The position numbers and the translations under genes are program-made. The notes below the pieces were generated by a model. It did no database searches. It was not told the DNA's origin and was given only the letters and a program-made list of their open reading frames with translations. DNA of 64,000 nt from Muricoccus nepalensis (GTDB taxonomy: Bacteria; Pseudomonadota; Alphaproteobacteria; Acetobacterales; Acetobacteraceae), in contig NZ_RCZP01000002.1 in assembly GCF_006438825.1 (NCBI RefSeq), forward strand, positions 156,568-220,567. Reading direction: 5' to 3'. This document shows positions 1-64,000 of this stretch, piece by piece. How positions within the stretch are numbered: the first letter of the stretch is position 1; every line of letters starts with the position of its first letter.

Positions 1-453
1 CTCCGTGCCGCGGGCGGCGAAGAAGCTCGGCAGCCATTCCGCGCCGACCGCAAAGCCGAGGCCGCGCTTGCCCGGCGCCATCATGCCGCGCTCGTGCAGG
101 GCCTGGAGGGCGTAGCAGTCCTCCCAGACCTTGCGGTGGTACATCGGCACGAAGCCGATCCGGCCGCACCAGTGGCGGAGCCAGTCGCCCTCGATGTCCT
201 CCTGCCGGCAGAGGCGGCCTCCGAAGCCCATGGTGACGGGCTCCGGGGGGAGGGGGGCGGCCCGGCCGGCCAGCCCCGCCTCGTAGAAGCGGCTCGCGAT
301 GGCCGAGCCCATGACCTTCGTGTTCCAGGCCGCCAGCTCCGCGTTGCGGGCGGTGGCGCCGGCGGAGACCTCCAGCGAGTGGATCTTCCGGAGGAGGTTG
401 CCCGCCCCAAGGCGCTGGGCCCCGCGGGCCAGGGAACGGAGGCGGCGGAGCAA
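1..453 (-). CDS. class I SAM-dependent methyltransferase, partial (N-terminal part)
   Basis: The gene reads leftward off the window edge, so only about 151 N-terminal residues are visible. The segment contains HWCGRIGFVPMYHRKVWEDC and GKRGLGFAVGAEWLPSFFA; the second resembles the glycine-rich SAM-binding start of a family of methyltransferases often found near polysaccharide genes. No start ATG is in frame. I chose TTG at 453 because a purine-rich AAGGGAAGA stretch lies about eight bases upstream. A frame extension beyond that is open but lacks a better start. The catalytic domain and the substrate are not visible. The family call rests on motif memory; the start is less certain. Confidence 0.6.
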   Translation of the reverse strand, partial: MLRRLRSLARGAQRLGAGNLLRKIHSLEVSAGATARNAELAAWNTKVMGSAIASRFYEAGLAGRAAPLPPEPVTMGFGGRLCRQEDIEGDWLRHWCGRIGFVPMYHRKVWEDCYALQALHERGMMAPGKRGLGFAVGAEWLPSFFAARGTE

Positions 454-521
454 GGCGGGTCTTCCCTTCCCGGGCGATACGACCCTCTCTAGCCGCCGCC
501 GGATCGGCTGACCACCCTCGC

Positions 522-1502
522 CTAGCTGTCCAGCCGGATGCCGAGCTCGCGGATGAGCGGGCGCCACTCCGCGTTCTCGCGCGCGACGAAGGCGGCGAAG
601 TCGGCGGGGGAGGGGTTGGCGCGCTCGATGCCGAGCGTGGTGAAGCGGGCCTGCACCTCCTCCGAGCCGATGGCGCGGGAGAGCTCCGCGGCCAGGCGCG
701 CGACCACCGGGGCGGGCGTCGCGGCGGGGACCGAGATTCCCTGCCAGCCATAGGCGATGGCGCCGGCGTGGCCGAGCTCGCGCGCGGTGGGCACGGCGGC
801 GCTGGTGGGGGAGCGCGCCTCGCTCAGCACGCAGAGGGCGCGCACCCGGCCGTCGGCGATGAAGGCGGTGCCGGTCGCGCAGTCGATCATCACGCTGTCC
901 ACCGTGCCCGCCAGCAGGTCCTGCATGGCCGCAGGGCCGCCGCGGTAGGGGACGTGGGTGGCCTCGAAGCCGGCGCGGCGCTTGAACATCTCCATCGCCA
1001 GGTGGTGCGGCGAGGCGACGGCGGGGGTGCCGTAGGTCGGCGCGCGCCCGGCCGCGGCCGTGATGTAGCCCGCGAGGTCCCGGATCGGGCTGTCCGCCCG
1101 CACGACGAGGAAGAGCGGGAAGCGCCCGATGAAGCCAACGCCCGCGAGGTCCCGGTCGGGATCGTAGGGCAGGCGGGCGTAGAGGGCGGGGTTGTAGACG
1201 AGGATGCCGTTGTCGACGTGCAGCAGCGTGTTGCCGTCGGGCGCGCTGCGGGTGACGGTCTCGCTCGCCACCACGGCGCCGCCGCCGGGCCGGTTCTCCA
1301 CCACCACGTTCTGGCCGAGGCGCGGCCCCATCTGCCCCGCGATCATGCGCCCGAAGAGGTCCGAGGCGCCGCCGGGCGGGTAGCCGATGATCAGGCGCAG
1401 CGGCCGGTCGAGCCAGGCGGCCTGGGCGTGGCCGGCGTTGGGCAGGAGGGAGGCGGTGCCGAGGCCGAGGGCCCCGCGCGCGAGGCCGCGTCGCGTCAGC
1501 AT
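522..1502 (-). CDS. Bug/TctC-family tripartite tricarboxylate transporter substrate-binding protein
   Basis: A 326-residue periplasmic receptor of the Bug (TctC) family, which captures carboxylates or other small metabolites. The N terminus MLTRRGLARGALGLG is an export signal with a twin-arginine pair, ending near AGHAQA. The family pattern follows: RPLRLIIGYPPGGASD at about residue 32, NVVVENRPGGGAVVASE, ATHVPYRGGPAAMQDLLAG and a C-terminal FAAFVARENAEWRPLIRELG. No TctA/TctB membrane genes are nearby, which is common for these orphan receptors. It is last in a leftward set GST, AEC carrier, Bug protein, 116 bases after the carrier. The ligand cannot be read from sequence. Confidence 0.9.
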   Translation of the reverse strand: MLTRRGLARGALGLGTASLLPNAGHAQAAWLDRPLRLIIGYPPGGASDLFGRMIAGQMGPRLGQNVVVENRPGGGAVVASETVTRSAPDGNTLLHVDNGILVYNPALYARLPYDPDRDLAGVGFIGRFPLFLVVRADSPIRDLAGYITAAAGRAPTYGTPAVASPHHLAMEMFKRRAGFEATHVPYRGGPAAMQDLLAGTVDSVMIDCATGTAFIADGRVRALCVLSEARSPTSAAVPTARELGHAGAIAYGWQGISVPAATPAPVVARLAAELSRAIGSEEVQARFTTLGIERANPSPADFAAFVARENAEWRPLIRELGIRLDS

Positions 1503-1618
1503 GAGGGTGGATCCCGTCCGGGGGTTGCGGCGGGCATCATGCGGCAGGGCCCCGGCCCCGCCAATCCGGGAGCGGGACGGTTTCGGCGGGGGCGGGCGGC
1601 GATCCGCCCGCGCGCGGG

Positions 1619-2545
1619 TCAGGCCAGGGGCAGGACTGCCCAGAGAATCGCCAGCCAGAGCGGCAGCGTCGCGACGGCCACGAGGTGCTGGAGCGTGGTC
1701 ATGGCCGCCATCAGCGGCGCGTCGCCCCCCATCATCCGCGCCATGACATAGGCGGTCGTCGCGGTGGGCTGGGCCATGAAGACGGTGGCGATGCTCGCGG
1801 GCAGCGGGTCGAGCCGAAGGGCGAGGCAGAGGAGGAGGGTGAGCGCGGGCATGGCGAGGAGCTTCCAGGCCGTCGTCGCGCCCTGCAGCACCAGGCGGTC
1901 CCGGAGCGCCTCGGCGCCGAGCGCCGCGCCGACCGCGAGGAGGCCGAGCGAGACGGTGGCCTGGCCGAGGCTGCGCGCCAGCGGGCCGATGCCCGGCAGC
2001 AGCCCGCCGAGCGCCGCCAGCGCGAAGCCGGCCGCGCAGCCGAGGATGAGCGGGTTCAGCGCCACCTGACGCAGCAGCGCCCCCGGCCGCGGCCGCACCC
2101 CGCCGCCGAGGGCGAAGGCCACCGTGAGGATGAGCTGCACGCAGGGCACGATCAGCCCCACCGTGACCGCGGCGAGCGCCGTGCCCGGGGCCCCGAAGAC
2201 CGCGCCGGTGATGGCGAAGCCGAGGAGGTTGTTGAAGCGGATGCCGCCCTGCAGCACCGAGGTGGTGCCCGGGTGCGCCTGCCCGAAGGCGCGGGCGAGG
2301 AGCAGCGAGGCGGCGGTGCCGAGCAGGAGGGCGAGCCAGAGCGACGCCGCCATGCCCGCGACCGGCAGCGCGCCCAGGTCCACCGAGGAGAGGGAGCTGG
2401 CCAGCAGGCAGGGGAGCATCACCCAGAAGACGAGCTTCTCGATCCCCGCCCAGACGGCGTCCTCTCGCAACAGGCGGCGCTTCAGGAAGGCGCCGAGGCC
2501 GATCAGCCCGAAGGCGGGCAGGAAGGCGTCGAGCCAGGACTCCAT
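1619..2545 (-). CDS. AEC family (auxin efflux carrier-like) transporter
   Basis: A 308-residue inner-membrane protein with about ten hydrophobic segments and almost no soluble domain. It matches the AEC (auxin efflux carrier-like) family: an N-terminal [18 protein letters not shown], a mid-protein [19 protein letters not shown], and a C-terminal [20 protein letters not shown] followed by a last helix. AEC proteins export or take up organic acids such as malate or malonate. The start lies only six bases after the stop of the upstream GST gene, so the two are very probably co-transcribed. Together with the following Bug receptor, this suggests a small organic-acid handling set; the substrate is unknown. 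Confidence 0.88.
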
Positions 2546-2551
2546 CCCGGC

Positions 2552-3250
2552 TCAGCCATGGTCCTGGGCGGGGGCGTTGCGGGCGAGGCCGCCAAAGGCG
2601 TCGAGCAGCCGGCCGCGCCAGGCGTGCACGGGGTCGTCGGGCGTGAGAAGGGGGAAGGCGGAGACGCAGCGGGCCCATTGCAGGGGGCCGAAGACGATGT
2701 AGTCCGCCGCCCCGGCCGTGGGGCCGGAGAGCCAGGGCCGCTCGCGCAGCACCATGCGCAGCGGGTGGAGGTCGCGCCGCAGGGCCTCCACGTCCGCCTC
2801 GCGGTTGGCCGTCACCTCGGCGAGCGGCTTGCCGAAGCGGGCCTCCCGCGTGCGGGTGAAGTAGGCGGCGTCCTCCGGGGCGAGGTGGGCGGGGATGTCC
2901 GAGACGACGAGCCGGACCACGGCGGGCATGAGCACCGCGTCCGCCCAGGTGTTGACGAAGCGGGCGAGCGCCCGCCCGCCCTCGCCGCCGAAGAGGGTGG
3001 GGGCGCCGGGCCAGTGGTCCTCGAGGTAGCCGAGGATGTTCCAGCTCTCGGACACCGTCTGCCCGCCGTGGCGGAGCACGGGCACCTTGTCGGTGCCGGC
3101 GTCCGCGATGGCGTCCTTCTCAGTGAAGCGCCAGGGCCGCGCCTCGTGCGCGATGCCCTTGTGGGCGAGGGCCATGCGGACGCGCCAACAATAGGGGGAG
3201 AAGCGGTGCGCGGGGTCGGCGCCGCAGAGGTCATGGAGGATCACGGACAT
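2552..3250 (-). CDS. glutathione S-transferase family protein
   Basis: A 232-residue cytosolic GST-like protein. The N-terminal thioredoxin fold shows [16 protein letters not shown] (residues 17-32) with a cysteine at 21 in the usual active-site position, the cis-proline segment DKVPVL (Pro58) and the glutathione-binding SES (68-70). An all-helical C-terminal half follows, with [13 protein letters not shown]. Length is ordinary for the family. It begins a leftward set with the AEC carrier and Bug protein. Its start is 39 bases from the divergent glpK start, so the two promoters must overlap. The function could be detoxification or isomerisation of an organic acid; the substrate is not evident. 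Confidence 0.88.
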
Positions 3251-3289
3251 GGCGCTATGCTGCGCCCGGAAAGGGATGGGGGGAAGCGG

Positions 3290-4792
3290 ATGGCGGAGGA
3301 GGCCTTGCTGGCGCTCGACCAGGGCACGACCTCGACGCGGGCGATCCTGTTCGACGCCGCGCTGCACCCGAGGGCCACGCACCAGGTGGAGCTGCCGCAG
3401 CACTTCCCGAGCCCGGGGCGGGTGGAGCACGCGCCGGAGGACCTGGTCGCCCATTCCGTCGCCTGCCTGCGCGGCGCGCTGGAGCGGGGCGGCGTCGCGG
3501 CCGGGCGGGTGGCCGGCATCGGCATCACCAACCAGCGGGAGACGACGATCCTCTGGGACCGGGCCACGGGGCGCGCGGTCCACCCCGCCATCGTCTGGCA
3601 GGACCGCCGCAGCGCCGGCATCTGCGAGAGGCTGCGGGCGGCGGGGCTGGAGGAGCTGCTGACCGAGCGCACGGGGCTGCTGGCCGACCCCTACTTCTCC
3701 GCGACGAAGCTCGTCTGGCTACTGGAGGAAATCCCCGGCCTCCGCGCGCGGGCGGCAAAGGGGGACCTCGCCTTCGGCACGGTGGACAGCTTCCTGCTGT
3801 GGCACCTGACGGGCGGGCGCGTGCACGCGACGGACGCGACCAACGCCGCGCGCACGATGCTGTACGACATCCGGCGCGGGGAATGGGACGACGACATCCT
3901 CCGCGCGCTGGACATCCCCCGCGCCCTGCTGCCGGAGGTGCGGGACTGCGCGGCGGAGTTCGGGAGCACCGACCCCGCCCTGCTCGGCGCCGCCGTGCCG
4001 ATCCGGGGCATGGCCGGGGACCAGCAGGCGGCGACGCTCGGCCAGGCCTGCTTCGCGCCGGGCATGGCGAAGTCCACCTACGGCACGGGCTGCTTCATGC
4101 TGCTGAACACGGGGGAGGCGGCCGTGCGCTCCTCCCACCGGCTGCTGACGACCGTGGCCTGGCAGATCGGGGGGCGGCGCACCTACGCGCTGGAGGGCGC
4201 GATCTTCGTCGCCGGCGCCGCCGTGCAGTGGCTGCGCGACGGCCTGGGCATCATCCGCACCGCAGCGGAGGCGGGGGAGCTGGCGGCGCGGGCGGACCCG
4301 GATTCGGGCGTGGTGATGGTGCCGGCCTTCACCGGCCTCGGCGCCCCGCACTGGGACGCCGCGGCGCGCGGGGCCATCCTCGGGCTGACGCGGGGGGCGG
4401 GGGCGGCCGAGATCGCGCGGGCCGCGCTGGAGAGCGTCGCCTGGCAGACGCGCGACCTGCTCGACGCCATGCGCGCGGACTGGCCGGAGATGGGCACGAC
4501 CGTGCTGCGCGTCGACGGCGGCATGACCGCCAGCGACTGGACAATGCGCTTCCTGGCCGATGCCCTGCAATGCCCGGTGGACGTGCCGGCGGTGGCGGAG
4601 ACGACGGCGCTGGGGGCCGCCTACCTCGCGGGGGTGCAGGCGGGGCTCCTCCCGCCGCCCGGGGACGGCACGGCGCCCGGCGCCACCCACTGGCAGCGGC
4701 GGGTCCGCTTCGAGCCCGCCATGCCCGCGGAGGAGGCGGCGCGGCGGCACGGGGCGTGGAAGGTGGCCGTGGGGCGGGTCGCGCGGGCCTGA
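3290..4792 (+). CDS. glpK: glycerol kinase
   Basis: A 500-residue FGGY-family kinase that phosphorylates glycerol to sn-glycerol 3-phosphate in the cytosol. The phosphate-binding DQGTTSTR lies at residues 10-17, ITNQRETT near 83, and the catalytic aspartate in [13 protein letters not shown] is Asp244, matching the family position. [11 protein letters not shown] and [19 protein letters not shown] are typical GlpK segments, and length is normal. ATG 3290 follows a strong GGGGGAAG ribosome site. The frame stays open far upstream but that is antisense to the GST and AEC genes. No glpF, glpD or glpR is adjacent, so it is a lone glycerol gene here, divergent from the GST set. Confidence 0.95.
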
Positions 4793-4814
4793 GCCGGTTT
4801 TCCGGCGGCGTCCC

Positions 4815-4840
4815 GGAAGCCTTCGGCGCGGGCGCCCGTT
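4815..4840 (+). promoter_or_regulatory. candidate EcfG-type promoter, one mismatch
   Basis: GGAAG (4815-4819), 17 bases, then CGTT (4837-4840). The alphaproteobacterial general-stress sigma factor consensus is GGAAC-N16/17-CGTT, so one base of nine differs. The predicted start of transcription is 20 to 25 bases before the ATG of the 93-residue protein. Single-mismatch matches arise by chance at low frequency, so this is suggestive only. Confidence 0.3.
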
Positions 4841-4865
4841 CCGTCGGCGAAGCCGGGAGAGCGCG

Positions 4866-5147
4866 ATGCAGCCGATGAAGCCCATGGAACCGATGAAGCC
4901 GATGGAGACGGGCCCCGCCTGGTGGCCGGAGGGGCTGGGCGCGCCCTCCTCCAGCGGCGGGCAGGACGGGATGCGCTACGCCTTCTTCCCGGAGGCGAGG
5001 CGCCTCGCGGTCGAGCGGGACGGGAAGGTCGAGGTCTACGACAGCGGCGAGCACCGCATCACCGGCGTCTCGCAGGACGGCGGCGCCCCCGTGTTCCAGG
5101 GGGAGGGCGGGGCGGTCCGCGTCGAGGACCTGCGCCGCGCCGACTGA
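4866..5147 (+). CDS. small hypothetical protein with PMKPME repeat
   Basis: A 93-residue protein I do not recognise by function. It starts with a methionine/proline-rich repeat (PMKPMEPMKPME), then a tryptophan-containing stretch PAWWPEGLG, then a likely folded C-terminal part with RYAFFPEARRLAVERDGKVE and YDSGEHRITGVSQ, which reads like a small beta-rich domain. No signal peptide or membrane segment is present. GGGAGA lies a few bases upstream of the ATG. It sits alone between glpK and a convergent lactonase gene whose stop is nine bases away. An EcfG-like promoter sequence lies just upstream, hinting at stress induction. Confidence 0.7.
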   Translation: MQPMKPMEPMKPMETGPAWWPEGLGAPSSSGGQDGMRYAFFPEARRLAVERDGKVEVYDSGEHRITGVSQDGGAPVFQGEGGAVRVEDLRRAD

Positions 5148-5156
5148 CCCCGCGGC

Positions 5157-6110
5157 TCAGGCGCCGCGCGTGTTGACGTAGACGGAATAGAGCGAGCGCG
5201 CGCCGGTGATGAACAGGCGGTTCCGGTGCGCGCCGCCGAAGCAGAGATTGGCCGCGCGCTCCGGCAGGTCGATGTGGCCGATCGGGGCGCCCGCGCTGTT
5301 GAACACGCGCACGCCGTCCTGCTCCGCCGTGCCCATGCCCCAGCCGCACCAGAGGTTGCCGTCCTCGTCCAGGCGGAAGCCGTCCGGCGTGCCGCCGGGC
5401 TCGGCCACGATGAAGTCGCGGCGGCCGGAGAGGCGGGCGCCGTCCACGGCGAAGGAGAGGATCTTGCGCGGGTTGGTGCGGCTCTCGACGACGTAGAGGA
5501 GGGACTCGTCGGGGCTGAAGGCGAGGCCGTTCGGGCCCTCGATGCCCTCGGCCACCACCTCCAGCGTGCCGCGCGCGGGATCGCAGCGGTAGACGTTCTG
5601 GGGAAGCTCGGGCTCGGCGCGCTCGCCCTCGTTGTCGGAGAGGATGCCGAAGGGCGGGTCGGTGAACCAGACCGTGCCGTCGGACTTCACGACGACGTCG
5701 TTCGGCGAGTTGAGGCGCTTGCCCTCGAAGCGGTCGGCCAGGACGGTGATGCGGCCGTCGTGCTCCGTGCGCGTCACGCGCCGCGTCAAGTGCTCGCAGG
5801 TGACCAACCGCCCCTCGCGGTCGCGCGTGTTGCCGTTGGCGAAGTTCGACGGCGCGCGGAAGGTGGTCGTGGCGCCGGTCGCCTCGTCCCAGCGGAGCAT
5901 GCGGTCGCCGGGCACGTCGGACCAGAGGAGGCAGCGGTGGTCGCCGAACCAGACGGGGCCCTCGCCCCAGCGCGTGCCGCCCGCCAGCTTCGCGACGGGC
6001 GCGTTCATCAGGCGGTAGCGGGCGAAGGAGGGATCGAGGTCGCGCAGGCGCGGGTCGGGATAGCGGGCCGAGGGAACCCAGGGGGCCTCGTTGTCGAAGG
6101 GGCGTTCCAT
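5157..6110 (-). CDS. SMP-30/gluconolactonase/LRE family protein
   Basis: A 317-residue six-bladed beta-propeller of the SMP-30/gluconolactonase family; members hydrolyse sugar lactones with a bound divalent metal. Visible family features are GTRWGEGPVWFGD with the metal-ligand Glu at residue 50, NSPNDVVVKSDGTVWFTDPP, EGPNGLAFSPDESLLYVVES and the late DGFRLDEDGNLWCGWG carrying a metal-ligand Asp. There is no signal peptide, so it is cytosolic. It is monocistronic, convergent with the 93-residue gene and divergent from the small membrane peptide. The substrate is unknown, but the sugar-oxidation operon starting 1 kb away would make a lactone that such an enzyme could open. Confidence 0.9.
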   Translation of the reverse strand: MERPFDNEAPWVPSARYPDPRLRDLDPSFARYRLMNAPVAKLAGGTRWGEGPVWFGDHRCLLWSDVPGDRMLRWDEATGATTTFRAPSNFANGNTRDREGRLVTCEHLTRRVTRTEHDGRITVLADRFEGKRLNSPNDVVVKSDGTVWFTDPPFGILSDNEGERAEPELPQNVYRCDPARGTLEVVAEGIEGPNGLAFSPDESLLYVVESRTNPRKILSFAVDGARLSGRRDFIVAEPGGTPDGFRLDEDGNLWCGWGMGTAEQDGVRVFNSAGAPIGHIDLPERAANLCFGGAHRNRLFITGARSLYSVYVNTRGA

Positions 6111-6131
6111 GCGCGCAGGCTGCGCGGGGCC

Positions 6132-6157
6132 GCAACCCGCCGCAAGCCCCCCACGTT
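6132..6157 (+). promoter_or_regulatory. candidate EcfG-type promoter, one mismatch
   Basis: GCAAC (6132-6136), 17 bases, then CGTT (6154-6157). This differs from the EcfG consensus GGAAC-N16/17-CGTT at one position. It would start transcription about 25 to 30 bases before the 26-residue membrane peptide, leaving room for that gene's strong ribosome site. It is a candidate only. Confidence 0.33.
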
Positions 6158-6191
6158 GCCTCCCCGTGCACTGACAAGGGAGAAACAAGCG

Positions 6192-6272
6192 ATGCGCGGC
6201 ATCCTGCTCTGGCTCATCGGGATTCCCATTCCCGTCATCCTGCTGCTCTGGCTCTTCGGCGTCCTGCACTAG
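6192..6272 (+). CDS. 26-residue single-span membrane peptide
   Basis: A very short gene that a default length cut-off would miss. The peptide is MRGILLWLIGIPIPVILL followed by LWLFGVLH: a single hydrophobic helix with a central double proline and one N-terminal arginine. A strong AAGGGAGAAA ribosome site stands about six bases upstream of the ATG, and the peptide ends cleanly at TAG. Short peptides with the pattern LWLxGIPIPxILLLxLF recur in alphaproteobacteria as far as I recall, without known function. It lies in the gap between the divergent lactonase gene and the tetR gene, behind an EcfG-like promoter. Confidence 0.6.
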   Translation: MRGILLWLIGIPIPVILLLWLFGVLH

Positions 6273-6346
6273 GGCACGGCCTCCCGCGGGCGGGCCACTC
6301 AACGGCGCTCTCGCCTCCGCGCCGCATCGCGGACAGGATGCGGCGC

Positions 6347-6988
6347 ATGGACGCCCCCGCCCGCACCATCCCGCAGAGCCCGCGCGCCGAGGCGACGCGC
6401 CGCCGGATCCTCGACGCCGCGCTCGAGGAATTCGCCGCCCGCGGCCTGGCCGGCGCCCGGGTGGACGACATCGCCGCCCGCGCCGGCGCCAACAAGCGCA
6501 TGCTCTACGCCTATTTCGGCAACAAGGAGGACCTCTGGGTCGCCGTGCTCGAGGCGGCCTACGCGCACAAGCGCGAGGAGGAACGGGCGCTGCGGGTGGA
6601 CGATCTGCCGCCCGCCGAGGCCATGGCGAAGCTGGTGCGCTTCAACCTTCGCTACACCGCGCGCCACCCCGAGTTCGTCGCCCTGCTGAACCAGGAGAAC
6701 CTGCACCGCGCGGCCTATCTCGGGCGAAGCGAGCGGGTGCCGGCCCTCTACTTCCCGCTGTTGGACACGCTGCGCGCCGTGCTGCGCCGCGGCGTGGCGG
6801 AGGGGGTGTTCCGGGGCGGCGTGGACCCGATGCAGGCCTATGTGACGATCGTGGCGCTGGGTCATTTCTACGTGTCCAACCTGCACACGCTCTCGGCCAT
6901 CTTCGGCACCGGCCTCGGCTCCGAGGCCGCGATCGAGGCGCGGGAGGCGCACTCGGTGGAGGTGGTGCTGGGCTGGCTCCGGCCTTGA
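6347..6988 (+). CDS. TetR/AcrR family transcriptional regulator
   Basis: A 213-residue TetR-type repressor. The N-terminal helix-turn-helix domain (about residues 10-60) reads RRRILDAALEEFAARGLAG, then VDDIAARAGANKRMLYAYFG and NKEDLWVAVLEAAY, all typical. The C-terminal ligand domain is of the type with FNLRYTARHPEFVALLNQEN and a late AYVTIVALGHFYVSN. I start at the second ATG (6347) because GGACAGG lies nine bases upstream; the ATG at 6338 adds three residues but has no ribosome site. It directly precedes a three-gene catabolic operon, with a palindromic operator in the 65-base gap, so it very probably represses that operon. The inducer is unknown. Confidence 0.92.
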   Translation: MDAPARTIPQSPRAEATRRRILDAALEEFAARGLAGARVDDIAARAGANKRMLYAYFGNKEDLWVAVLEAAYAHKREEERALRVDDLPPAEAMAKLVRFNLRYTARHPEFVALLNQENLHRAAYLGRSERVPALYFPLLDTLRAVLRRGVAEGVFRGGVDPMQAYVTIVALGHFYVSNLHTLSAIFGTGLGSEAAIEAREAHSVEVVLGWLRP

Positions 6989-7007
6989 CGCAGGCCTCTC
7001 GCCGGCC

Positions 7008-7031
7008 TTAGGTAACCGCACGGTTACTTAA
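7008..7031. promoter_or_regulatory. palindromic operator of the upstream TetR regulator
   Basis: The core is GTAACCG (7012-7018), two central bases CA, CGGTTAC (7021-7027): perfect seven-base arms. After one mismatched pair, three further bases on each side also match (TTA at 7008-7010, TAA at 7029-7031). This size and style fit a TetR-family dimer site. A -35-like TTGACG (6985-6990) overlaps the tetR stop 17 bases before the palindrome, so a bound repressor would cover the -10 region of the operon promoter. Confidence 0.75.
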
Positions 7032-7053
7032 GAAGTGCGGGGAGGAAGCGCGA

Positions 7054-8208
7054 ATGGCGCAGCGGCGTATCGGCCTGGTCATGCACGGCGTGACGGGGCG
7101 CATGGGCATGAACCAGCACCTCATCCGCTCCATCGCGGTCATCCGCAAGGACGGCGGCGTCCGCCTGCCCAGCGGCGACCGCCTGATGCCGGACCCCATC
7201 ATCGTCGGCCGCAACCGGGAGAAGCTGGAGGCGCTGGCCCGCGCGCACGGCATCGACCGCGTGGGCACGGACCTCGACGCCGCGCTCGCCAACCCCGACG
7301 ACACGATCTTCTTCGACGCGGCCACCACGCAGATGCGCGCCGAGCTGATCCGGCGCGCGATCGGCGCGGGCAAGCACATCTATTGCGAGAAGCCGACGGC
7401 CGATAACCTCGCGGACGCGCTGGACCTCGTGCGCGTGGCGAAGGCGGCCGGCATCAAGCACGGCGTGGTGCAGGACAAACTCTTCCTGCCGGGCCTGCGC
7501 AAGATGAAGATGGTGATCGACAGCGGCTTCCTCGGCCGGATCCTCTCGGTGCGCGGCGAGTTCGGCTACTGGGTCTTCGAGGGCGACCTGCAGCCGACGC
7601 AGCGCCCGAGCTGGAACTACAAGAAGAACGAGGGCGGCGGCATCATCCTCGACATGCTCTGCCACTGGCGCTACGTGCTCGACAACACCTTCGGCGCCAC
7701 GAAGGCCGTCTCCTGCCTGGGCGCGACGCATATTCCCGTCCGCTACGACGAGAGCGGCAAGCCCTACGACGCCGACACGGACGACGCCGCCTACGCCACC
7801 TTCCAGCTCGAGGGCGGGATCGTCGCGCAGATCAACTCCTCCTGGACCACGCGCGTGCGGCGGGACGACCTCGTCACCTTCCACGTCGACGGCACGCACG
7901 GCTCGGCGGTCTGCGGGTTGACGGATTGCTGGACGCAGGCGCGGGTGAGCACCCCCAAGCCCGTCTGGAACCCCGACGAGCCGCAGACGATCGACTTCTT
8001 CGAGGGATGGGGGAAGGTGCCGGACACCCAGCCCTACCCGAACGGCTTCCGCGTGCAGTGGGAGGAGTTCCTGAAGCACGTTGCCGGCGAGCGCGCGGAC
8101 TATCCCTGGGACCTCATGGCCGGCGCCAAGGGCGTGCAGCTCGCCGAGGCCGGGCTGCGGTCCTGGGCGGAGCGCCGCTGGATCGACCTGCCCGCGCTGG
8201 AGGCGTGA
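7054..8208 (+). CDS. Gfo/Idh/MocA family oxidoreductase
   Basis: A 384-residue NAD(P)-dependent dehydrogenase of the Gfo/Idh/MocA family, which oxidises sugars or sugar derivatives. The N-terminal Rossmann segment is IGLVMHGVTGRMGMNQHL, with an insertion before PIIVGRNREKLEALA. The signature AGKHIYCEKPTADN places the EKP motif at residues 112-114. The catalytic part includes GGGIILDMLCHWRYVLDN, where the Asp/His pair is expected. ATG 7054 follows GGAGGAAG. It is first in an operon: the next gene begins two bases after its stop. It probably oxidises a hydroxyl of a sugar acid or glycoside to a keto group; this is inference from the family. Confidence 0.92.
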   Translation: MAQRRIGLVMHGVTGRMGMNQHLIRSIAVIRKDGGVRLPSGDRLMPDPIIVGRNREKLEALARAHGIDRVGTDLDAALANPDDTIFFDAATTQMRAELIRRAIGAGKHIYCEKPTADNLADALDLVRVAKAAGIKHGVVQDKLFLPGLRKMKMVIDSGFLGRILSVRGEFGYWVFEGDLQPTQRPSWNYKKNEGGGIILDMLCHWRYVLDNTFGATKAVSCLGATHIPVRYDESGKPYDADTDDAAYATFQLEGGIVAQINSSWTTRVRRDDLVTFHVDGTHGSAVCGLTDCWTQARVSTPKPVWNPDEPQTIDFFEGWGKVPDTQPYPNGFRVQWEEFLKHVAGERADYPWDLMAGAKGVQLAEAGLRSWAERRWIDLPALEA

Positions 8209-8209
8209 C

Positions 8210-9370
8210 ATGGCCACCCTGACCCTGCCCACCGCCGCCGGCGCGCTGGAGGCCTACACCACCGGCGCGCCCGGGGATTTCGCGGTGGCGAAGCCGCCCT
8301 ACCCGCGTGTGGCCTACGCGGCCGCGCACGTCGTCGCCGACCCGCTGGCCGAGCAGGACCCCTGGCTGGACGCCAAGGTCGACTGGGACCGCACCATCGC
8401 CTTCCGCCGGCACCTCTGGTCGCTCGGCCTCGGCGTCGCGGAGGCGATGGACACGGCGCAGCGCGGCATGGGGCTCGACTGGGCGGGCGCGCAGGAGCTC
8501 ATCCGCCGCTCCCTCGACGCCGCGAAGGACTATCCGGAGGCGGTGATCGCGAGCGGCGCCGGGACGGACCACCTGGCGCCCGGCCCGGACGTGACGGTGG
8601 ACGACGTCATCCGCGCCTACGAGGAGCAGTGCGCGGCGGTGGAGGGCATGGGCGGGCGCATCATCCTCATGGCGTCCCGCGCGCTGGCGAAGGCGGCGCG
8701 GTCGCCGGAGGACTACGTGCGCGTCTACGACCGCGTGCTCTCCTCGGTGCGCCAGCCCGTCATCATCCACTGGCTCGGCGAGATGTTCGACCCGGCGCTG
8801 GAGGGCTACTGGGGGCACCACGACCACATGGCGGCCATGGAGGTGGCGCTCGAGGTCATCGCCGCCCACGCGGACAAGGTGGACGGCGTGAAGATCTCGC
8901 TGCTGGACGACCGGAAGGAGGTGTCCATGCGCCGGCGCCTTCCGAAGGGCGTGCGCATGTACACGGGGGACGACTTCAACTACGCGGAGCTGATTGCGGG
9001 CGATGCCGAGGGGCATTCGGACGCGCTGCTCGGCATCTTCGACCCCATCGCACCGGCCGTCGGCGGTGCGCTGGCCGCGCTGTCGCGGAACGACATCTCG
9101 ACCTTCCACGGCATCCTGGCGCCGACGGTCCCGCTGTCCCGCCACATCTTCAAGGCGCCGACCCGCTTCTACAAGACGGGCGTGGTGTTCATGGCCTGGC
9201 TGAACGGGCACCAGGACCACTTCGTCATGGTCGGCGGGCAGCAGTCCACGCGCTCCATCGGGCACTTCGCCGAGCTGTTCCGCCTCGCCGACAAGGCGGG
9301 GCTGCTGTCGGACTCCGAGCGTGCGGCGGCGCGGATGCGGACGCTGCTCGCGCTGCACGGGGTGGCGTGA
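8210..9370 (+). CDS. DUF993 / dihydrodipicolinate synthase-like family protein
   Basis: A 386-residue protein matching the DUF993 family, a distant branch of DapA-type TIM-barrel aldolases. Segments recognised are KPPYPRVAYAAAHVVADPLA near the N terminus, EAVIASGAGTDHLAPGPDVT, VIIHWLGEMFDPALEGYWGH and HADKVDGVKISLLDD. The lysine in that last segment (Lys228) stands where a Schiff-base lysine would be expected. It begins two bases after the dehydrogenase stop, and its own stop overlaps the next start (TGATG), so the three proteins should be made together. A likely role is retro-aldol cleavage of the oxidised sugar made by its neighbour; no member's reaction is known to me. Confidence 0.85.
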   Translation: MATLTLPTAAGALEAYTTGAPGDFAVAKPPYPRVAYAAAHVVADPLAEQDPWLDAKVDWDRTIAFRRHLWSLGLGVAEAMDTAQRGMGLDWAGAQELIRRSLDAAKDYPEAVIASGAGTDHLAPGPDVTVDDVIRAYEEQCAAVEGMGGRIILMASRALAKAARSPEDYVRVYDRVLSSVRQPVIIHWLGEMFDPALEGYWGHHDHMAAMEVALEVIAAHADKVDGVKISLLDDRKEVSMRRRLPKGVRMYTGDDFNYAELIAGDAEGHSDALLGIFDPIAPAVGGALAALSRNDISTFHGILAPTVPLSRHIFKAPTRFYKTGVVFMAWLNGHQDHFVMVGGQQSTRSIGHFAELFRLADKAGLLSDSERAAARMRTLLALHGVA

Positions 9371-10200
9371 TGGAGGCGCCGCGCTCCCCGCCGGGGCCGC
9401 TCTCCCTCAACACCGTCACGGTGAAGGAGCGCTGGGGCCTTGCGGACTGCATCGAGGGCTGCGCGCGCCACGGCATCCCCGGCATCTCCCCCTGGCGCGA
9501 CGTGCTGCAGGCCATGGGGGTGGAGCGGGCCGCGCGCGCCATCCGCGACGCCGGGCTCTCGGTCTCCGGCCTCTGCCGCGGCGGGATGTTCCCGGCGTCG
9601 GACGCGGCGGGTCGGGCGGCCGCGATCGAGGACAACCGCCGCGCCATCGCCGAGGCCCAGGCCATCGGCGCCCCCTGCCTGGTCATGGTCTGCGGCGGGC
9701 TGCCGCCGGGGTCGAAGGACATCGACGGCGCCCGCGCGATGGTGCGCGACGGGCTGCACGCCATCATGGACGAGGCCCGCGCGGCCGGCGTGACCGTCGC
9801 GCTGGAGCCGCTGCACCCCATGACCTGCGCCGACCGCAGCGTGCTGTCCACGCTTGCCCAGGCGCTGGACCTCTGCGACGAACTCGGCGCGGGCAGCGGC
9901 GTCGCGCTCGACGTCTACCATGTCTGGTGGGACCCGGCGCTGCGCGCGCAGGTCGCGCGGGCGGGCTCGCGCGTCGCGGCCTTCCATGTCTGCGACTGGC
10001 TGGTGCCGACGACGGACACGGTCTTCGACCGCGGCCTGCCGGGGGAGGGGGTGATCGACATCCCCGGCATCCGCGCCCTGGTCGAGGCCGGCGGCTACCG
10101 CGGGCACACGGAGGTCGAGATCCTCTCGCGCCGCTGGTGGGCGGCCGACCCCGACGAGGTGCTTCGCGAGATGAAGCGGCGGCACGGCACCGCCTGCTAG
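9370..10200 (+). CDS. sugar phosphate isomerase/epimerase family TIM-barrel protein
   Basis: A 276-residue xylose-isomerase-like TIM barrel (AP endonuclease 2 superfamily). Metal-binding positions are visible in VTVALEPLHPM (Glu), ALDVYHVWWDP (Asp, His), VAAFHVCDWL (His) and the late GHTEVEILSRRWW (Glu). Proteins of this fold isomerise or epimerise sugars, and some beta-eliminate 3-keto-glycosides. The start ATG overlaps the stop of the DUF993 gene by one base, making it the third coupled gene. The partnership with a Gfo/Idh/MocA dehydrogenase is a recurrent feature of keto-sugar pathways. The exact reaction is open. Confidence 0.88.
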   Translation: MEAPRSPPGPLSLNTVTVKERWGLADCIEGCARHGIPGISPWRDVLQAMGVERAARAIRDAGLSVSGLCRGGMFPASDAAGRAAAIEDNRRAIAEAQAIGAPCLVMVCGGLPPGSKDIDGARAMVRDGLHAIMDEARAAGVTVALEPLHPMTCADRSVLSTLAQALDLCDELGAGSGVALDVYHVWWDPALRAQVARAGSRVAAFHVCDWLVPTTDTVFDRGLPGEGVIDIPGIRALVEAGGYRGHTEVEILSRRWWAADPDEVLREMKRRHGTAC

Positions 10201-10234
10201 GCTGCCCGGCCACGACCTGGAGGAACGACCAAGA

Positions 10235-11260
10235 ATGAGCACCCCCCGCCGCGCCCTCTTCGGCGCCGCCGCCGGCCTCGTCGCGTTGCCGGCCTGGGCC
10301 CAGGCGCAAGCCCCGACCCCGACCCCGACCCCGGCCCCCGCTTTGGGCGCGGCCGAGGCGTGGACGCCCAGCCGCCCCATCCGCTTCGTCGTGCCCTTCG
10401 CCGCCGGGGGCGCGACCGACGTCGTCGCGCGCGTGCTCGCGGACCGGATGGGCGAGAGGCTGGGCCAGCCCGTGGTCGTGGAGAACCGCGCGGGATCGGG
10501 CGGCAACATTGGCGTCGAGAACGCCGTCCGCGCCCCCGCCGACGGCACCGTGATCCTCATGGGCACCACGGGCACGCTGACGATCAACCAGCACCTCTAC
10601 GCCAACATGGGCTTCGACCCCGTGCGCGACCTAGCGCCGGTCTCGATGGCCTTCGCGACCGACCACGTGCTGATCGTGAACCCGGCGCACCCCGCCCGCA
10701 CCGTGCAGGAATTCGTCGCCTGGCTGCGCGCGAATCCGGGCAAGGCGAGCTTCGGCTCGGCGGGCTCGGGCTCCTCCACGCACATGGTGGCCGAGCTGTT
10801 CCGGGCGGCGGCGAAGGTGGAGGTCACGCATGTTCCCTACCGCGGCAGCGCGCCCGCGCTGAACGACACGGTCGCGGGCAACGTGCAGTTCATGCTCGAC
10901 CAGCTTCCCTCCGCCATCGGGCAGATCCAGGGCGGGCGCGTGCGGGCGCTGGCGACGACGGGGCCGAAGCGCACCTCCCAGTTGCCGGACGTGCCGACCA
11001 TGGCCGAGAGCGGCCTGCCCGACGCGGAGGCGACCTCCTGGGGCGCGGTCATGGCGCCGCACGGCACGCCCGCCCCGGTGATCGCGCGGCTGAACGCGGT
11101 GCTGCGCGAGGCGCTGGCCGACCCGGCGATCCAGGCGCGCCTGGTGGCGGCCGGGGCCGACGCGGTCTCCTCCACCCCCGCGGAGCTGTCCCAGAAGATG
11201 ACGCAGGAGGCCGCGACCTGGGGGCGCGTGGTGCGGGAGGCCCGGATCACGGTGAACTGA
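10235..11260 (+). CDS. Bug/TctC-family tripartite tricarboxylate transporter substrate-binding protein
   Basis: A 341-residue secreted receptor, the second Bug-family protein in the window. The signal region STPRRALFGAAAGLVALP carries a twin-arginine pair and is followed by a short threonine-proline linker (PTPTPTPAPA), encoded by a CCGACC-type simple repeat, between the export signal and the mature domain. Family motifs are RPIRFVVPFAAGGATDVVAR, QPVVVENRAGSGGNIG, VTHVPYRGSAPALNDTVAG and WGAVMAPHGTPAPVIARLN. It lies 34 bases after the sugar-isomerase gene, in the same direction and behind the TetR operator, so it may supply the substrate of that operon. No membrane subunits are present. Confidence 0.92.
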   Translation: MSTPRRALFGAAAGLVALPAWAQAQAPTPTPTPAPALGAAEAWTPSRPIRFVVPFAAGGATDVVARVLADRMGERLGQPVVVENRAGSGGNIGVENAVRAPADGTVILMGTTGTLTINQHLYANMGFDPVRDLAPVSMAFATDHVLIVNPAHPARTVQEFVAWLRANPGKASFGSAGSGSSTHMVAELFRAAAKVEVTHVPYRGSAPALNDTVAGNVQFMLDQLPSAIGQIQGGRVRALATTGPKRTSQLPDVPTMAESGLPDAEATSWGAVMAPHGTPAPVIARLNAVLREALADPAIQARLVAAGADAVSSTPAELSQKMTQEAATWGRVVREARITVN

Positions 11261-11306
11261 GCCCGCTGGCGTCGGGGCGCCGCGGTCAGGCCCGGCGGCT
11301 CACCCC

Positions 11307-11346
11307 TTTGTTAATGGAGTTTATCACGGTATCGCATCTAATATTC
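11307..11346 (+). promoter_or_regulatory. AT-rich island, possible promoter of the small downstream gene
   Basis: About 40 bases rich in A and T (from TTTGTTAATGG to TCTAATATT), standing out sharply from the surrounding sequence. TAATAT or TCTAAT could act as a -10 box; no convincing -35 is spaced correctly. A hairpin with arms CAGGAGA (11380-11386) and TCTCCTG (11392-11398) follows. The region separates the Bug gene from a 71-residue unknown. Confidence 0.35.
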
Positions 11347-11467
11347 GCGTGCTCCCGCGTTGTGCCGATGAGGGGCGGTCAGGAGAGGCGTTCTCCTGGA
11401 CGCGGTCGTCGGGATGCCGGTCACAAGCATTTCGGCGCCCAAAAACGGGACGCGAGGGGAACGACGA

Positions 11468-11683
11468 ATGGTGGAACAGGACAGCGTGGCGTGCCAGATC
11501 CGGCGCGAGCTACGGCGCGCCGGGCGGGACTTGGCGAGCCTCGCCCATGTGGCCGACTACGCTGACTTTCCCCAGGTCGCCGACATGCTGTGGTCCATGG
11601 CCGGCCTCCTCGACGAGTGCCGGCCCGGCGAGGCGCCGCGGGCCGAGGGCACCGTGACGCTGCGCGAGGCTCAGCGCGCGTAG
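11468..11683 (+). CDS. small hypothetical protein
   Basis: A 71-residue soluble protein, not recognised. It begins MVEQDSVACQIRRELRRAGR and continues DLASLAHVADYADFPQVADM with LWSMAGLLDECRPGE, which looks mostly helical. ATG 11468 is chosen because GAGGGGAACGA precedes it; the frame is open back to 11414 without a better ribosome site. The 3' end overlaps by 13 bases, tail to tail, with the large outer-membrane gene on the other strand. It has its own upstream AT-rich region, so it is probably transcribed separately. No function can be offered. Confidence 0.6.
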   Translation: MVEQDSVACQIRRELRRAGRDLASLAHVADYADFPQVADMLWSMAGLLDECRPGEAPRAEGTVTLREAQRA

Positions 11684-13797
11684 TCGGCCACCCCGCGCCG
11701 CGCGGCCTCGGCCCGGCCGGCGCGGGTGACCTCCCAGATCGGGTTGTCCACGGCCAGCCGCTGCCCGCCGTCGCGCTGCACGGGGCGGATCACCGCCGTC
11801 CCGCTGCCGCGCGACTCGGCGCCGAAGAGTGACAGCGGGACGCGGACGTAGATCCCCTTGTCGAAGGACCCCTCCCCGAAGCGGGAGAAGGGCACGTTGG
11901 TAAAGGTGGCGAATCCGCCCACCTCCACGCCGCTGTCGAAGCGCCGCCCCATCTCGATCGTGCCGCCCCAGTCCCCCGCCAGGTAGCGCCCGGCGCGCAG
12001 CACGCCGTAGAGGTTCCAGAAGGGCAGGTCGGCGTAGAGCGAGACGTGGCCCGTCGCCACGCCGTAGTTCCGGAAGCCGAAGAGCCCGTCCGTCGCGCGC
12101 TGCTGCACGAGGTTGAGGTCGAGGCCGAGGGCGAAGCCGCGGCTGACCGGGCGCCAGAGCACCTCCGACGAGACGCCGCCGAACATCGGCTCGAGCAGCC
12201 CGGCGGTCGCGCGCGCGAAGACGTCGGGCGCGATGTTCCAGACGCCCTCGGCGTAGAGGCCGGGGATCGAGGTCTTCCCGTCCCGCGCGTAGAGGGCGTA
12301 GTCGCTGCGCACGCGCGGCAGCTTGCTGTCCGACGGCAGTCCGCCCGCGAGGTTGCCGAACACCGCCTGCTGGAGCGCGCCCGAGAGGCTGAGGGCGCCG
12401 TATTCCACCCGCGCCCCGGCCGCGGCGGCGCCCTGGTAGCGGACGGTGCTCGTGGGGTCGCCGAGCTGGAGGTTCAGGCGGGGCTCCAGCACCCAATCAA
12501 AGCGCGGGCCGGACTCGGTGAAGGCCTCGGGCCCGACGACGCCCTCGGCGGGAAAGAGGGTGGTGGCGGACCAGGCCTCCTCGGGGCTGCCGAGGCCGCT
12601 GCGGGGCGCGGCGGCCTCGATCGCGCGGCGGGGCACCAGCAGCGACCCCATCTCCGCCCCCGCCTGCCACCAGGAGAGGCGCAGCGCCTCGACGGCGGGG
12701 GGGAGGATGCCGTTGACGGCGCGCAGCACGCGGGAGGCGACCTGGGGGAGGGTGCGGAAACGGCCCTCGCCGATGGCGATCCGCGCCTCGGCGCCGCGCT
12801 CCTGGTAGGCGAGGGGACGGAAGCCGGCGGCGCGGAGCGCCTCGAAGGCGGCGGCGGCGCGGCTGTCCTCGTCACCTTGGCTGGCGCGGGCTGGCAGGGC
12901 GGGCATGGGGCGGAGCGGCGGGGCGGCGGGCGGGTTCGCCGGGTCCATGCGCAGCGAGATCCGGGCCATGAGGTCCGTGCCGTGCACGAAGGAGAGGCCG
13001 GCGTCGACGTGCTCGCCCGACCATTGCAGGCCGAGGTTCACGGGGCTGCGGGCGAGACCCCGAAGTGGGCCGCGCGCGACGGGATAGCCGCCGCGCTCGT
13101 CGCGGAGCGCGTCGCCGGACCACTCGACCTTCGCGCGCAGCCCGTCGAGCGCGCCCCAGGGGGTCTCGAAGGTCGGCAGGCTGTACTCGGCGCCGCCGAA
13201 GGGGGCGACCTGCTCGCCGCGGAAGAAGTTCAGCCGGAGCGTGCCGCCGCGGCCGACGTCGCGCGGGCGGGCGCGGAAGGCATCGGAGAACTCCGTCAGC
13301 GGGTTGGTCAGGTCGCCCCGCGTGCCCAGGCGCCCGAAGCCGAGGCCGGCCGAGAGGTCGAGCGCCCCCCAGCGGCGGGAGGCCACCACGTATTCCCCGC
13401 CGTAGATGCCGGTGCCGATGAGGTCCTGCAGCCCGACCGCGACGGCGGGGGTCCAGGGCCCCTCCTCCAGCAGCCGCAGCTTCACGTCGAAGGAGCGGTC
13501 AGTCGTGTTGCCGCGGCCGGTGGTGGCGTTCAGCCGGTCGGTGAGGCGGAAGGTGGTCTCCAGGAAGGGCAGGGCCTGGAAGTTGAAGAAGACGAAGCGC
13601 CGCTGGTGGCGCTGGGCGACGCCGCCCTCCAGCGTGCCGTCCTCGCGGAAGCGGGCGTTGCGGGTCTCGATGAGGCCCGCGCCGCCGAAGTCGCCGCCGG
13701 TCGCCGGCACCTCCTCGGCCCGTCCCGTCGTGGCCGCCAGGGGGAGCAGCGGGAAGGCGAGCAGCGGCAGGAGGGCGAGCCGGGCGGCGCGCGGCAT
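11671..13797 (-). CDS. YjbH-domain outer membrane protein, exopolysaccharide-related
   Basis: A 708-residue exported beta-rich protein resembling the YjbH (DUF940) family, outer-membrane proteins linked to exopolysaccharide or group-4 capsule secretion. A signal peptide (PRAARLALLPLLAFPLLPLA, then TTGRA) precedes GGDFGGAGLIETRNARF, the typical beginning of these proteins, followed by FFNFQALPFLETTFRLTDR, YGGEYVVASRRWGALDLSAG and LPTFETPWGALDGLRAKVEW. The C-terminal half has repeated amphipathic strands ending in TFTNVPFSRFGEGSFDKGIY and VRVPLSLF. No polysaccharide synthesis genes are adjacent, so its partners lie elsewhere. A substantial AAA-rich insertion sits around residues 300-330. Confidence 0.82.
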   Translation of the reverse strand: MPRAARLALLPLLAFPLLPLAATTGRAEEVPATGGDFGGAGLIETRNARFREDGTLEGGVAQRHQRRFVFFNFQALPFLETTFRLTDRLNATTGRGNTTDRSFDVKLRLLEEGPWTPAVAVGLQDLIGTGIYGGEYVVASRRWGALDLSAGLGFGRLGTRGDLTNPLTEFSDAFRARPRDVGRGGTLRLNFFRGEQVAPFGGAEYSLPTFETPWGALDGLRAKVEWSGDALRDERGGYPVARGPLRGLARSPVNLGLQWSGEHVDAGLSFVHGTDLMARISLRMDPANPPAAPPLRPMPALPARASQGDEDSRAAAAFEALRAAGFRPLAYQERGAEARIAIGEGRFRTLPQVASRVLRAVNGILPPAVEALRLSWWQAGAEMGSLLVPRRAIEAAAPRSGLGSPEEAWSATTLFPAEGVVGPEAFTESGPRFDWVLEPRLNLQLGDPTSTVRYQGAAAAGARVEYGALSLSGALQQAVFGNLAGGLPSDSKLPRVRSDYALYARDGKTSIPGLYAEGVWNIAPDVFARATAGLLEPMFGGVSSEVLWRPVSRGFALGLDLNLVQQRATDGLFGFRNYGVATGHVSLYADLPFWNLYGVLRAGRYLAGDWGGTIEMGRRFDSGVEVGGFATFTNVPFSRFGEGSFDKGIYVRVPLSLFGAESRGSGTAVIRPVQRDGGQRLAVDNPIWEVTRAGRAEAARRGVADYAR

Positions 13798-13929
13798 GGG
13801 TGGCGTGGATGCTCCCGATTTCGTGATCCAATGGCCATGGCGGGGGCGCGAAGGCAAGCGGCAACCGCCGGTTGAGCGAGGAAAGCGCGGGGATGGACAC
13901 CGGCCGGACACGCTCCCAGGATCGCGGGC

Positions 13930-14637
13930 ATGACCTTCTCCCTCCTGGGCCGCTGCGCCCGGACCGGCCAGATCGGCGCGGCCGGCGCCACCTCGGACAT
14001 CGGGGTGGGGGCGCGCATCCAGCACGTCGCGGGCGGGGTGGGGGGCGTGCTCACCCAGCACCGCACCGACCCCCGGCTCGGCCCGCGCGGGGTCGCGCTG
14101 CTGCGGAGCGGCTGCGGGGCGGCCGAGACGGTGGCGGCGCTGGTCGCCTCCACCCCGCACGAGGCCTGGCGGCAGCTCGCGGCGCTCGACGCGCGCGGCG
14201 GCACCGCCCACCACCACGGCGCCCGCGTGAAGCGGGAGCGGGGCGAGGCGCACGGGCGGGACTGCGTGGCCATCGGCAACATCCTCTCGAGCGAGGCGGT
14301 GCCCGCCGCCATGGTCCGCGCCTTCGAGGCCGACCCAGCGGCGCCGCTGGGCGACCGGCTGGTCGCGGCGCTGGCCGCGGGCGAGGCGGCGGGCGGCGAG
14401 CACGGCCCGGTCGTCTCCGCCGCGCTGGAGGTGCACGGGGAGCACAGCTTCGCCTTGGCCGACCTGCGCGTGGACCGGGCGGCGGACCCCATCGCGGAAC
14501 TGGCGGCGCTCTGGCGCGACTACGCCCCGAAGATCGACGAGTTCGTCCTCCGCGCGACCGACCCGGACCGGGCGCGCGGCGGCGCCTCCGGGGGCGTTCC
14601 GGGGGGCGTTCCGGGTCCGGGGGAGGCCGCCGCGTGA
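13930..14637 (+). CDS. DUF1028 domain-containing protein (Ntn-hydrolase-like)
   Basis: A 235-residue protein of the DUF1028 family, whose fold is of the N-terminal nucleophile hydrolase kind. Typical family segments are TFSLLGRCARTGQIGAAGAT at the N terminus, GARIQHVAGGVGGVLTQHRT, the mid-region DCVAIGNILSSEAVPAAMV and EVHGEHSFALADLRVDRA, with a C-terminal IAELAALWRDYAPKIDEFV. The last residues are a glycine-valine-proline repeat from a duplicated GGGGGCGTTCC unit. The stop overlaps the GTG start of the P1 peptidase (GTGA), implying coupled synthesis of two amidase-like proteins. The substrate is unknown. Confidence 0.85.
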   Translation: MTFSLLGRCARTGQIGAAGATSDIGVGARIQHVAGGVGGVLTQHRTDPRLGPRGVALLRSGCGAAETVAALVASTPHEAWRQLAALDARGGTAHHHGARVKRERGEAHGRDCVAIGNILSSEAVPAAMVRAFEADPAAPLGDRLVAALAAGEAAGGEHGPVVSAALEVHGEHSFALADLRVDRAADPIAELAALWRDYAPKIDEFVLRATDPDRARGGASGGVPGGVPGPGEAAA

Positions 14638-15692
14638 GGCGCCGCGACATCGCCGCCGGGATCGGCGCCGCCACCACCCTCCTCGGGGGAACCGCCATGG
14701 CCCAGACCGCCCCTCCTTCCGCGATCGGCGGCGCCATCACGGCGGTGCCGGGCATCAAGGTCGGCCACTTCACCGAGGCGCGCCGGCCGACCGGCTGCAC
14801 CGTCATCCTGACTGAGGAGGGCGCGACCGCCGGCGTGGACGTGCGCGGCGCGGCCCCCGGCACGCGCGAGACCGACCTGCTGAACCCCGCCAACCTCGTG
14901 GAGAAGGTGCACGCCATCCTTCTCTCCGGCGGCTCCGCCTTCGGGCTGGAGGCGGCGACCGGGGTGGTGCGCTGGCTGGAGGAGCGGGGCATCGGCTACC
15001 CCGCCGGCCCCGCGCGGGTGCCGATCGTGCCCGCCGCGATCCTGTTCGACCTCACGGTGGGCGACCACCGCATCCGCCCCGACGCCGCCGCGGGCTACGC
15101 CGCCTGCGAGGCCGCGCGGGCGGAGGCGCCGGCCGAGGGCAGCGTCGGCGCGGGCACGGGGGCGACGGTGGGCAAGCTCTTCGGCATGGCGCGGGCCATG
15201 AAGGGCGGCATCGGCACCGCGAGCCTCAAGGTGGGCGCGATCACTGTCGGCGCCATCGTCGCGGTGAACGCGGTGGGGGACGTGATCGACCCCGCGACGG
15301 GCACGGTGGTGGCGGGCGCGCGGGACGCGGAGGGCCGCCGCCCTGTCGGCGCCACCGCCGCGGTCCTGCGGGGGGAGCTGCCGGCCGCGATGCAGGCGGG
15401 CATGGCGACGACGATCGGCGTGGTGGCGACGGATGCGGCGCTGACCAAGGCGCAGTGCCAGCGTCTCGCGGGCGCAGCGCATGACGGGCTCGCGCGCAGC
15501 ATCGACCCCATCCACACGATGTCGGACGGGGACACGGTCTTCGCGCTCTCGACGGGGAAGGCGGGGCTGCCCGGGAACATGATGGCGCTCGGCGCCATCG
15601 TGCCGCATGTCATGGCGGCGGCGGTGCTGCGGGCGGTGCGGGCGGCCCGGGGGATCGAGCCCAGCCCGCCGGGGGTGTCGGAACTCGGGTAG
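14634..15692 (+). CDS. P1 family peptidase (DmpA/S58 type), exported
   Basis: A 352-residue self-cleaving aminopeptidase-like enzyme of family S58 (DmpA/BapA). GTG 14634 overlaps the upstream stop and gives an N terminus RRRDIAAGIGAATTLLGG with a twin-arginine export pattern ending near AMAQ. Family segments are VPGIKVGHFTEARRPTGCTV, LLSGGSAFGLEAATGVVRWL, GATVGKLFGMARAMKGGIGT and MATTIGVVATDAALTKAQ. Aligned to DmpA, the nucleophile at the autocleavage point is Thr259 (or 260) rather than serine, as in many relatives. Coupling to a DUF1028 protein suggests joint processing of a peptide or amide in the periplasm. Confidence 0.9.
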   Translation: MRRRDIAAGIGAATTLLGGTAMAQTAPPSAIGGAITAVPGIKVGHFTEARRPTGCTVILTEEGATAGVDVRGAAPGTRETDLLNPANLVEKVHAILLSGGSAFGLEAATGVVRWLEERGIGYPAGPARVPIVPAAILFDLTVGDHRIRPDAAAGYAACEAARAEAPAEGSVGAGTGATVGKLFGMARAMKGGIGTASLKVGAITVGAIVAVNAVGDVIDPATGTVVAGARDAEGRRPVGATAAVLRGELPAAMQAGMATTIGVVATDAALTKAQCQRLAGAAHDGLARSIDPIHTMSDGDTVFALSTGKAGLPGNMMALGAIVPHVMAAAVLRAVRAARGIEPSPPGVSELG

Positions 15693-15695
15693 GCC

Positions 15696-15724
15696 GGGAG
15701 CCCGGGGCAATCGCCCGGGCTCCC
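15696..15724. terminator. hairpin between convergent genes
   Basis: GGGAGCCCGGG (15696-15706) pairs perfectly with CCCGGGCTCCC (15714-15724) across a seven-base loop. It fills the 39-base gap between the stops of the P1 peptidase and manganese catalase genes, so it could end transcripts from both sides. There is no T tract on either side, so termination efficiency is uncertain. Confidence 0.55.
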
Positions 15725-15731
15725 GCGCCGG

Positions 15732-16655
15732 CTACATCTTCTTCGTCAGCTTCGCGGCGATCTCGAACATCTCCTCCGGCGCGTAGTCCGGCGAGAAGGC
15801 GGAGGGGATGCCCGTGAGCTGGTGGATCTTCCCGCCCTCGGGCATGCCGTCCACGACGCTCAGCTCGCCCGGTGGGTCGCCCGGCAGCGCCTGCTCGCCG
15901 TTGCCCCAGATGCCCGCCATGTCCTTGTAGTCGGCGGGGCTGAACGTATAGAGCCGGCGGTGCGAGCCCTCGTCGAGGTACTTCTGGCACTCCGGGATCT
16001 TGGAGAGGTTGATGTTCGGCGTCGGCAGGAACTTCTCGAGCTCGACGCCCGTGATGTTCTTCAGCGCCAGCGCGTAGGCGTGCGCGTGGACCGAGCCGCG
16101 GACGAGCAGGTAGCCGCAGACCTCGCGGCCCGTCGGGTCGGACAGGGTCTCGTAGACGCGCAGCTTGTGCAGGCGCGCGCCGCATTCGAGGTGGAAGTTG
16201 TGCAGCAGGTCCACGACGACGTTGCCCGTCGTGGTCACCATGTCGGCGTTCCAGGACATGGAGTTGCTGTTCACCGGCAGCGAGCCGCCGCCGTTGGACG
16301 CGAAGGAGGCGAAGGAGCGGATGTCCTTCATCGCCTCGAAGGGCGCGCCCGAAATGTCGCCGCCGTCGCCCGCGTCGCCGCCGGGCTTGTCCGGGCCGTT
16401 GTTCAGCATGGCGACGCCGTTGGAGACGAGCTCCACATGGCCCAGCTCCTCCGCCGTAATGGCGGCGACGAGGCTGTAGAAGGGCTTCAGCTTGTCCTTC
16501 GACTTGAAGTTGAAGCTCTGGAACATGTAGTTCCCGAGCGTCGACATTTCGCCGTACTTGCCGCCGAGCAGTTCCTGCAGGGCGGCGGCGGCGTTCGGGT
16601 CCTTGCGCTTCGGGGCGGGAAGCTCGGCCTGCAGCTTGTCGACGCGCATAAACAT
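15732..16655 (-). CDS. manganese catalase family protein
   Basis: A 307-residue non-haem catalase that splits hydrogen peroxide with a dimanganese centre. Ligands expected for the family are visible: Glu36 in KYGEMSTLGNY, Glu69/Glu70 and His73 in ITAEELGHVELVS, Glu157 in NFHLECGARLHKLRVYE, and a histidine in RGSVHAHAYALAL (near 190). The glycine/asparagine-rich segment PDKPGGDAGDGGDISGAPF is also typical. AGGAG stands well placed before ATG 16655. It is separated from the upstream dehydratase by 150 bases and has an EcfG-like promoter of its own, fitting an oxidative or general stress role. Confidence 0.95.
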   Translation of the reverse strand: MFMRVDKLQAELPAPKRKDPNAAAALQELLGGKYGEMSTLGNYMFQSFNFKSKDKLKPFYSLVAAITAEELGHVELVSNGVAMLNNGPDKPGGDAGDGGDISGAPFEAMKDIRSFASFASNGGGSLPVNSNSMSWNADMVTTTGNVVVDLLHNFHLECGARLHKLRVYETLSDPTGREVCGYLLVRGSVHAHAYALALKNITGVELEKFLPTPNINLSKIPECQKYLDEGSHRRLYTFSPADYKDMAGIWGNGEQALPGDPPGELSVVDGMPEGGKIHQLTGIPSAFSPDYAPEEMFEIAAKLTKKM

Positions 16656-16685
16656 GGATCAGTCTCCTGGGGTATCGCCTGACGG

Positions 16686-16710
16686 AACGGGCTCGCCCCG
16701 GGATGGTTCG
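16686..16710 (-). promoter_or_regulatory. candidate EcfG-type promoter of manganese catalase, one mismatch
   Basis: Read on the minus strand: CGAAC (16710-16706), 16 bases, CGTT (16689-16686). The consensus is GGAAC-N16/17-CGTT, so only the first base differs. Transcription would begin near 16680, about 25 bases before the catalase ATG and just upstream of its AGGAG. Position, spacing and target gene all fit a general-stress promoter. Confidence 0.5.
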
Positions 16711-16768
16711 GCGCGATGACGGCTTCGTGTGGCCCTGGTCACCGGCGAAGGCGCCCTAGCCCGCTGCC

Positions 16769-16812
16769 TGCGTCAGCAGGTCAGCCCACCGCGTGCGTCA
16801 GCAGGTCAGCCC
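16769..16812. repeat. 19-base direct repeat at the 3' end of the dehydratase gene
   Basis: TGCGTCAGCAGGTCAGCCC occurs at 16769-16787 and again, identical, at 16794-16812, a 25-base period. The second copy contains the stop codon of the leftward dehydratase gene, so the gene tail and its stop have been duplicated just downstream. It looks like a small tandem duplication by slippage. Confidence 0.8.
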
Positions 16813-17759
16813 GCGACCGAGCCGGGGTCGCAGTTGCCGCCGCAGACGAGCACGCCGACGCGGGCCCCCGGGGGCGGCGTCCAGGCGCCGGAGAGGAGGG
16901 CGGCCAGGGCCGTCGCCCCGCCCGGCTCGGCCACCACGCGGGCGGCGGACCAGAGGCGGCGCTGGGCCTCGCGGATGGCGTCGTCCGTCACGAGGACGCT
17001 CGCCTCCACGGCCTCGCGCGCGAGGCCGAACATGAGGCCGCCCACGCGGCGCGCGCCGAGGCTGTCCGCGGCCAGGCCGCCGACGGGCGCGTCCACGGGA
17101 GCGCCGGCGCGGCGCGCCTCGTGGAAGGTGGGGCAGCCCTCGGGCTCCACTGCGACGAGGCGCACCGGCCCGCCCGCGAACCAGGCGGCCATGCCGCCGA
17201 TCAGCCCGCCGCCGCCGACCGCGACGAGGACGTGGGTGAGGCCCGGCGAATCGGCCTCGAACTCCCGCGCGACGGTGCCCTGCCCGGCGAGGACCTCGGG
17301 CTGGTCGTAGGCGTGGACGGAGGCGGCGCCGGTCTCGGCGCGCCGGGCCTCGCTGGCGGCGAAGGCCTCGGCGTAGGTGGCGCCGCCCTGGACGACGGTC
17401 GCGCCGGCCTCGCGGATGCGCGCGACCTTCGAGGCGGCGGCGATGGCGGGGACGTAGATCTCCGCCCGCAGGCCCAGCGCGCCGGCGGCGTGGGCGACCG
17501 CCGCCCCGTGGTTTCCGCCGGAAGCGGCGATGACCTCCCGCGCGCCGGACTGGAGAAGGGCGTTGAAGGCGCCGCGCGCCTTGAACGATCCGCTAACCTG
17601 CATCTGCTCCAATTTGAGGGCCACGGCGCAGGACGCGCCGAGGGACGCGGCCGGCAGGTCCAGGATGGGGGTGCGGCGGATATGGGGCAGGATGCGCGCG
17701 GCGGCGGTCTCGATGTCGCGGCGGGCGATGGCCGGCGCGGCGGGAAGATGGCTGGTCAT
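16806..17759 (-). CDS. threonine/serine dehydratase-like PLP enzyme
   Basis: A 317-residue fold-type II PLP enzyme of the threonine/serine dehydratase group, converting a hydroxy amino acid to a keto acid and ammonia. The PLP lysine is Lys60 in VSGSFKARGAFNALL, followed by ASGGNHGAAVAHAAGALG for cofactor phosphate binding, and the glycine loop VAVGGGGLIGGMAAW. There is no C-terminal regulatory ACT domain, so it is the short catabolic type; serine racemase or a related lyase is an alternative. ATG 17759 has a weak ribosome site. A start at 17819 would add 20 residues that do not resemble the family. It is divergent from hprK. Confidence 0.88.
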   Translation of the reverse strand: MTSHLPAAPAIARRDIETAAARILPHIRRTPILDLPAASLGASCAVALKLEQMQVSGSFKARGAFNALLQSGAREVIAASGGNHGAAVAHAAGALGLRAEIYVPAIAAASKVARIREAGATVVQGGATYAEAFAASEARRAETGAASVHAYDQPEVLAGQGTVAREFEADSPGLTHVLVAVGGGGLIGGMAAWFAGGPVRLVAVEPEGCPTFHEARRAGAPVDAPVGGLAADSLGARRVGGLMFGLAREAVEASVLVTDDAIREAQRRLWSAARVVAEPGGATALAALLSGAWTPPPGARVGVLVCGGNCDPGSVAG

Positions 17760-17889
17760 GCGGCGCTGGATGGGGCAGGTGGGCGCCCCTGTCCACCGCG
17801 GCCGCCGGCCCACCGGCATGTCGCGCTTCCGTCATCCCCGGATTCCTGCCAGGGTCCGCACGCCAGATCGGGAACATGACCAAGCCTCC

Positions 17890-18345
17890 ATGCTGCAACA
17901 CGGCAGTTGCGCGGCGCGCCATGGCGCCGGCGTGCTCCTCCTGGGGCCGCCCGGTGCCGGCAAGTCCGACCTCCTCCTGCGCCTGATGGGGGAGGGCTGG
18001 AGCCTCGTGGCCGACGACCAGGTCCTGCTCCGGGCGGAAGGGGAGGGGTTGCGCGCCTCGGCGCCCGAGCGCCTGCGCGGCCTGATCGAGGTGCGCGGGC
18101 TCGGGCTCATCGCCGGCCTGGAGTCGGCGCCGGAGGCGGCGCTCGCGCTGGCGGTGGACTGCCGGCCGCGCGCGGAGGTGCCGCGCCTGCCGGAGCCCGC
18201 GCGCTTCGAGGCCCTGGGGCGCGGGCTGCCGCGCTTCCCCGTCCACGCGGCCGACGCCTCCGCGCCGCGCCGGCTGGCCCTGGCGCTGGAGGTCCTGGCG
18301 GGGCGCCTCTCCTGCCGGGCGGGCGCGCTGGAGTCGGTCTCCTGA
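17890..18345 (+). CDS. hprK: HPr kinase/phosphorylase, short alphaproteobacterial form
   Basis: A 151-residue enzyme that phosphorylates and dephosphorylates the regulatory serine of HPr. Only the catalytic domain is present, as usual in alphaproteobacteria. The Walker A loop GPPGAGKSD spans residues 19-27, an Asp-Asp pair is at 42-43 in LVADDQVLL, and the HprK signature RGLIEVRGLGLI begins at 63. The start MLQHGSCAARHGAG matches the short family form. A nearby ATG at 17876 is in a different frame and was rejected. It opens a five-gene set hprK, rapZ, EIIA, HPr, EI that is the regulatory nitrogen/carbon phosphotransferase chain of the cell. The usual chvI-chvG pair is not upstream. Confidence 0.93.
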   Translation: MLQHGSCAARHGAGVLLLGPPGAGKSDLLLRLMGEGWSLVADDQVLLRAEGEGLRASAPERLRGLIEVRGLGLIAGLESAPEAALALAVDCRPRAEVPRLPEPARFEALGRGLPRFPVHAADASAPRRLALALEVLAGRLSCRAGALESVS

Positions 18346-18386
18346 ACGCCACGACGCCCCATTCCCCACCGGGTCCGGCGCCGGCG

Positions 18387-19304
18387 ATGCACCGGCCGGT
18401 GGTGGTGGTCACGGGCATGTCGGGGGCGGGCAAGCTCTCCGCGCTGCGCGTGCTGGAGGACCTCGGCCACGAGACCGTCGACAACCCGCCGCTGACCGTC
18501 CTGGCCGAGCTGATGGCCGGCCCGCGGGAGCGGCCGCTGGCGATCGGGATGGACACGCGGACGCGCGGCTTCGACGCGGCGGCGCTGCTGGCGGGGCTGG
18601 GCGCGCTGCGGGCCCGAGGCGGCAGCCTGCCCGACCTCGTCTTCATGGACGCGGAGGAGGACGTGCTGCTCCGCCGCTACTCCGAGACGCGGCGCCGCCA
18701 CCCGCTGGCCCCCGCGGGCTCCGGCGTCGCGGACGGCATCGCGCGGGAGGCGGAGCTGCTCGCTCCGCTGCGGGACGCGGCGGACTGGGTGATCGACACC
18801 TCCGGCCTGCCGCTGCCCGAGCTCCGCCGGATGATCGAGCACCGCTACGGCCGGGCGGGGCGCTCGCGGATGTCGGTGGCGGTGATGTCCTTCGGCTACC
18901 CGCGCGGCCTGCCGCGGGAGGCGGACCTGGTGCTGGACCTCCGCTTCCTGCGCAATCCGCACTACGACCCCGCGCTGCGCCCCCTGACCGGGAGGGACGC
19001 GGCGGTGGCCGCCTATATCGAGGAGGACGCCGAGTGGGCCCCATTCTGGCGGCGCATGACGGCGCTGCTGGACCCGCTCTTGCCGGCCTATGAGGCGGGG
19101 GGCAAGAAGTACCTGACGGTGGCGCTGGGCTGCACGGGCGGCAAGCACCGCTCGGTCCTGGCGGCGGAGCGGCTCTCGGCCCGCTTCGCCAAGGCCGGCT
19201 GGCCGGTGGAGCTCTTCCACCGCGAACTCTCGATCCGGGAAGCCTTCCCGGAAGACGACTCACAACGGCCCCCGCCGCACCCCATATCGATCCAGCGAGC
19301 ATGA
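18387..19304 (+). CDS. rapZ: RNase adapter protein RapZ (YvcJ-like nucleotide-binding protein)
   Basis: A 305-residue RapZ/YvcJ-family protein, a nucleotide-binding regulator known in enterobacteria to steer decay of small RNAs that control glmS. The N-terminal P-loop is VVVTGMSGAGKLSALRVLED. Here the residue after the Walker lysine is Leu17 instead of Ser/Thr, an oddity, with Ser18 next. ETVDNPPL follows and the C-terminal LTVALGCTGGKHRSVLAAE is the conserved RapZ end. The start ATG 18387 is 41 bases after hprK and lacks a clear ribosome site. Its stop overlaps the start of a small frame (ATGA) that runs into the EIIA gene. Placement between hprK and PTS genes is usual for the group. Confidence 0.92.
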   Translation: MHRPVVVVTGMSGAGKLSALRVLEDLGHETVDNPPLTVLAELMAGPRERPLAIGMDTRTRGFDAAALLAGLGALRARGGSLPDLVFMDAEEDVLLRRYSETRRRHPLAPAGSGVADGIAREAELLAPLRDAADWVIDTSGLPLPELRRMIEHRYGRAGRSRMSVAVMSFGYPRGLPREADLVLDLRFLRNPHYDPALRPLTGRDAAVAAYIEEDAEWAPFWRRMTALLDPLLPAYEAGGKKYLTVALGCTGGKHRSVLAAERLSARFAKAGWPVELFHRELSIREAFPEDDSQRPPPHPISIQRA

Positions 19305-19471
19305 ACCAGACCCATCCCGCCGCGCGCGCCGCGGCCGCCGGAGCGGCGCCCCGCCGGTGCGAGCCGGCCCGGGCCCACCCGGCCGACGTCCTGTCCAACC
19401 AATTCCCGCCCCCGGGGCACGCCGGCCTGCCGCCGGGCGTCCTGCGGGCGCGGCCTCCGGAGCGCCCATGA
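19301..19471 (+). CDS. possible small coupled frame between rapZ and EIIA
   Basis: A 56-codon frame that exactly fills the gap between two genes. Its ATG overlaps the rapZ stop (ATGA at 19301) and its own stop overlaps the EIIA ATG (ATGA at 19468). The predicted peptide starts MNQTHPAARAAAAGAAPRR and is rich in Ala, Arg and Pro, with no recognisable domain, so it may be a translated bridge that keeps ribosomes moving from rapZ to EIIA rather than a functional protein. An open frame of this length is not rare at this base composition. Only the double overlap makes it notable. Confidence 0.3.
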   Translation: MNQTHPAARAAAAGAAPRRCEPARAHPADVLSNQFPPPGHAGLPPGVLRARPPERP

Positions 19472-19911
19472 TCGGCGTCGTTCTCGTCACCCATGGGCGC
19501 CTGGCCGAGGAGCTTCGCCTCGCCATGGAGCACGTCATGGGACCCCAGAAGGCGATCTCCACGATCTGCATCGGCCCCGAGGACGACCTCGAGGGGCGGC
19601 GCGGCGACATCCGGGCGGCGGTCGAGTTCGTGGACCAGGGCGACGGGGTGGTGGTGCTGACCGACATGTTCGGCGGCACGCCCTCCAACCTCGCGGCCTC
19701 CATCAAGGAGCGCTGCGCGCCCTCCGGCTGCTGCGGCCGGCAGGTCGAGGTGGTGGCGGGGGTGAACCTGCCGCTGCTGGTGAAGCTCGCGAAGCTGCGC
19801 GGCAGCGAGCCGCTGGCCCAGGCCGTGGACCACGCGGTCAACGCCGGGCGGAAGTACATGGCGACCGCGGGGGAACTCCGCGGCGACGGGAACGGAGGGG
19901 CGAAGCGATGA
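19468..19911 (+). CDS. PTS EIIA component, mannose/fructose type (EIIA-Man)
   Basis: A 147-residue single-domain EIIA of the mannose family, which takes phosphate from HPr on His9 in VLVTHGRLAEEL. The segment VVVLTDMFGGTPSNLAASI is the conserved active-site loop of the family. No EIIB, EIIC or EIID gene is present, so in this setting it is a regulatory output of the phosphorelay rather than part of a sugar permease. Its stop overlaps the HPr start (ATGA). The C-terminal basic tail GELRGDGNGGAKR is unremarkable. In rhizobia the equivalent gene lies beside hprK and ptsH. Confidence 0.92.
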   Translation: MIGVVLVTHGRLAEELRLAMEHVMGPQKAISTICIGPEDDLEGRRGDIRAAVEFVDQGDGVVVLTDMFGGTPSNLAASIKERCAPSGCCGRQVEVVAGVNLPLLVKLAKLRGSEPLAQAVDHAVNAGRKYMATAGELRGDGNGGAKR

Positions 19912-20237
19912 GCAACGATGCCGCGCAGGCGGTCGAGCCGAAGGGCGCCAAGCCCGAGGGGGCCCCGGTGGTGCTGCGCCGCAGCGTGACCATCCGCAAC
20001 CAGCGCGGGCTGCACGCGCGCGCCGCCGCCAAGCTGGTGACGATCGCGGAGAAGCACTGCTCCTGCCTCAACGTGACGCATGATGGCCAGACGGTGCCGG
20101 CCTGCTCCATCATGGGGCTGATGATGCTCGGCGCCGGCCGCGGCGCGACCGTGCTGCTGGAGGCCGAGGGCTGGGACGCCCGCGAGGCCCTGGACGAGGT
20201 GGCGGCCCTGATCGAGGCCGGCTTCAACGAAGAGTAA
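19908..20237 (+). CDS. ptsH: phosphocarrier protein HPr
   Basis: A 109-residue HPr. The phosphorylated histidine is His36 in QRGLHARAAAKLV, and the regulatory serine, target of HprK, is Ser67 in CSIMGLMMLGAGRG. About 20 extra residues precede the fold (SNDAAQAVEPKGAKPEG), making it longer than the usual 85 to 90. The start overlaps the EIIA stop. Both phosphorylation sites are intact, matching the presence of hprK and EI in the same cluster. Confidence 0.95.
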   Translation: MSNDAAQAVEPKGAKPEGAPVVLRRSVTIRNQRGLHARAAAKLVTIAEKHCSCLNVTHDGQTVPACSIMGLMMLGAGRGATVLLEAEGWDAREALDEVAALIEAGFNEE

Positions 20238-20294
20238 GGCTGTGGCGCCCGGCCCGGGCGCGGCTCGCCGGCAGGAGGCCGGACGGAGGATCGG

Positions 20295-22235
20295 ATGAAG
20301 ACGGAGGCGCCGCCCGGCCCTCGCGGCGGGGACGGCAAGCCCGCCGAGGGGCGGGATGGCAAGGGCGCCGAGGGGCGCGGGAAGTTGGCCGAGGCGCGCG
20401 ACGGCAAGGCTGCCGGCGGCAAGGCCGCGGAGGCGCGCGGGAGCAAGGCCGCGCGGCGGACCCGCGAGCTGTCGATCAAGGGCATTCCCATCTCCCCGGG
20501 GGTGGCCATCGGCACCGTCTACGACACGGCCGAGACGCCGGCGGCGGCCCCGCGCCGGTCGATCGTGGCCTCCCAGGTGGAGGCGGAGCGGGCGCGGCTG
20601 AACGCGGCCATCGCGGCGTCCCGCAAGCAGGTCTCGAAGCTGAAGGCCCGGCTCGCCATCCTGCCCGAGGAGGCGCAGGAGGAGCTCGAGCCGCTGCTCG
20701 ACGCCTATTCCATGATGCTCGGCGAGAGCCGCCTCATCCGCGGCGCCCGCAAGCGGATCGAGGCCGAGCTCCTTGCCGCCGAGACGGCGGTGGACGACGA
20801 GGCCGGCGCGATCGCGGCCGCCATCCTGCAGGCGCGGGACGACGACAAGGCGGGCCTCCGTCGCCGCGCGGGCGAGGTGCACGAGATCGCGCGGCGGCTG
20901 ACGCGCAACCTCACCCAGTCCGGATTCCGCTCCTTCAAGGACGTGCCGGAGGGCTCCATCCTCATCGCCGAGGAACTGACCCCGGCCGACGCCGCGCTGC
21001 TCGACCCGTCGCGCATCGCGGGGGTCGCGGCGGAGGAGGGCGGCGCGGACGGGCACACCGCCATCATGCTGCGCGCGCTCGGCATCCCGAGCGTTCTGGG
21101 CCTGCCGGGGCTGAGCAACGCGCTCTCCCGCGGGGACCAGGCGGTGCTCGACGGCGGCGCCGGCACCATCGTGCTCCGCCCCGGGCGCGAGGCGCTGGCG
21201 GCGGGGCGCGAGGCCTCGGTCGCCTATTCGAAGGAGCGCACGCGCCTCGGCAAGCTGCGCCGCCTTCCCGCCGTGACCACGGACGGGGAGGAGATGGAGC
21301 TCCAGGCGAACCTGGAGATTCCGGCGGAGCTGCCGCTGATCGCGCAGTCCGGCGCGCAGGGCGTCGGCCTCGTGCGGACCGAGTTCCTTTTCATGAACCG
21401 CCAGGGCCTGCCGGACGAGGAGGCGCATTACGAGGCCTACCGCCAGATCGTCGAGGGCACGGACGGCGCGGGCGTCACCATCCGCGTGCTCGACTGGGGC
21501 GGCGAGAAGGACATGGAGGCGCTGGCCGAGGGGATCGAGCCCTTCCATTCCGGGCCCAACCCCGCGCTCGGGCTGCGTGGCATCCGCATGCTGCTCCGCC
21601 GGCCGGAGCTGCTGGAGGTGCAGTTCGCGGCCATCCTGCGCGTGGCGACCTTGGGCAAGGTGCGGGTGCTGCTGCCCATGGTCACCATCCCCGAGGAGGT
21701 GCGGACGGCGCGCGAGATCTACGACCGCGTGGTCAAGCGCGTGCGCCGGCGCGGCGTGGCCCTGCCCGAGAAGCTGCCGCCGCTCGGCGTGATGATCGAG
21801 ACGCCGGGCGCGGCGCTGGCCGCCGATGCCATCGCGCTCGAGGCCGACTTCTTCGCGATCGGCACGAACGACCTCGCCATGTACACGCTCGCCGTCGACC
21901 GGGCGGAGGTGGAGGTCTCGCACCTCTACGACCCGCTCCACCCCGCGGTGCTGCGGCTGATCCAGTTCGCCACCGAGGCGGCGCTGCGGCTGCGCATGCC
22001 CGTCTCGGTCTGCGGGGAGATGGCGGGCAACCCGCGGCTCGTGCCGCTGCTGATGGGGCTCGGCCTGCGGAGCCTCTCGATGAACGCGAGCGCGATCCCG
22101 CGGGTGAAGCAGATGGTGCGCGCGCTGAACGTGGACGATTGCGCCCGCTTCGCCCGGCGGGTGATGGAGCAGTCCGACCCCGAGCGCATCCAGGAACTGG
22201 TGATGAACTTCGTGCCCGGCGAGGGCCGGGGATAG
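20295..22235 (+). CDS. ptsI: phosphoenolpyruvate-protein phosphotransferase (PTS enzyme I)
   Basis: A 646-residue enzyme I that passes phosphate from phosphoenolpyruvate to HPr. The phosphorylated His254 lies in EEGGADGHTAIMLRALG. The PEP-binding barrel shows GVGLVRTEFLFMNRQGLP, LPMVTIPEEVRTAREIYDR, FFAIGTNDLAMYTLAVDRA and the catalytic cysteine in VSVCGEMAGNPRLVP. Length exceeds the usual 575 because of about 55 added N-terminal residues made of degenerate DGKxAEGR-type repeats, highly charged and surely unstructured. There is no GAF domain, so it is not the PtsP type. ATG 20295 has GGAGGATCGG upstream. It ends the regulatory PTS set. Confidence 0.94.
   Translation: MKTEAPPGPRGGDGKPAEGRDGKGAEGRGKLAEARDGKAAGGKAAEARGSKAARRTRELSIKGIPISPGVAIGTVYDTAETPAAAPRRSIVASQVEAERARLNAAIAASRKQVSKLKARLAILPEEAQEELEPLLDAYSMMLGESRLIRGARKRIEAELLAAETAVDDEAGAIAAAILQARDDDKAGLRRRAGEVHEIARRLTRNLTQSGFRSFKDVPEGSILIAEELTPADAALLDPSRIAGVAAEEGGADGHTAIMLRALGIPSVLGLPGLSNALSRGDQAVLDGGAGTIVLRPGREALAAGREASVAYSKERTRLGKLRRLPAVTTDGEEMELQANLEIPAELPLIAQSGAQGVGLVRTEFLFMNRQGLPDEEAHYEAYRQIVEGTDGAGVTIRVLDWGGEKDMEALAEGIEPFHSGPNPALGLRGIRMLLRRPELLEVQFAAILRVATLGKVRVLLPMVTIPEEVRTAREIYDRVVKRVRRRGVALPEKLPPLGVMIETPGAALAADAIALEADFFAIGTNDLAMYTLAVDRAEVEVSHLYDPLHPAVLRLIQFATEAALRLRMPVSVCGEMAGNPRLVPLLMGLGLRSLSMNASAIPRVKQMVRALNVDDCARFARRVMEQSDPERIQELVMNFVPGEGRG
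20328..20459 (+). repeat. degenerate in-frame repeat encoding the enzyme I N-terminal tail
   Basis: About 130 bases encode successive variants of DGKxAEGR (GDGKPAEGR, DGKGAEGR, GKLAEAR, DGKAAGGKAAEAR, GSKAARR). The repeats lie just before the conserved start of the enzyme I fold (ELSIKGIPISPGVAIG). They add an alternating acidic/basic, glycine-rich tail of roughly 45 residues. Confidence 0.7.
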
Positions 22236-22347
22236 GATCGCCCGGCGAGCGAAGGGGGGCGGGCGCGCCCCCTGACGCGGCGTCCCGTCCGTGCCAGTCT
22301 GCGCCCCGCAGGGCCGCCTGGGGCGGCAGGTGGGGAGGCGAGGGCGA

Positions 22348-23430
22348 ATGGATCAGGCGATGCCGGCGGTGGAGGCCCGCCACGGGCGCGACCCGGGCCG
22401 CGACCTGCGCCGCGTGGGCGCGAACCCGAACCACTGGTACCCGCTGGCCTGGTCGCGGGAGCTGAAGCCCGGCAAGCCGCTCGCCGTGCGCTTCGCGGGC
22501 GACCCGATCGTGCTCGTGCGCCCGAAGGAGGGGCCGGTCTTCGCGCTGGAGGACCGCTGCGCGCATCGCCAGGTGCCGCTGAGCAACGGGCTGGTGGAGG
22601 GCTGCGCGATCCGCTGCGGCTACCACGGCTGGGCCTACAACGATGCCGGCCAGTGCGTGGACGTGCCCTATCTCGGCAAGGACAAGCTGCCCAACGGCGT
22701 GCGCGCCTATCCCTGCCGCGAGGTCGAAGGGCTGGTGCTGGTCTTCCCGGGCGATCCCGCGCTGGCCGCGAGCGTGCCGCTGCCCTTGCTCGGCTCCGTC
22801 GCCGATCCCCGCTACAAGACGCGGCGCTTCGGGCGCGAGGTGGGCTGCCACTACAGCTTCATGCACGAGAACCTGATGGACATGAACCATCAGTTCCTGC
22901 ACCGAAAGCAGATGGGCAACATGGTCCCCCGCTACCGCGGCGGCGACCAGGGCGAGGGCTTCGTGGAGGCGCGCTACACCTTCTCGCGCGTGGGCGGGAA
23001 GCAGCCGCTCGGCGAGGCCGCCATCTTCGGCCAGCGTCGCCCGGTCGGGAAGCCGTCCTCCTCCGCCGAGAAGGACCTGATGACGATCCGGACCGAGTAT
23101 CCCTACCAGACGCTCCGCATCCGGACGGGCGAGGACGCGCCGGTGATGGACCTCTGGATCGCCTACGTGCCCGTGGACGCGGCGCAGCGGCGCAACCGCA
23201 CCTTCGGGCTGCTGTCGATCAAGCGCCCGAAAATCCCGGGCCTGCTCGAGGCCGGCTGGCCGCTGCTGGTCCTGTTCACCGAGCGCATCTTCCGCGAAGA
23301 CCGCGAGATCGTGGAGATGGAGCAGGCCGCGCACGACGCGCAGGGCGAGGACTGGAACCAGGAGGTCTTCCCGGTGATCCGAAACCTGCGGAACCTGCTG
23401 CGGGAGCGGGGCGGCGCGACGGTGGCCTGA
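22348..23430 (+). CDS. Rieske 2Fe-2S aromatic ring-hydroxylating/demethylating oxygenase
   Basis: A 360-residue oxygenase alpha subunit of the vanillate O-demethylase-like kind. The Rieske cluster is bound by CAHRQVPLSNG and CGYHGW (two Cys, two His), and the mononuclear iron by the HENLMDMNHQFLHRKQM segment with its spaced histidines. NPNHWYPLAWSRELKPGKPL is the usual N-terminal start for these enzymes. ATG 22348 follows GGAGGCGAGGG. A start 19 residues upstream lacks a ribosome site. No reductase or ferredoxin gene is adjacent, so it must borrow electron donors. It stands alone between the PTS set and a PEP-CTERM gene; the substrate is unknown. Confidence 0.92.
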   Translation: MDQAMPAVEARHGRDPGRDLRRVGANPNHWYPLAWSRELKPGKPLAVRFAGDPIVLVRPKEGPVFALEDRCAHRQVPLSNGLVEGCAIRCGYHGWAYNDAGQCVDVPYLGKDKLPNGVRAYPCREVEGLVLVFPGDPALAASVPLPLLGSVADPRYKTRRFGREVGCHYSFMHENLMDMNHQFLHRKQMGNMVPRYRGGDQGEGFVEARYTFSRVGGKQPLGEAAIFGQRRPVGKPSSSAEKDLMTIRTEYPYQTLRIRTGEDAPVMDLWIAYVPVDAAQRRNRTFGLLSIKRPKIPGLLEAGWPLLVLFTERIFREDREIVEMEQAAHDAQGEDWNQEVFPVIRNLRNLLRERGGATVA

Positions 23431-23559
23431 CGCTTGCGCCCGCCGCGCCGTGTGAACCGGGCCACCCCTCGCGGGAAATCGTGCTGTCGTCGCGGGTAAA
23501 TGGCTGCACGGCCGTAAAGTCCCCTTTTTCTGTTGATCCCGTCCGCTGGTCTCAATTTT

Positions 23560-23588
23560 GCTGATCGGCGTATAAAGGAGCGATCAGC
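23560..23588. promoter_or_regulatory. inverted repeat upstream of the PEP-CTERM gene
   Basis: GCTGATCG (23560-23567) and CGATCAGC (23581-23588) form perfect eight-base arms around 13 bases that include TATAAA. It lies 40 bases before the PEP-CTERM gene within a 198-base gap that is unusually A/T-rich for this sequence. It could be an operator laid over a -10 region; a hairpin in the leader RNA is the alternative. Confidence 0.5.
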
Positions 23589-23628
23589 GGATGCGGGCCG
23601 TCGCCGGCCCGAGGGGAAAAGAAGTCTC

Positions 23629-24300
23629 ATGAGCGCCATTGCCAACCGGGTTCTTCTCGCCGCCCTCGCGGCCGGGTTGTCCGCTTGCCTCGCCGTGGCC
23701 GCTCGCGCCGACGTCGTCTACACCTTCGAGCAGACGGGACCGACCGTCTCGGCCGGCGGCCTTTACTCCCAGCCCGGACCGGTCCCGAACGTGGTGACGA
23801 CCGGCAGCTTCACGCTGGACCAGTCGATCGTGCGCTCCCCGTACAGCATCCGCAGCGGGAACCAGGGGGGCGTCGGCATGGCGGGGCTGGAGGCGATCTC
23901 CTTCGCCACGACCGGTCCCGGGAGCCTTCTCACCGTCAACCTCGCGAGCTTCACGACGCTGCCGCCGCCCGGCAGCGGCCGGTTCTACACGATCAGCCTG
24001 ACGGGCATCGCGGGATCGCTGATCCCCACCGGCACGATCTCCTACAACAACTCGGAGTCCGATGCCCGGCTGACTATCGAGGCCGACACGGACCGCGACG
24101 GCGTGGCGACGGTTCGCGGCACCTTCAACACGGACGCGGGCGGGGGCTGCTTCAGCTCCGGCGCCTGCTCCTTCTCCGGCACCCTCACGGCGACGATGGT
24201 GCCCAACGGGCTGGTGCCGGTCCCGGTGCCCGAGCCTTCCAGCGCGGCCCTGTTCGGCCTAGCCCTGCTGGGAATGGGGCTGGCGCGCCGGCGTCGCTGA
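23629..24300 (+). CDS. PEP-CTERM sorting domain-containing secreted protein
   Basis: A 223-residue exported protein. A signal peptide (MSAIANRVLLAALAAGLSAC, cut near ARAD) is followed by a beta-rich, Ser/Thr/Gly-rich body with no recognised domain, containing one Cys pair (GGGCFSSGACSF). The C terminus is a complete PEP-CTERM tail: PVPEPSSAALFGLALLGMGL and a terminal run of arginines. Such tails are recognised by exosortase and link the protein to extracellular polysaccharide. ATG 23629 is preceded by GAGGGGAAAAGAAG. No exosortase or EPS gene is in the window. A TTG at 23533 would lengthen the frame but spoil the signal peptide. Confidence 0.9.
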   Translation: MSAIANRVLLAALAAGLSACLAVAARADVVYTFEQTGPTVSAGGLYSQPGPVPNVVTTGSFTLDQSIVRSPYSIRSGNQGGVGMAGLEAISFATTGPGSLLTVNLASFTTLPPPGSGRFYTISLTGIAGSLIPTGTISYNNSESDARLTIEADTDRDGVATVRGTFNTDAGGGCFSSGACSFSGTLTATMVPNGLVPVPVPEPSSAALFGLALLGMGLARRRR

Positions 24301-24312
24301 GCGCGCGAGGGG

Positions 24313-24333
24313 GGGCACCAGGGCTGGGTGCCC
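24313..24333 (+). terminator. weak hairpin after the PEP-CTERM gene
   Basis: GGGCACC (24313-24319) pairs with GGTGCCC (24327-24333) over a seven-base loop, 12 bases after the stop. There is no T run, so it may act as a weak or factor-assisted terminator before the ahcY promoter. Confidence 0.35.
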
Positions 24334-24361
24334 GGCTCCGAGGCGCAGCCAAGGGTCACAT

Positions 24362-24382
24362 AAAGATATCCTGATATCGTTT
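24362..24382. promoter_or_regulatory. GATATC-based palindrome upstream of ahcY, candidate SahR-type site
   Basis: Two GATATC words (24365-24370 and 24373-24378) sit two bases apart inside AAA(24362)...TTT(24382), giving an imperfect inverted repeat, 63 bases before the ahcY ATG. ATAAAGATATC-type palindromes upstream of S-adenosylmethionine-cycle genes are, as I recall, bound by the ArsR-family regulator SahR in proteobacteria. The regulator itself is not in the window. Confidence 0.45.
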
Positions 24383-24444
24383 AATCGCTTGGCCACACCC
24401 GCCGGGCCATGATAGGCGACGCCCAAACCAGAGAGCGACGCCCC

Positions 24445-25860
24445 ATGCCCGATACCCTTCCCCCCAAGGCCGACTACGTCGTCGCCGACCTCTCCCTCGC
24501 CCAGTGGGGCCGCAAGGAGATCGAGATGGCCGAGGACGAGATGCCCGGCCTGATGGCGACCCGGCGCGAGTACGGCCCCTCCCAGGTGCTGAAGGGCGCC
24601 CGCATCGCCGGCTGCCTGCACATGACCATCCAGACGGCGGTGCTGATCGAGACGCTGAAGGCGCTCGGCGCCGACGTGCGCTGGTCGTCCTGCAACATCT
24701 TCTCCACCCAGGACCACGCGGCCGCCGCCATCGCGGCCACCGGCACGCCGGTCTTCGCCGTGAAGGGCGAGAGCCTGGAGGACTACTGGCGCTACGTTCA
24801 GCGCACGCTCGAGTGGGCGGATGGCGGCGAGCCGAACCTGCTGCTCGACGACGGCGGCGACATGACGCTGCTGGTGCACTACGGCCTGCGCGCCGAGCAG
24901 GGCGACACGAAGTTCCTCGACGGCGCCACGAACGACGAGGAGACCGTCTTCTTCGGCCTCATCAAGAAGCTGCTGACCGAGAAGCCCGGCTGGTTCGCCA
25001 AGCTCGCGGCCTCGCTGAAGGGCGTCTCCGAGGAGACGACGACGGGCGTGCACCGCCTCTACACCATGGCGAAGGAGGGCAAGCTCCTCTTCCCCGCCAT
25101 CAACGTGAACGACAGCGTCACCAAGTCGAAGTTCGACAACCTCTACGGCTGCCGCGAGTCCCTGGTGGACGCGCTGCGCCGCGGCACGGACCTGATGATG
25201 GCCGGCAAGGTCGCCTGCGTCGCGGGCTTCGGCGACGTGGGCAAGGGCTCCGCCGCCTCGCTCCGCAACGCCGGCTGCCGCGTCATGGTGACCGAGGTCG
25301 ACCCGATCTGCGCGCTGCAGGCGGCGATGGAGGGCTACGAGGTCGTGACGATGGAGGACGCGGCGCCGCGGGCCGACATCTTCGTCACGGCCACCGGCAA
25401 CGTCGACGTCATCACCATCGAGCACATGCGCGCCATGAAGAACCGCGCGGTGGTCTCCAACATCGGCCACTTCGACAGCGAGATCCAGGTCTCGGCGCTG
25501 CGCAACCTCAAGTGGACGAACATCAAGCCGCAGGTGGACGAGATTGAGTTCCCCGACGGCAAGCGCATCACGCTGCTCTCCGAGGGGCGCCTGGTGAACC
25601 TCGGCAACGCGACGGGGCACCCCTCCTTCGTGATGTCGGCCTCCTTCACCAACCAGACGCTCGCGCAGATCGAGCTCTGGACGAACGGCGCGGCCTACGG
25701 GAACAAGGTCTACACCCTGCCCAAGCACCTCGACGAGAAGGTGGCCTTCCTGCACCTCGAGAAGGTCGGCGCGAGGCTGACGAAGCTCACGCCGACGCAG
25801 GCCGGCTACATCGGCGTGCCCGAGGCCGGCCCCTTCAAGGCCGAGCAGTACCGCTACTGA
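24445..25860 (+). CDS. ahcY: adenosylhomocysteinase (S-adenosyl-L-homocysteine hydrolase)
   Basis: A 471-residue NAD-dependent enzyme that splits S-adenosylhomocysteine into adenosine and homocysteine, relieving inhibition of methyltransferases. Recognisable stretches are [39 protein letters not shown], the NAD loop [20 protein letters not shown] near residue 260, [19 protein letters not shown] and the C-terminal FKAEQYRY that completes a neighbouring active site in the tetramer. Length is that of the bacterial form with its insertion. ATG 24445 is chosen by family N terminus; a start at 24409 adds 12 unrelated residues. A palindromic site lies upstream and a strong terminator downstream, so it is monocistronic. 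Confidence 0.97.
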
Positions 25861-25872
25861 GGCTTTCGCCGT

Positions 25873-25919
25873 GGGCGGGGGCGCTTCGGCCATCGGGCCG
25901 GGGCGCCCCCGCCCTTTTT
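25873..25919 (+). terminator. Rho-independent terminator of ahcY
   Basis: GGGCGGGGGCGC (25873-25884) pairs perfectly with GCGCCCCCGCCC (25903-25914), followed at once by TTTTT (25915-25919). The stem begins 12 bases after the ahcY stop. It is the clearest intrinsic terminator in the window. Confidence 0.92.
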
Positions 25920-26033
25920 CATGCCCGTCGCCTTCCAGGCGGAGCGGTCGAAGAATCCGCACGAAGCATGTCGCCCAACCAAGGGTTTAGCGTGTAGTCT
26001 TTTCCCGCTGCATCAATTGCATACGGGACGACC

Positions 26034-28631
26034 ATGCCGCGCGCCTCCGACCGATCCGCCAGCGCCGCGGGCAGCGCGCCGCCGGCCCTGACCTCCTTCG
26101 GCGCCCAGGCCGGCCTGCGCCGCTTCGCTTCGCCCGCCGTGAAGGCCGCGCTGAAGCGGCGGGGCGGCCAGTTGCTCGGCATGATCTCGGGCCTGCTGGG
26201 GCTGGCGGTGCTGGTGGCGCTGGCCAGCCACAACCCGGCCGATCCCTCCCTTTCCACCGCGACCTCCCAGGCGCCGACCAACCTGGCCGGTCCCTTCGGC
26301 GCGCTGGTGTCGGACGTGCTGCTGCAGGGCTTCGGCTGGGCGGGGCTGCTGCCCGCGCTCTGCCTCATGACCTGGGCGATGCGGCTCTCCACCCATCGCG
26401 GCCTCTCGCCCTTCGCCGGGCGGGTGGCGGCGCTGCTGGCGGGGCTGCCGCTGCTGGCCGCCGCCTTCTCGGCCAGCCCGCTGCCGGCGCCCTTCCCGGG
26501 CGGCATGCCCGGCGGCGCCATGGGGCCGCTCGTCCACAAGGCCGTGGAGGACACGGTCGGCGCCCTCTTCGGGCCGCTCGGCTCCGCGCTTGGCCACACC
26601 GGCATCGTGGCGCTGGCGGTCGCGGCGACGGTGCTGGCGCTCGCCATCCCGCTCTCCTCCTGGCGCCGGGCGGGCGGGGCCGCGGCGCGGCGGGGCTCGG
26701 GGCTGGCGGGGAACATCCTGCGCCGCCGGAACATCGCCCGCGCGCGCGCCGCCGAGGCCCGGCAGACGCGCGACCGCCTCGTCCAGCGCCGGGAGCGGGC
26801 GGAGGAGCGGCCCGGGTTGGTCGCCCGCCTGCTGGGCGCCCCCCGGTCGCTCGCCGGAATGCTCGGTCGTATGCTCGGCCGGCGGCCGGAGGCCGCGCCG
26901 CCGCTCTCGGCCATCCTGCGCGCGGCCGACGCCGCGGCGGCCGAGGCGCCGCGCCTGCCCCCCCGCCGCGCGCCCCGGCCCGCGCCGGAGCGCCCGACCG
27001 CGGCGGAGGCGCCGGAGGAGGCCGCGGGTCCGCCGGCCGCGGAGGCGCCGCGCATCGCCGAGCGCGTGGTGGCGCCCCGCCGCCTGCCGATCTCGGAAAC
27101 CGTGAAGGGGGGCGACGACGGCCGCTTCCGCCTGCCGCCCCTCTCCCTGCTCAGGCCCGCGCCGCCGCGGCGCGAGAGCGGCCCCTCGCAGGACACGCTC
27201 GAGGAGAACGCGCGCACGCTCGAATCCGTCCTCGACGACTACGGCGTGCGCGGGCGGATCGTCGACATCCGACCGGGCCCGGTGGTCACGCTCTACGAGC
27301 TGGAGCCGGCGCCGGGCACGAAGTCGGCCCGCGTCATCGGCTTGGCCGACGACATCGCGCGCAGCATGTGCGTGCTGGCGGTCCGCATCGCGACCGTGCC
27401 CGGGCGGAACGTCATCGGCATCGAGCTGCCGAACGCCAAGCGGGAGACGGTCTACTTCTCCGAGATGATGGAGGCCGAGGACTGGGGGCGGAACCCGGGC
27501 AAGCTGCCGCTCGCGCTCGGCAAGGACATCGGCGGCGCGCCGGTGGTGGCCGACCTCGCGCGGATGCCGCACCTGCTGATCGCGGGCACCACCGGCTCGG
27601 GCAAGTCGGTCGGGATCAACACGATGATCCTCTCGCTGCTCTACCGCTTCGGTCCCAGCGAGTGCCGCTTCATCATGATCGACCCGAAGATGCTGGAGCT
27701 CTCGGTCTACGACCGCATCCCGCACCTCCTCGCCCCCGTGGTGACGGAGCCGCCCAAGGCGATCGGCGCGCTGAAGTGGACGGTCCGCGAGATGGAGCGG
27801 CGCTACAAGGCGATGAGCCAGCTCGGCGTCCGCAACATCGGCGGCTACAACGAGAAGGTGGCGGCGGCGAGCGGGCGGGGCGAGCAGCTCACGCGGCGCG
27901 TGCAGACGGGCTTCGACCCCGAGACGGGCAAGCCGGTCTTCGAGGAGCAGCCGCTGGCGCTCGAGACCCTGCCGATGATCGTCGTCGTCATCGACGAGAT
28001 GGCGGACCTCATGATCGTCGCCGGCAAGGAGATCGAGGGCGCGGTGCAGCGCCTCGCGCAGATGGCGCGCGCGGCGGGCATCCACGTCATCATGGCGACG
28101 CAGCGCCCCTCGGTGGACGTCATCACCGGCACGATCAAGGCGAACTTCCCGACCCGCATCTCCTTCTCCGTCACCTCCAAGATCGACAGCCGCACCATCC
28201 TCGGCGAGCAGGGGGCGGAGCAGCTTCTCGGCCAGGGCGACATGCTGCACATGGCCGGCGGCGGCCGCGTGAACCGCGTGCACGGCCCCTTCGTCTCGGA
28301 CGAGGAGGTGGAGCGCGTGGTGGAGTTCCTCCGCGAGCAGGGCGAGCCCGCCTATGTCGAGGAGGTCACGGAGACCGACGACGAGGACGATGGCGGCGGC
28401 TCCATGGCCGCGCTCGACGCCGGCGGCGGCGAGAAGGGACTCTACGAGCAGGCGGTCGCGCTCGTCTCGCGCGAGGGCAAGGCGAGCACGAGCTTCGTCC
28501 AGCGCCACCTTAACATCGGCTACAACCGCGCGGCCAAGCTCATCGAGCAGATGGAGCGGGACGGCGTCGTCGGCCCCGCCAACCACGTCGGCAAGCGCGA
28601 GGTGCTGGCGCGCGCCGGCGCCGATGACTGA
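26034..28631 (+). CDS. ftsK: DNA translocase FtsK
   Basis: An 865-residue septal DNA pump that moves chromosome ends apart at cell division. About four membrane helices lie between residues 40 and 220, then an Ala/Pro/Arg-rich linker to about 350. The motor domain has [40 protein letters not shown] (Walker A near 520), [15 protein letters not shown] (Walker B near 655) and [20 protein letters not shown]. The C-terminal winged-helix gamma domain, from about 803 ([20 protein letters not shown]), reads KOPS sites. The linker is short compared with E. coli. Its last eight bases overlap the start of the cupin gene. Confidence 0.95.
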
Positions 28632-29127
28632 CGCGGCGCCGGAGGCGCACCGCTTCGCGCCCTCCGGCGGCCTGCCCAACTCGGCGCTGCCGCTGCTCGT
28701 CTGGCGCGGCGCGCTGCCGGCGGGGGCGGGGGCGGTCACGGCGTGCTTCGCGGCGAACGGCTGGTCCAACGCCTGGACGAACGGCGTCTTCGGCTACCAC
28801 CACTTCCACAGCAACGCGCACGAGGCGCTCGGCGTGTCGCGTGGGGAGGCGCGGGTGCGCTTCGGCGGGCCGGGGGGCGAGGCCCTCGCGCTCCGGGCGG
28901 GCGATGCCGTGGTGATCCCGGCCGGCGTCGGCCACTGCCGGGAATGGGCGAGCGGGGATTTCGAGGTGGTCGGCGCCTATCCCGGCGGGACCAACTGCGA
29001 CATCCGCTGCGGCGATCCCGCCGAGGCCGCGCGGGTGGCGGCCAACCTGGCCGCGGTCCCCCTGCCGGCGGGCGATCCGGTGGCGGGCCGCCCGCTGCCG
29101 GGCTGGGCGCGCGACACCAAGGCTTGA
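28624..29127 (+). CDS. cupin domain-containing protein
   Basis: A 167-residue single-domain cupin. The metal-binding pattern is visible: [20 protein letters not shown] (first motif, histidines and Glu) and [16 protein letters not shown] (second motif). It resembles small cupins annotated as YjlB-like. The ATG lies inside the last codons of ftsK (eight-base overlap, different frame), so translation is coupled to the cell-division gene, an odd functional pairing likely due to transcription convenience. No catalytic role can be assigned. Confidence 0.85.
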
Positions 29128-29189
29128 TCCGCCCTTGCGCGGCCCCGCCGCCAGGGCCTTCTCTGCGTCCCCCAACCTCAGGCCGACCG

Positions 29190-29804
29190 ATGCGCGCGCT
29201 GCTCCCCTTCCTGGCCCTGGCCGTGCTCGCGACCGGTGCCCAGGCGCAATCCCCGTCCCCCTCCCCGGCGCGGCCGCCGAGCTTCCCCACGCGCGACGTG
29301 GTGGTGAGCTACCGCGTGCTCGGCAACGCCTCGCCCCAGACGCCCCGCGAGTTCACGGTGGCCGCGCTGGCGGCGGAGGGGCGGCTGCGGGTGGAATCCC
29401 CCTCCATGCCCGCCTGGGCGCTCGCGGACCGGCGCACCGGGCGGACGGAGATGGTGATGGATTCGATGCGCGTCGTGACCCCGAGCCCGGTGCGGCAGGA
29501 CGAGGCGATGCGCTACCTGCGCATGGTCGAATCGGCCCGGCTGACGGGGGCCGGCACGGCGACCCAGGCCGGGCACCGCTGCACGAACTACCGCTTCGAC
29601 GAGGGGGGGCAGCGCGGCACCGCCTGCCTCACCGCGGACGGCGTGCTGCTGCGCGGCGTGAACGAGCGCGGCGAGGGGCTGGAGGCGACGCGGGTGGAGT
29701 ACGCCCGCCAGGACCCCTCCCGCTTCCGGGTGCCGGAGGGCTACCGCCGCGTCGACCTCGGCGACATGGGCCGCAGCCTCGGGCTGGGGATGCCGCGCCA
29801 CTAG
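29190..29804 (+). CDS. hypothetical exported protein
   Basis: A 204-residue protein with a clear signal peptide (MRALLPFLALAVLATGAQAQ). The mature part begins with a Ser/Pro linker and continues SFPTRDVVVSYRVLGNASPQ, LTGAGTATQAGHRCTNYRF and a Cys pair spanning RCTNYRFDEGGQRGTACL, then CLTADGVLLRGVNERGEGLE and VPEGYRRVDL near the end. The pattern of beta strands with a closing FRVPEGYRRV resembles secreted proteins of the DUF4412 kind, but I do not assign it. It is 62 bases after the cupin gene, same strand, and ends 15 bases from the convergent small oxidase-like gene. Confidence 0.75.
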   Translation: MRALLPFLALAVLATGAQAQSPSPSPARPPSFPTRDVVVSYRVLGNASPQTPREFTVAALAAEGRLRVESPSMPAWALADRRTGRTEMVMDSMRVVTPSPVRQDEAMRYLRMVESARLTGAGTATQAGHRCTNYRFDEGGQRGTACLTADGVLLRGVNERGEGLEATRVEYARQDPSRFRVPEGYRRVDLGDMGRSLGLGMPRH

Positions 29805-29819
29805 GGGCGCGGCGGCCCG

Positions 29820-29978
29820 TCAGCCGAAGAGGAACTTCAGCGCGACCAGCAGCAGGACGATGATGACGACCGCCCAGCTGGCGGCGCGGGTGAACTGGGC
29901 CCAGCCGGTCTGGCGGTCGGCGATGATGTCCTTCGACTTCACTTCCTCGAAATCGATCGTCTGCTTGGCCTCGGCCAT
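29820..29978 (-). CDS. aa3-type cytochrome c oxidase subunit IV-like small membrane protein
   Basis: A 52-residue protein with a polar N terminus (MAEAKQTIDFEEVKSKDIIA), the TGWAQFTRAASWAVVIIVLL stretch and one C-terminal membrane helix ending KFLFG. This matches the bacterial aa3 oxidase subunit IV family of tiny single-helix proteins. The main oxidase genes are not nearby. An alternative ATG at 30032 would add 18 residues and overlap the purN stop as ATGA, implying coupling; the family length favours 29978. It lies downstream of purN on the same strand. Confidence 0.75.
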   Translation of the reverse strand: MAEAKQTIDFEEVKSKDIIADRQTGWAQFTRAASWAVVIIVLLLVALKFLFG

Positions 29979-30028
29979 GGTCGGTGCCCCGTTCTGGGCC
30001 GCCCGCCGGGGATCGGGAGGGGCGGCGT

Positions 30029-30718
30029 TCATGGCATTTCTGTAGGGAGGGCGGCGCTGCCAAGCAAGGGGCCGGGCAAGGGGTTCGCGAGCGCGCCCGC
30101 GGCCATCGGCGCCCCGATCGCGACCCGCCCGCCCTCCAGCCGCGCGAGGCCGGAGGCGGCCCAGGCGAGGGCGGCGGGGTAGAGGCGGTGCTCCTGCGCG
30201 AGCACGCGCGCGGCCAGGGCGTCCTCGTCGTCCCCGGGCAGGACGGGCACGGCGGCCTGGGCGATGATCGGCCCCTCGTCCACGCCCGGCGTCACGAAGT
30301 GCACGGTGCAGCCGTGCAGGCGCACGCCGGCGGCAATCGCCCGGGCGTGGGTGTCGAGGCCGGGGAAGGCGGGAAGGAGGCTCGGGTGGATGTTGAGCAT
30401 CTGGCCCGACCAGGCCGTGACGAAGCCCTCCGTCAGCACGCGCAGGAAGCCGGCCAGCGCGATGAGGTCGATGCCCGCCCCCGCGAGGCGCTCGCCCATC
30501 GCGGCCTCGAAGCCCGCGCGGTCGCGGCCGAAGGGGCGGCTCTCCACCACGGCGGTCGGGATGCCGGCCTCGCGCGCCCGCTCCAGCCCCGCGGCGTCCG
30601 CGCGGTTCGACAGCACGAGGGCGAGCTCGGCGGGGTAGGCGGGGTCGCGCGCGGCGGCGATCAGGGCGCCGAGGTTGCTGCCGCGGCCGGAGATGAGGAC
30701 CGCGACGCGGGGACGCAC
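30029..30718 (-). CDS. purN: phosphoribosylglycinamide formyltransferase
   Basis: A 229-residue enzyme that formylates GAR with 10-formyltetrahydrofolate in purine synthesis. GTG 30718 gives the normal N terminus RPRVAVLISGRGSNLGALI. The catalytic segment MLNIHPSLLPAFPGLDTHAR holds the Asn/His pair, and HFVTPGVDEGPIIAQAAVPV contains the catalytic aspartate. It follows purM by eight bases, the standard pairing. The C-terminal 30 residues (MAAGALANPLPGPLLGSAAL) are an unstructured Ala/Pro tail beyond the family core. Confidence 0.95.
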   Translation of the reverse strand: MRPRVAVLISGRGSNLGALIAAARDPAYPAELALVLSNRADAAGLERAREAGIPTAVVESRPFGRDRAGFEAAMGERLAGAGIDLIALAGFLRVLTEGFVTAWSGQMLNIHPSLLPAFPGLDTHARAIAAGVRLHGCTVHFVTPGVDEGPIIAQAAVPVLPGDDEDALAARVLAQEHRLYPAALAWAASGLARLEGGRVAIGAPMAAGALANPLPGPLLGSAALPTEMP

Positions 30719-30726
30719 CGCCCCCC

Positions 30727-31788
30727 TCAGTTCGGCCAGGCCGCGGAGAGCCCCTCCATCCGGACCTCGGCCTCGCCCTCGCCCGCCTCGACGCGGCCGA
30801 TGCGGTGCGCGGTCTCGCCGTGTCCGGCGAGCATCGCGACGGCGGCCTCGGCCTTGCCGGGCTCCACCACCAGCGCCATGCCGATCCCGCAATTGAACAC
30901 CCGGAGCATCTCCTCGGGCGCGACGCCGCCGGTGCGGGCCAGCCAGGCGAAGACCGGCGGCACGGGCCAGGACCCGGCCTCGACCACCGCCACCGTGCCA
31001 TCCGGCAGGACGCGCGGCAGGTTGCCGGGCAGGCCGCCGCCCGTGATGTGCGCGGCCGCCTTGATCAGCCCCGCGCGGTGAAGGGCAAGCACCGGCTTCA
31101 CGTAGATCCGGGTCGGCTCCAGCAACGCCTCGCCGAGCGTCCGGCCGGCGGCGAAGGGGGCGGGGTCGGCGAGCCCGGCGTTGCCGGCCTCGAGGACGCG
31201 GCGGACGAGGGAGAAGCCGTTGGAGTGGACGCCCGAGGCGCCGAGGCCGAGCACGAGGTCGCCCGGCCCCACGTCGCCGGCCGGCAGCAGCGCGCCGCGC
31301 TCCGCCGCGCCCACCGAGAAGCCCGCGAGGTCGTAGTCGCCGCGGTGGTACATGCCGGGCATCTCCGCGGTCTCGCCGCCGACCAGCGCGCAGCCCGCCT
31401 GGCGGCAGCCCTCGGCGATGCCGGAGACGACCTCGGCCGCCTGCGCCACGTCCAGCGCGCCGGTCGCGAAGTAGTCGAGGAAGAACAGCGGCTCCGCGCC
31501 CTGCACGACGAGGTCGTTCACGCACATGGCCACGAGGTCGATGCCCACCGTGCCGTGGCGGCGCGCGTCGATCGCGAGGCGCAGCTTCGTGCCCACGCCG
31601 TCGGTCGAGGAGACGAGGACGGGGTCCTGGAAGCCGGCGGCGCGAAGGTCGAACAGGGCGCCGAAGCCGCCGAGCCCGCCCATGGTGCCGGTGCGGTCCG
31701 TGGAACGGGCCAGGGGCTTGATCCGGTCGACCAGCGCGTCGCCGGCCTCGATGTCCACGCCGGCGTCGCGGTAGGTCAGTCTGGTCAT
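30727..31788 (-). CDS. purM: phosphoribosylformylglycinamidine cyclo-ligase
   Basis: A 353-residue AIR synthetase of de novo purine synthesis, ATP-dependent ring closure of FGAM. Segments [80 protein letters not shown] and [19 protein letters not shown] are all diagnostic. Length is normal. It is first in a leftward purM-purN pair and divergent from a DUF2066-like gene, an arrangement common in this group of bacteria. Confidence 0.97.
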
Positions 31789-31924
31789 GGCGGTCCTTGA
31801 TCGGCTATCCCCGGCGGGGAACCTGCATGCGGCTCACGGGAGGCGGCTTATGCCCAAATCAGACGGTCGCGCTACCCATCATGTCCGGCGCGGCGGCGCA
31901 ATCCGCGGCCCGCGCAAGGGGGGC

Positions 31925-32716
31925 ATGCGGGGCCTCGCGCGGCTGGCCGGGGCGGGACTCGTCCTCGCCGCCCTGCTCGCGCCCGCGGCGCCGGCGCGGG
32001 CGCAGGACGACCCGGCGGTGCAGCGCGGCGTGCCGGCGGAGGCGACGGCCGCCAACGCCGTCCTGGCGCGCGAGCGGGCCATCGCGAACGCCCAGCGCCT
32101 GGCCTACCAGCGCTACGCGGCGGCGACCGGGGCCAACCCCAACGCCTCGCCCGCGCAGATCGAGTCGCTGGTGACGAGCATGGTCGTGGAGCAGGAGCGC
32201 TCCACCCTGAACGGCTATTCGGGCCGCTACACCATCCGGTTCCGGGGGGCGGGGTCCTCCTCCTCCGGCGGGGCGGTGGCCGCGGCGCCCGGCGCGGGCG
32301 TGCCCAACGGCGCGGTGGCGGGCGGGATGGCCGGGGCGGTGCCGCCGCTCGGCGGGCCGGTGGCGCCCGCGCCCGGTGCCGCGCCCAGCGCCTCGCCCCT
32401 GCCGCCCGGCGTGCCGCCGGTCATGCCGCTGACGGCCTATCTCGACGCCGGCGCGCGCTTCTACTCCTTCGCGGAGTACCTCGCGCTCCGCCAGCGCCTG
32501 CTGGCCCAGCCGTCGGTGGGAAGCCTGGACGTCCTCGCGCTGTCGGTGGACGGCGCCCGTCTGCGGATCGGGCTGCGCAGCCCGCCGGCCGTGGCCGCGC
32601 CGGAGCTGGCCCAGGGGGGCATCCTGCTGCAGCCGGCCCAGCCGCCCGCCGCCAACGGCCTGCCGGTCCCCACGACGGGCCCGGGCTGGCGAGTCGGCCT
32701 TGCCGGAGGAGCATGA
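31925..32716 (+). CDS. DUF2066-like secreted protein
   Basis: A 263-residue exported protein. MRGLARLAGAGLVLAALLAP followed by AAPARAQ is the signal peptide, preceded by an AAGGGGGG ribosome site. The mature N-terminal domain (ATAANAVLARERAIANAQRL, then QIESLVTSMVVEQERS and YSGRYTIRF) fits the start of DUF2066 proteins. A Gly/Pro/Ala-rich linker of about 60 residues and a small C-terminal domain (YSFAEYLALRQRLLAQPSVG) follow. The gene stands between divergent purM and a phospholipid synthase-like gene whose start lies inside its 3' end. The role is unknown; an envelope function is suggested by its neighbours. Confidence 0.75.
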   Translation: MRGLARLAGAGLVLAALLAPAAPARAQDDPAVQRGVPAEATAANAVLARERAIANAQRLAYQRYAAATGANPNASPAQIESLVTSMVVEQERSTLNGYSGRYTIRFRGAGSSSSGGAVAAAPGAGVPNGAVAGGMAGAVPPLGGPVAPAPGAAPSASPLPPGVPPVMPLTAYLDAGARFYSFAEYLALRQRLLAQPSVGSLDVLALSVDGARLRIGLRSPPAVAAPELAQGGILLQPAQPPAANGLPVPTTGPGWRVGLAGGA

Positions 32717-33329
32717 ACGCGGGCCCGCCGGGCCTTCCGAGCGGCCGGCGGCCGCCGGGGAGGCGGGGCGCGCCGCCTCGCCCGCCGAGAGCGCGCTCTT
32801 CACCCTGCCCAACGTCATCACGCTCGCCCGGCTCTGCGCCGTGCCGGCGGTGGTGTGGCTGGTGATTCAGCACCGCCTGGACCTCGCCTTCCTCGTCTTC
32901 GTCGGCGCGGGGGTGTCGGACGCGGTGGACGGCTGGCTGGCGCGGGTCAGCAACGCGCGGTCGCATCTCGGCGCCATCCTAGACCCGCTGGCGGACAAGG
33001 CGCTGCTCGTCTCGGTCTACGTCACCCTCGCGATCATCGGCGTGCTGCCGGACTGGCTTGCCATCCTCGTCGTGTTCCGCGACCTGCTGATCGTGGGCGG
33101 GCTGCTGGTGCTGGCGCTGATGGGCGTCCGGCCGGCGATCCGGCCGCTGCTGGTCTCGAAGCTGAACACGCTGATGCAGATCACCCTGGCCGCCGCGGCG
33201 CTGCTGCTGCGCGGTTTCGATCTCGACGGCGACTGGCTGCTGCCCCTTCTCATCGGCTGCGTGACGGCGACCACCATCGCCTCCGGGGCCGCCTACGTGC
33301 GCGACGCCTCGCGCTCCCTGCCCGCATGA
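32700..33329 (+). CDS. CDP-alcohol phosphatidyltransferase family protein
   Basis: A 209-residue membrane enzyme of the CDP-alcohol phosphatidyltransferase family, which joins a CDP-diacylglycerol head to an alcohol. The full signature DG-x2-AR-x8-G-x3-D-x3-D is present as DGWLARVSNARSHLG followed by AILDPLAD. Five or six hydrophobic helices start at LFTLPNVITLARL, the usual N terminus of PgsA-like proteins. Only non-ATG starts are in frame; TTG 32700, overlapping the previous gene by 17 bases, gives a 30-residue polar lead. It is probably phosphatidylglycerophosphate synthase or cardiolipin-related. Its stop overlaps the next ATG (ATGA). Confidence 0.88.
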   Translation: MPEEHERGPAGPSERPAAAGEAGRAASPAESALFTLPNVITLARLCAVPAVVWLVIQHRLDLAFLVFVGAGVSDAVDGWLARVSNARSHLGAILDPLADKALLVSVYVTLAIIGVLPDWLAILVVFRDLLIVGGLLVLALMGVRPAIRPLLVSKLNTLMQITLAAAALLLRGFDLDGDWLLPLLIGCVTATTIASGAAYVRDASRSLPA

Positions 33330-34507
33330 TGCCGCTCGACGAGGGCAAGGGGGGCGGCCCCCCCGCCGCCGCGGCCCCGCCGCTCACCCGGCCCCTGCGG
33401 GCGCCGCTGCCGCCCTCGCCCGGGCCGCGCAACGCGACGCGGGCGCAGCGGCTCGGGCTTGTCTTCGGGCTGCTCGCGGCGGGGGTGTTCTCGCTCTGGT
33501 TCTTCTCGGCGATCCTCACGCCCTTCGTGCTGGCGGTCTGCGTCGCCTACTTCCTCGATCCCCTGGCCGCGCGGCTGGCGCGGATCGGGGTGCCGCGCTG
33601 GCTGGGGGCCGGGCTGCTGATCACGGGGCTGATGGCGCTGGCGCTGCTCGCGCTGCTGCTGCTCTACCCGCTGCTGATCTCCCAGATCGGCGTGCTGCTC
33701 GCGCGGCTGCCCTCCTACGTCGCGCGGATCGGCGTGCTGGTGCAGGACCTGCTGGCCGCGACCGAGAAGGCGATCGCGCCGATGGAGCTCGACCCGCGGC
33801 TGCAGGACCTCGCGGTCACCCAGGTGGGGTCCATCCTCGTCTGGCTCGGCACCTCGGCCACGCGCCTCATCGGCGGCGGCTACGCGCTGTTCAGCGTCTT
33901 CACCTTCGCGGTCGTGACGCCGGTGGTGGGCTTCTACCTCCTGCGCGACTGGCCGCGGCTGATCGCGCGGGTCGAGACCTGGCTGCCCCGGCGCAACGCG
34001 GCGGTCCTGCGGCAGCTCGCGCGGGACACGGACCGGGTGCTCTCGGCCTGGCTGCGCGGGCAGCTCCTCTGCTGCGCGCTGCTCGCGGTCTACTACGCCC
34101 TCGCGCTCTCGGCCGTCGGGCTGGAGCTCGGGCTGCTGGTGGGGCTGCTGGCGGGGATGTTCACCTTCATCCCCTATGTCGGGTCGCTGACCGGCATGGT
34201 CACCGCGGTGCTGCTGGCCATCGGCCAGTTCGGCACGCTGCGCGGGGTGGGGATGGTGGTCGGCATCTTCCTGGCCGGCCAGATCGTGGAGGGCTACATC
34301 ATCTACCCCCGCTTGCTCGGGGACCGGGTGGACCTGCACGCGGTCTGGGTGATCTTCGCGCTCTTCGCCGGCGGCGTCGCCTTCGGCTTCCTCGGCGTGC
34401 TTCTCGCGGTGCCGATCGCGGCCATGATCGGGGTCCTCGCCCGCTACTGGCTGCGCCGCTACCTCGAGAGCCCGCTCTACCTCGACCCGCCCCGGACCGG
34501 GGGCTGA
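33326..34507 (+). CDS. AI-2E family transporter (PerM-like permease)
   Basis: A 393-residue inner-membrane protein of the AI-2E/PerM family. Two hydrophobic helices after a Pro-rich cytosolic lead (residues 1-40), a soluble middle part (VQDLLAATEKAIAPMELDPR), then a cluster of helices with TPVVGFYLLRDWPRLIARVE, AGMFTFIPYVGSLTGMVTAV and EGYIIYPRLLGDRVDLHAVW, all family hallmarks. The start ATGATG overlaps the phosphatidyltransferase stop. In Rhodospirillales this gene often precedes the DnaA-like hda gene, as here (11-base gap). The transported molecule is not known. Confidence 0.9.
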   Translation: MMPLDEGKGGGPPAAAAPPLTRPLRAPLPPSPGPRNATRAQRLGLVFGLLAAGVFSLWFFSAILTPFVLAVCVAYFLDPLAARLARIGVPRWLGAGLLITGLMALALLALLLLYPLLISQIGVLLARLPSYVARIGVLVQDLLAATEKAIAPMELDPRLQDLAVTQVGSILVWLGTSATRLIGGGYALFSVFTFAVVTPVVGFYLLRDWPRLIARVETWLPRRNAAVLRQLARDTDRVLSAWLRGQLLCCALLAVYYALALSAVGLELGLLVGLLAGMFTFIPYVGSLTGMVTAVLLAIGQFGTLRGVGMVVGIFLAGQIVEGYIIYPRLLGDRVDLHAVWVIFALFAGGVAFGFLGVLLAVPIAAMIGVLARYWLRRYLESPLYLDPPRTGG

Positions 34508-34518
34508 ACGCCCGACCC

Positions 34519-35280
34519 ATGGCCTCCCTCTCCACCGCCCGGCAGCTTCCTCTGCCGCTGCTTCCGCGCGCCGAGGTCGAGATCGACCCGGTGCCCGATT
34601 CCTCGAACGCCGTCGCCCGCACCTGGCTCGGCGATCCCATGAGCTGGCCGGCCGGGCGGCTCGTGCTGCACGGGCCGGAGGGGAGCGGGAAGTCCGCCCT
34701 CCTGGCCCAGGCCTCCCGCCGGCTGGGGCTCCGGCGCCTCTCGGGGCCGCTGCTGCGGGGCGTGCCGCAGGGGGCGCCCACCGCGCTCGATGACGCCGAC
34801 TGCGCGGCGGAGGAGGCGGCGCTGTTCCACCTCATCAACGCCTGCGCGGCGGGCGGGCACCTGCTGCTGATGGCCGGGCGGGAGCCGCCGGGGCGCTGGC
34901 CGGTGGCCCTGCCGGACCTCGCCAGCCGGCTGCGCGCCACCGCCTCGGCCGCGCTCGGCCAGCCGACGGACGCGCTGCTCCGCGCCCTGCTGGCCCGGCA
35001 TTTCGAGCGCCGGCAGCTCCGGGTAGAGCCGGCGGTGCAGGACTGGCTCCTCGCCCGCCTCCCACGGGAGGCGGCGGCGCTGGCCGAGGCGGCCGCCCGG
35101 CTGGACCGCGCGGCCCTGGCGGGCGGCGGGGGGATCACCCGCGGCCTCGCGCGCGAGGTCCTGGCCGGGCTGCTCGACGGCAGCGGGGAAGGGGGCGAGG
35201 ACGGGGCCTTCGACGGGGCCGGTGACGATTTTGTGGCAACCCCGGGCGCGCCCTCCGCTTCCATGGGCACCTTGCTGTAA
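34519..35280 (+). CDS. hdaA: DnaA-related regulatory protein HdaA
   Basis: A 253-residue AAA+ protein resembling Hda, which with the sliding clamp turns DnaA-ATP into DnaA-ADP to prevent over-initiation. The N-terminal RQLPLPLLP is the clamp-binding motif expected for Hda. The P-loop is [20 protein letters not shown], the Walker B region is degenerate ([20 protein letters not shown]), and the sensor part contains [20 protein letters not shown]. It lacks the DNA-binding domain of DnaA. It sits directly after the PerM-like gene and before ppk1, the order usual in this lineage. The C-terminal 40 residues are Gly/Asp-rich and variable. Confidence 0.88.
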
Positions 35281-35290
35281 CCTTGGGGCC

Positions 35291-37639
35291 ATGGACGCCA
35301 ACCCGGACACCGCCAAGACCGAGCCAGCCCGCCCCGAGGCCCCGCGAAGCGAGGCGCCCCGGCCGGCGGCGCCGCGCCCGGCGCGCCCCGACCAGCCGGC
35401 CTCGCTGCGCGGCACCCCCGCGGCGGCCGCGCTGCCGGCCGAGCCGCCGCCGGCCGAGGCACCCGAGCCGGCGCTGACCGACCCGGGCCGCTTCATCAAC
35501 CGCGAGTTGTCCTGGCTGGCCTTCAACGAGCGCGTGCTGGAGGAGGCGGCCAACCCCGCCCATCCCCTGCTGGAGCGGCTGCGTTTCGTCGCGATCTCCT
35601 CCTCCAACCTCGACGAGTTCTACTCCGTCCGCGTCGCGGGGCTGGCGGGGCAGGAGCGGGCGGCGGTGGCCGCGGTCTCGCCGGACGGGCTGACCCCGGC
35701 GCAGCAGCTCTCGGCCATCCACGAGCGCGCCGGGCGGCTCCTCTCCCGCCAGCAGGACGGGTGGCTGAGCCTGCGCGGGCAGCTCGCCGAGGCCGGCATC
35801 CTGCTGAGCGACCCCGCGGACCTCTCCACCGCCGACCGGGAATGGCTGGCGAGCTGGTTCATGGAGCGGGTCTTCCCGGTGGTGACGCCGCTGGCGATCG
35901 ACCCCGCGCACCCCTTCCCCTTCCTCGCCAACCTCGCCCTCTGCCTCATCATGAAGCTCGTGCGGGAGGAGGACGGCGGCACCATGCGCGCCATCCTGCC
36001 GCTGCCGCCGCAGCTCGAGCGCTTCATCCGGCTTCCCCCGGGCGGCCCGCGCACGGAGGGGGGGCGGGAGCCCGCGCGCTTCGTGCTGCTGGAGGAGGTG
36101 ATCCTCCTCAATCTCCGCCGCCTCTTCCCCGGCTTCATCCTCGCCGAGCGCGGGCTGTTCCGCCTCATCCGCGACACCGACGTCGAGTTCGAGGAGGAGG
36201 CGGAGGACCTCGTCCGCTCCTACGAGAGCGCGCTGAAGCGCCGGCGGCGGGGGCGCGCGATCCGCCTCTCCGTCACCGCCGACACGCCGTCGGACCTCGT
36301 GGACCTCGTCGCCGAGGAGCTGGACGCGCCGCAGGGGGAGATCTTCGCGCTGCAGGGGCTGCTGGGCCTGTCCGACCTCACGCAGATCATCCTCGACGAC
36401 CGGCCGGACCTGCTCTTCAAGCCCTACACGCCGCGCTTCCCCGAGCGCATCCTCGACTTCGGGGGCGACTGCTTCGCGGCCATCCGGGCGAAGGACATCG
36501 TCGTCCACCATCCCTACGAATCCTTCGACGTGGTCGTGCAGTTCCTGCGCCAGGCGGCGCGCGACCCCGCGGTCATCGCGATCAAGCAGACGCTCTACCG
36601 CACCTCGCGCGACAGCCCGATCGCGCGCGCCCTCATCGAGGCCGCGGAGTCCGGCAAGTCCGTCACCGCCATGGTCGAGCTGAAGGCGCGCTTCGACGAG
36701 GAGCGCAACATCGCGCTCGCGCGCGAGCTGGAATCGGCGGGCGTGCAGGTCGTCTACGGCTTCGTCGACCTCAAGACCCACGCCAAGGTGAGCCTCGTCG
36801 TGCGTCGCGAGGCGGGGTCGCTGCGCTCCTACGCGCATTTCGGGACGGGCAACTACCACCCGGTCACGGCCCGCATCTACACGGACCTGTCCTTCTTCAC
36901 CGCCGATCCCGGCCTCACGCGCGACGCGGCGCGGCTGTTCAACTACATGACGGGCTACGCGCGCCCCGAGACGATGGAGAGCCTCGCCTTCGCGCCGCTG
37001 ACGCTGCGGCCGACGCTGATGGGGCTGATCGAGCAGGAGATCGTCAACGCGCGCGAGGGGCGGCCGGCCGGCATCTGGCTGAAGCTGAACTCGCTCGTGG
37101 ACGAGGGCCTGATCGACGCGCTCTACCGCGCGGGACGGGCGGGAGTGAAGGTGGACTGCGTCATCCGCGGCATCTGCTGCCTGCGGCCGGGCGTCGTCGG
37201 GCTGTCCGAGAACATCCGGGTGAAGTCCATCGTCGGCCGCTTCCTCGAGCACTCCCGCATCTGCGTCTTCGCCAACGGCCACCGCCTGCCGAGCCGGCGG
37301 GCGCGGGTCTTCATCAGCAGCGCCGACTGGATGGGCCGCAACATGGACTGGCGCGTGGAGACGATGGTGCCGGTGGAGAACCCGACCGTGCACGCCCAGG
37401 TGCTCGACCAGATCATGGTCGTGAACCTGAAGGACCGCGACCAGTCCTGGGAGCTGCACCCGGACGGCGTCTATCGCCGCGTCGCGGGGCTGGTGGGCGC
37501 GCCGGGGGCGCAGCCGCTCTCCGCGCACGAGTACTTCATGACCAACCCGTCCCTCTCCGGCCGCGGCAGCGCGCTGCACCGGGCGCCCCGCCCGCGCGCG
37601 CCCACCCGGCGCCGGCCGGACCGCGTGGCGCAGGACTGA
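35291..37639 (+). CDS. ppk1: polyphosphate kinase 1
   Basis: A 782-residue enzyme that makes polyphosphate from ATP. After a Pro/Ala-rich lead of about 65 residues comes the N domain ([20 protein letters not shown]), then catalytic domains with the autophosphorylated His497 in [15 protein letters not shown] and His654 in [13 protein letters not shown], and [20 protein letters not shown]. The C terminus ends in a basic tail. ATG 35291 is chosen as first in-frame ATG beyond hdaA. It is followed five bases later by ppx, giving a synthesis/breakdown pair. Polyphosphate metabolism is commonly tied to stress adaptation. Confidence 0.96.
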
Positions 37640-37644
37640 CGGGC

Positions 37645-39372
37645 GTGGGAGAGAGCGAAGCAACCGCCCGGCCCCACCGGCCGGGCGACGGGGCGCCGGC
37701 TCGCGCCGACGAGGTTGTCCTTCGTCCCGGGGGCGAGACCTCGCCTCGCGTGAGGGGCGGCGGGACACCGGTGAGAACCGGGAGCGACGAGGCCTCGCCT
37801 CGCAACGGCGACGAGGCTCCGGTTCGCGCTGGCGACGAAGCTTCGCTTCGCGCCGGGGGCGACGAGGCGCCGCCTCGCGGGGGCGACGAGGCCCCGCCTC
37901 GCGCGGGGGTGGTTGATCTCGGGTCGAACTCGGTCCGTCTCGTCGTCTTCGAGGGGCTGGGGCGGAACCCCTCCACGATCTTCAACGAGAAGGCGGTGCT
38001 CGGGCTCGGGCGCGGGCTGCAATCGACGGGGCGGCTGAACGCGGCGGCGGTCGAAGGCGCGCTCACGATCATGGGCCGCTACCTCGCCATCGCGCGCGCC
38101 ATGGGGGCGGAGCCGGTCGAGGTGCTGGCCACCGCGGCCATGCGCGACGCCGCCAACGGCCCGGCCTTCGCCGAGGCGCTGCGCGCGCGCATGCCCGGCG
38201 TGCCGCTGCGCATCCTCTCCGGCATGGAGGAGGCGGCCATGTCGGCGGACGGCGTGCTGCTCGGCGTGCCCGGCGCCGACGGCATCCTCGGCGACATCGG
38301 CGGCGGCAGCCTCGAGCTCGTGGACCTCGCGGCCGGCCGGCCCGCGGCCTCGGTCAGCCTGCCGCTCGGCGTGATCCGCCTGGCCGAGCAGTCCGGCAGC
38401 GATCCCTCCCGCGCCCGCGCCATCGCCGAGGGCGCGCTCTCGGCCGTGCCCTGGCTGGCGCGGGGGCAGGGACGGGACCTCTACCTCGTCGGCGGCGCCT
38501 GGCGGGCGCTGGCGAAGATCCACATCGTCCAGACCGGCTACCCGCTCTCGATCGTGCATCACTACGTCCTCCGCCGGGAGGAGGCGCGCGACCTCTGCGC
38601 GGCCGTGATTGCGGCCGGCGAGCGGCCGGGGCGGATGCCCGGCGCGCCGGCCAAGCGGGCGGCCGACCTTCCCTACGCCGCCGTGGTCCTGCGCCGCCTT
38701 CTCCGCCTCACCGGCGCGCGGCGCGTGGTCTTCTCGGCCAACGGGCTGCGGGAGGGCTGGTACTCCCGCCTGCTGAGCGACGAGGTGCGGGCGCAGGACC
38801 CGCTGCTCGCCGTCGGCACGGAGCTCGCCGCGCGCTTCGGGCGCGACCCCGCCCTGCCGGCAGCCCTCGCGGCCTGGACCGCGCCCCTCTTTCCCGGCGA
38901 GGGGCCCGCCGAGGCGGCGCTGCGCCGCACCGCCTGCCAGCTCTCGGACGTGGGCAGCCACGACCACCCGGACTACCGGGCAGAGCAGGCCTTCCTCCGC
39001 GTCCTGCGCCAGCCCGGCGTGGGGCTGGACCACCACGCCCGCGCCTTCCTCGCCCTCGTCACCGCGCTTCGCTACGACGCGGCCGACCCCGCGGTGGTGG
39101 CGCCGGCGCGCGCCCTGCTGGGGCCCCAGGTGCAGCAGCGGGCGGAGCGGCTCGCGGCCGCCCTGCGGCTCGCCTACACCCTGTCCGGCGGCACGCTGGC
39201 GCTGCTGTCCGGCACCGCCCTCGTCCCGCGCGGCGACCGGCTGGTGCTGCGTCTGGTCGAGGGAAGCGGCGTCTTCGCCGGCGAGGGGGTGCAGCGGCGG
39301 GTGGAGGCGCTGGCCGCCGCGATGGGGCTCGAGGCGGTGGTGGAGCTCGCGCCGCGGCCCGAGGCCGCCTGA
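37645..39372 (+). CDS. ppx: Ppx/GppA family phosphatase (exopolyphosphatase)
   Basis: A 575-residue protein if read from GTG 37645; the conserved fold starts only at about residue 88 (GVVDLGSNSVRLVVFEGLG). ASKHA-type phosphate loops continue with EVLATAAMRDAANGPAFAEA and GILGDIGGGSLELVDLAAGR, and the C-terminal HD-like half includes LSDVGSHDHPDYRAEQAFLR. The first 88 residues are unstructured and contain five GDEAxxR-type repeats. A GTG at 37909 would start translation directly at the fold; which start is used is open. It degrades polyphosphate or pppGpp and pairs with ppk1. Confidence 0.9.
   Translation: MGESEATARPHRPGDGAPARADEVVLRPGGETSPRVRGGGTPVRTGSDEASPRNGDEAPVRAGDEASLRAGGDEAPPRGGDEAPPRAGVVDLGSNSVRLVVFEGLGRNPSTIFNEKAVLGLGRGLQSTGRLNAAAVEGALTIMGRYLAIARAMGAEPVEVLATAAMRDAANGPAFAEALRARMPGVPLRILSGMEEAAMSADGVLLGVPGADGILGDIGGGSLELVDLAAGRPAASVSLPLGVIRLAEQSGSDPSRARAIAEGALSAVPWLARGQGRDLYLVGGAWRALAKIHIVQTGYPLSIVHHYVLRREEARDLCAAVIAAGERPGRMPGAPAKRAADLPYAAVVLRRLLRLTGARRVVFSANGLREGWYSRLLSDEVRAQDPLLAVGTELAARFGRDPALPAALAAWTAPLFPGEGPAEAALRRTACQLSDVGSHDHPDYRAEQAFLRVLRQPGVGLDHHARAFLALVTALRYDAADPAVVAPARALLGPQVQQRAERLAAALRLAYTLSGGTLALLSGTALVPRGDRLVLRLVEGSGVFAGEGVQRRVEALAAAMGLEAVVELAPRPEAA
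37783..37908 (+). repeat. five in-frame repeats in the Ppx N-terminal lead
   Basis: Five tandem units of 24 or 27 bases encode SDEASPRN, GDEAPVRA, GDEASLRAG, GDEAPPRG and GDEAPPRAG. The DNA consensus is GGCGACGAGGC-CCGCCTCGCG. The two last units are nearly identical, so recent expansion is likely. Copy number may vary among strains. Confidence 0.85.
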
Positions 39373-39462
39373 CCGGGGCCGGATGACGCCGCCCTTCGCG
39401 AGGGCGCCCCAGTGCGGGGGCGGCGCTGGCGCGGCGGGCGAGGCCGGTGCAGGGTCGGGGAA

Positions 39463-42400
39463 ATGCCCGAGGCACGTCACAGGACCGCGGAGGCGTCCGG
39501 CCCGGTCGAGCGCATCGCCGTGACGGGGGCGGCACGGCGCGGCCCGGCGCTCGGCCTGCGCGCGCGGCTCCTGCTCCTCGTGCTCGCGGCGGTCCTGCCG
39601 GTGCTGCTCTTCGCGGGCCTGGTGCTCTGGCGCTTCGCCGGCGCGCAGCGCGACGGCGTCGAGCGCTCGGTGCTGGCCCGGGCGGAGGCGCTGGCGCGCG
39701 TGGTCGACGCTGAGTTCGAGGCGCTCTCCCTCACCCTGCGCGCCGTCTCCGGCACGCCGGCCTTCGCGGCGGGGGACCGGGAGGCGGTGCGCCAGCACAT
39801 GGTCTCGGTCGGGCGGGACATCGGCTCGAACCTCGTGCTGCGCGCCGCGGACGGGCGGCTTCTCCTCCACACCGCGGTCCCGCGCGCGGAGGAGGCGGGC
39901 GCGCCGCTCGCGCGGCCGCCCTGGCTGGGGGGAGCGGAGGCGCCGGACGGCCGCTTCACCGTGTCGGACCTCTTCACCAGCCCCATGACCGGCGCGCCCA
40001 CCTACGCCGTGGTCCTTCCCGTGAGCGACGCGCAGGGCCATCGCCTGCTGCTCGGCGCCGCCTTCCGCGCCGCCCGGCTGGCGGAGCGCCTGCGGCTCGC
40101 CCTGCCGGAGGAGGGCTGGGGCTTCGTGGTGGCGGACCGGGCGCACCGCGTGGTCGCGCAGAGCCGCGCGCCCGAGGCCGCCCTGCCTGAATCCGCCCTG
40201 GGCGCCGATGCCGGCCCGGGCTTCCACGGCGCGCTGAACGGCGTCCAGCGGGGGCGGGGGGCGGATGGCGTGCCGATCGTCTTCGCCCACGCGCGCACGG
40301 AGGCGGGCTGGGACGTCGGCGCCAGCCTCGTCGCGGAGCGGGTGAACGCGCCGGTGCGCGGCGCCGTGCAGGCGCTGGCCGGCTTGGGGGCGGTGCTGCT
40401 GTCCTGCGCGCTGCTGCTGGCGCTGGCCGTCGCGTCGCGGATCGCGGGGGCGGCGGAGGCGCTGGCCGGGGCCGCGACGGTGCTGGGGCAGGGCCGGCCG
40501 GTGCCGCCCGTCCGCACCCCCGTGCCGGAGATGAACACGGTCGGCGCCGCCCTCTCCCGCGCCGGGGAGACCATCGCGGCCCGCGACCGGGCGCTGCGCG
40601 AGCGCGAGGCGCAGCTGGCGCGGACGCAGCGCCTGGCGCGGGTCGGCGGCTTCGAGCTGCTGGTCGAGCACGACGTTGAGGGCGGGCCGCGCTTCCGCAA
40701 CCTCCGCTCCCCCGAGTACCTCGCCCTGCACGGCCTGCCGCCGGACGCCGAAGAGGAGCCGCACGCGGACTGGGTGTCGCGCCTCCATCCCGGGGACCGG
40801 GAGCGCGTCTCGGCCGCCTTCCTCGCCGCGGTGGCCGCGGGCGGCCCCGACTACGTCGCGGAGTACCGCGTCCTGACCCCCGAGGGCGAGACGCGCTGGA
40901 TCTCGGCCCTCGCCGAGGTCGAGCGGGACGGGCAGGGGCGCGCCATCCGCTTCCGGGGCGTGCACGTCGACCTCTCCAGCCTCCGGCGCACGGAGGCGCG
41001 GCTGGCCGAGAACCGCGCCGCCCTGGCCGCCGCCGAGGAGCGCCTGCGCCTGGCCATGGACGCGAGCGGCCTCGTCGCCTTCGACGTGGACCTCGGCACC
41101 CGACGGGGGGTCTTCTCGCCGGGGCACTTCGCCCTCATCGGCCGGCCCGCGCCGCCCGACGGCGTCGGCGACCTCGCGGCCTGGGAGGCGCTGATCCACC
41201 CGGAGGACCGGGCCGGGGTGCGCGCCGCCTGGCGGCGCATGCTGGTGGGCGGCGCGGCGGTGACGGTCGAGCACCGCGTCCTCGCCCCCGCCGGGGAGCG
41301 CTGGATCGCGGCCACGGGGCGCCTGCTTCCCGGCCCTCCCGCGCCCGGCGGCGGGCGGGGGGAGCGCTGCGTCGGCGTCTACGCCGACGTCACCGGCCGC
41401 CGCGCCGCCCAGGCGGTGCTGGAGGCGCGGGTGGGGGAGGCGGTGGCCGCCGCCGAGGCCGCCCAGGCGCAGCTCGCCCAGGCGCAGAAGATGGAGGCGC
41501 TCGGCCAGCTCACGGGGGGCGTGGCGCACGACTTCAACAACCTTCTCCAGGTCGTGGCCTCCGGCGCGGCGCTGCTGGGCAAGCGCCCCTCCCTTCTGGC
41601 CGATCCCGCCGCGCTCCGGCTGCTGGAGGGCATGGCCGGCGCCGCCGAGCGGGGCGGCGCGCTCACCCGCCGGATGCTCGCCTTCGCCCGGCGGCAGGAG
41701 CTGCGCATGGGGGCGGTGGACACCGCGGCCCTCATCCTCGCGCTGCGCGACATCCTCGCCCGCAGCCTCGGCCCCGCGACGCCGCTCGAGATCGAGGTGC
41801 CGGACGGCCTCTGGTGGGTGCACGCCGACCCGAACCAGCTCGAGCTCGCGCTGCTGAACCTCTGCGTCAACGCGCGCGACGCCATGCCGCCCGAGCGCTT
41901 CCCCGGCGGGCGGGTGCGGCTGGCCGCGCGCAACGCCCCCGCCGCGCCCCGCCGCGGCCTGCCCGGCGCGGGCGACCCGCCGCCGTCCGGGGACTGCCTC
42001 GTCATCCTCGTCTCGGACGAAGGGGCGGGGATGGACGCCGAGACGCTGGCGCGGGCGACCGAGCCCTTCTTCACCACCAAGGGCGTGGGGCGCGGCACCG
42101 GCCTCGGCCTGTCGATGGTGCACGGGCTCTGCGCCCAGTCGGGGGGCGCGCTGCGCCTGTCCAGCGTGCCCGGGCGGGGCACCACCGCCGAGATCTGGCT
42201 GCCCCGCGCCGAGCCGGGGTCGGAGGCCGCGCCGCCGCCGCTGGCCGTCCCCACCGCGCCCCCGGCCGCCCGCCGCCTCTCGGTCCTCCTCGTGGACGAC
42301 GACCCGCTGGTGCTGTCCAGCAGCGCGGCGCTGCTGGCCGATCTCGGCCACGCCGTGTGCGAGGCGGGCTCGGCCGCCGCGGCGCTGGAGGCGCTGCGCG

Positions 42401-42636
42401 CCGGGCCGGTGCCGGACGCCGTCGTGACGGACCATGCCATGCCCGGCATGACCGGGGCGGAGCTGGCCGGGCGGATCGCGGCGCGGCACCCGGGCCTGCC
42501 CGTGATCCTCGCCACCGGCTACGCCGACCTGCCGGCGGGCGAGGCGCCGGAGGTGCCGCGGCTGGACAAGCCCTTCGGGCGCGACGCCCTGGCCGCCGCG
42601 CTCGCGGCCGCGACGGGGGGCGCGCCCCCCGCCTGA
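39463..42636 (+). CDS. hybrid histidine kinase with PAS domains and C-terminal receiver
   Basis: A 1057-residue membrane sensor. A first helix near residues 25-55 ([20 protein letters not shown]) and a second near 305-325 ([19 protein letters not shown]) flank a periplasmic domain of about 250 residues (dCACHE-like). Two PAS-like domains follow ([37 protein letters not shown]), then the kinase with His689 in [14 protein letters not shown], ATPase boxes [14 protein letters not shown] and [11 protein letters not shown], and a receiver with Asp990 in [12 protein letters not shown]. No separate response regulator is adjacent. It lies 158 bases before the trehalose-glucan operon, which makes an osmotic or stress signal plausible, but this is only context. 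Confidence 0.92.
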
Positions 42637-42688
42637 GGCCGCGCCCCGGCCCCCGAGCGGGCAACCGCGCCGGGTGGCCGACGCCTCC

Positions 42689-42718
42689 GCAACAACCGGG
42701 CGCCTCACGGCTTGTTGC
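42689..42718. promoter_or_regulatory. inverted repeat upstream of glgE
   Basis: GCAACAA (42689-42695) and TTGTTGC (42712-42718) are perfect seven-base arms with a 16-base spacer. The site lies about 70 bases before the EcfG-like promoter of the operon. A nine-base direct repeat CGGGTGGCC flanks it (42671 and 42736). It could be a regulator site; nothing identifies the factor. Confidence 0.35.
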
Positions 42719-42788
42719 CCCGCAGCATGCTTGGCCGGGTGGCCCCTTGCTGCGATCCCCGACCGAGCAATCAGCGATGCCGGAACCG

Positions 42789-42813
42789 GGAACCATGACC
42801 GCCAACGACCGTT
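42789..42813 (+). promoter_or_regulatory. EcfG-type promoter (exact consensus) at the glgE start
   Basis: GGAAC (42789-42793), 16 bases, CGTT (42810-42813): all nine consensus bases and an allowed spacing for the alphaproteobacterial general-stress sigma factor. Transcription would begin around 42820-42823, which is exactly where the ATG at 42822 stands, so the mRNA may be leaderless. The two in-frame ATGs further upstream (42777 and 42795) would lie before or within the promoter. Confidence 0.55.
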
Positions 42814-42821
42814 GCTCGGCG

Positions 42822-45800
42822 ATGCGCTCCATCGCCCTGTACCACGTGAACCCGCTCCTGCTCGGCCCGCTTTCCGGCTGGAAGCCCGAGCTGGAGAGGG
42901 TGGCCGGCCTGGGATTCGGGGCGGTCTGCATGCCGCCGCCGCTCTCGCCGGGGCGCTCGGGCCACCTGATGGAGGTGGCGGACCACGACCGCGCGCACCC
43001 GCTGCTGGAGGCCGGCACGGGCGGCACCGCGGCCATCGCCGCCATCGCCGAGGCCTGCCGCGCGGCGGGGCTCGGCCTCTGGCTCGACCTCGAGCCGCAG
43101 CACGTCGCGAGCGAGGGCGCGCTCGTCGCCGCCCATTCCGACTGGTTCCACCGGGCCGACGCCGCGCTGCCCGACCCGCGCGGCGGCGCGCTCCGCCCCG
43201 GCCTCGCGCGGCTGGACCTCGCGTCGGAGGGGGCGCTCGCCTTCTGGGAGGCGCGGCTGCAGGACTGGGCGGCGGCGGGGGTCGCGGGCTTCCGCGCGGT
43301 GCGGCCCGGCGAGGTGCCGGCGGCGGCCTGGGCGCGGCTGACCCGCGCCACCCCGGCCGGCTTCATCGCCTGGAACACCGGCCTGCCCTGGCCAGAGGCC
43401 GCGGCGCTGCGGCGCGCGGGCTTCGACGCGCTCGCCTCCTCCGTGGCCTGGTGGAACGGGCGCGACGCCTGGTTCATGGCGGAACGGGAGGCGGTGGGCG
43501 GACCCCTGGTCGGCTTCCCCGAGGCGCCCTTCGAGACCCGCGCCGCGGTGGAGGAGGGCGACGAGGCGGCCCGCGGCCGCGCCGCCGCCCTCTCCCTCCG
43601 GCTCGCGGCCACGCTCTGCGACGCGCTGCTCGTGCCCCAGGGCTTCGAGTACGGCGCGCGCCGGCCTTCCAACCCCGCCCAGGACCGGCCGGGCGACTGG
43701 GCCTGGCTGCGCGAGAACGCGCCCTACGACCTCTCGGCCGAGATCCGCGAGGCGACCGCCCTCGTCGCCGCCCTCGCGCCCCTCTCGGGCGCGCCGCTCC
43801 GCGCGCTGACCGGGCCGGGCGCGCCCGTGCAGGTGGTGATGCGAGCGGCGGAGGACCCGCGGGTCGCCTCCTCGGCCACGCTCGTCGTCGCCAACCCCGA
43901 CCGCCGGGCGGCCGCGACGCTGCTGCCCGAGACGGTGCTGCCCGGCCTCGCCGGCGGCCCCGCGCCCTTCCTCGACGCCGACGGCGAGGCGCTGGTGCCG
44001 GGCCGGCCCGTCACGCTGCCGCCGGGCGCGGTGCGGGTTCTGCAGGCCGGGCGCGCGAACCCCGTGGTCCGCCTGCCGGCCTCCCGCATGCCGCCCGAGC
44101 AGGGCGTCGCCCTCCCCCGGATCGGCATCGAGGCGGTGACGCCGCTGGTCGACGGCGGCCGCTTCCCCGTGAAGCGCACGGTGGGCGAGGTGGTGACGGT
44201 GGAGGCCGACATTGTCGCCGACACCCACGCAACCTTCGGCGTCGCGCTGCTCTGGCGCACGGCGGACGAGAAGGGCTGGCGCGAGGTGCGCATGGCGCCG
44301 CTCGGCAACGACCGCTGGACGGCGAGCTTCCCGCTCGAGCGCCTGGGCCGCTACGTCTTCGCGGTGGAGGCCTGGCTCGACGTCTTCGCGGGCTACCGGG
44401 ACGAGCTTTCCAAGAAGCACGCGGCGGGCGTGAACGTCTCGCTGGAGCTGGAGGAGGGGCGCCGCCTCGTCGTGAAGGCCGCCGGCCGGATCGGCGCGAC
44501 GAAGCGGCCGCTGAACCTGCTGGCCAAGGCGCTGGAGGGTGCGGCCGATTCCGAGCGCCTCGCGCTGCTGCTCTCGCCGGAGACCGCGGGGCTGATGGCG
44601 CTGGCCGACGACCGCCCGCACCGCGTGCGCCAGAACCCCGCCGGCGGGGTCGAGGCCGAGCGCATCGCGGCGCGCTTCGCGAGCTGGTACGAGGTCTTCC
44701 CCCGCAGCCAGTCCGGCAGCGAGGAGCGCCACGGCACGCTCGACGACGTCATTCGCCAGCTTCCGCGCGTGAAGGCGATGGGCTTCGACGTGCTCTACTT
44801 CCCGCCGGTCCACCCGATTGGGCGGAAGAACCGCAAGGGCCGCAACAACACGCTGACGCCCGGGCCCGACGACGTGGGCAGCCCCTACGCCATCGGCTCC
44901 GAGGAGGGCGGGCACGACGCGCTGCACCCCGCGCTCGGCACCATCGAGGACTTCCACCGCCTGCGTGACGCCGCCTACGCGCACGGGCTGGAGCTCGCCC
45001 TCGACTTCGCCATCCAGTGCGCCCCGGACCATCCCTGGCTGAGGGAGCACCCGGAGTGGTTCGACTGGCGCCCTGACGGCACCATTAAGTACGCCGAGAA
45101 CCCGCCCAAGAAGTACGAGGACATCGTCAACGTCGACTTCTACGCCGCCGGCGCCAAGCCCTCGCTCTGGGTCGCCCTGTATGAGGCCGTGAAGTTCTGG
45201 GTGGACCAGGGCGTGAAGATCTTCCGCGTGGACAACCCCCACACCAAGCCGCTCCCCTTCTGGGAGTGGATGATCGGGGAGATCCGCGCCGACCACCCGG
45301 ACGTACTGTTCCTCTCCGAGGCCTTCACGCGGCCGAAGGTGATGTACCGCCTGGCGAAGAGCGGCTTCACGCAGTCCTACACCTACTTCACCTGGCGCGA
45401 GACGAAGGAGGAGATGGCGGAGTACCTGACGGAGCTGACGACGACCGCCCCGCGCGACTTCTTCCGCCCGAACTTCTTCGTCAACACGCCCGACATCAAC
45501 CCGCGCCACCTGCAGACCGGCGGGCGGCCGATGCACCTCTCCCGCGCGGCGCTGGCCGCGACGCTGTCGGGCCTCTGGGGCGTCTACCAGGGCTTCGAGC
45601 TCTGCGAGGCGACGCCGGTGCCGGGCAAGGAGGAGTACCTCGACAGCGAGAAGTACCAGATCCGCGCCTGGCCGGACCGCCGCCCCGGCGACATCGTGGA
45701 CGAGGTGACGCGCCTGAACCACATCCGCCGCGCGAACCCGGCGCTGCAGACCCATCTCGGCGTCACCTTCCTGCCGGCCTACAACGACAACGTCCTCTTC

Positions 45801-46049
45801 TACGAGAAGGCGACGCCGGACCGTTCCAACGTCGTGCTCGTGGCCGTCTCCATGGATACCTCTGCGGCGCAGGAGGCGGGTTACGAGCTGCCGCTCTGGC
45901 GCTTCGGCCTGCCCGACCACGAGGGGCTGGAGGTGGAGGACCTGATGCGCGGGAACCGCTTCGCGCTGCACGGCAAGTTCCAGCGGATGCGCCTCGACCC
46001 CGCCGACCTGCCCTTCGCCATCTGGCGCGTGCGCCCCTTTGGCGCCTGA
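42822..46049 (+). CDS. glgE: alpha-1,4-glucan:maltose-1-phosphate maltosyltransferase, long form
   Basis: A 1075-residue enzyme that extends alpha-1,4-glucan with maltose 1-phosphate. Residues 1-430 are an extra GH13-like barrel ([20 protein letters not shown]) whose catalytic Asp position reads [11 protein letters not shown] and Glu position [10 protein letters not shown], so it looks inactive. The true GlgE part (from about 435, [19 protein letters not shown]) has [20 protein letters not shown], the nucleophile Asp804 in [14 protein letters not shown] and Glu833 in [13 protein letters not shown] start at ATG 42822 because the fold begins there and an exact EcfG-type promoter ends just before it; ATGs at 42795 and 42777 would add 9 or 15 residues. 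It is first in the operon. Confidence 0.92.
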
Positions 46050-46059
46050 GAGAACCACC

Positions 46060-49367
<3,308 letters not shown>

Positions 49368-49371
<4 letters not shown>

Positions 49372-51530
49372 ACGACGTGATGCAAGCGGCCCTCGACCCG
49401 GCCCTCCAGGCCATCGCGGAGGGCCGCCACGGCGACCCTTTCGCGGTGCTCGGCCGGCACGGCGGCGTGGTCCGCACCTTCCAGCCCGGCGCGCTCGGCG
49501 TGGAGGCCGTGCCCGGAGGCGGCGCGCCCGTCGCGCTCCGGCAGGTCCATGACAGCGGCCTCTTCGAGGGCGATGTGCCGCCCGGCCCCTACACGCTCCG
49601 CGTCACCTGGCTCGGCGGCGTGCAGGAGACGGAGGACCCCTACGCCTTCGGCCCTCTCCTCGGCGACATGGACATCTACCTCTTCGGCGAGGGGCGGCAC
49701 CACGAGATGGGCCGCGTCTTCGGCGCGCGGGCGATGGCGGTGGACGGCGTTCCCGGCGTGCGCTTCGCGGTCTGGGCGCCCAACGCCCGGCGCGTCTCGG
49801 TCGTCGGCGGCTTCAACTCCTGGGACGGCCGGCGCCATCCCATGCGGCTGCGCGGCGCCTCCGGCATCTGGGAGATCTTCGTGCCGCGCCTCGCGCCCGG
49901 CGAGCACTACAAGTACGAGATCCTCGGCCCCCACGGCGGCGTGCTGCCGCTCAAGGCGGACCCCGTCGCGGCCGCGGCCGAGCTCGCGCCCGGCACCGCC
50001 TCCATCGTCGGCAACCCGTCTCCCTACGCCTGGCGCGACGGCGCCTGGATGGAGGACCGCGGCGCCACGCAGGCGGTCAGCGCGCCCATCTCCATCTACG
50101 AGGTGCACCCGGGGTCCTGGTGGCGCGCCGACGACGGCCATGCCGGCGACTGGGACAACCTCGCCTCCCGCCTCGTGCCCTACGTGAAGGGGATGGGCTT
50201 CACCCATGTCGAGCTGCTGCCGATCATGGAGCACCCCTTCGGGGGCTCCTGGGGCTACCAGCCGCTCGGCCTCTTCGCGCCCACCGCCCGCTTCGGCACG
50301 CCCGAGGGCTTCGCGCGCTTCGTCGAGGCCTGCCACGAGGCCGGGATCGGCGTCATCCTCGACTGGGTGCCCGCGCATTTCCCGTCCGACGCCTTCGGGC
50401 TCGCCCAGTTCGACGGCACGGCGCTCTACGAGCACGCGGACCCGCGGGAGGGATTCCACAAGGACTGGAACACCCTCATCTACAACTTCGGCCGCACGGA
50501 GGTGCGCGGCTTCCTCATCGCCTCCGCGCTGCACTGGCTGGAATACTACCACGTCGACGGCCTGCGCGTGGACGCGGTGGCGTCGATGCTCTACCGCGAC
50601 TACTCCCGCAACGCCGGCGAGTGGGTGCCCAACGTCTTCGGGGGGCGCGAGAACCTCGAGGCCGTGGCCTTCCTCAAGGAGTTGAACGAGGCCGTGCGCC
50701 AGCGCTGCCCCGGCGCCGTGATGATCGCCGAGGAGAGCACCGCCTGGCCCGGCGTCTCCAAGCCCGTCTCCGACGGGGGCCTCGGCTTCCACTACAAGTG
50801 GAACATGGGCTGGATGCACGACACCCTCCACTACATGGAGGAGGACCCGATCAACCGCCGCTGGCACCACGGCGAGATGACCTTCGGCCTCGTCTATGCC
50901 TTCTCGGAGAACTTCGTGCTGCCCCTCTCCCATGACGAGGTCGTGCATGGGAAGGGATCGCTGCTCGGCAAGATGCGGGGCGACGACTGGCAGAAGCGCG
51001 CCAATCTCCGCGCCTACCTCGCCTTCATGTGGACCCATCCCGGCAAGAAGCTCCTCTTCATGGGCATCGAACTCGCCCAGCCGACGGAGTGGAACCACGA
51101 CGGCCAGCTGCCCTGGCACCTGCTGGACGATCCCCGCCACCGCGGCGTGCAGGAGCTGGTGCGCGACCTGAACCGGAGCTACCGCGCGCTGCCCGCGCTC
51201 CACCAGCGCGACGCGGACCCGCAGGGCTTCGCCTGGGTGGTCGGCGACGACAACACGAACAGCGTCTTCGCCTTCCTGCGCCTCGGCGCGGACGGCAGCC
51301 CGGCCCTTGTCGTCTGCAACATGACGCCGGTGCCGCGCCTCAACTACCGCATCGGCGTTCCCCGCGGCGGCTACTGGCGGGAGGTCCTCAACACCGATGC
51401 GGGCCATTACGGCGGTTCCGGCGTCGGGAACTTCGGCGGGGTGGAAGCGACCGGCGAGGCCTCGCACGGGCAGCCCGCATCGCTCATGCTGTCCCTGCCC
51501 CCGTTGGCGACCCTTATTCTCGCGCCCTGA
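49368..51530 (+). CDS. glgB: 1,4-alpha-glucan branching enzyme
   Basis: A 720-residue GH13 branching enzyme that introduces alpha-1,6 links into the glucan made by GlgE. It has the N1 and CBM48 domains ([40 protein letters not shown]), the catalytic barrel with [29 protein letters not shown], nucleophile Asp402 in [18 protein letters not shown], Glu455 in [12 protein letters not shown] and [19 protein letters not shown]. The C-terminal beta domain ends [11 protein letters not shown]. Length is normal. The start is coupled to treS by ATGA. There is no glgC or glgA in the window, matching reliance on the GlgE route. Confidence 0.97.
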
Positions 51531-51544
51531 GGACCAGCACGCCC

Positions 51545-53652
<2,108 letters not shown>

Positions 53653-53656
<4 letters not shown>

Positions 53657-55440
53657 CGACCCCCGCCCCCGCTGCCGCCCCCGCAACAACCCTGTGGGGG
53701 CCGGTCCTGCACGACGGGGGCGCGACCTTCCGCCTCTGGGCGCCCTCCAGCGAGGGGGTGACGCTGGAGGTCGAGGGGAGGGAGCCCGTCCCGATGCGGC
53801 CGGCGCCCGGCGGCTGGTTCACCGCCGAGGCCCCGGCCCGCCCCGGCGACCGCTACCGCTTCCGCACCGCGCCCGACCTTCTGGTGCCCGACCCCGCGGC
53901 CCGCGCGCAGGCGGGGAGCGTCCACGGCGCCTCCGTTCTCGTGGACCACGACGCCTACCGCTGGCGCCACGCGGAATGGCGCGGGCGCCCCTGGCACGAG
54001 ACGGTCCTCTACGAGCTCCACGCCGGCGCCTGCGGCGGCTACGCCGGCATCCGCGCCATGCTGCCCCGCCTGCGCGACCTCGGCGTGACCGCGGTGGAGC
54101 TGATGCCCCTCGCGGCCTTCTCCGGCGACCGCAACTGGGGCTACGACGGCGTGCAGCCCTTCACGCCCGATCCCTCCTACGGCACGCCGGAGGAGCTGAA
54201 GGCGATGGTGGACGAGGCGCACGGCCTCGGGCTCTCGGTCTGCCTCGACTGCGTCTTCAACCATTTCGGCCCGGACGGCGCCTACCTGCACGCCTACGCG
54301 AAGGAGTTCTTCGACGAGGACATCCACACGCCCTGGGGCGCCTCGATCGACTTCGCCCGCCCCGAGGTGCGCGCCTTCTTCGAGGAATGCGCGCTGCTGT
54401 GGCTGCGCGACTACCGCATCGACGGGCTGCGGCTCGACGCCGTGCACGCCATCGCCGACCAACCCTGGCTCGACGTGCTGGCGCGGCGCATCCGCGCGGA
54501 GATCACGGGGCGGGAGGTCCACCTCGTGCTCGAGAACGAGGGCAACACCGCCTCCAAGCTCGTGCCCGGCCTCTACGACGCGCAGTGGAACGACGACGGG
54601 CACAACACCCTCCACCCGCTGCTGACCGGCGAGAGCGAGGGCTACTACGAGGACTTTGCCCCCGAGGGCGCGACGAAGCTCGCCCGCGTCCTGGCGGAGG
54701 GATTCCTCTTCCAGGGCGAGAGCATGCCCCATCTCGGGCGCCCCCGCGGCGAGCCCTCGGCGCACCTGCCGCCGACCGCCTTCGTGCTGTTCCTCCAGAA
54801 CCACGACCAGGTCGGCAACCGCGCGATGGGCGAGCGGCTGGACGCGCTGGCCGATCCCGCCGCGCTCCGCGCCGCGACCGCCCTGCTGCTGCTCTGCCCG
54901 CAGATCCCGATGCTCTTCATGGGCGAGGAATGGGGGGCGACCGCCCCCTTCCTCTTCTTCACGGGCTTCGAGGACCCCGAGCTGGCCAAGGCGGTGAAGG
55001 AGGGGCGGCGCAAGGAGTTCGCGCATTTCTCCGCCTTCCGCGACGAGGCCGCCCGCGCCCGCATTCCTGACCCCAACGACCCCCGCACCTTCGAGGCCTC
55101 CCGCCCCGACCCGGCGGAGGCCGCGCGGCCGCCGCACGACGCCATCCTCGCCCACCACAAGGCGCTGCTGGCCCTCCGCCACGCGGAGATCATTCCCCGC
55201 CTGGCCGGCGCGAAGGCGGAGGGCGCGGAGCCGGTTGGCAAGGCGGCGGTGGTCGCCCGCTGGCGCCTGGGGGACGGCGCACGGCTCACCCTCGCGGCGA
55301 ATCTTGGCCCCGATGCAGCCCATGTTAGCGCGGCCGGCGCCCGAACCGTGTTCGAGAGCGCGCCCGGCGCCGCCGCCTCGCTGGCCGCCGGCACGCTTCC
55401 CCCGCACACGACCATTGCCCTGCTGGACCCCCCTGAATGA
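53653..55440 (+). CDS. treZ: malto-oligosyltrehalose trehalohydrolase
   Basis: A 595-residue GH13 enzyme that releases trehalose from maltooligosyl-trehalose, the product of TreY. LWGPVLHDGGATFRLWAPSS starts the N-terminal domain; the barrel has VLYELHAGACGGYAGIRAML, VELMPLAAFSGDRNWGYDGV, nucleophile Asp262 in [29 protein letters not shown] and VLFLQNHDQVGNRAMGERL. The partner gene treY is two genes downstream, an unusual separation since the pair is often adjacent. Starts and stops are coupled by ATGA on both sides. Confidence 0.95.
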
Positions 55441-57470
55441 ACGACCATGACCTCCGCGATCTCGCCCGCGACGCCGGGATCGCGGTGGAATGGCGCGACG
55501 TGAACGGCCGCGACCACGAGGTCGGGCCGGCGCCGATGCGCGCCATCCTCGCCGCCCTCGGCCTGCCCGCGGGCAGCGAGGCCGAGATCCGCGACAGCCG
55601 CGCGCGGCTGCACGAGAGCCGCCGCGGCCTGCCGCCGCTCTGCACGGCGCTGGTCGGCGAGACCGTCCTCCTCGGCCTGCCCGGCGAGCCCGACTACCGC
55701 CTCCGGATGGAGAGCGGCGAGGTGCGCGAGGGCCGCGCCGCGCAGCGGGACGGCCTCTGCACCCTGCCGGCCGTGGCGGAGCCCGGCTACCACCGGCTGG
55801 AGATCGCCGGCCACCGCACGATCCTCGCGGTCTGCCCGCGCCGCGGCCACGCGGTCGCGCCGGGCGCGCGGCCCTGGGGGCTCGCGCTGCAGCTCTACTC
55901 GCCGCGCCGCACGGGGGATGCCGGCATCGGTGACTTCACCGGCCTCGCGCAGCTCGCCGCCAGCGCCGCGCGGCGGGGGGCGGACGCGATCGCCATCTCG
56001 CCGGTCCACGCCCAGTTCTCGGCCGACCCGCACCGCTTCTCGCCCTACTCGCCCTCGTCTCGCCTGTTCCTGAACGTCCTGCACGCGGACCCCGCCTGCC
56101 TCGGCGCGGAGGCGCTGCGCGCGGCGCTCGCCACGACCGGGCAGGCGGAGGAGTTCGCCCGGCTCGAGGCGCTGGACCTCGTGGACTGGCCCGCCGCCGC
56201 GCGCCTCCGCCTCTCGCTCTTCCGCGCAATCTTCGACGATTTCGCGGGCGACCCCGCCTTCGACCGCTTCCGGGAGGAGGGCGGCGAGGCGCTGGAGAGC
56301 CACGCGCGCTTCGAGGCGCTGCACGCCCATCTCTACGGCCGGGATCCCGCCCTCTGGCACTGGAAGGACTGGCCAGAGGAGTACCGCCGCCCGCAGGCCC
56401 CGGGGGTCGAGGCCTTCGCCGCCGCGCACCCGCGGGAGGTCGCCTTCCACGCCTTCCTGCAATGGATCGCCGACCGCGGCCTCGGCGGGGCCCAGGCGGC
56501 CTTCCTGGAGGCGGGGGCGGGCATCGGCCTTATCGCGGACCTCGCGGTGGGCACCGACGGCGGCGGCAGCCACGGCTGGTCGCGGCAGGACCAGATCCTG
56601 TCGGGGGTGGGCGTCGGCGCGCCGCCCGACATCTTCTCGCCGCTCGGCCAGTCCTGGGGCATCTCCGCCTTCTCCCCGCGCGGGCTGCGGGACAACGGCT
56701 ACGCCGCCTTCCTCGAGATGCTCCGCGCCGCCATGCGCCACGCGGGCGGGGTGCGCATCGACCACGCCATGGGCCTCGCGCGCCTCTGGCTCGTGCCGCA
56801 GGGCCAGGACGCGACCGAGGGCGCCTACCTCCACTTTCCCGTGGACGACATGATGCGCCTCGTCGCGCTCGAATCCGCGCGCCATCGCTCCATCGTCGTC
56901 GGCGAGGACCTCGGCACCCTGCCGGACGGCTTCCTGGAGCGCCTGGACGCGAACGGCGTGATGGGGCTCCGCGTCCTCTACTTCGAGCAGGAGAAGGACC
57001 GGAGCTTCAAGCCGCCCGCGGCCTGGTCACCCGGCGCCGTCGCCGTCACCACCACCCACGACCTGCCGACCGTGGCCGGCTGGTGGCGCGGGCGCGACAT
57101 CGACTGGCGCGTGCAGCTCGGCCTGCTCGGCGAGGGGGCGGACGGCACGCCCCAGCGCGAGGAGCGCGCCGGCGACCGCGTCCGCCTCTGGGACGCCATG
57201 CGCGCGAGCGGCGCGGCCGAGGGGCCGATGCCCGGCGAGGACGAGGGCGCGGAGGTCGCGACCGCGGCCGCCCGCCACGTCGCCTCCGCCGCCTGCGCCC
57301 TCGCCCTCCTGCCGCTGGAGGACGCGCTGGCGCTGGATGAGGCGCCGAACCTGCCGGGCACCACCGGCGCCCACCCGAATTGGCAGCGCCGCCTGCCGGG
57401 CGAGGCCGCGACCCTCCTCGACGGCCACGACACGGCCGCCCGCCTCGACGCCTTCGCCCGGGCCCGGTGA
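55437..57470 (+). CDS. malQ: 4-alpha-glucanotransferase (amylomaltase)
   Basis: A 677-residue GH77 disproportionating enzyme that shifts alpha-1,4-glucan segments between chains. The N-terminal domain (DLRDLARDAGIAVEWRDVNG) is the long bacterial type. The catalytic region shows GDAGIGDFTGLAQLAASAAR, SPYSPSSRLFLNVLHADPAC, nucleophile Asp442 in RIDHAMGLARLWLVPQG and VVGEDLGTLPDGFLERLDA. The TreZ stop overlaps its ATG. It is followed by a 130-base gap containing a hairpin, the only sizeable break within the glucan operon. Confidence 0.95.
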   Translation: MNDHDLRDLARDAGIAVEWRDVNGRDHEVGPAPMRAILAALGLPAGSEAEIRDSRARLHESRRGLPPLCTALVGETVLLGLPGEPDYRLRMESGEVREGRAAQRDGLCTLPAVAEPGYHRLEIAGHRTILAVCPRRGHAVAPGARPWGLALQLYSPRRTGDAGIGDFTGLAQLAASAARRGADAIAISPVHAQFSADPHRFSPYSPSSRLFLNVLHADPACLGAEALRAALATTGQAEEFARLEALDLVDWPAAARLRLSLFRAIFDDFAGDPAFDRFREEGGEALESHARFEALHAHLYGRDPALWHWKDWPEEYRRPQAPGVEAFAAAHPREVAFHAFLQWIADRGLGGAQAAFLEAGAGIGLIADLAVGTDGGGSHGWSRQDQILSGVGVGAPPDIFSPLGQSWGISAFSPRGLRDNGYAAFLEMLRAAMRHAGGVRIDHAMGLARLWLVPQGQDATEGAYLHFPVDDMMRLVALESARHRSIVVGEDLGTLPDGFLERLDANGVMGLRVLYFEQEKDRSFKPPAAWSPGAVAVTTTHDLPTVAGWWRGRDIDWRVQLGLLGEGADGTPQREERAGDRVRLWDAMRASGAAEGPMPGEDEGAEVATAAARHVASAACALALLPLEDALALDEAPNLPGTTGAHPNWQRRLPGEAATLLDGHDTAARLDAFARAR

Positions 57471-57601
57471 TCGCGCCCCGCCACGGGGCGCCCCGGCCGC
57501 CTGGGTCGCCCCGCGGAACGACCGGTGACGCGCCCGGCAGGGCCGCGTTGACGAACCCAGCAGCACGCCCGCTGAACAGCCCGACCAAGGTGGCCCCCTG
57601 A
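57467..57601 (+). other. open frame bridging malQ and treY
   Basis: A 44-codon frame from GTG 57467, which overlaps the malQ stop as GTGA, to a TGA at 57599-57601 whose last base is the first base of the treY ATG (TGATG). The peptide (VIAPRHGAPRPPGSPRGTTG and on) has no recognisable features. It may serve as a translated bridge. The same layout occurs between rapZ and the EIIA gene. An open frame this short is expected about half the time at this base composition, so it may be chance. Confidence 0.25.
57473..57491 (+). terminator. hairpin in the malQ-treY gap
   Basis: GCGCCCCG (57473-57480) pairs perfectly with CGGGGCGC (57484-57491) over a CCA loop, two bases after the malQ stop. No T run follows, so it is more likely a weak stop or a 3' end stabiliser that lowers treY expression relative to upstream genes. 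Confidence 0.4.
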
Positions 57602-60399
57602 TGCCCGCTCCCGCCACGCCGCGCGCCACCGCCCGGCTGCAGTTCCACAAGGACTTCCCGCTCGACGCCGCCGTGCCGCTGGTGCCCTACTTCGCGAAGC
57701 TCGGGATCAGCCATCTCTACGCCTCGCCCATCCTCAAGGCGCGCCCCGGCTCCACCCACGGCTACGACATCGTCGACCCCAACCGGATCAACCCGGAGCT
57801 CGGCGGGGAGGAGGCGCTGCACCGGCTCGTGGAGGCGCTGCGCGCGCACGACATGGGCCTCATCCTCGACATCGTGCCGAACCACATGGGCGTCGGCGGC
57901 GCCGACAACGGCTGGTGGCTCGACGTGCTCGAATGGGGTCCGGGGACGCCCCACGCGCGCTTCTTCGACATTGACTGGAACCCGCCCGACCCCGACCTGA
58001 CGGACCGGATGCTGGCGCCCTTCCTCGGCGCGCCCTACGGCACCGTCCTCGAATCCGGCGACCTCGCGCTGCACTTCGAGCCCGAGAGCGGCAAGATCTA
58101 CGCCGAGTACTTCGAGCACCGCTTTCCCCTCGCGCCGCCGACCTACGCGATGCTCCTCGACGCGATCGAGGAGCCGGCGCTGACCGGCCTCGCCCAGACC
58201 TTCCGCGCGCTCGCCGCGGGGGGCGACCCCGCGGCCACGCGCGCCGCGGCGAGCCTCGCCCTCGACATGCTGGCCCGCCACGCCGGCACGCCCGAGGGAC
58301 GCGCGCAGGTCGACGCGGCGATCGCGGCGCACGACCCGAAGGACGAGGCCGGCCGCGCGCGCCTGCACGCGCTGCTGGAGGCGCAGCACTACCGCCTCGC
58401 CTGGTGGCGGGCGGCGACGGACGAGATCAACTGGCGCCGCTTCTTCGACGTCACCTCCCTCGGCGGGCTGCAGGTGGAGCGGCCGGAGGTCTTCGAGGCG
58501 ACCCACGCCCTCATCCTCAAGCTCTACGAGGACGGGCTGATCGACGGCGTGCGCCTCGACCACGTGGACGGCCTGGCCGACCCGCGCGGTTACTGCCGCA
58601 AGCTCCGCCGCCGCCTCCAGGCGCTGGAGTCGAGGCGTCCCGAGGGCGCGCCGCGGGGCGAGCCGCTGCTGCTCGTCGAGAAGATCCTCGCGCCGCACGA
58701 GAAGCTTCGCCGCGACTGGATGGTGGACGGCACCACCGGCTACAACTTCATGGACGAGGTCTCGGCCGTCCTGCACGACCCCGAGGGCGCGGAGCCGCTC
58801 GCCGCGCTCTGGCACGCCCAGACCGGCCGCCCCGCCGATTTCGGCGAGGAGGCGCGCGAGGCGCGGCGGCAGATCCTGCGTTACAACCTCGCCTCCGAGC
58901 TGAACGGCACGGCGGCGGCGCTGCGGCGCATCGCGGCGCACGACCTCACGACGCGCGACTTCACCCTCACCGCCATCCGGCGCGCGCTGACGGAGGTGCT
59001 CGTCCACTTCCCCGCCTACCGCTCCTATCTCGGCATCGCCGGGCGCAACGAGGCCGACCGGCGGCTGCTGGACTGGGCGATGGCCGGGGCGCGGCGCACG
59101 GTGCGCGCGACGGAGCGCCCGCTGCTCGACCTTCTGGACTCCTGGCTTGGTGGCGACCCGCCGCGGAACCTGCCGCACGCCCAGCGGCGCGAGCGGCTGC
59201 GGGCAGCCGTGCGCTTCCAGCAGCTCTCCGCCCCCGTCGCCGCGAAGTCGGTGGAGGACACGGCCTTCTACCGCTACGGCCGTCTTCTCTCGCGCAACGA
59301 GGTGGGCTCCGAGCCCTCGCACTTCGCGATCACCCCCGCCGCCTTCCACGCGACCGCGCGCGAGCGGGCGAAGTACTTCCCGCGGGAGATGCTGGCCACC
59401 GCCACGCACGACCACAAGCGCGGCGAGGACACCCGCGCGCGCCTGGCCGTGCTGTCGGAGATGCCGGAGGAGTGGTCGGGCATCCTCACGCGCTGGACGC
59501 GGCTGAACGCGGTGCTGAAGAAGGAGGTCGACGGCGAGCCCGCGCCGGACGCGACCGACGAGATCATGCTCTACCAGTCCCTCATCGGCGCCTGGCCGCT
59601 CGACCTCGAGCCGGGGGACGAGGAGGGGGTCGCCGCCCTCGTCGCGCGCCTCGCCGCCTGGCAGGAGAAGGCGCTGCGCGAGGGCAAGCGGCGCTCCGAG
59701 TGGGCCGTGCCGAACGAGCCCTACGAGGCCGCCTGCCGGGACTTCATCACGGCCATGCTGGCGATGGACCGCCCGTCCCGCCTGCGGGAGGAGGTGGCGG
59801 CCCTCGTCGCGCGCCTGTCGCCGGCCGGCGCCGTGAACGGCCTCGCCCAGACCCTCATCCGCTGCACCGCGCCGGGCATCCCCGACCTCTACCAGGGCAC
59901 GGAGTTCTGGGACTTCTCCCTCGTCGACCCCGACAACCGCCGCCCCGTGGACTTCCCCGCCCGCGAGGCCGCGCTCGAGGCCGGGGAGGCGCCGGCCGAC
60001 CTTCTCGCCCACTGGAAGGACGGGCGGGTGAAGGCGGCCGTGCTCGCCCGCGCCCTCGCGCTCCGCGCCCGCCTGCCGGCCCTCTTCGCGGAGGGCGACT
60101 ACCTCCCGCTCGAGGCCGAGGGGCCGATGGCCGCCCATGTCCTGGCCTTCGCCCGCCGCCAGGGCGACACCGCCGCCGTCACCGTGGTCACGCGCCTGCC
60201 GGCGCGGATGCTGGGCGAGGACGGGCGGCCGCTGGTCCCCGCCGCCGCCTGGGAGGGGACCGTCCTGACCCTGCCGGCGCCGCTCGCCGGGATGGCCTTC
60301 CGCGACGCGCTCGGCGATGCGCCGGTGGAGGGGGGCGCCGGCCTTCCGATCGGCGCGCTCCTCGGGCGCCTGCCGGTCGCCCTGCTGGCGGCCGGGTAG
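57601..60399 (+). CDS. treY: malto-oligosyltrehalose synthase
   Basis: A 932-residue GH13 enzyme that rearranges the reducing end of a maltooligosaccharide into a trehalose unit. It opens ATARLQFHKDFPLDAAVPLV and LGISHLYASPILKARPGSTH, typical of the family, then VDPNRINPELGGEEALHRLV, ILDIVPNHMGVGGADNGWW, nucleophile Asp320 in GVRLDHVDGLADPRGY, LLLVEKILAPHEKLRRDW, KSVEDTAFYRYGRLLSRNEV and ATATHDHKRGEDTRAR. Length is normal for TreY. It completes the TreY-TreZ route with treZ upstream. The ATG directly follows a TGA (TGATG). Confidence 0.96.
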   Translation: MPAPATPRATARLQFHKDFPLDAAVPLVPYFAKLGISHLYASPILKARPGSTHGYDIVDPNRINPELGGEEALHRLVEALRAHDMGLILDIVPNHMGVGGADNGWWLDVLEWGPGTPHARFFDIDWNPPDPDLTDRMLAPFLGAPYGTVLESGDLALHFEPESGKIYAEYFEHRFPLAPPTYAMLLDAIEEPALTGLAQTFRALAAGGDPAATRAAASLALDMLARHAGTPEGRAQVDAAIAAHDPKDEAGRARLHALLEAQHYRLAWWRAATDEINWRRFFDVTSLGGLQVERPEVFEATHALILKLYEDGLIDGVRLDHVDGLADPRGYCRKLRRRLQALESRRPEGAPRGEPLLLVEKILAPHEKLRRDWMVDGTTGYNFMDEVSAVLHDPEGAEPLAALWHAQTGRPADFGEEAREARRQILRYNLASELNGTAAALRRIAAHDLTTRDFTLTAIRRALTEVLVHFPAYRSYLGIAGRNEADRRLLDWAMAGARRTVRATERPLLDLLDSWLGGDPPRNLPHAQRRERLRAAVRFQQLSAPVAAKSVEDTAFYRYGRLLSRNEVGSEPSHFAITPAAFHATARERAKYFPREMLATATHDHKRGEDTRARLAVLSEMPEEWSGILTRWTRLNAVLKKEVDGEPAPDATDEIMLYQSLIGAWPLDLEPGDEEGVAALVARLAAWQEKALREGKRRSEWAVPNEPYEAACRDFITAMLAMDRPSRLREEVAALVARLSPAGAVNGLAQTLIRCTAPGIPDLYQGTEFWDFSLVDPDNRRPVDFPAREAALEAGEAPADLLAHWKDGRVKAAVLARALALRARLPALFAEGDYLPLEAEGPMAAHVLAFARRQGDTAAVTVVTRLPARMLGEDGRPLVPAAAWEGTVLTLPAPLAGMAFRDALGDAPVEGGAGLPIGALLGRLPVALLAAG

Positions 60400-60477
60400 G
60401 GGAGGGCGCGCCGCGGCGGTGGCGCCGGCCGGGGATGCGTGGCACTAGACTCGGTCTGGTGACGATCCGGAATCCCC

Positions 60478-61938
60478 GTGCTGACGCAACCGCCGCCTGA
60501 GCGCCCGAACTGGGCGGAGCAGAGACTGGCCCTGGCGCTCGAGGCCTCCGGCATCGCCGGCGCCTGGGACTGGGACGCCGGCTCCGACCTGATCCGCGCC
60601 GACGCCCGGGCCTGCCTGCTGCACGGGATGAGCCCGGCGGTGGGGGAGCGCGGGGCGACGGCGGCGGAGTTGCTCGCCCATGTCGTGCCCGAGGACCGGC
60701 CGGCGCTCGACCGGGCGCTGGTGGCGGCGCTGGCCGGCCGCGCGCCGCTCAACATCGCCTACCGCACCTGGCCGCCGGGCGGGGACGTCACCTGGGTGCA
60801 GCTCCGCGGCCGGGTGCTGCGCGACCGCGGCCGGCGCGCGAGCCGGCTGGCGGGGGTCGCGCTCGACATCTCCGAGGGCAAGGACACCGAGGCGGCGCTG
60901 CGCGACAGCGACGCCCGCTTCCGCGCCATTGCGGACACCATGCCGCAGATCGTCTGGTCCACCCTGCCCAGCGGCAGCCACGACTACTTCAACCGCCGCT
61001 GGTACGAGCTGACCGGCCTCTCCCCGGAGGAGAGCGTCGGCGAGGGCTGGGCGGTCGCGGTCCACCCGGACGACCAGGCCCAGGCCTGGGAGCGCTGGCG
61101 CCACTCGCTGGCCACCGGGGACGCCTACGAGGTGGAGTACCGCCTGCGCGTGGCCGAGGGCGGCTGGCGCTGGTTCCTCGGCCGCGCCCTGCCGGTGCGG
61201 GACGCGCGCGGGCGCATCACCCGCTGGTTCGGCACCTGCACGGACATCCAGGAGATGCGCCGCGCCGCCGAGGAGCGCGAGGTGCTCAGCCACGAGCTGA
61301 GCCACCGCATCAAGAACATCTTCGCCGTGGTCGCCTCGCTCATCTCCCTCTCGGCCCGGGGCCATCCGGAGGCCGGCCCCTTCGCGGAGGAGCTGCGCGG
61401 GCGGATCAGCGCGCTGGCGCGGGCGCACGAGTTCGCGCGCCCGCACAGCGTCGGCAGCCGGATGGTCATCGGCCGCACGACCCTCTTCGGCTTCCTGCGC
61501 GACCTGCTCTCCCCCTACGACATCTCCCCCGGCGACCCCCTGGGCGGGGCGGGGAAGCGCATCCGGATCGAGGGCGAGGACCGCAGCTTCGACGACGCCG
61601 CCGCGACGCCGCTGGCGCTGCTCTTCCACGAGCTGGCGACGAACGCGGCGAAGTACGGCGCGCTCTCCGCTCCCGGCGGGCGGGTGCTCATCCGGCTGGA
61701 GGCGGAAGCGGGGGCGGACGGGGTGGAACGAATCCTGCTGCGCTGGACCGAGGAGGGCGGCCCGCCGGTGCCCGGCCCGCCCGGCCGGGAGGGCTTCGGG
61801 AGCCGCCTGGCCATGGTCAGCGTGGAGGGGCAGCTCGGCGGCAAGGTGGAGCGGCGCTGGCTGCCCGGGGGGCTCGAGCTAGAGGCGCGGCTCCCGGCCG
61901 CCGCACTCCACCGGCGCCCGCCGCCCCAGCAGGCGTAG
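60478..61938 (+). CDS. PAS-domain sensor histidine kinase, HWE/HisKA_2 type
   Basis: A 486-residue soluble sensor kinase. Two PAS domains (about 15-130 and 140-270; the second with AIADTMPQIVWSTLPSGSHD and YFNRRWYELTGLSPEESVG) precede the kinase core with phosphorylated His276 in LSHELSHRIKNIFAVVASLI, the mark of HWE/HisKA_2 kinases, and the Asn box LLFHELATNAAKYGALS. GTG 60478 is the start. No membrane helix is seen. Kinases of this class often feed the PhyR general-stress pathway in alphaproteobacteria. Its 3' end overlaps, tail to tail, by 60 bases with a response-regulator gene on the other strand. Confidence 0.93.
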   Translation: MLTQPPPERPNWAEQRLALALEASGIAGAWDWDAGSDLIRADARACLLHGMSPAVGERGATAAELLAHVVPEDRPALDRALVAALAGRAPLNIAYRTWPPGGDVTWVQLRGRVLRDRGRRASRLAGVALDISEGKDTEAALRDSDARFRAIADTMPQIVWSTLPSGSHDYFNRRWYELTGLSPEESVGEGWAVAVHPDDQAQAWERWRHSLATGDAYEVEYRLRVAEGGWRWFLGRALPVRDARGRITRWFGTCTDIQEMRRAAEEREVLSHELSHRIKNIFAVVASLISLSARGHPEAGPFAEELRGRISALARAHEFARPHSVGSRMVIGRTTLFGFLRDLLSPYDISPGDPLGGAGKRIRIEGEDRSFDDAAATPLALLFHELATNAAKYGALSAPGGRVLIRLEAEAGADGVERILLRWTEEGGPPVPGPPGREGFGSRLAMVSVEGQLGGKVERRWLPGGLELEARLPAAALHRRPPPQQA

Positions 61939-62322
61939 GTCCGCCGGCGGCCGGGCCGCCTGTCCCTCCCGCAGGGAGACGGCGAAGCGCAGCGTCGCGG
62001 CCAGGGCGTCGTCCGTAAAGGGTTTGGGAAGGATCCCGACCGGGCCGCTGCTATCGCGCGAGACCTGCCCGGGGTTGGCGGTCAGGTAGATCACCGTCGC
62101 GCCGCAGTCGCGGGCCAGCGTCTCGCCGAGAAGGGGGCCAGTCGGGCCGTCGCGCAGGTTGAGGTCCACCAGCGCGATGTCCACCCCCTCCCGCGCGTAG
62201 GCCAGGGCCTCGCGGGAATCGGCGGCGGTGGCGATGACCTCGTGGCCCATGTCCTCCAGCGCGTAGGCGAGGTCGAGGGCGATCAGGATCTCGTCCTCCA
62301 CGATCAGGACGCGCTGGGACAT
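61879..62322 (-). CDS. single-domain response regulator
   Basis: A 147-residue receiver-only protein. Acidic pocket residues are in RVLIVEDEILIALDLAYALE (Glu9, Asp10), the phosphorylated residue is Asp53 in IALVDLNLRDGPTG, and the switch Thr and Lys lie in VIYLTANP and GILPKPFTDDALAA. There is no output domain, so it should act by protein contact or as a phosphate sink, as such regulators do with HWE kinases. ATG 62322 is chosen; an open extension of 25 residues upstream is not family-like. It converges with the HWE kinase gene and overlaps its 3' end by 60 bases. Confidence 0.9.
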   Translation of the reverse strand: MSQRVLIVEDEILIALDLAYALEDMGHEVIATAADSREALAYAREGVDIALVDLNLRDGPTGPLLGETLARDCGATVIYLTANPGQVSRDSSGPVGILPKPFTDDALAATLRFAVSLREGQAARPPADLRLLGRRAPVECGGREPRL

Positions 62323-62449
62323 GGTCAGGCCGTTTGCTGGAAGGGGGCGTCGGAAGGCATCCGAGAGGGAACCCGGGGGGCGGTGCCTCGGTTGCACTCC
62401 GTCATCGTTTTCGCCGCCCTGTGACCGCGGCCAAGGGTCCGCCCGGCCG

Positions 62450-63091
62450 CTAGGGGCGGAGCCGCTGGAGAAGGACCTCCTGCTCGTCCCGGTCCTCCAG
62501 CTCGCGGGTGACGGGCACGCGGTAGCGCGCGATCGTCTCCAGCCCGTCCCGCGGGGCGTAGGCGCGGCCCGGATCGGCCACCACGACGGCCGCGCCCGCC
62601 GCGGCGAGGCCCCGCAGCCAGGGCAGGATGTGGCGCGTCATCGGCGCCTCGTAGCAGACGTCCCCGGCGAGGATGAGGTCCCAGCGGCCGGGGCCGCCCA
62701 CCACGTCGCCCGGCGCCTCGGTCACCGCCACGCCGTTCAGCCGGGCGTTGAGGCGGGTGGCGGCGTGGGCGAGGGGGTCGATCTCCGCGACCTCCACCAG
62801 GGCCGCGCCGGAGAGGGCGGCGGCGATGGCGGCCAGCCCGCCGCCGGCCGCGAAGTCGAGCACGCGGAGCCCCGCGACGCGGGAAGGGTCGTCGAGCACC
62901 CAGCGCGCCAGGGCCTGGCTGCCGGGCCAGGCGAAGGCCCAGAAGGGCGGCTCGATCCCGGCCTCGCCCAGCCAGGCCTCGGTCGCCTGCCAGATGGGCG
63001 TGATCTCGGTGGCGAGGTGGAGCGGGATCTCCGGCACCAGGGGCGCGCGGGCGACCACCGTGTGGGCGGCGACGAAGGCCTCGGGGTTCAC
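62450..63091 (-). CDS. class I SAM-dependent methyltransferase (ETFB lysine methyltransferase-like)
   Basis: A 213-residue methyltransferase. The entrance PEIPLHLATEITPIWQATEA followed by PPFWAFAWPGSQALARWVLD and the SAM loop VLDFAAGGGLAAIAAALSGA match a family that includes ETF-beta lysine methyltransferase and nicotinamide N-methyltransferase-like proteins. WDLILAGDVCYEAPMTRHIL follows as the post-motif region. It probably modifies a protein lysine. It lies 37 bases after ubiA on the same strand and may share its transcript. Confidence 0.86.
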   Translation of the reverse strand: MNPEAFVAAHTVVARAPLVPEIPLHLATEITPIWQATEAWLGEAGIEPPFWAFAWPGSQALARWVLDDPSRVAGLRVLDFAAGGGLAAIAAALSGAALVEVAEIDPLAHAATRLNARLNGVAVTEAPGDVVGGPGRWDLILAGDVCYEAPMTRHILPWLRGLAAAGAAVVVADPGRAYAPRDGLETIARYRVPVTRELEDRDEQEVLLQRLRP

Positions 63092-63128
63092 GCGGCGCCG
63101 CGCCGGGGGGCGGGGGGCGCCACGGCCC

Positions 63129-64000
63129 TCACGCCCGCCCGATGAGAAGGGCGAGGGCGATCAGCAGCCCCGCGTCCCGGTTCGACTTGAACAGCCGGAG
63201 GCAGAGCGCGGGGTCGTGGATGTCGAGCCGCCACCACTGCCAGGCGAAATGCGCGGCCGGCAGCAGGAGGCCGACGAGGAAGGCCGGCCCCAGCCCCGCC
63301 CGCAGCCCGGCGGTCGCGACGAGGGCGATGCAGCCGGTGAAGGCCACCGCCAGGAAGGGCCGCGTCCGGTCGCCGAGGGCGAGGGCGGAGGAGCGGATGC
63401 CGACCAGCGCGTCGTCCTCGCGGTCCTGGTGGGCGTAGATCGTGTCGTAGGCCAGCGTCCAGCCGAAGCCCGCGGCCCAGAGCAGCAGGGCCGGGGGCGA
63501 CAGCGCGCCGGTGGCCGCCGCCCAGCCCGTGGGCGCCGCCCAGGTGAAGACGACGCCGAGCACCGCCTGCGGCCAGTCCGTCACCCGCTTGGCCAGGGGG
63601 TAGAGGGCGATGGGGACGAGGGAGGCGATGCCGAGCAGGATGGCCGCGCGCGGAAGCTGGAGGAGGATGACGAGCCCCACCACCAGCAGCCCCGCCAGGA
63701 AGGCGAGCGCCTGCCGCGACGAGACGGCGCCCGAGGCCAGCGGCCGCCCCGCCGTGCGCTCCACCTGCCGGTCGAGGTCGCGGTCCCAGAGGTCGTTCAC
63801 GACGCAGCCCGCGCCGCGCATGACGACGGCGCCGAGGCCGAAGAGGAAGGTGAGCCAGAGGCCGCGTCCCCAGGAGGGCGCCGCGGCCGCGAAGGCCCAG
63901 AGACCCGGCAGGAAGAGCAGCCAGGAGCCGATGGGGCGGTCGAGCCGCATGAGCAGCGCGTAGGGCACCAGCGGGGCGGGCAGCCAGGCGGACAGGCCCT
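63129..64000 (-). CDS. ubiA: 4-hydroxybenzoate polyprenyltransferase, partial (N terminus missing)
   Basis: A membrane prenyltransferase that attaches the polyprenyl tail to 4-hydroxybenzoate in ubiquinone synthesis. About 290 residues are visible; the N terminus runs off the right edge (the frame is still open through SAWLPAPLVPYALLMRLDRP). The two Asp-rich motifs are NDLWDRDLDRQVERTAGRPL and YDTIYAHQDREDD. Eight or nine helices are apparent, including GSWLLFLPGLWAFAAAAPSW. It is followed on the same strand by the methyltransferase gene. Confidence 0.94.
   Translation of the reverse strand, partial: GLSAWLPAPLVPYALLMRLDRPIGSWLLFLPGLWAFAAAAPSWGRGLWLTFLFGLGAVVMRGAGCVVNDLWDRDLDRQVERTAGRPLASGAVSSRQALAFLAGLLVVGLVILLQLPRAAILLGIASLVPIALYPLAKRVTDWPQAVLGVVFTWAAPTGWAAATGALSPPALLLWAAGFGWTLAYDTIYAHQDREDDALVGIRSSALALGDRTRPFLAVAFTGCIALVATAGLRAGLGPAFLVGLLLPAAHFAWQWWRLDIHDPALCLRLFKSNRDAGLLIALALLIGRA

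Follow-up and report, generated by a model that had tools for sequence, protein, structure and literature searches.

Which reaction does a DUF993 protein carry out, and are the genes on either side of it its regular partners? Both questions are raised by contig NZ_RCZP01000002.1 of Muricoccus nepalensis where, within the 64,000 nucleotides analysed (hereafter the window), a TetR gene and a palindrome are followed by three abutting genes and then by a Bug/TctC receptor gene. The three encode a Gfo/Idh/MocA dehydrogenase (GFO), the DUF993 protein and a xylose-isomerase-like barrel protein (ISO). A structure-database search returned solved structures for all three families (3oqb, 4dnh and 3qc0/3ju2), which argues that the gene set is not a chance one; these entries were deposited under generic names (oxidoreductase, uncharacterized protein and sugar isomerase). 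The initial annotation had stated that no DUF993 reaction is known. The open-licence literature indeed yielded no functional description of the family and, as far as it shows, the pathway of the operon is undescribed. SMc04128-04133 and SMc04134-04139 appear there in a table of expression data and in a regulatory network, and the accessible parts of these sources hold no substrate lead.

Layout of the locus

Gene ends and Pfam domains (Table 1) bear out the arrangement first described, namely a TetR gene, a palindrome and three joined genes. The TGATG junction of DUF993 and ISO is present, with a one-base overlap at 9370; the gap between GFO and DUF993, given earlier as 2 bases, is 1 base (TGA 8206-8208, ATG 8210). 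Promoter and terminator scans gave nothing useful.

Table 1. Features of the operon and its surroundings (positions in the window).
Feature	Position	Strand	Basis and remarks
SMP-30/gluconolactonase-like gene, divergent neighbour	5157..6110	-	Pfam SGL; link to operon weak
TetR-family regulator gene, TetR_N + TetR_C_29	6338..6988	+	Pfam; probable local repressor
Near-perfect palindrome TTAGGTAACCG-CA-CGGTTACTTAA	7008..7031	.	Probable TetR operator; core unique in window
Gfo/Idh/MocA dehydrogenase (GFO), 384 aa	7054..8208	+	PF01408/PF22725/PF02894; relative of PDB 3oqb
DUF993 protein, 386 aa, predicted DHDPS/NAL-type barrel, Lys228 + His187	8210..9370	+	PF06187 E 1.1e-185, residues 4-385
Xylose-isomerase-like barrel protein (ISO), 276 aa	9370..10200	+	PF01261 E 1.6e-38; relative of PDB 3ju2/3qc0 (SMc04130)
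Bug/TctC solute receptor gene	10235..11260	+	Pfam TctC; 34 bases 3' of ISO

The TetR gene probably encodes the local repressor of the operon, and the palindrome behind it is probably the operator. Ten of its 11 pairs match, and the core (GTAACCG-CA-CGGTTAC, 7012-7027) has no second match in the 64 kb at up to 2 mismatches (0.03 expected from shuffles). TetR homologues occur in 18 of the 35 sampled DUF993 loci. The operator had been claimed from the window alone; palindromes of the same type also lie behind TetR in 10 of the 65 related loci surveyed and occur in 16 of 3250 control windows, an enrichment that is partly circular because the motif was defined after palindromes had been noticed in some of the counted loci, and because three of the ten positive loci (L093, L098, L177) share identical sequence and are not independent cases. 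Without its outer bases, the exact core was found among 197 loci only in the window and in L176.

The Bug receptor gene reported behind the operon is present and is probably an operon member in the lineage of the window, and a TctC gene follows ISO in seven close Roseomonas-type loci (L050, L057-L061, L066). A lactonase gene does lie near the operon, as reported, but the link is not conserved: SGL homologues occur in only 4 of 89 loci (L059, L060, L063, L066), all close relatives, and the gene was rejected as a core member.

Partnership of DUF993 with GFO and ISO

GFO is placed in the Gfo/Idh/MocA family by its family profiles, EKP motif and Asp/His active-site motif, and matches 3oqb at E 4.8e-175. 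The EKP motif already noticed lies at residues 112-114 and, together with Asp200 and His204, is kept in 99 of 99 covered relatives. ISO, which matches 3qc0 and 3ju2 (SMc04130) at E about 1e-95, is placed in the xylose-isomerase-like (AP_endonuc_2) superfamily by PF01261 and an E-D-H-E set (E146, D181, H206 and E250), which we take to be the metal-ligand positions of such barrels. These ligands, also part of the first description, are near-invariant among ISO relatives (E146 and D181 in 105/105; H206 in 103/104 and E250 in 104/104 covered). By TIGR03234 (28.1 bits, cut-off 353) and NF043033 (28.9 bits, cut-off 325), ISO is not a hydroxypyruvate or 2-oxo-tetronate isomerase.

The partnership was checked in 398 sampled Pseudomonadota genomes, with subfamily cut-offs of E <= 1e-100 for GFO and E <= 1e-50 for ISO, and both subfamilies proved to be confined to DUF993-bearing genomes. 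DUF993 is encoded in 36 genomes, the GFO subfamily in 19 and the ISO subfamily in 20; all 19 and all 20 of the latter also encode DUF993, and every GFO match lies at most 184 bases from a DUF993 match. In a census of the 35 other DUF993-bearing genomes, each represented by a single DUF993 locus, 17 loci had GFO with ISO and 1 had SDR with ISO; no ISO was detected beside SDR in seven loci or beside CoA-transferase and crotonase in eight, and two had none of these partners. The oxidoreductase partner of DUF993 is exchangeable by clade (GFO, SDR, or CoA-transferase/crotonase genes instead), and since ISO went undetected in 17 of the 35 loci, it is not obligatory. The initial reading of a dedicated, conserved catabolic-type unit stands, but its fixed trio of DUF993, GFO and ISO is too narrow, GFO and ISO occurring together in 17 of the 35 loci. 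The trio represents one form of a wider theme: oxidise, then cleave. Sequence comparison supports a DUF993-centred three-gene unit that appears to be widely conserved, dedicated and of catabolic type.

Other genes recur around DUF993. Glycerate kinase genes lie near it in L049, L052, L054, L055, L153, L158 and L161, as well as in 5 of the 35 sampled loci, and there is none among the six window genes scanned by Pfam. HIBADH-type reductases, present in some DUF993 loci (six in cluster c28), score under every curated NCBIfam cut-off. An enolase-superfamily protein (ENOL) clustered in 38 of 89 loci, in an ORF clustering that undercounts some genes displaced by antisense ORFs (partner counts came from other searches). 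No solved structure matches it at E <= 0.001, and it was rejected as a required member, the genome of the window having no match at that threshold (a weak negative, the query lacking a positive control). A D-tagatose-3-epimerase-like protein (iso2), of which the same genome has only a 36% partial match, was also rejected as required. A related Sinorhizobium meliloti locus, from another strain than that of SMc04132, has GFO and DUF993 in the same order as the window; its DUF993 and ISO are separated by an enolase-superfamily gene, and it also encodes a sugar ABC transporter, whereas the window operon has neither. For SMc04132 itself, the likely GFO and ISO counterparts are SMc04133 and SMc04130.

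Fold and active-site positions of DUF993

Over its whole length, the DUF993 protein resembles 4dnh (SMc04132 of S. meliloti; E 5e-176), a DUF993 crystal structure that dates from 2012 and has no function attached. An AlphaFold2 model (pLDDT 82) has 4dnh as its best structural match (Z 50.6, 69% identity) and also matches many dihydrodipicolinate synthase (DHDPS) chains (Z ~27, rmsd 2.5-2.7, 282-288 residues aligned). By the model and by homology to 4dnh, the protein is an (alpha/beta)8 barrel of the dihydrodipicolinate-synthase/N-acetylneuraminate-lyase (NAL) type. It shares with that family the eight-stranded barrel, a strand-6 lysine and a strand-7 GD motif, and differs from it in length (386 vs about 290 residues) and in lacking a PF00701 match, PF06187 being the only one at E <= 0.001.

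Lys228 had been put forward as a candidate Schiff-base lysine within the barrel active site, and by position this proposal held up. In the model, the residue lies on strand 6 (residues 224-229) and His187 on the strand of residues 184-188. When DUF993 was compared by profile with DHDPS-family proteins from the window's own genome (12 of 13 matches), Lys228 aligned with the DHDPS lysine and His187 with the Tyr (E 6e-5); with a narrower alignment the comparison was weak (probability 4, E 0.01). All 135 DUF993 loci compared keep Lys228, His187, Asp254, Glu237 and Arg241 unchanged. By alignment and model, Lys228 occupies the position that the Schiff-base lysine has in class I aldolases with the DHDPS/NAL fold.

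A conserved Tyr and a GXXGE motif are two marks of the NAL family, according to the accessible part of PMC5380162. Both are absent from DUF993: His187 replaces the catalytic Tyr of strand 5 (Tyr137 in E. coli NAL), and the GXXGE position after strand 2 reads DTAQR (D81-T-A-Q-R85), with D81, T82 and R85 in 133/133 covered. Pyruvate-type aldol chemistry therefore cannot be carried over. Among the 12 aligned DHDPS-family proteins, three (L147-L149) also seem to lack the Tyr.

Proposed pathway and its alternatives

The operon may be a TetR-repressed catabolic unit that combines oxidation, isomerisation or elimination, and Schiff-base C-C cleavage, a reading to which a probability of roughly 0.5 is given. 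It is favoured by the restriction of GFO and ISO to DUF993 genomes, the barrel fold, the position and invariance of Lys228, the recurrent glycerate kinase and the levoglucosan precedent described below. We infer every reaction step, the products, and whether ISO acts before DUF993. A polyhydroxylated compound (of sugar, sugar acid or cyclitol type) would enter with the help of the Bug receptor, and GFO, with NAD(P)+ as acceptor, would turn a secondary alcohol into a ketone. ISO, with a divalent metal, would shift or epimerise the carbonyl neighbourhood or eliminate an adjacent leaving group. DUF993 would then bind the carbonyl as a Schiff base through Lys228 and break a C-C bond in a retro-aldol manner, His187 standing in for the usual Tyr. 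In relatives with glycerate kinase, other loci suggest that one product would probably end at the glycerate level.

The oxidative deoxyribonate pathway also ends in glycerate: oxidation yields a 3-keto acid, a C-C bond is cleaved, and glycerate kinase takes part. Unlike the route proposed for DUF993, it cleaves via a beta-keto acid cleavage enzyme, the gene for which adjoins DUF993 in at least one locus (L188). The dehydrogenase of the levoglucosan pathway is presumably of Gfo type. That pathway (LgdA/LgdB1/LgdB2/LgdC) resembles the operon in joining a dehydrogenase to proteins annotated as sugar phosphate isomerases, for which oxidation followed by elimination is proven; DUF993 is not among the four enzymes in the accessible part of the account (PMC7676230).

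The fold of DUF993 is compatible with other chemistry, since ketodeoxyglucarate dehydratase (KDGDH) belongs to the same superfamily (PMC5380162, accessible part). DUF993 could accordingly be a Schiff-base dehydratase or hydratase acting on C-O rather than C-C bonds, with cleavage by a later enzyme encoded elsewhere. A second DHDPS-like gene, directly 5' of GFO in five relatives (L057-L059, L067, L078) and matched between TetR and GFO in L176, could encode that aldolase. However, this gene is absent from the genome of the window (best match 32% over 109 residues) and clustered in just 8 of the 89 loci, under the same undercount, and neighbouring glycerate kinase and CoA-transferase genes suit cleavage to fragments better, which makes a dehydratase role unlikely.

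CoA esters or derived acids in a beta-oxidation-like route, with the GFO version as a derived use, are a distinctly improbable substrate class. SDR-type loci (L053-L055, L154-L157) do carry acyl-CoA dehydrogenase, ETF, CoA-transferase and crotonase in varying combinations, and CoA-transferase and crotonase adjoin DUF993 in L174, L178 and L181-L186. Yet there is no CoA gene among the six scanned around the window operon, and L154 and L157 pair a sugar ABC transporter with acyl-CoA dehydrogenase, with no CoA-transferase in the stretch covered by their incomplete gene tables. Least probable is that the operon derives from a known oxidation-elimination route (for glycosides or levoglucosan-type anhydrosugars) or from inositol catabolism, in which case DUF993 would have an accessory role: the superfamily of ISO does supply eliminases and inosose enzymes, and levoglucosan dehydrogenase (NCBIfam NF052479, 67.3 bits) and inositol 2-dehydrogenase (IolG, TIGR04380, 63.8 bits) are the top-scoring characterised families for GFO, but these scores lie ~10x and ~6x under the curated cut-offs of 650 and 355 bits, so that GFO is neither enzyme by these models, and DUF993 is unlikely to be accessory because the GFO and ISO subfamilies were never found without it in the 398 genomes.

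Beyond the cleavage pathway proposed for the window, DUF993 may, more tentatively, form a distinct Schiff-base lyase branch that acts on a carbonyl other than pyruvate and uses His where the family has Tyr. It would then be the fixed core of undescribed catabolic routes in 36 of 398 sampled Pseudomonadota genomes and some actinobacteria, with the oxidising enzyme (GFO, an SDR or a different Gfo protein) swapped by substrate and the products entering as glycerate and, in some clades, as a CoA ester. An exchange of Tyr for His within the class I aldolase fold would interest enzymologists. If the reading is true, chemistry would be assigned to a whole family of known fold, and a catabolic capacity so far unread would become testable in rhizobia, Bradyrhizobium, Roseomonas, Variovorax and some Rhodobacterales.

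Operon layout and a candidate operator

The operon joins genes for a Gfo/Idh/MocA dehydrogenase (GFO), the DUF993 protein (PF06187) and a xylose-isomerase-like barrel protein (ISO). A single base separates GFO from DUF993, and the A of a TGATG belongs to both DUF993 and ISO. By nearest matches the window comes from a Roseomonas-like bacterium of the Acetobacteraceae: its DUF993 protein is 86% identical to that of Roseomonas sp. HF4 and 85% to that of Neoroseomonas marina. At 6192-6272, in the interval separating the TetR gene from the lactonase gene, there may be a gene for a 26-residue hydrophobic peptide, seen as the last part of a longer ORF.

Features of the DUF993 operon in the window
Feature	Position	Strand	Basis or location
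TetR gene	6338-6988	+	gene calls, domain scan
Candidate TetR operator palindrome TTAGGTAACCGCACGGTTACTTAA	7008-7031		between TetR and GFO
GFO	7054-8208	+	gene calls, domain scan
DUF993	8210-9370	+	gene calls, domain scan
ISO	9370-10200	+	gene calls, domain scan
TctC/Bug receptor gene	10235-11260	+	gene calls, domain scan

Even when two mismatches are tolerated, the core of the palindrome occurs only once in the 64 kb, against an expectation of 0.03. Among 65 related loci in which TetR precedes GFO, 10 (three of them with one sequence in common) have the palindromic motif TNACY-N4-RGTNA, chosen after part of the data had been seen, no more than about 300 bases behind TetR; of 3250 random windows from the same loci, 16 contain it. 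Nine of the ten carry GTAACY....RGTTAC, as in the window; at some betaproteobacterial loci a related palindrome, TTCAC...GTGAA, takes its place. The motif fits a putative TetR operator.

Partners of DUF993

Of 398 evenly sampled Pseudomonadota genomes, 36 have DUF993, the window's own genome included. GFO (E <= 1e-100) occurs in 19 genomes of this search group and ISO (E <= 1e-50) in 20, all of them among the 36; the cut-offs were chosen to catch these subfamilies, so remoter homologues fall outside the counts. Each GFO match lies at most 184 bases from a DUF993 match, and the operon of a single draft genome (G164) is divided between two contigs, one DUF993 fragment adjoining GFO and the other ISO. 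Among the genomes listed, DUF993 is present in 15/15 of the window's genus and in only 2/21 others of its family.

Marker proteins were searched within 8 kb each side (less at contig ends) of one DUF993 locus per genome in the remaining 35; G164 was represented by its complete copy on contig C9 rather than by the split operon. GFO and ISO are both present at 17 loci, SDR and ISO at one, and SDR without detected ISO at seven, including L191, where the contig ends just behind DUF993. Eight loci have CoA-transferase and crotonase genes directed away from DUF993, with ISO undetected; at two, none of these markers was detected. The partnership is thus broader than in the initial annotation, which had paired DUF993 with GFO and ISO: in the 398 genomes these subfamilies do occur only together with DUF993, but DUF993 itself also has other partners.

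A tree of 133 DUF993 proteins, built by a quick method, separates the partner types. Single, fully supported clades hold 9/10 CoA-transferase-labelled loci and 6/7 labelled SDR without ISO; clustering as good was seen in 0/200 label shuffles. Only the branching is used, not the proportions, because 80 searched loci were chosen for closeness to the window DUF993 and the set is not random. All four marker partners are absent within the set distances at L048, L109, L117, L122, L187 and L188, with a contig end close by at L109 and L117. At L048, on a Streptomyces plasmid, a divergent DUF993 gene (8917-10104) adjoins a gene for a type I polyketide synthase, a hint that DUF993 may serve biosynthesis there. 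Loci L131 and L135 bear the labels Frankia and Klebsiella and fall inside Bradyrhizobium and among betaproteobacterial MAGs; their labels or bins look wrong. In Chimaeribacter arupi (L056:9001-10102) the DUF993 match is in two pieces in different frames, with no annotated gene in the table, and the gene looks broken.

Fold and active site

Solved close relatives carry generic names: 3oqb for GFO, 3qc0/3ju2 and 7vpf for ISO, and 4dnh (SMc04132 of Sinorhizobium meliloti) for DUF993. No NCBIfam equivalog applies to any of the three. GFO scores 67 bits against levoglucosan dehydrogenase (cut-off 650) and 64 against inositol 2-dehydrogenase (cut-off 355), ISO reaches 29 and 28 bits against two models (cut-offs 325 and 353), and DUF993 matches no model at E <= 0.001. 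EKP and Asp200/His204 are kept in 99/99 covered GFO relatives (>50% identity); among ISO relatives (>38% identity), E146 and D181 are kept in 105/105, H206 in 103/104 covered and E250 in 104/104 covered. If these residues play the roles known from their families, as we assume, both proteins appear to retain their working parts.

An AlphaFold2 model of DUF993 (20 sequences, mean pLDDT 82) matches 4dnh at Z 50.6, followed by many chains of dihydrodipicolinate synthase (DHDPS), a class I aldolase barrel, at Z ~27. Its barrel strands are 34-38, 75-78, 113-117, 150-153, 184-188, 224-229, 249-252 and 272-277; loop 194-202 is not to be read closely, since pLDDT is below 50 there. Profile comparison of 16 diverse DUF993 proteins with the DHDPS-family matches of the same genome (12 of the 13, a partial match being excluded) pairs VDGVK228 with IVGVK, PVIIH187 with PIIIY and DTAQR with GTTGE (E 6e-5, probability 65). 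A narrower DUF993 alignment scores more weakly (probability 4, E 0.01), with the same pairing of the lysine and His/Tyr places. Of three features that an enzyme paper on the DHDPS family names (PMC5380162), DUF993 keeps the Schiff-base lysine and lacks both the Tyr, highly conserved in the family, and GXXGE. Lys228, His187, Trp188, Asp194, Tyr200, Glu237, Arg241, Gly253 and Asp254 are identical in 135/135 loci, and Asp81, Thr82 and Arg85 in 133/133 covered. By its pairing with the DHDPS lysine and its place on model strand 224-229, Lys228 would lie in the barrel active site.

Proposed chemistry and substrate

GFO would convert a secondary alcohol to a ketone, ISO, judged from fold and ligands, would perform metal-assisted carbonyl chemistry adjoining it, and DUF993 would form a Schiff base at Lys228 and then cleave. 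A precedent for the first two steps is the proven levoglucosan pathway (PMC7676230): there, once oxidation has taken place, elimination and hydration are carried out by proteins whose annotation is sugar phosphate isomerase. Since the oxidising partner can be exchanged and DUF993 stays the same, the best reading of DUF993 is as the step for which oxidation prepares.

Neighbours of DUF993 loci include sugar ABC transporters, LacI/TetR regulators, GMC and aldehyde dehydrogenases, Gfo proteins and tagatose-epimerase-like proteins, and point to a polyhydroxylated substrate. Transporters vary: TTT (TctABC), sugar ABC sets, and an ABC set adjoining an enolase-type gene, its NitT/TauT character judged by eye. 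Glycerate kinase genes recur (L049, L052, L054, L055, L153, L158, L161; 5/35 surveyed loci), and glycerate may thus be the end point of one fragment. The bond broken by DUF993 may be C-C or C-O; the glycerate kinase and CoA-transferase neighbours favour cleavage into fragments. No glycerate kinase, CoA or enolase-type gene is among the six that were scanned around the operon in the window.

An enolase-superfamily gene (L108:7356-8786 and similar) is clustered in 38/89 loci and adjoins GFO in many DUF993 operons; the L108 protein (476 aa) has only an MR_MLE_C domain, no NCBIfam match and no solved relative at E <= 0.001. Close relatives carry a second, long DHDPS-like gene directly before GFO (L057:7749-8828, L058:7769-8827, L059:6316-7356, L067:5651-6727), with PF00701 in L067 and motifs VAIK and YTGNDD; the window's genome gives just a weak partial match. 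Directly upstream of DUF993, L188:6485-7447 encodes a beta-keto acid cleavage enzyme above the 3,5-dioxohexanoate:acetyl-CoA acetone transferase cut-off.

The operon is real and conserved, and neither of the two checks that could have refuted the first description, on the partnership and on the place of the lysine, did so; the TetR-controlled route of oxidation, isomerisation or elimination, and aldol cleavage first proposed for it is a candidate reading. Orphan catabolic operons are a common kind of thing; the invariant histidine in a class I aldolase fold and the exchange of partners raise the case of DUF993 somewhat above the usual.
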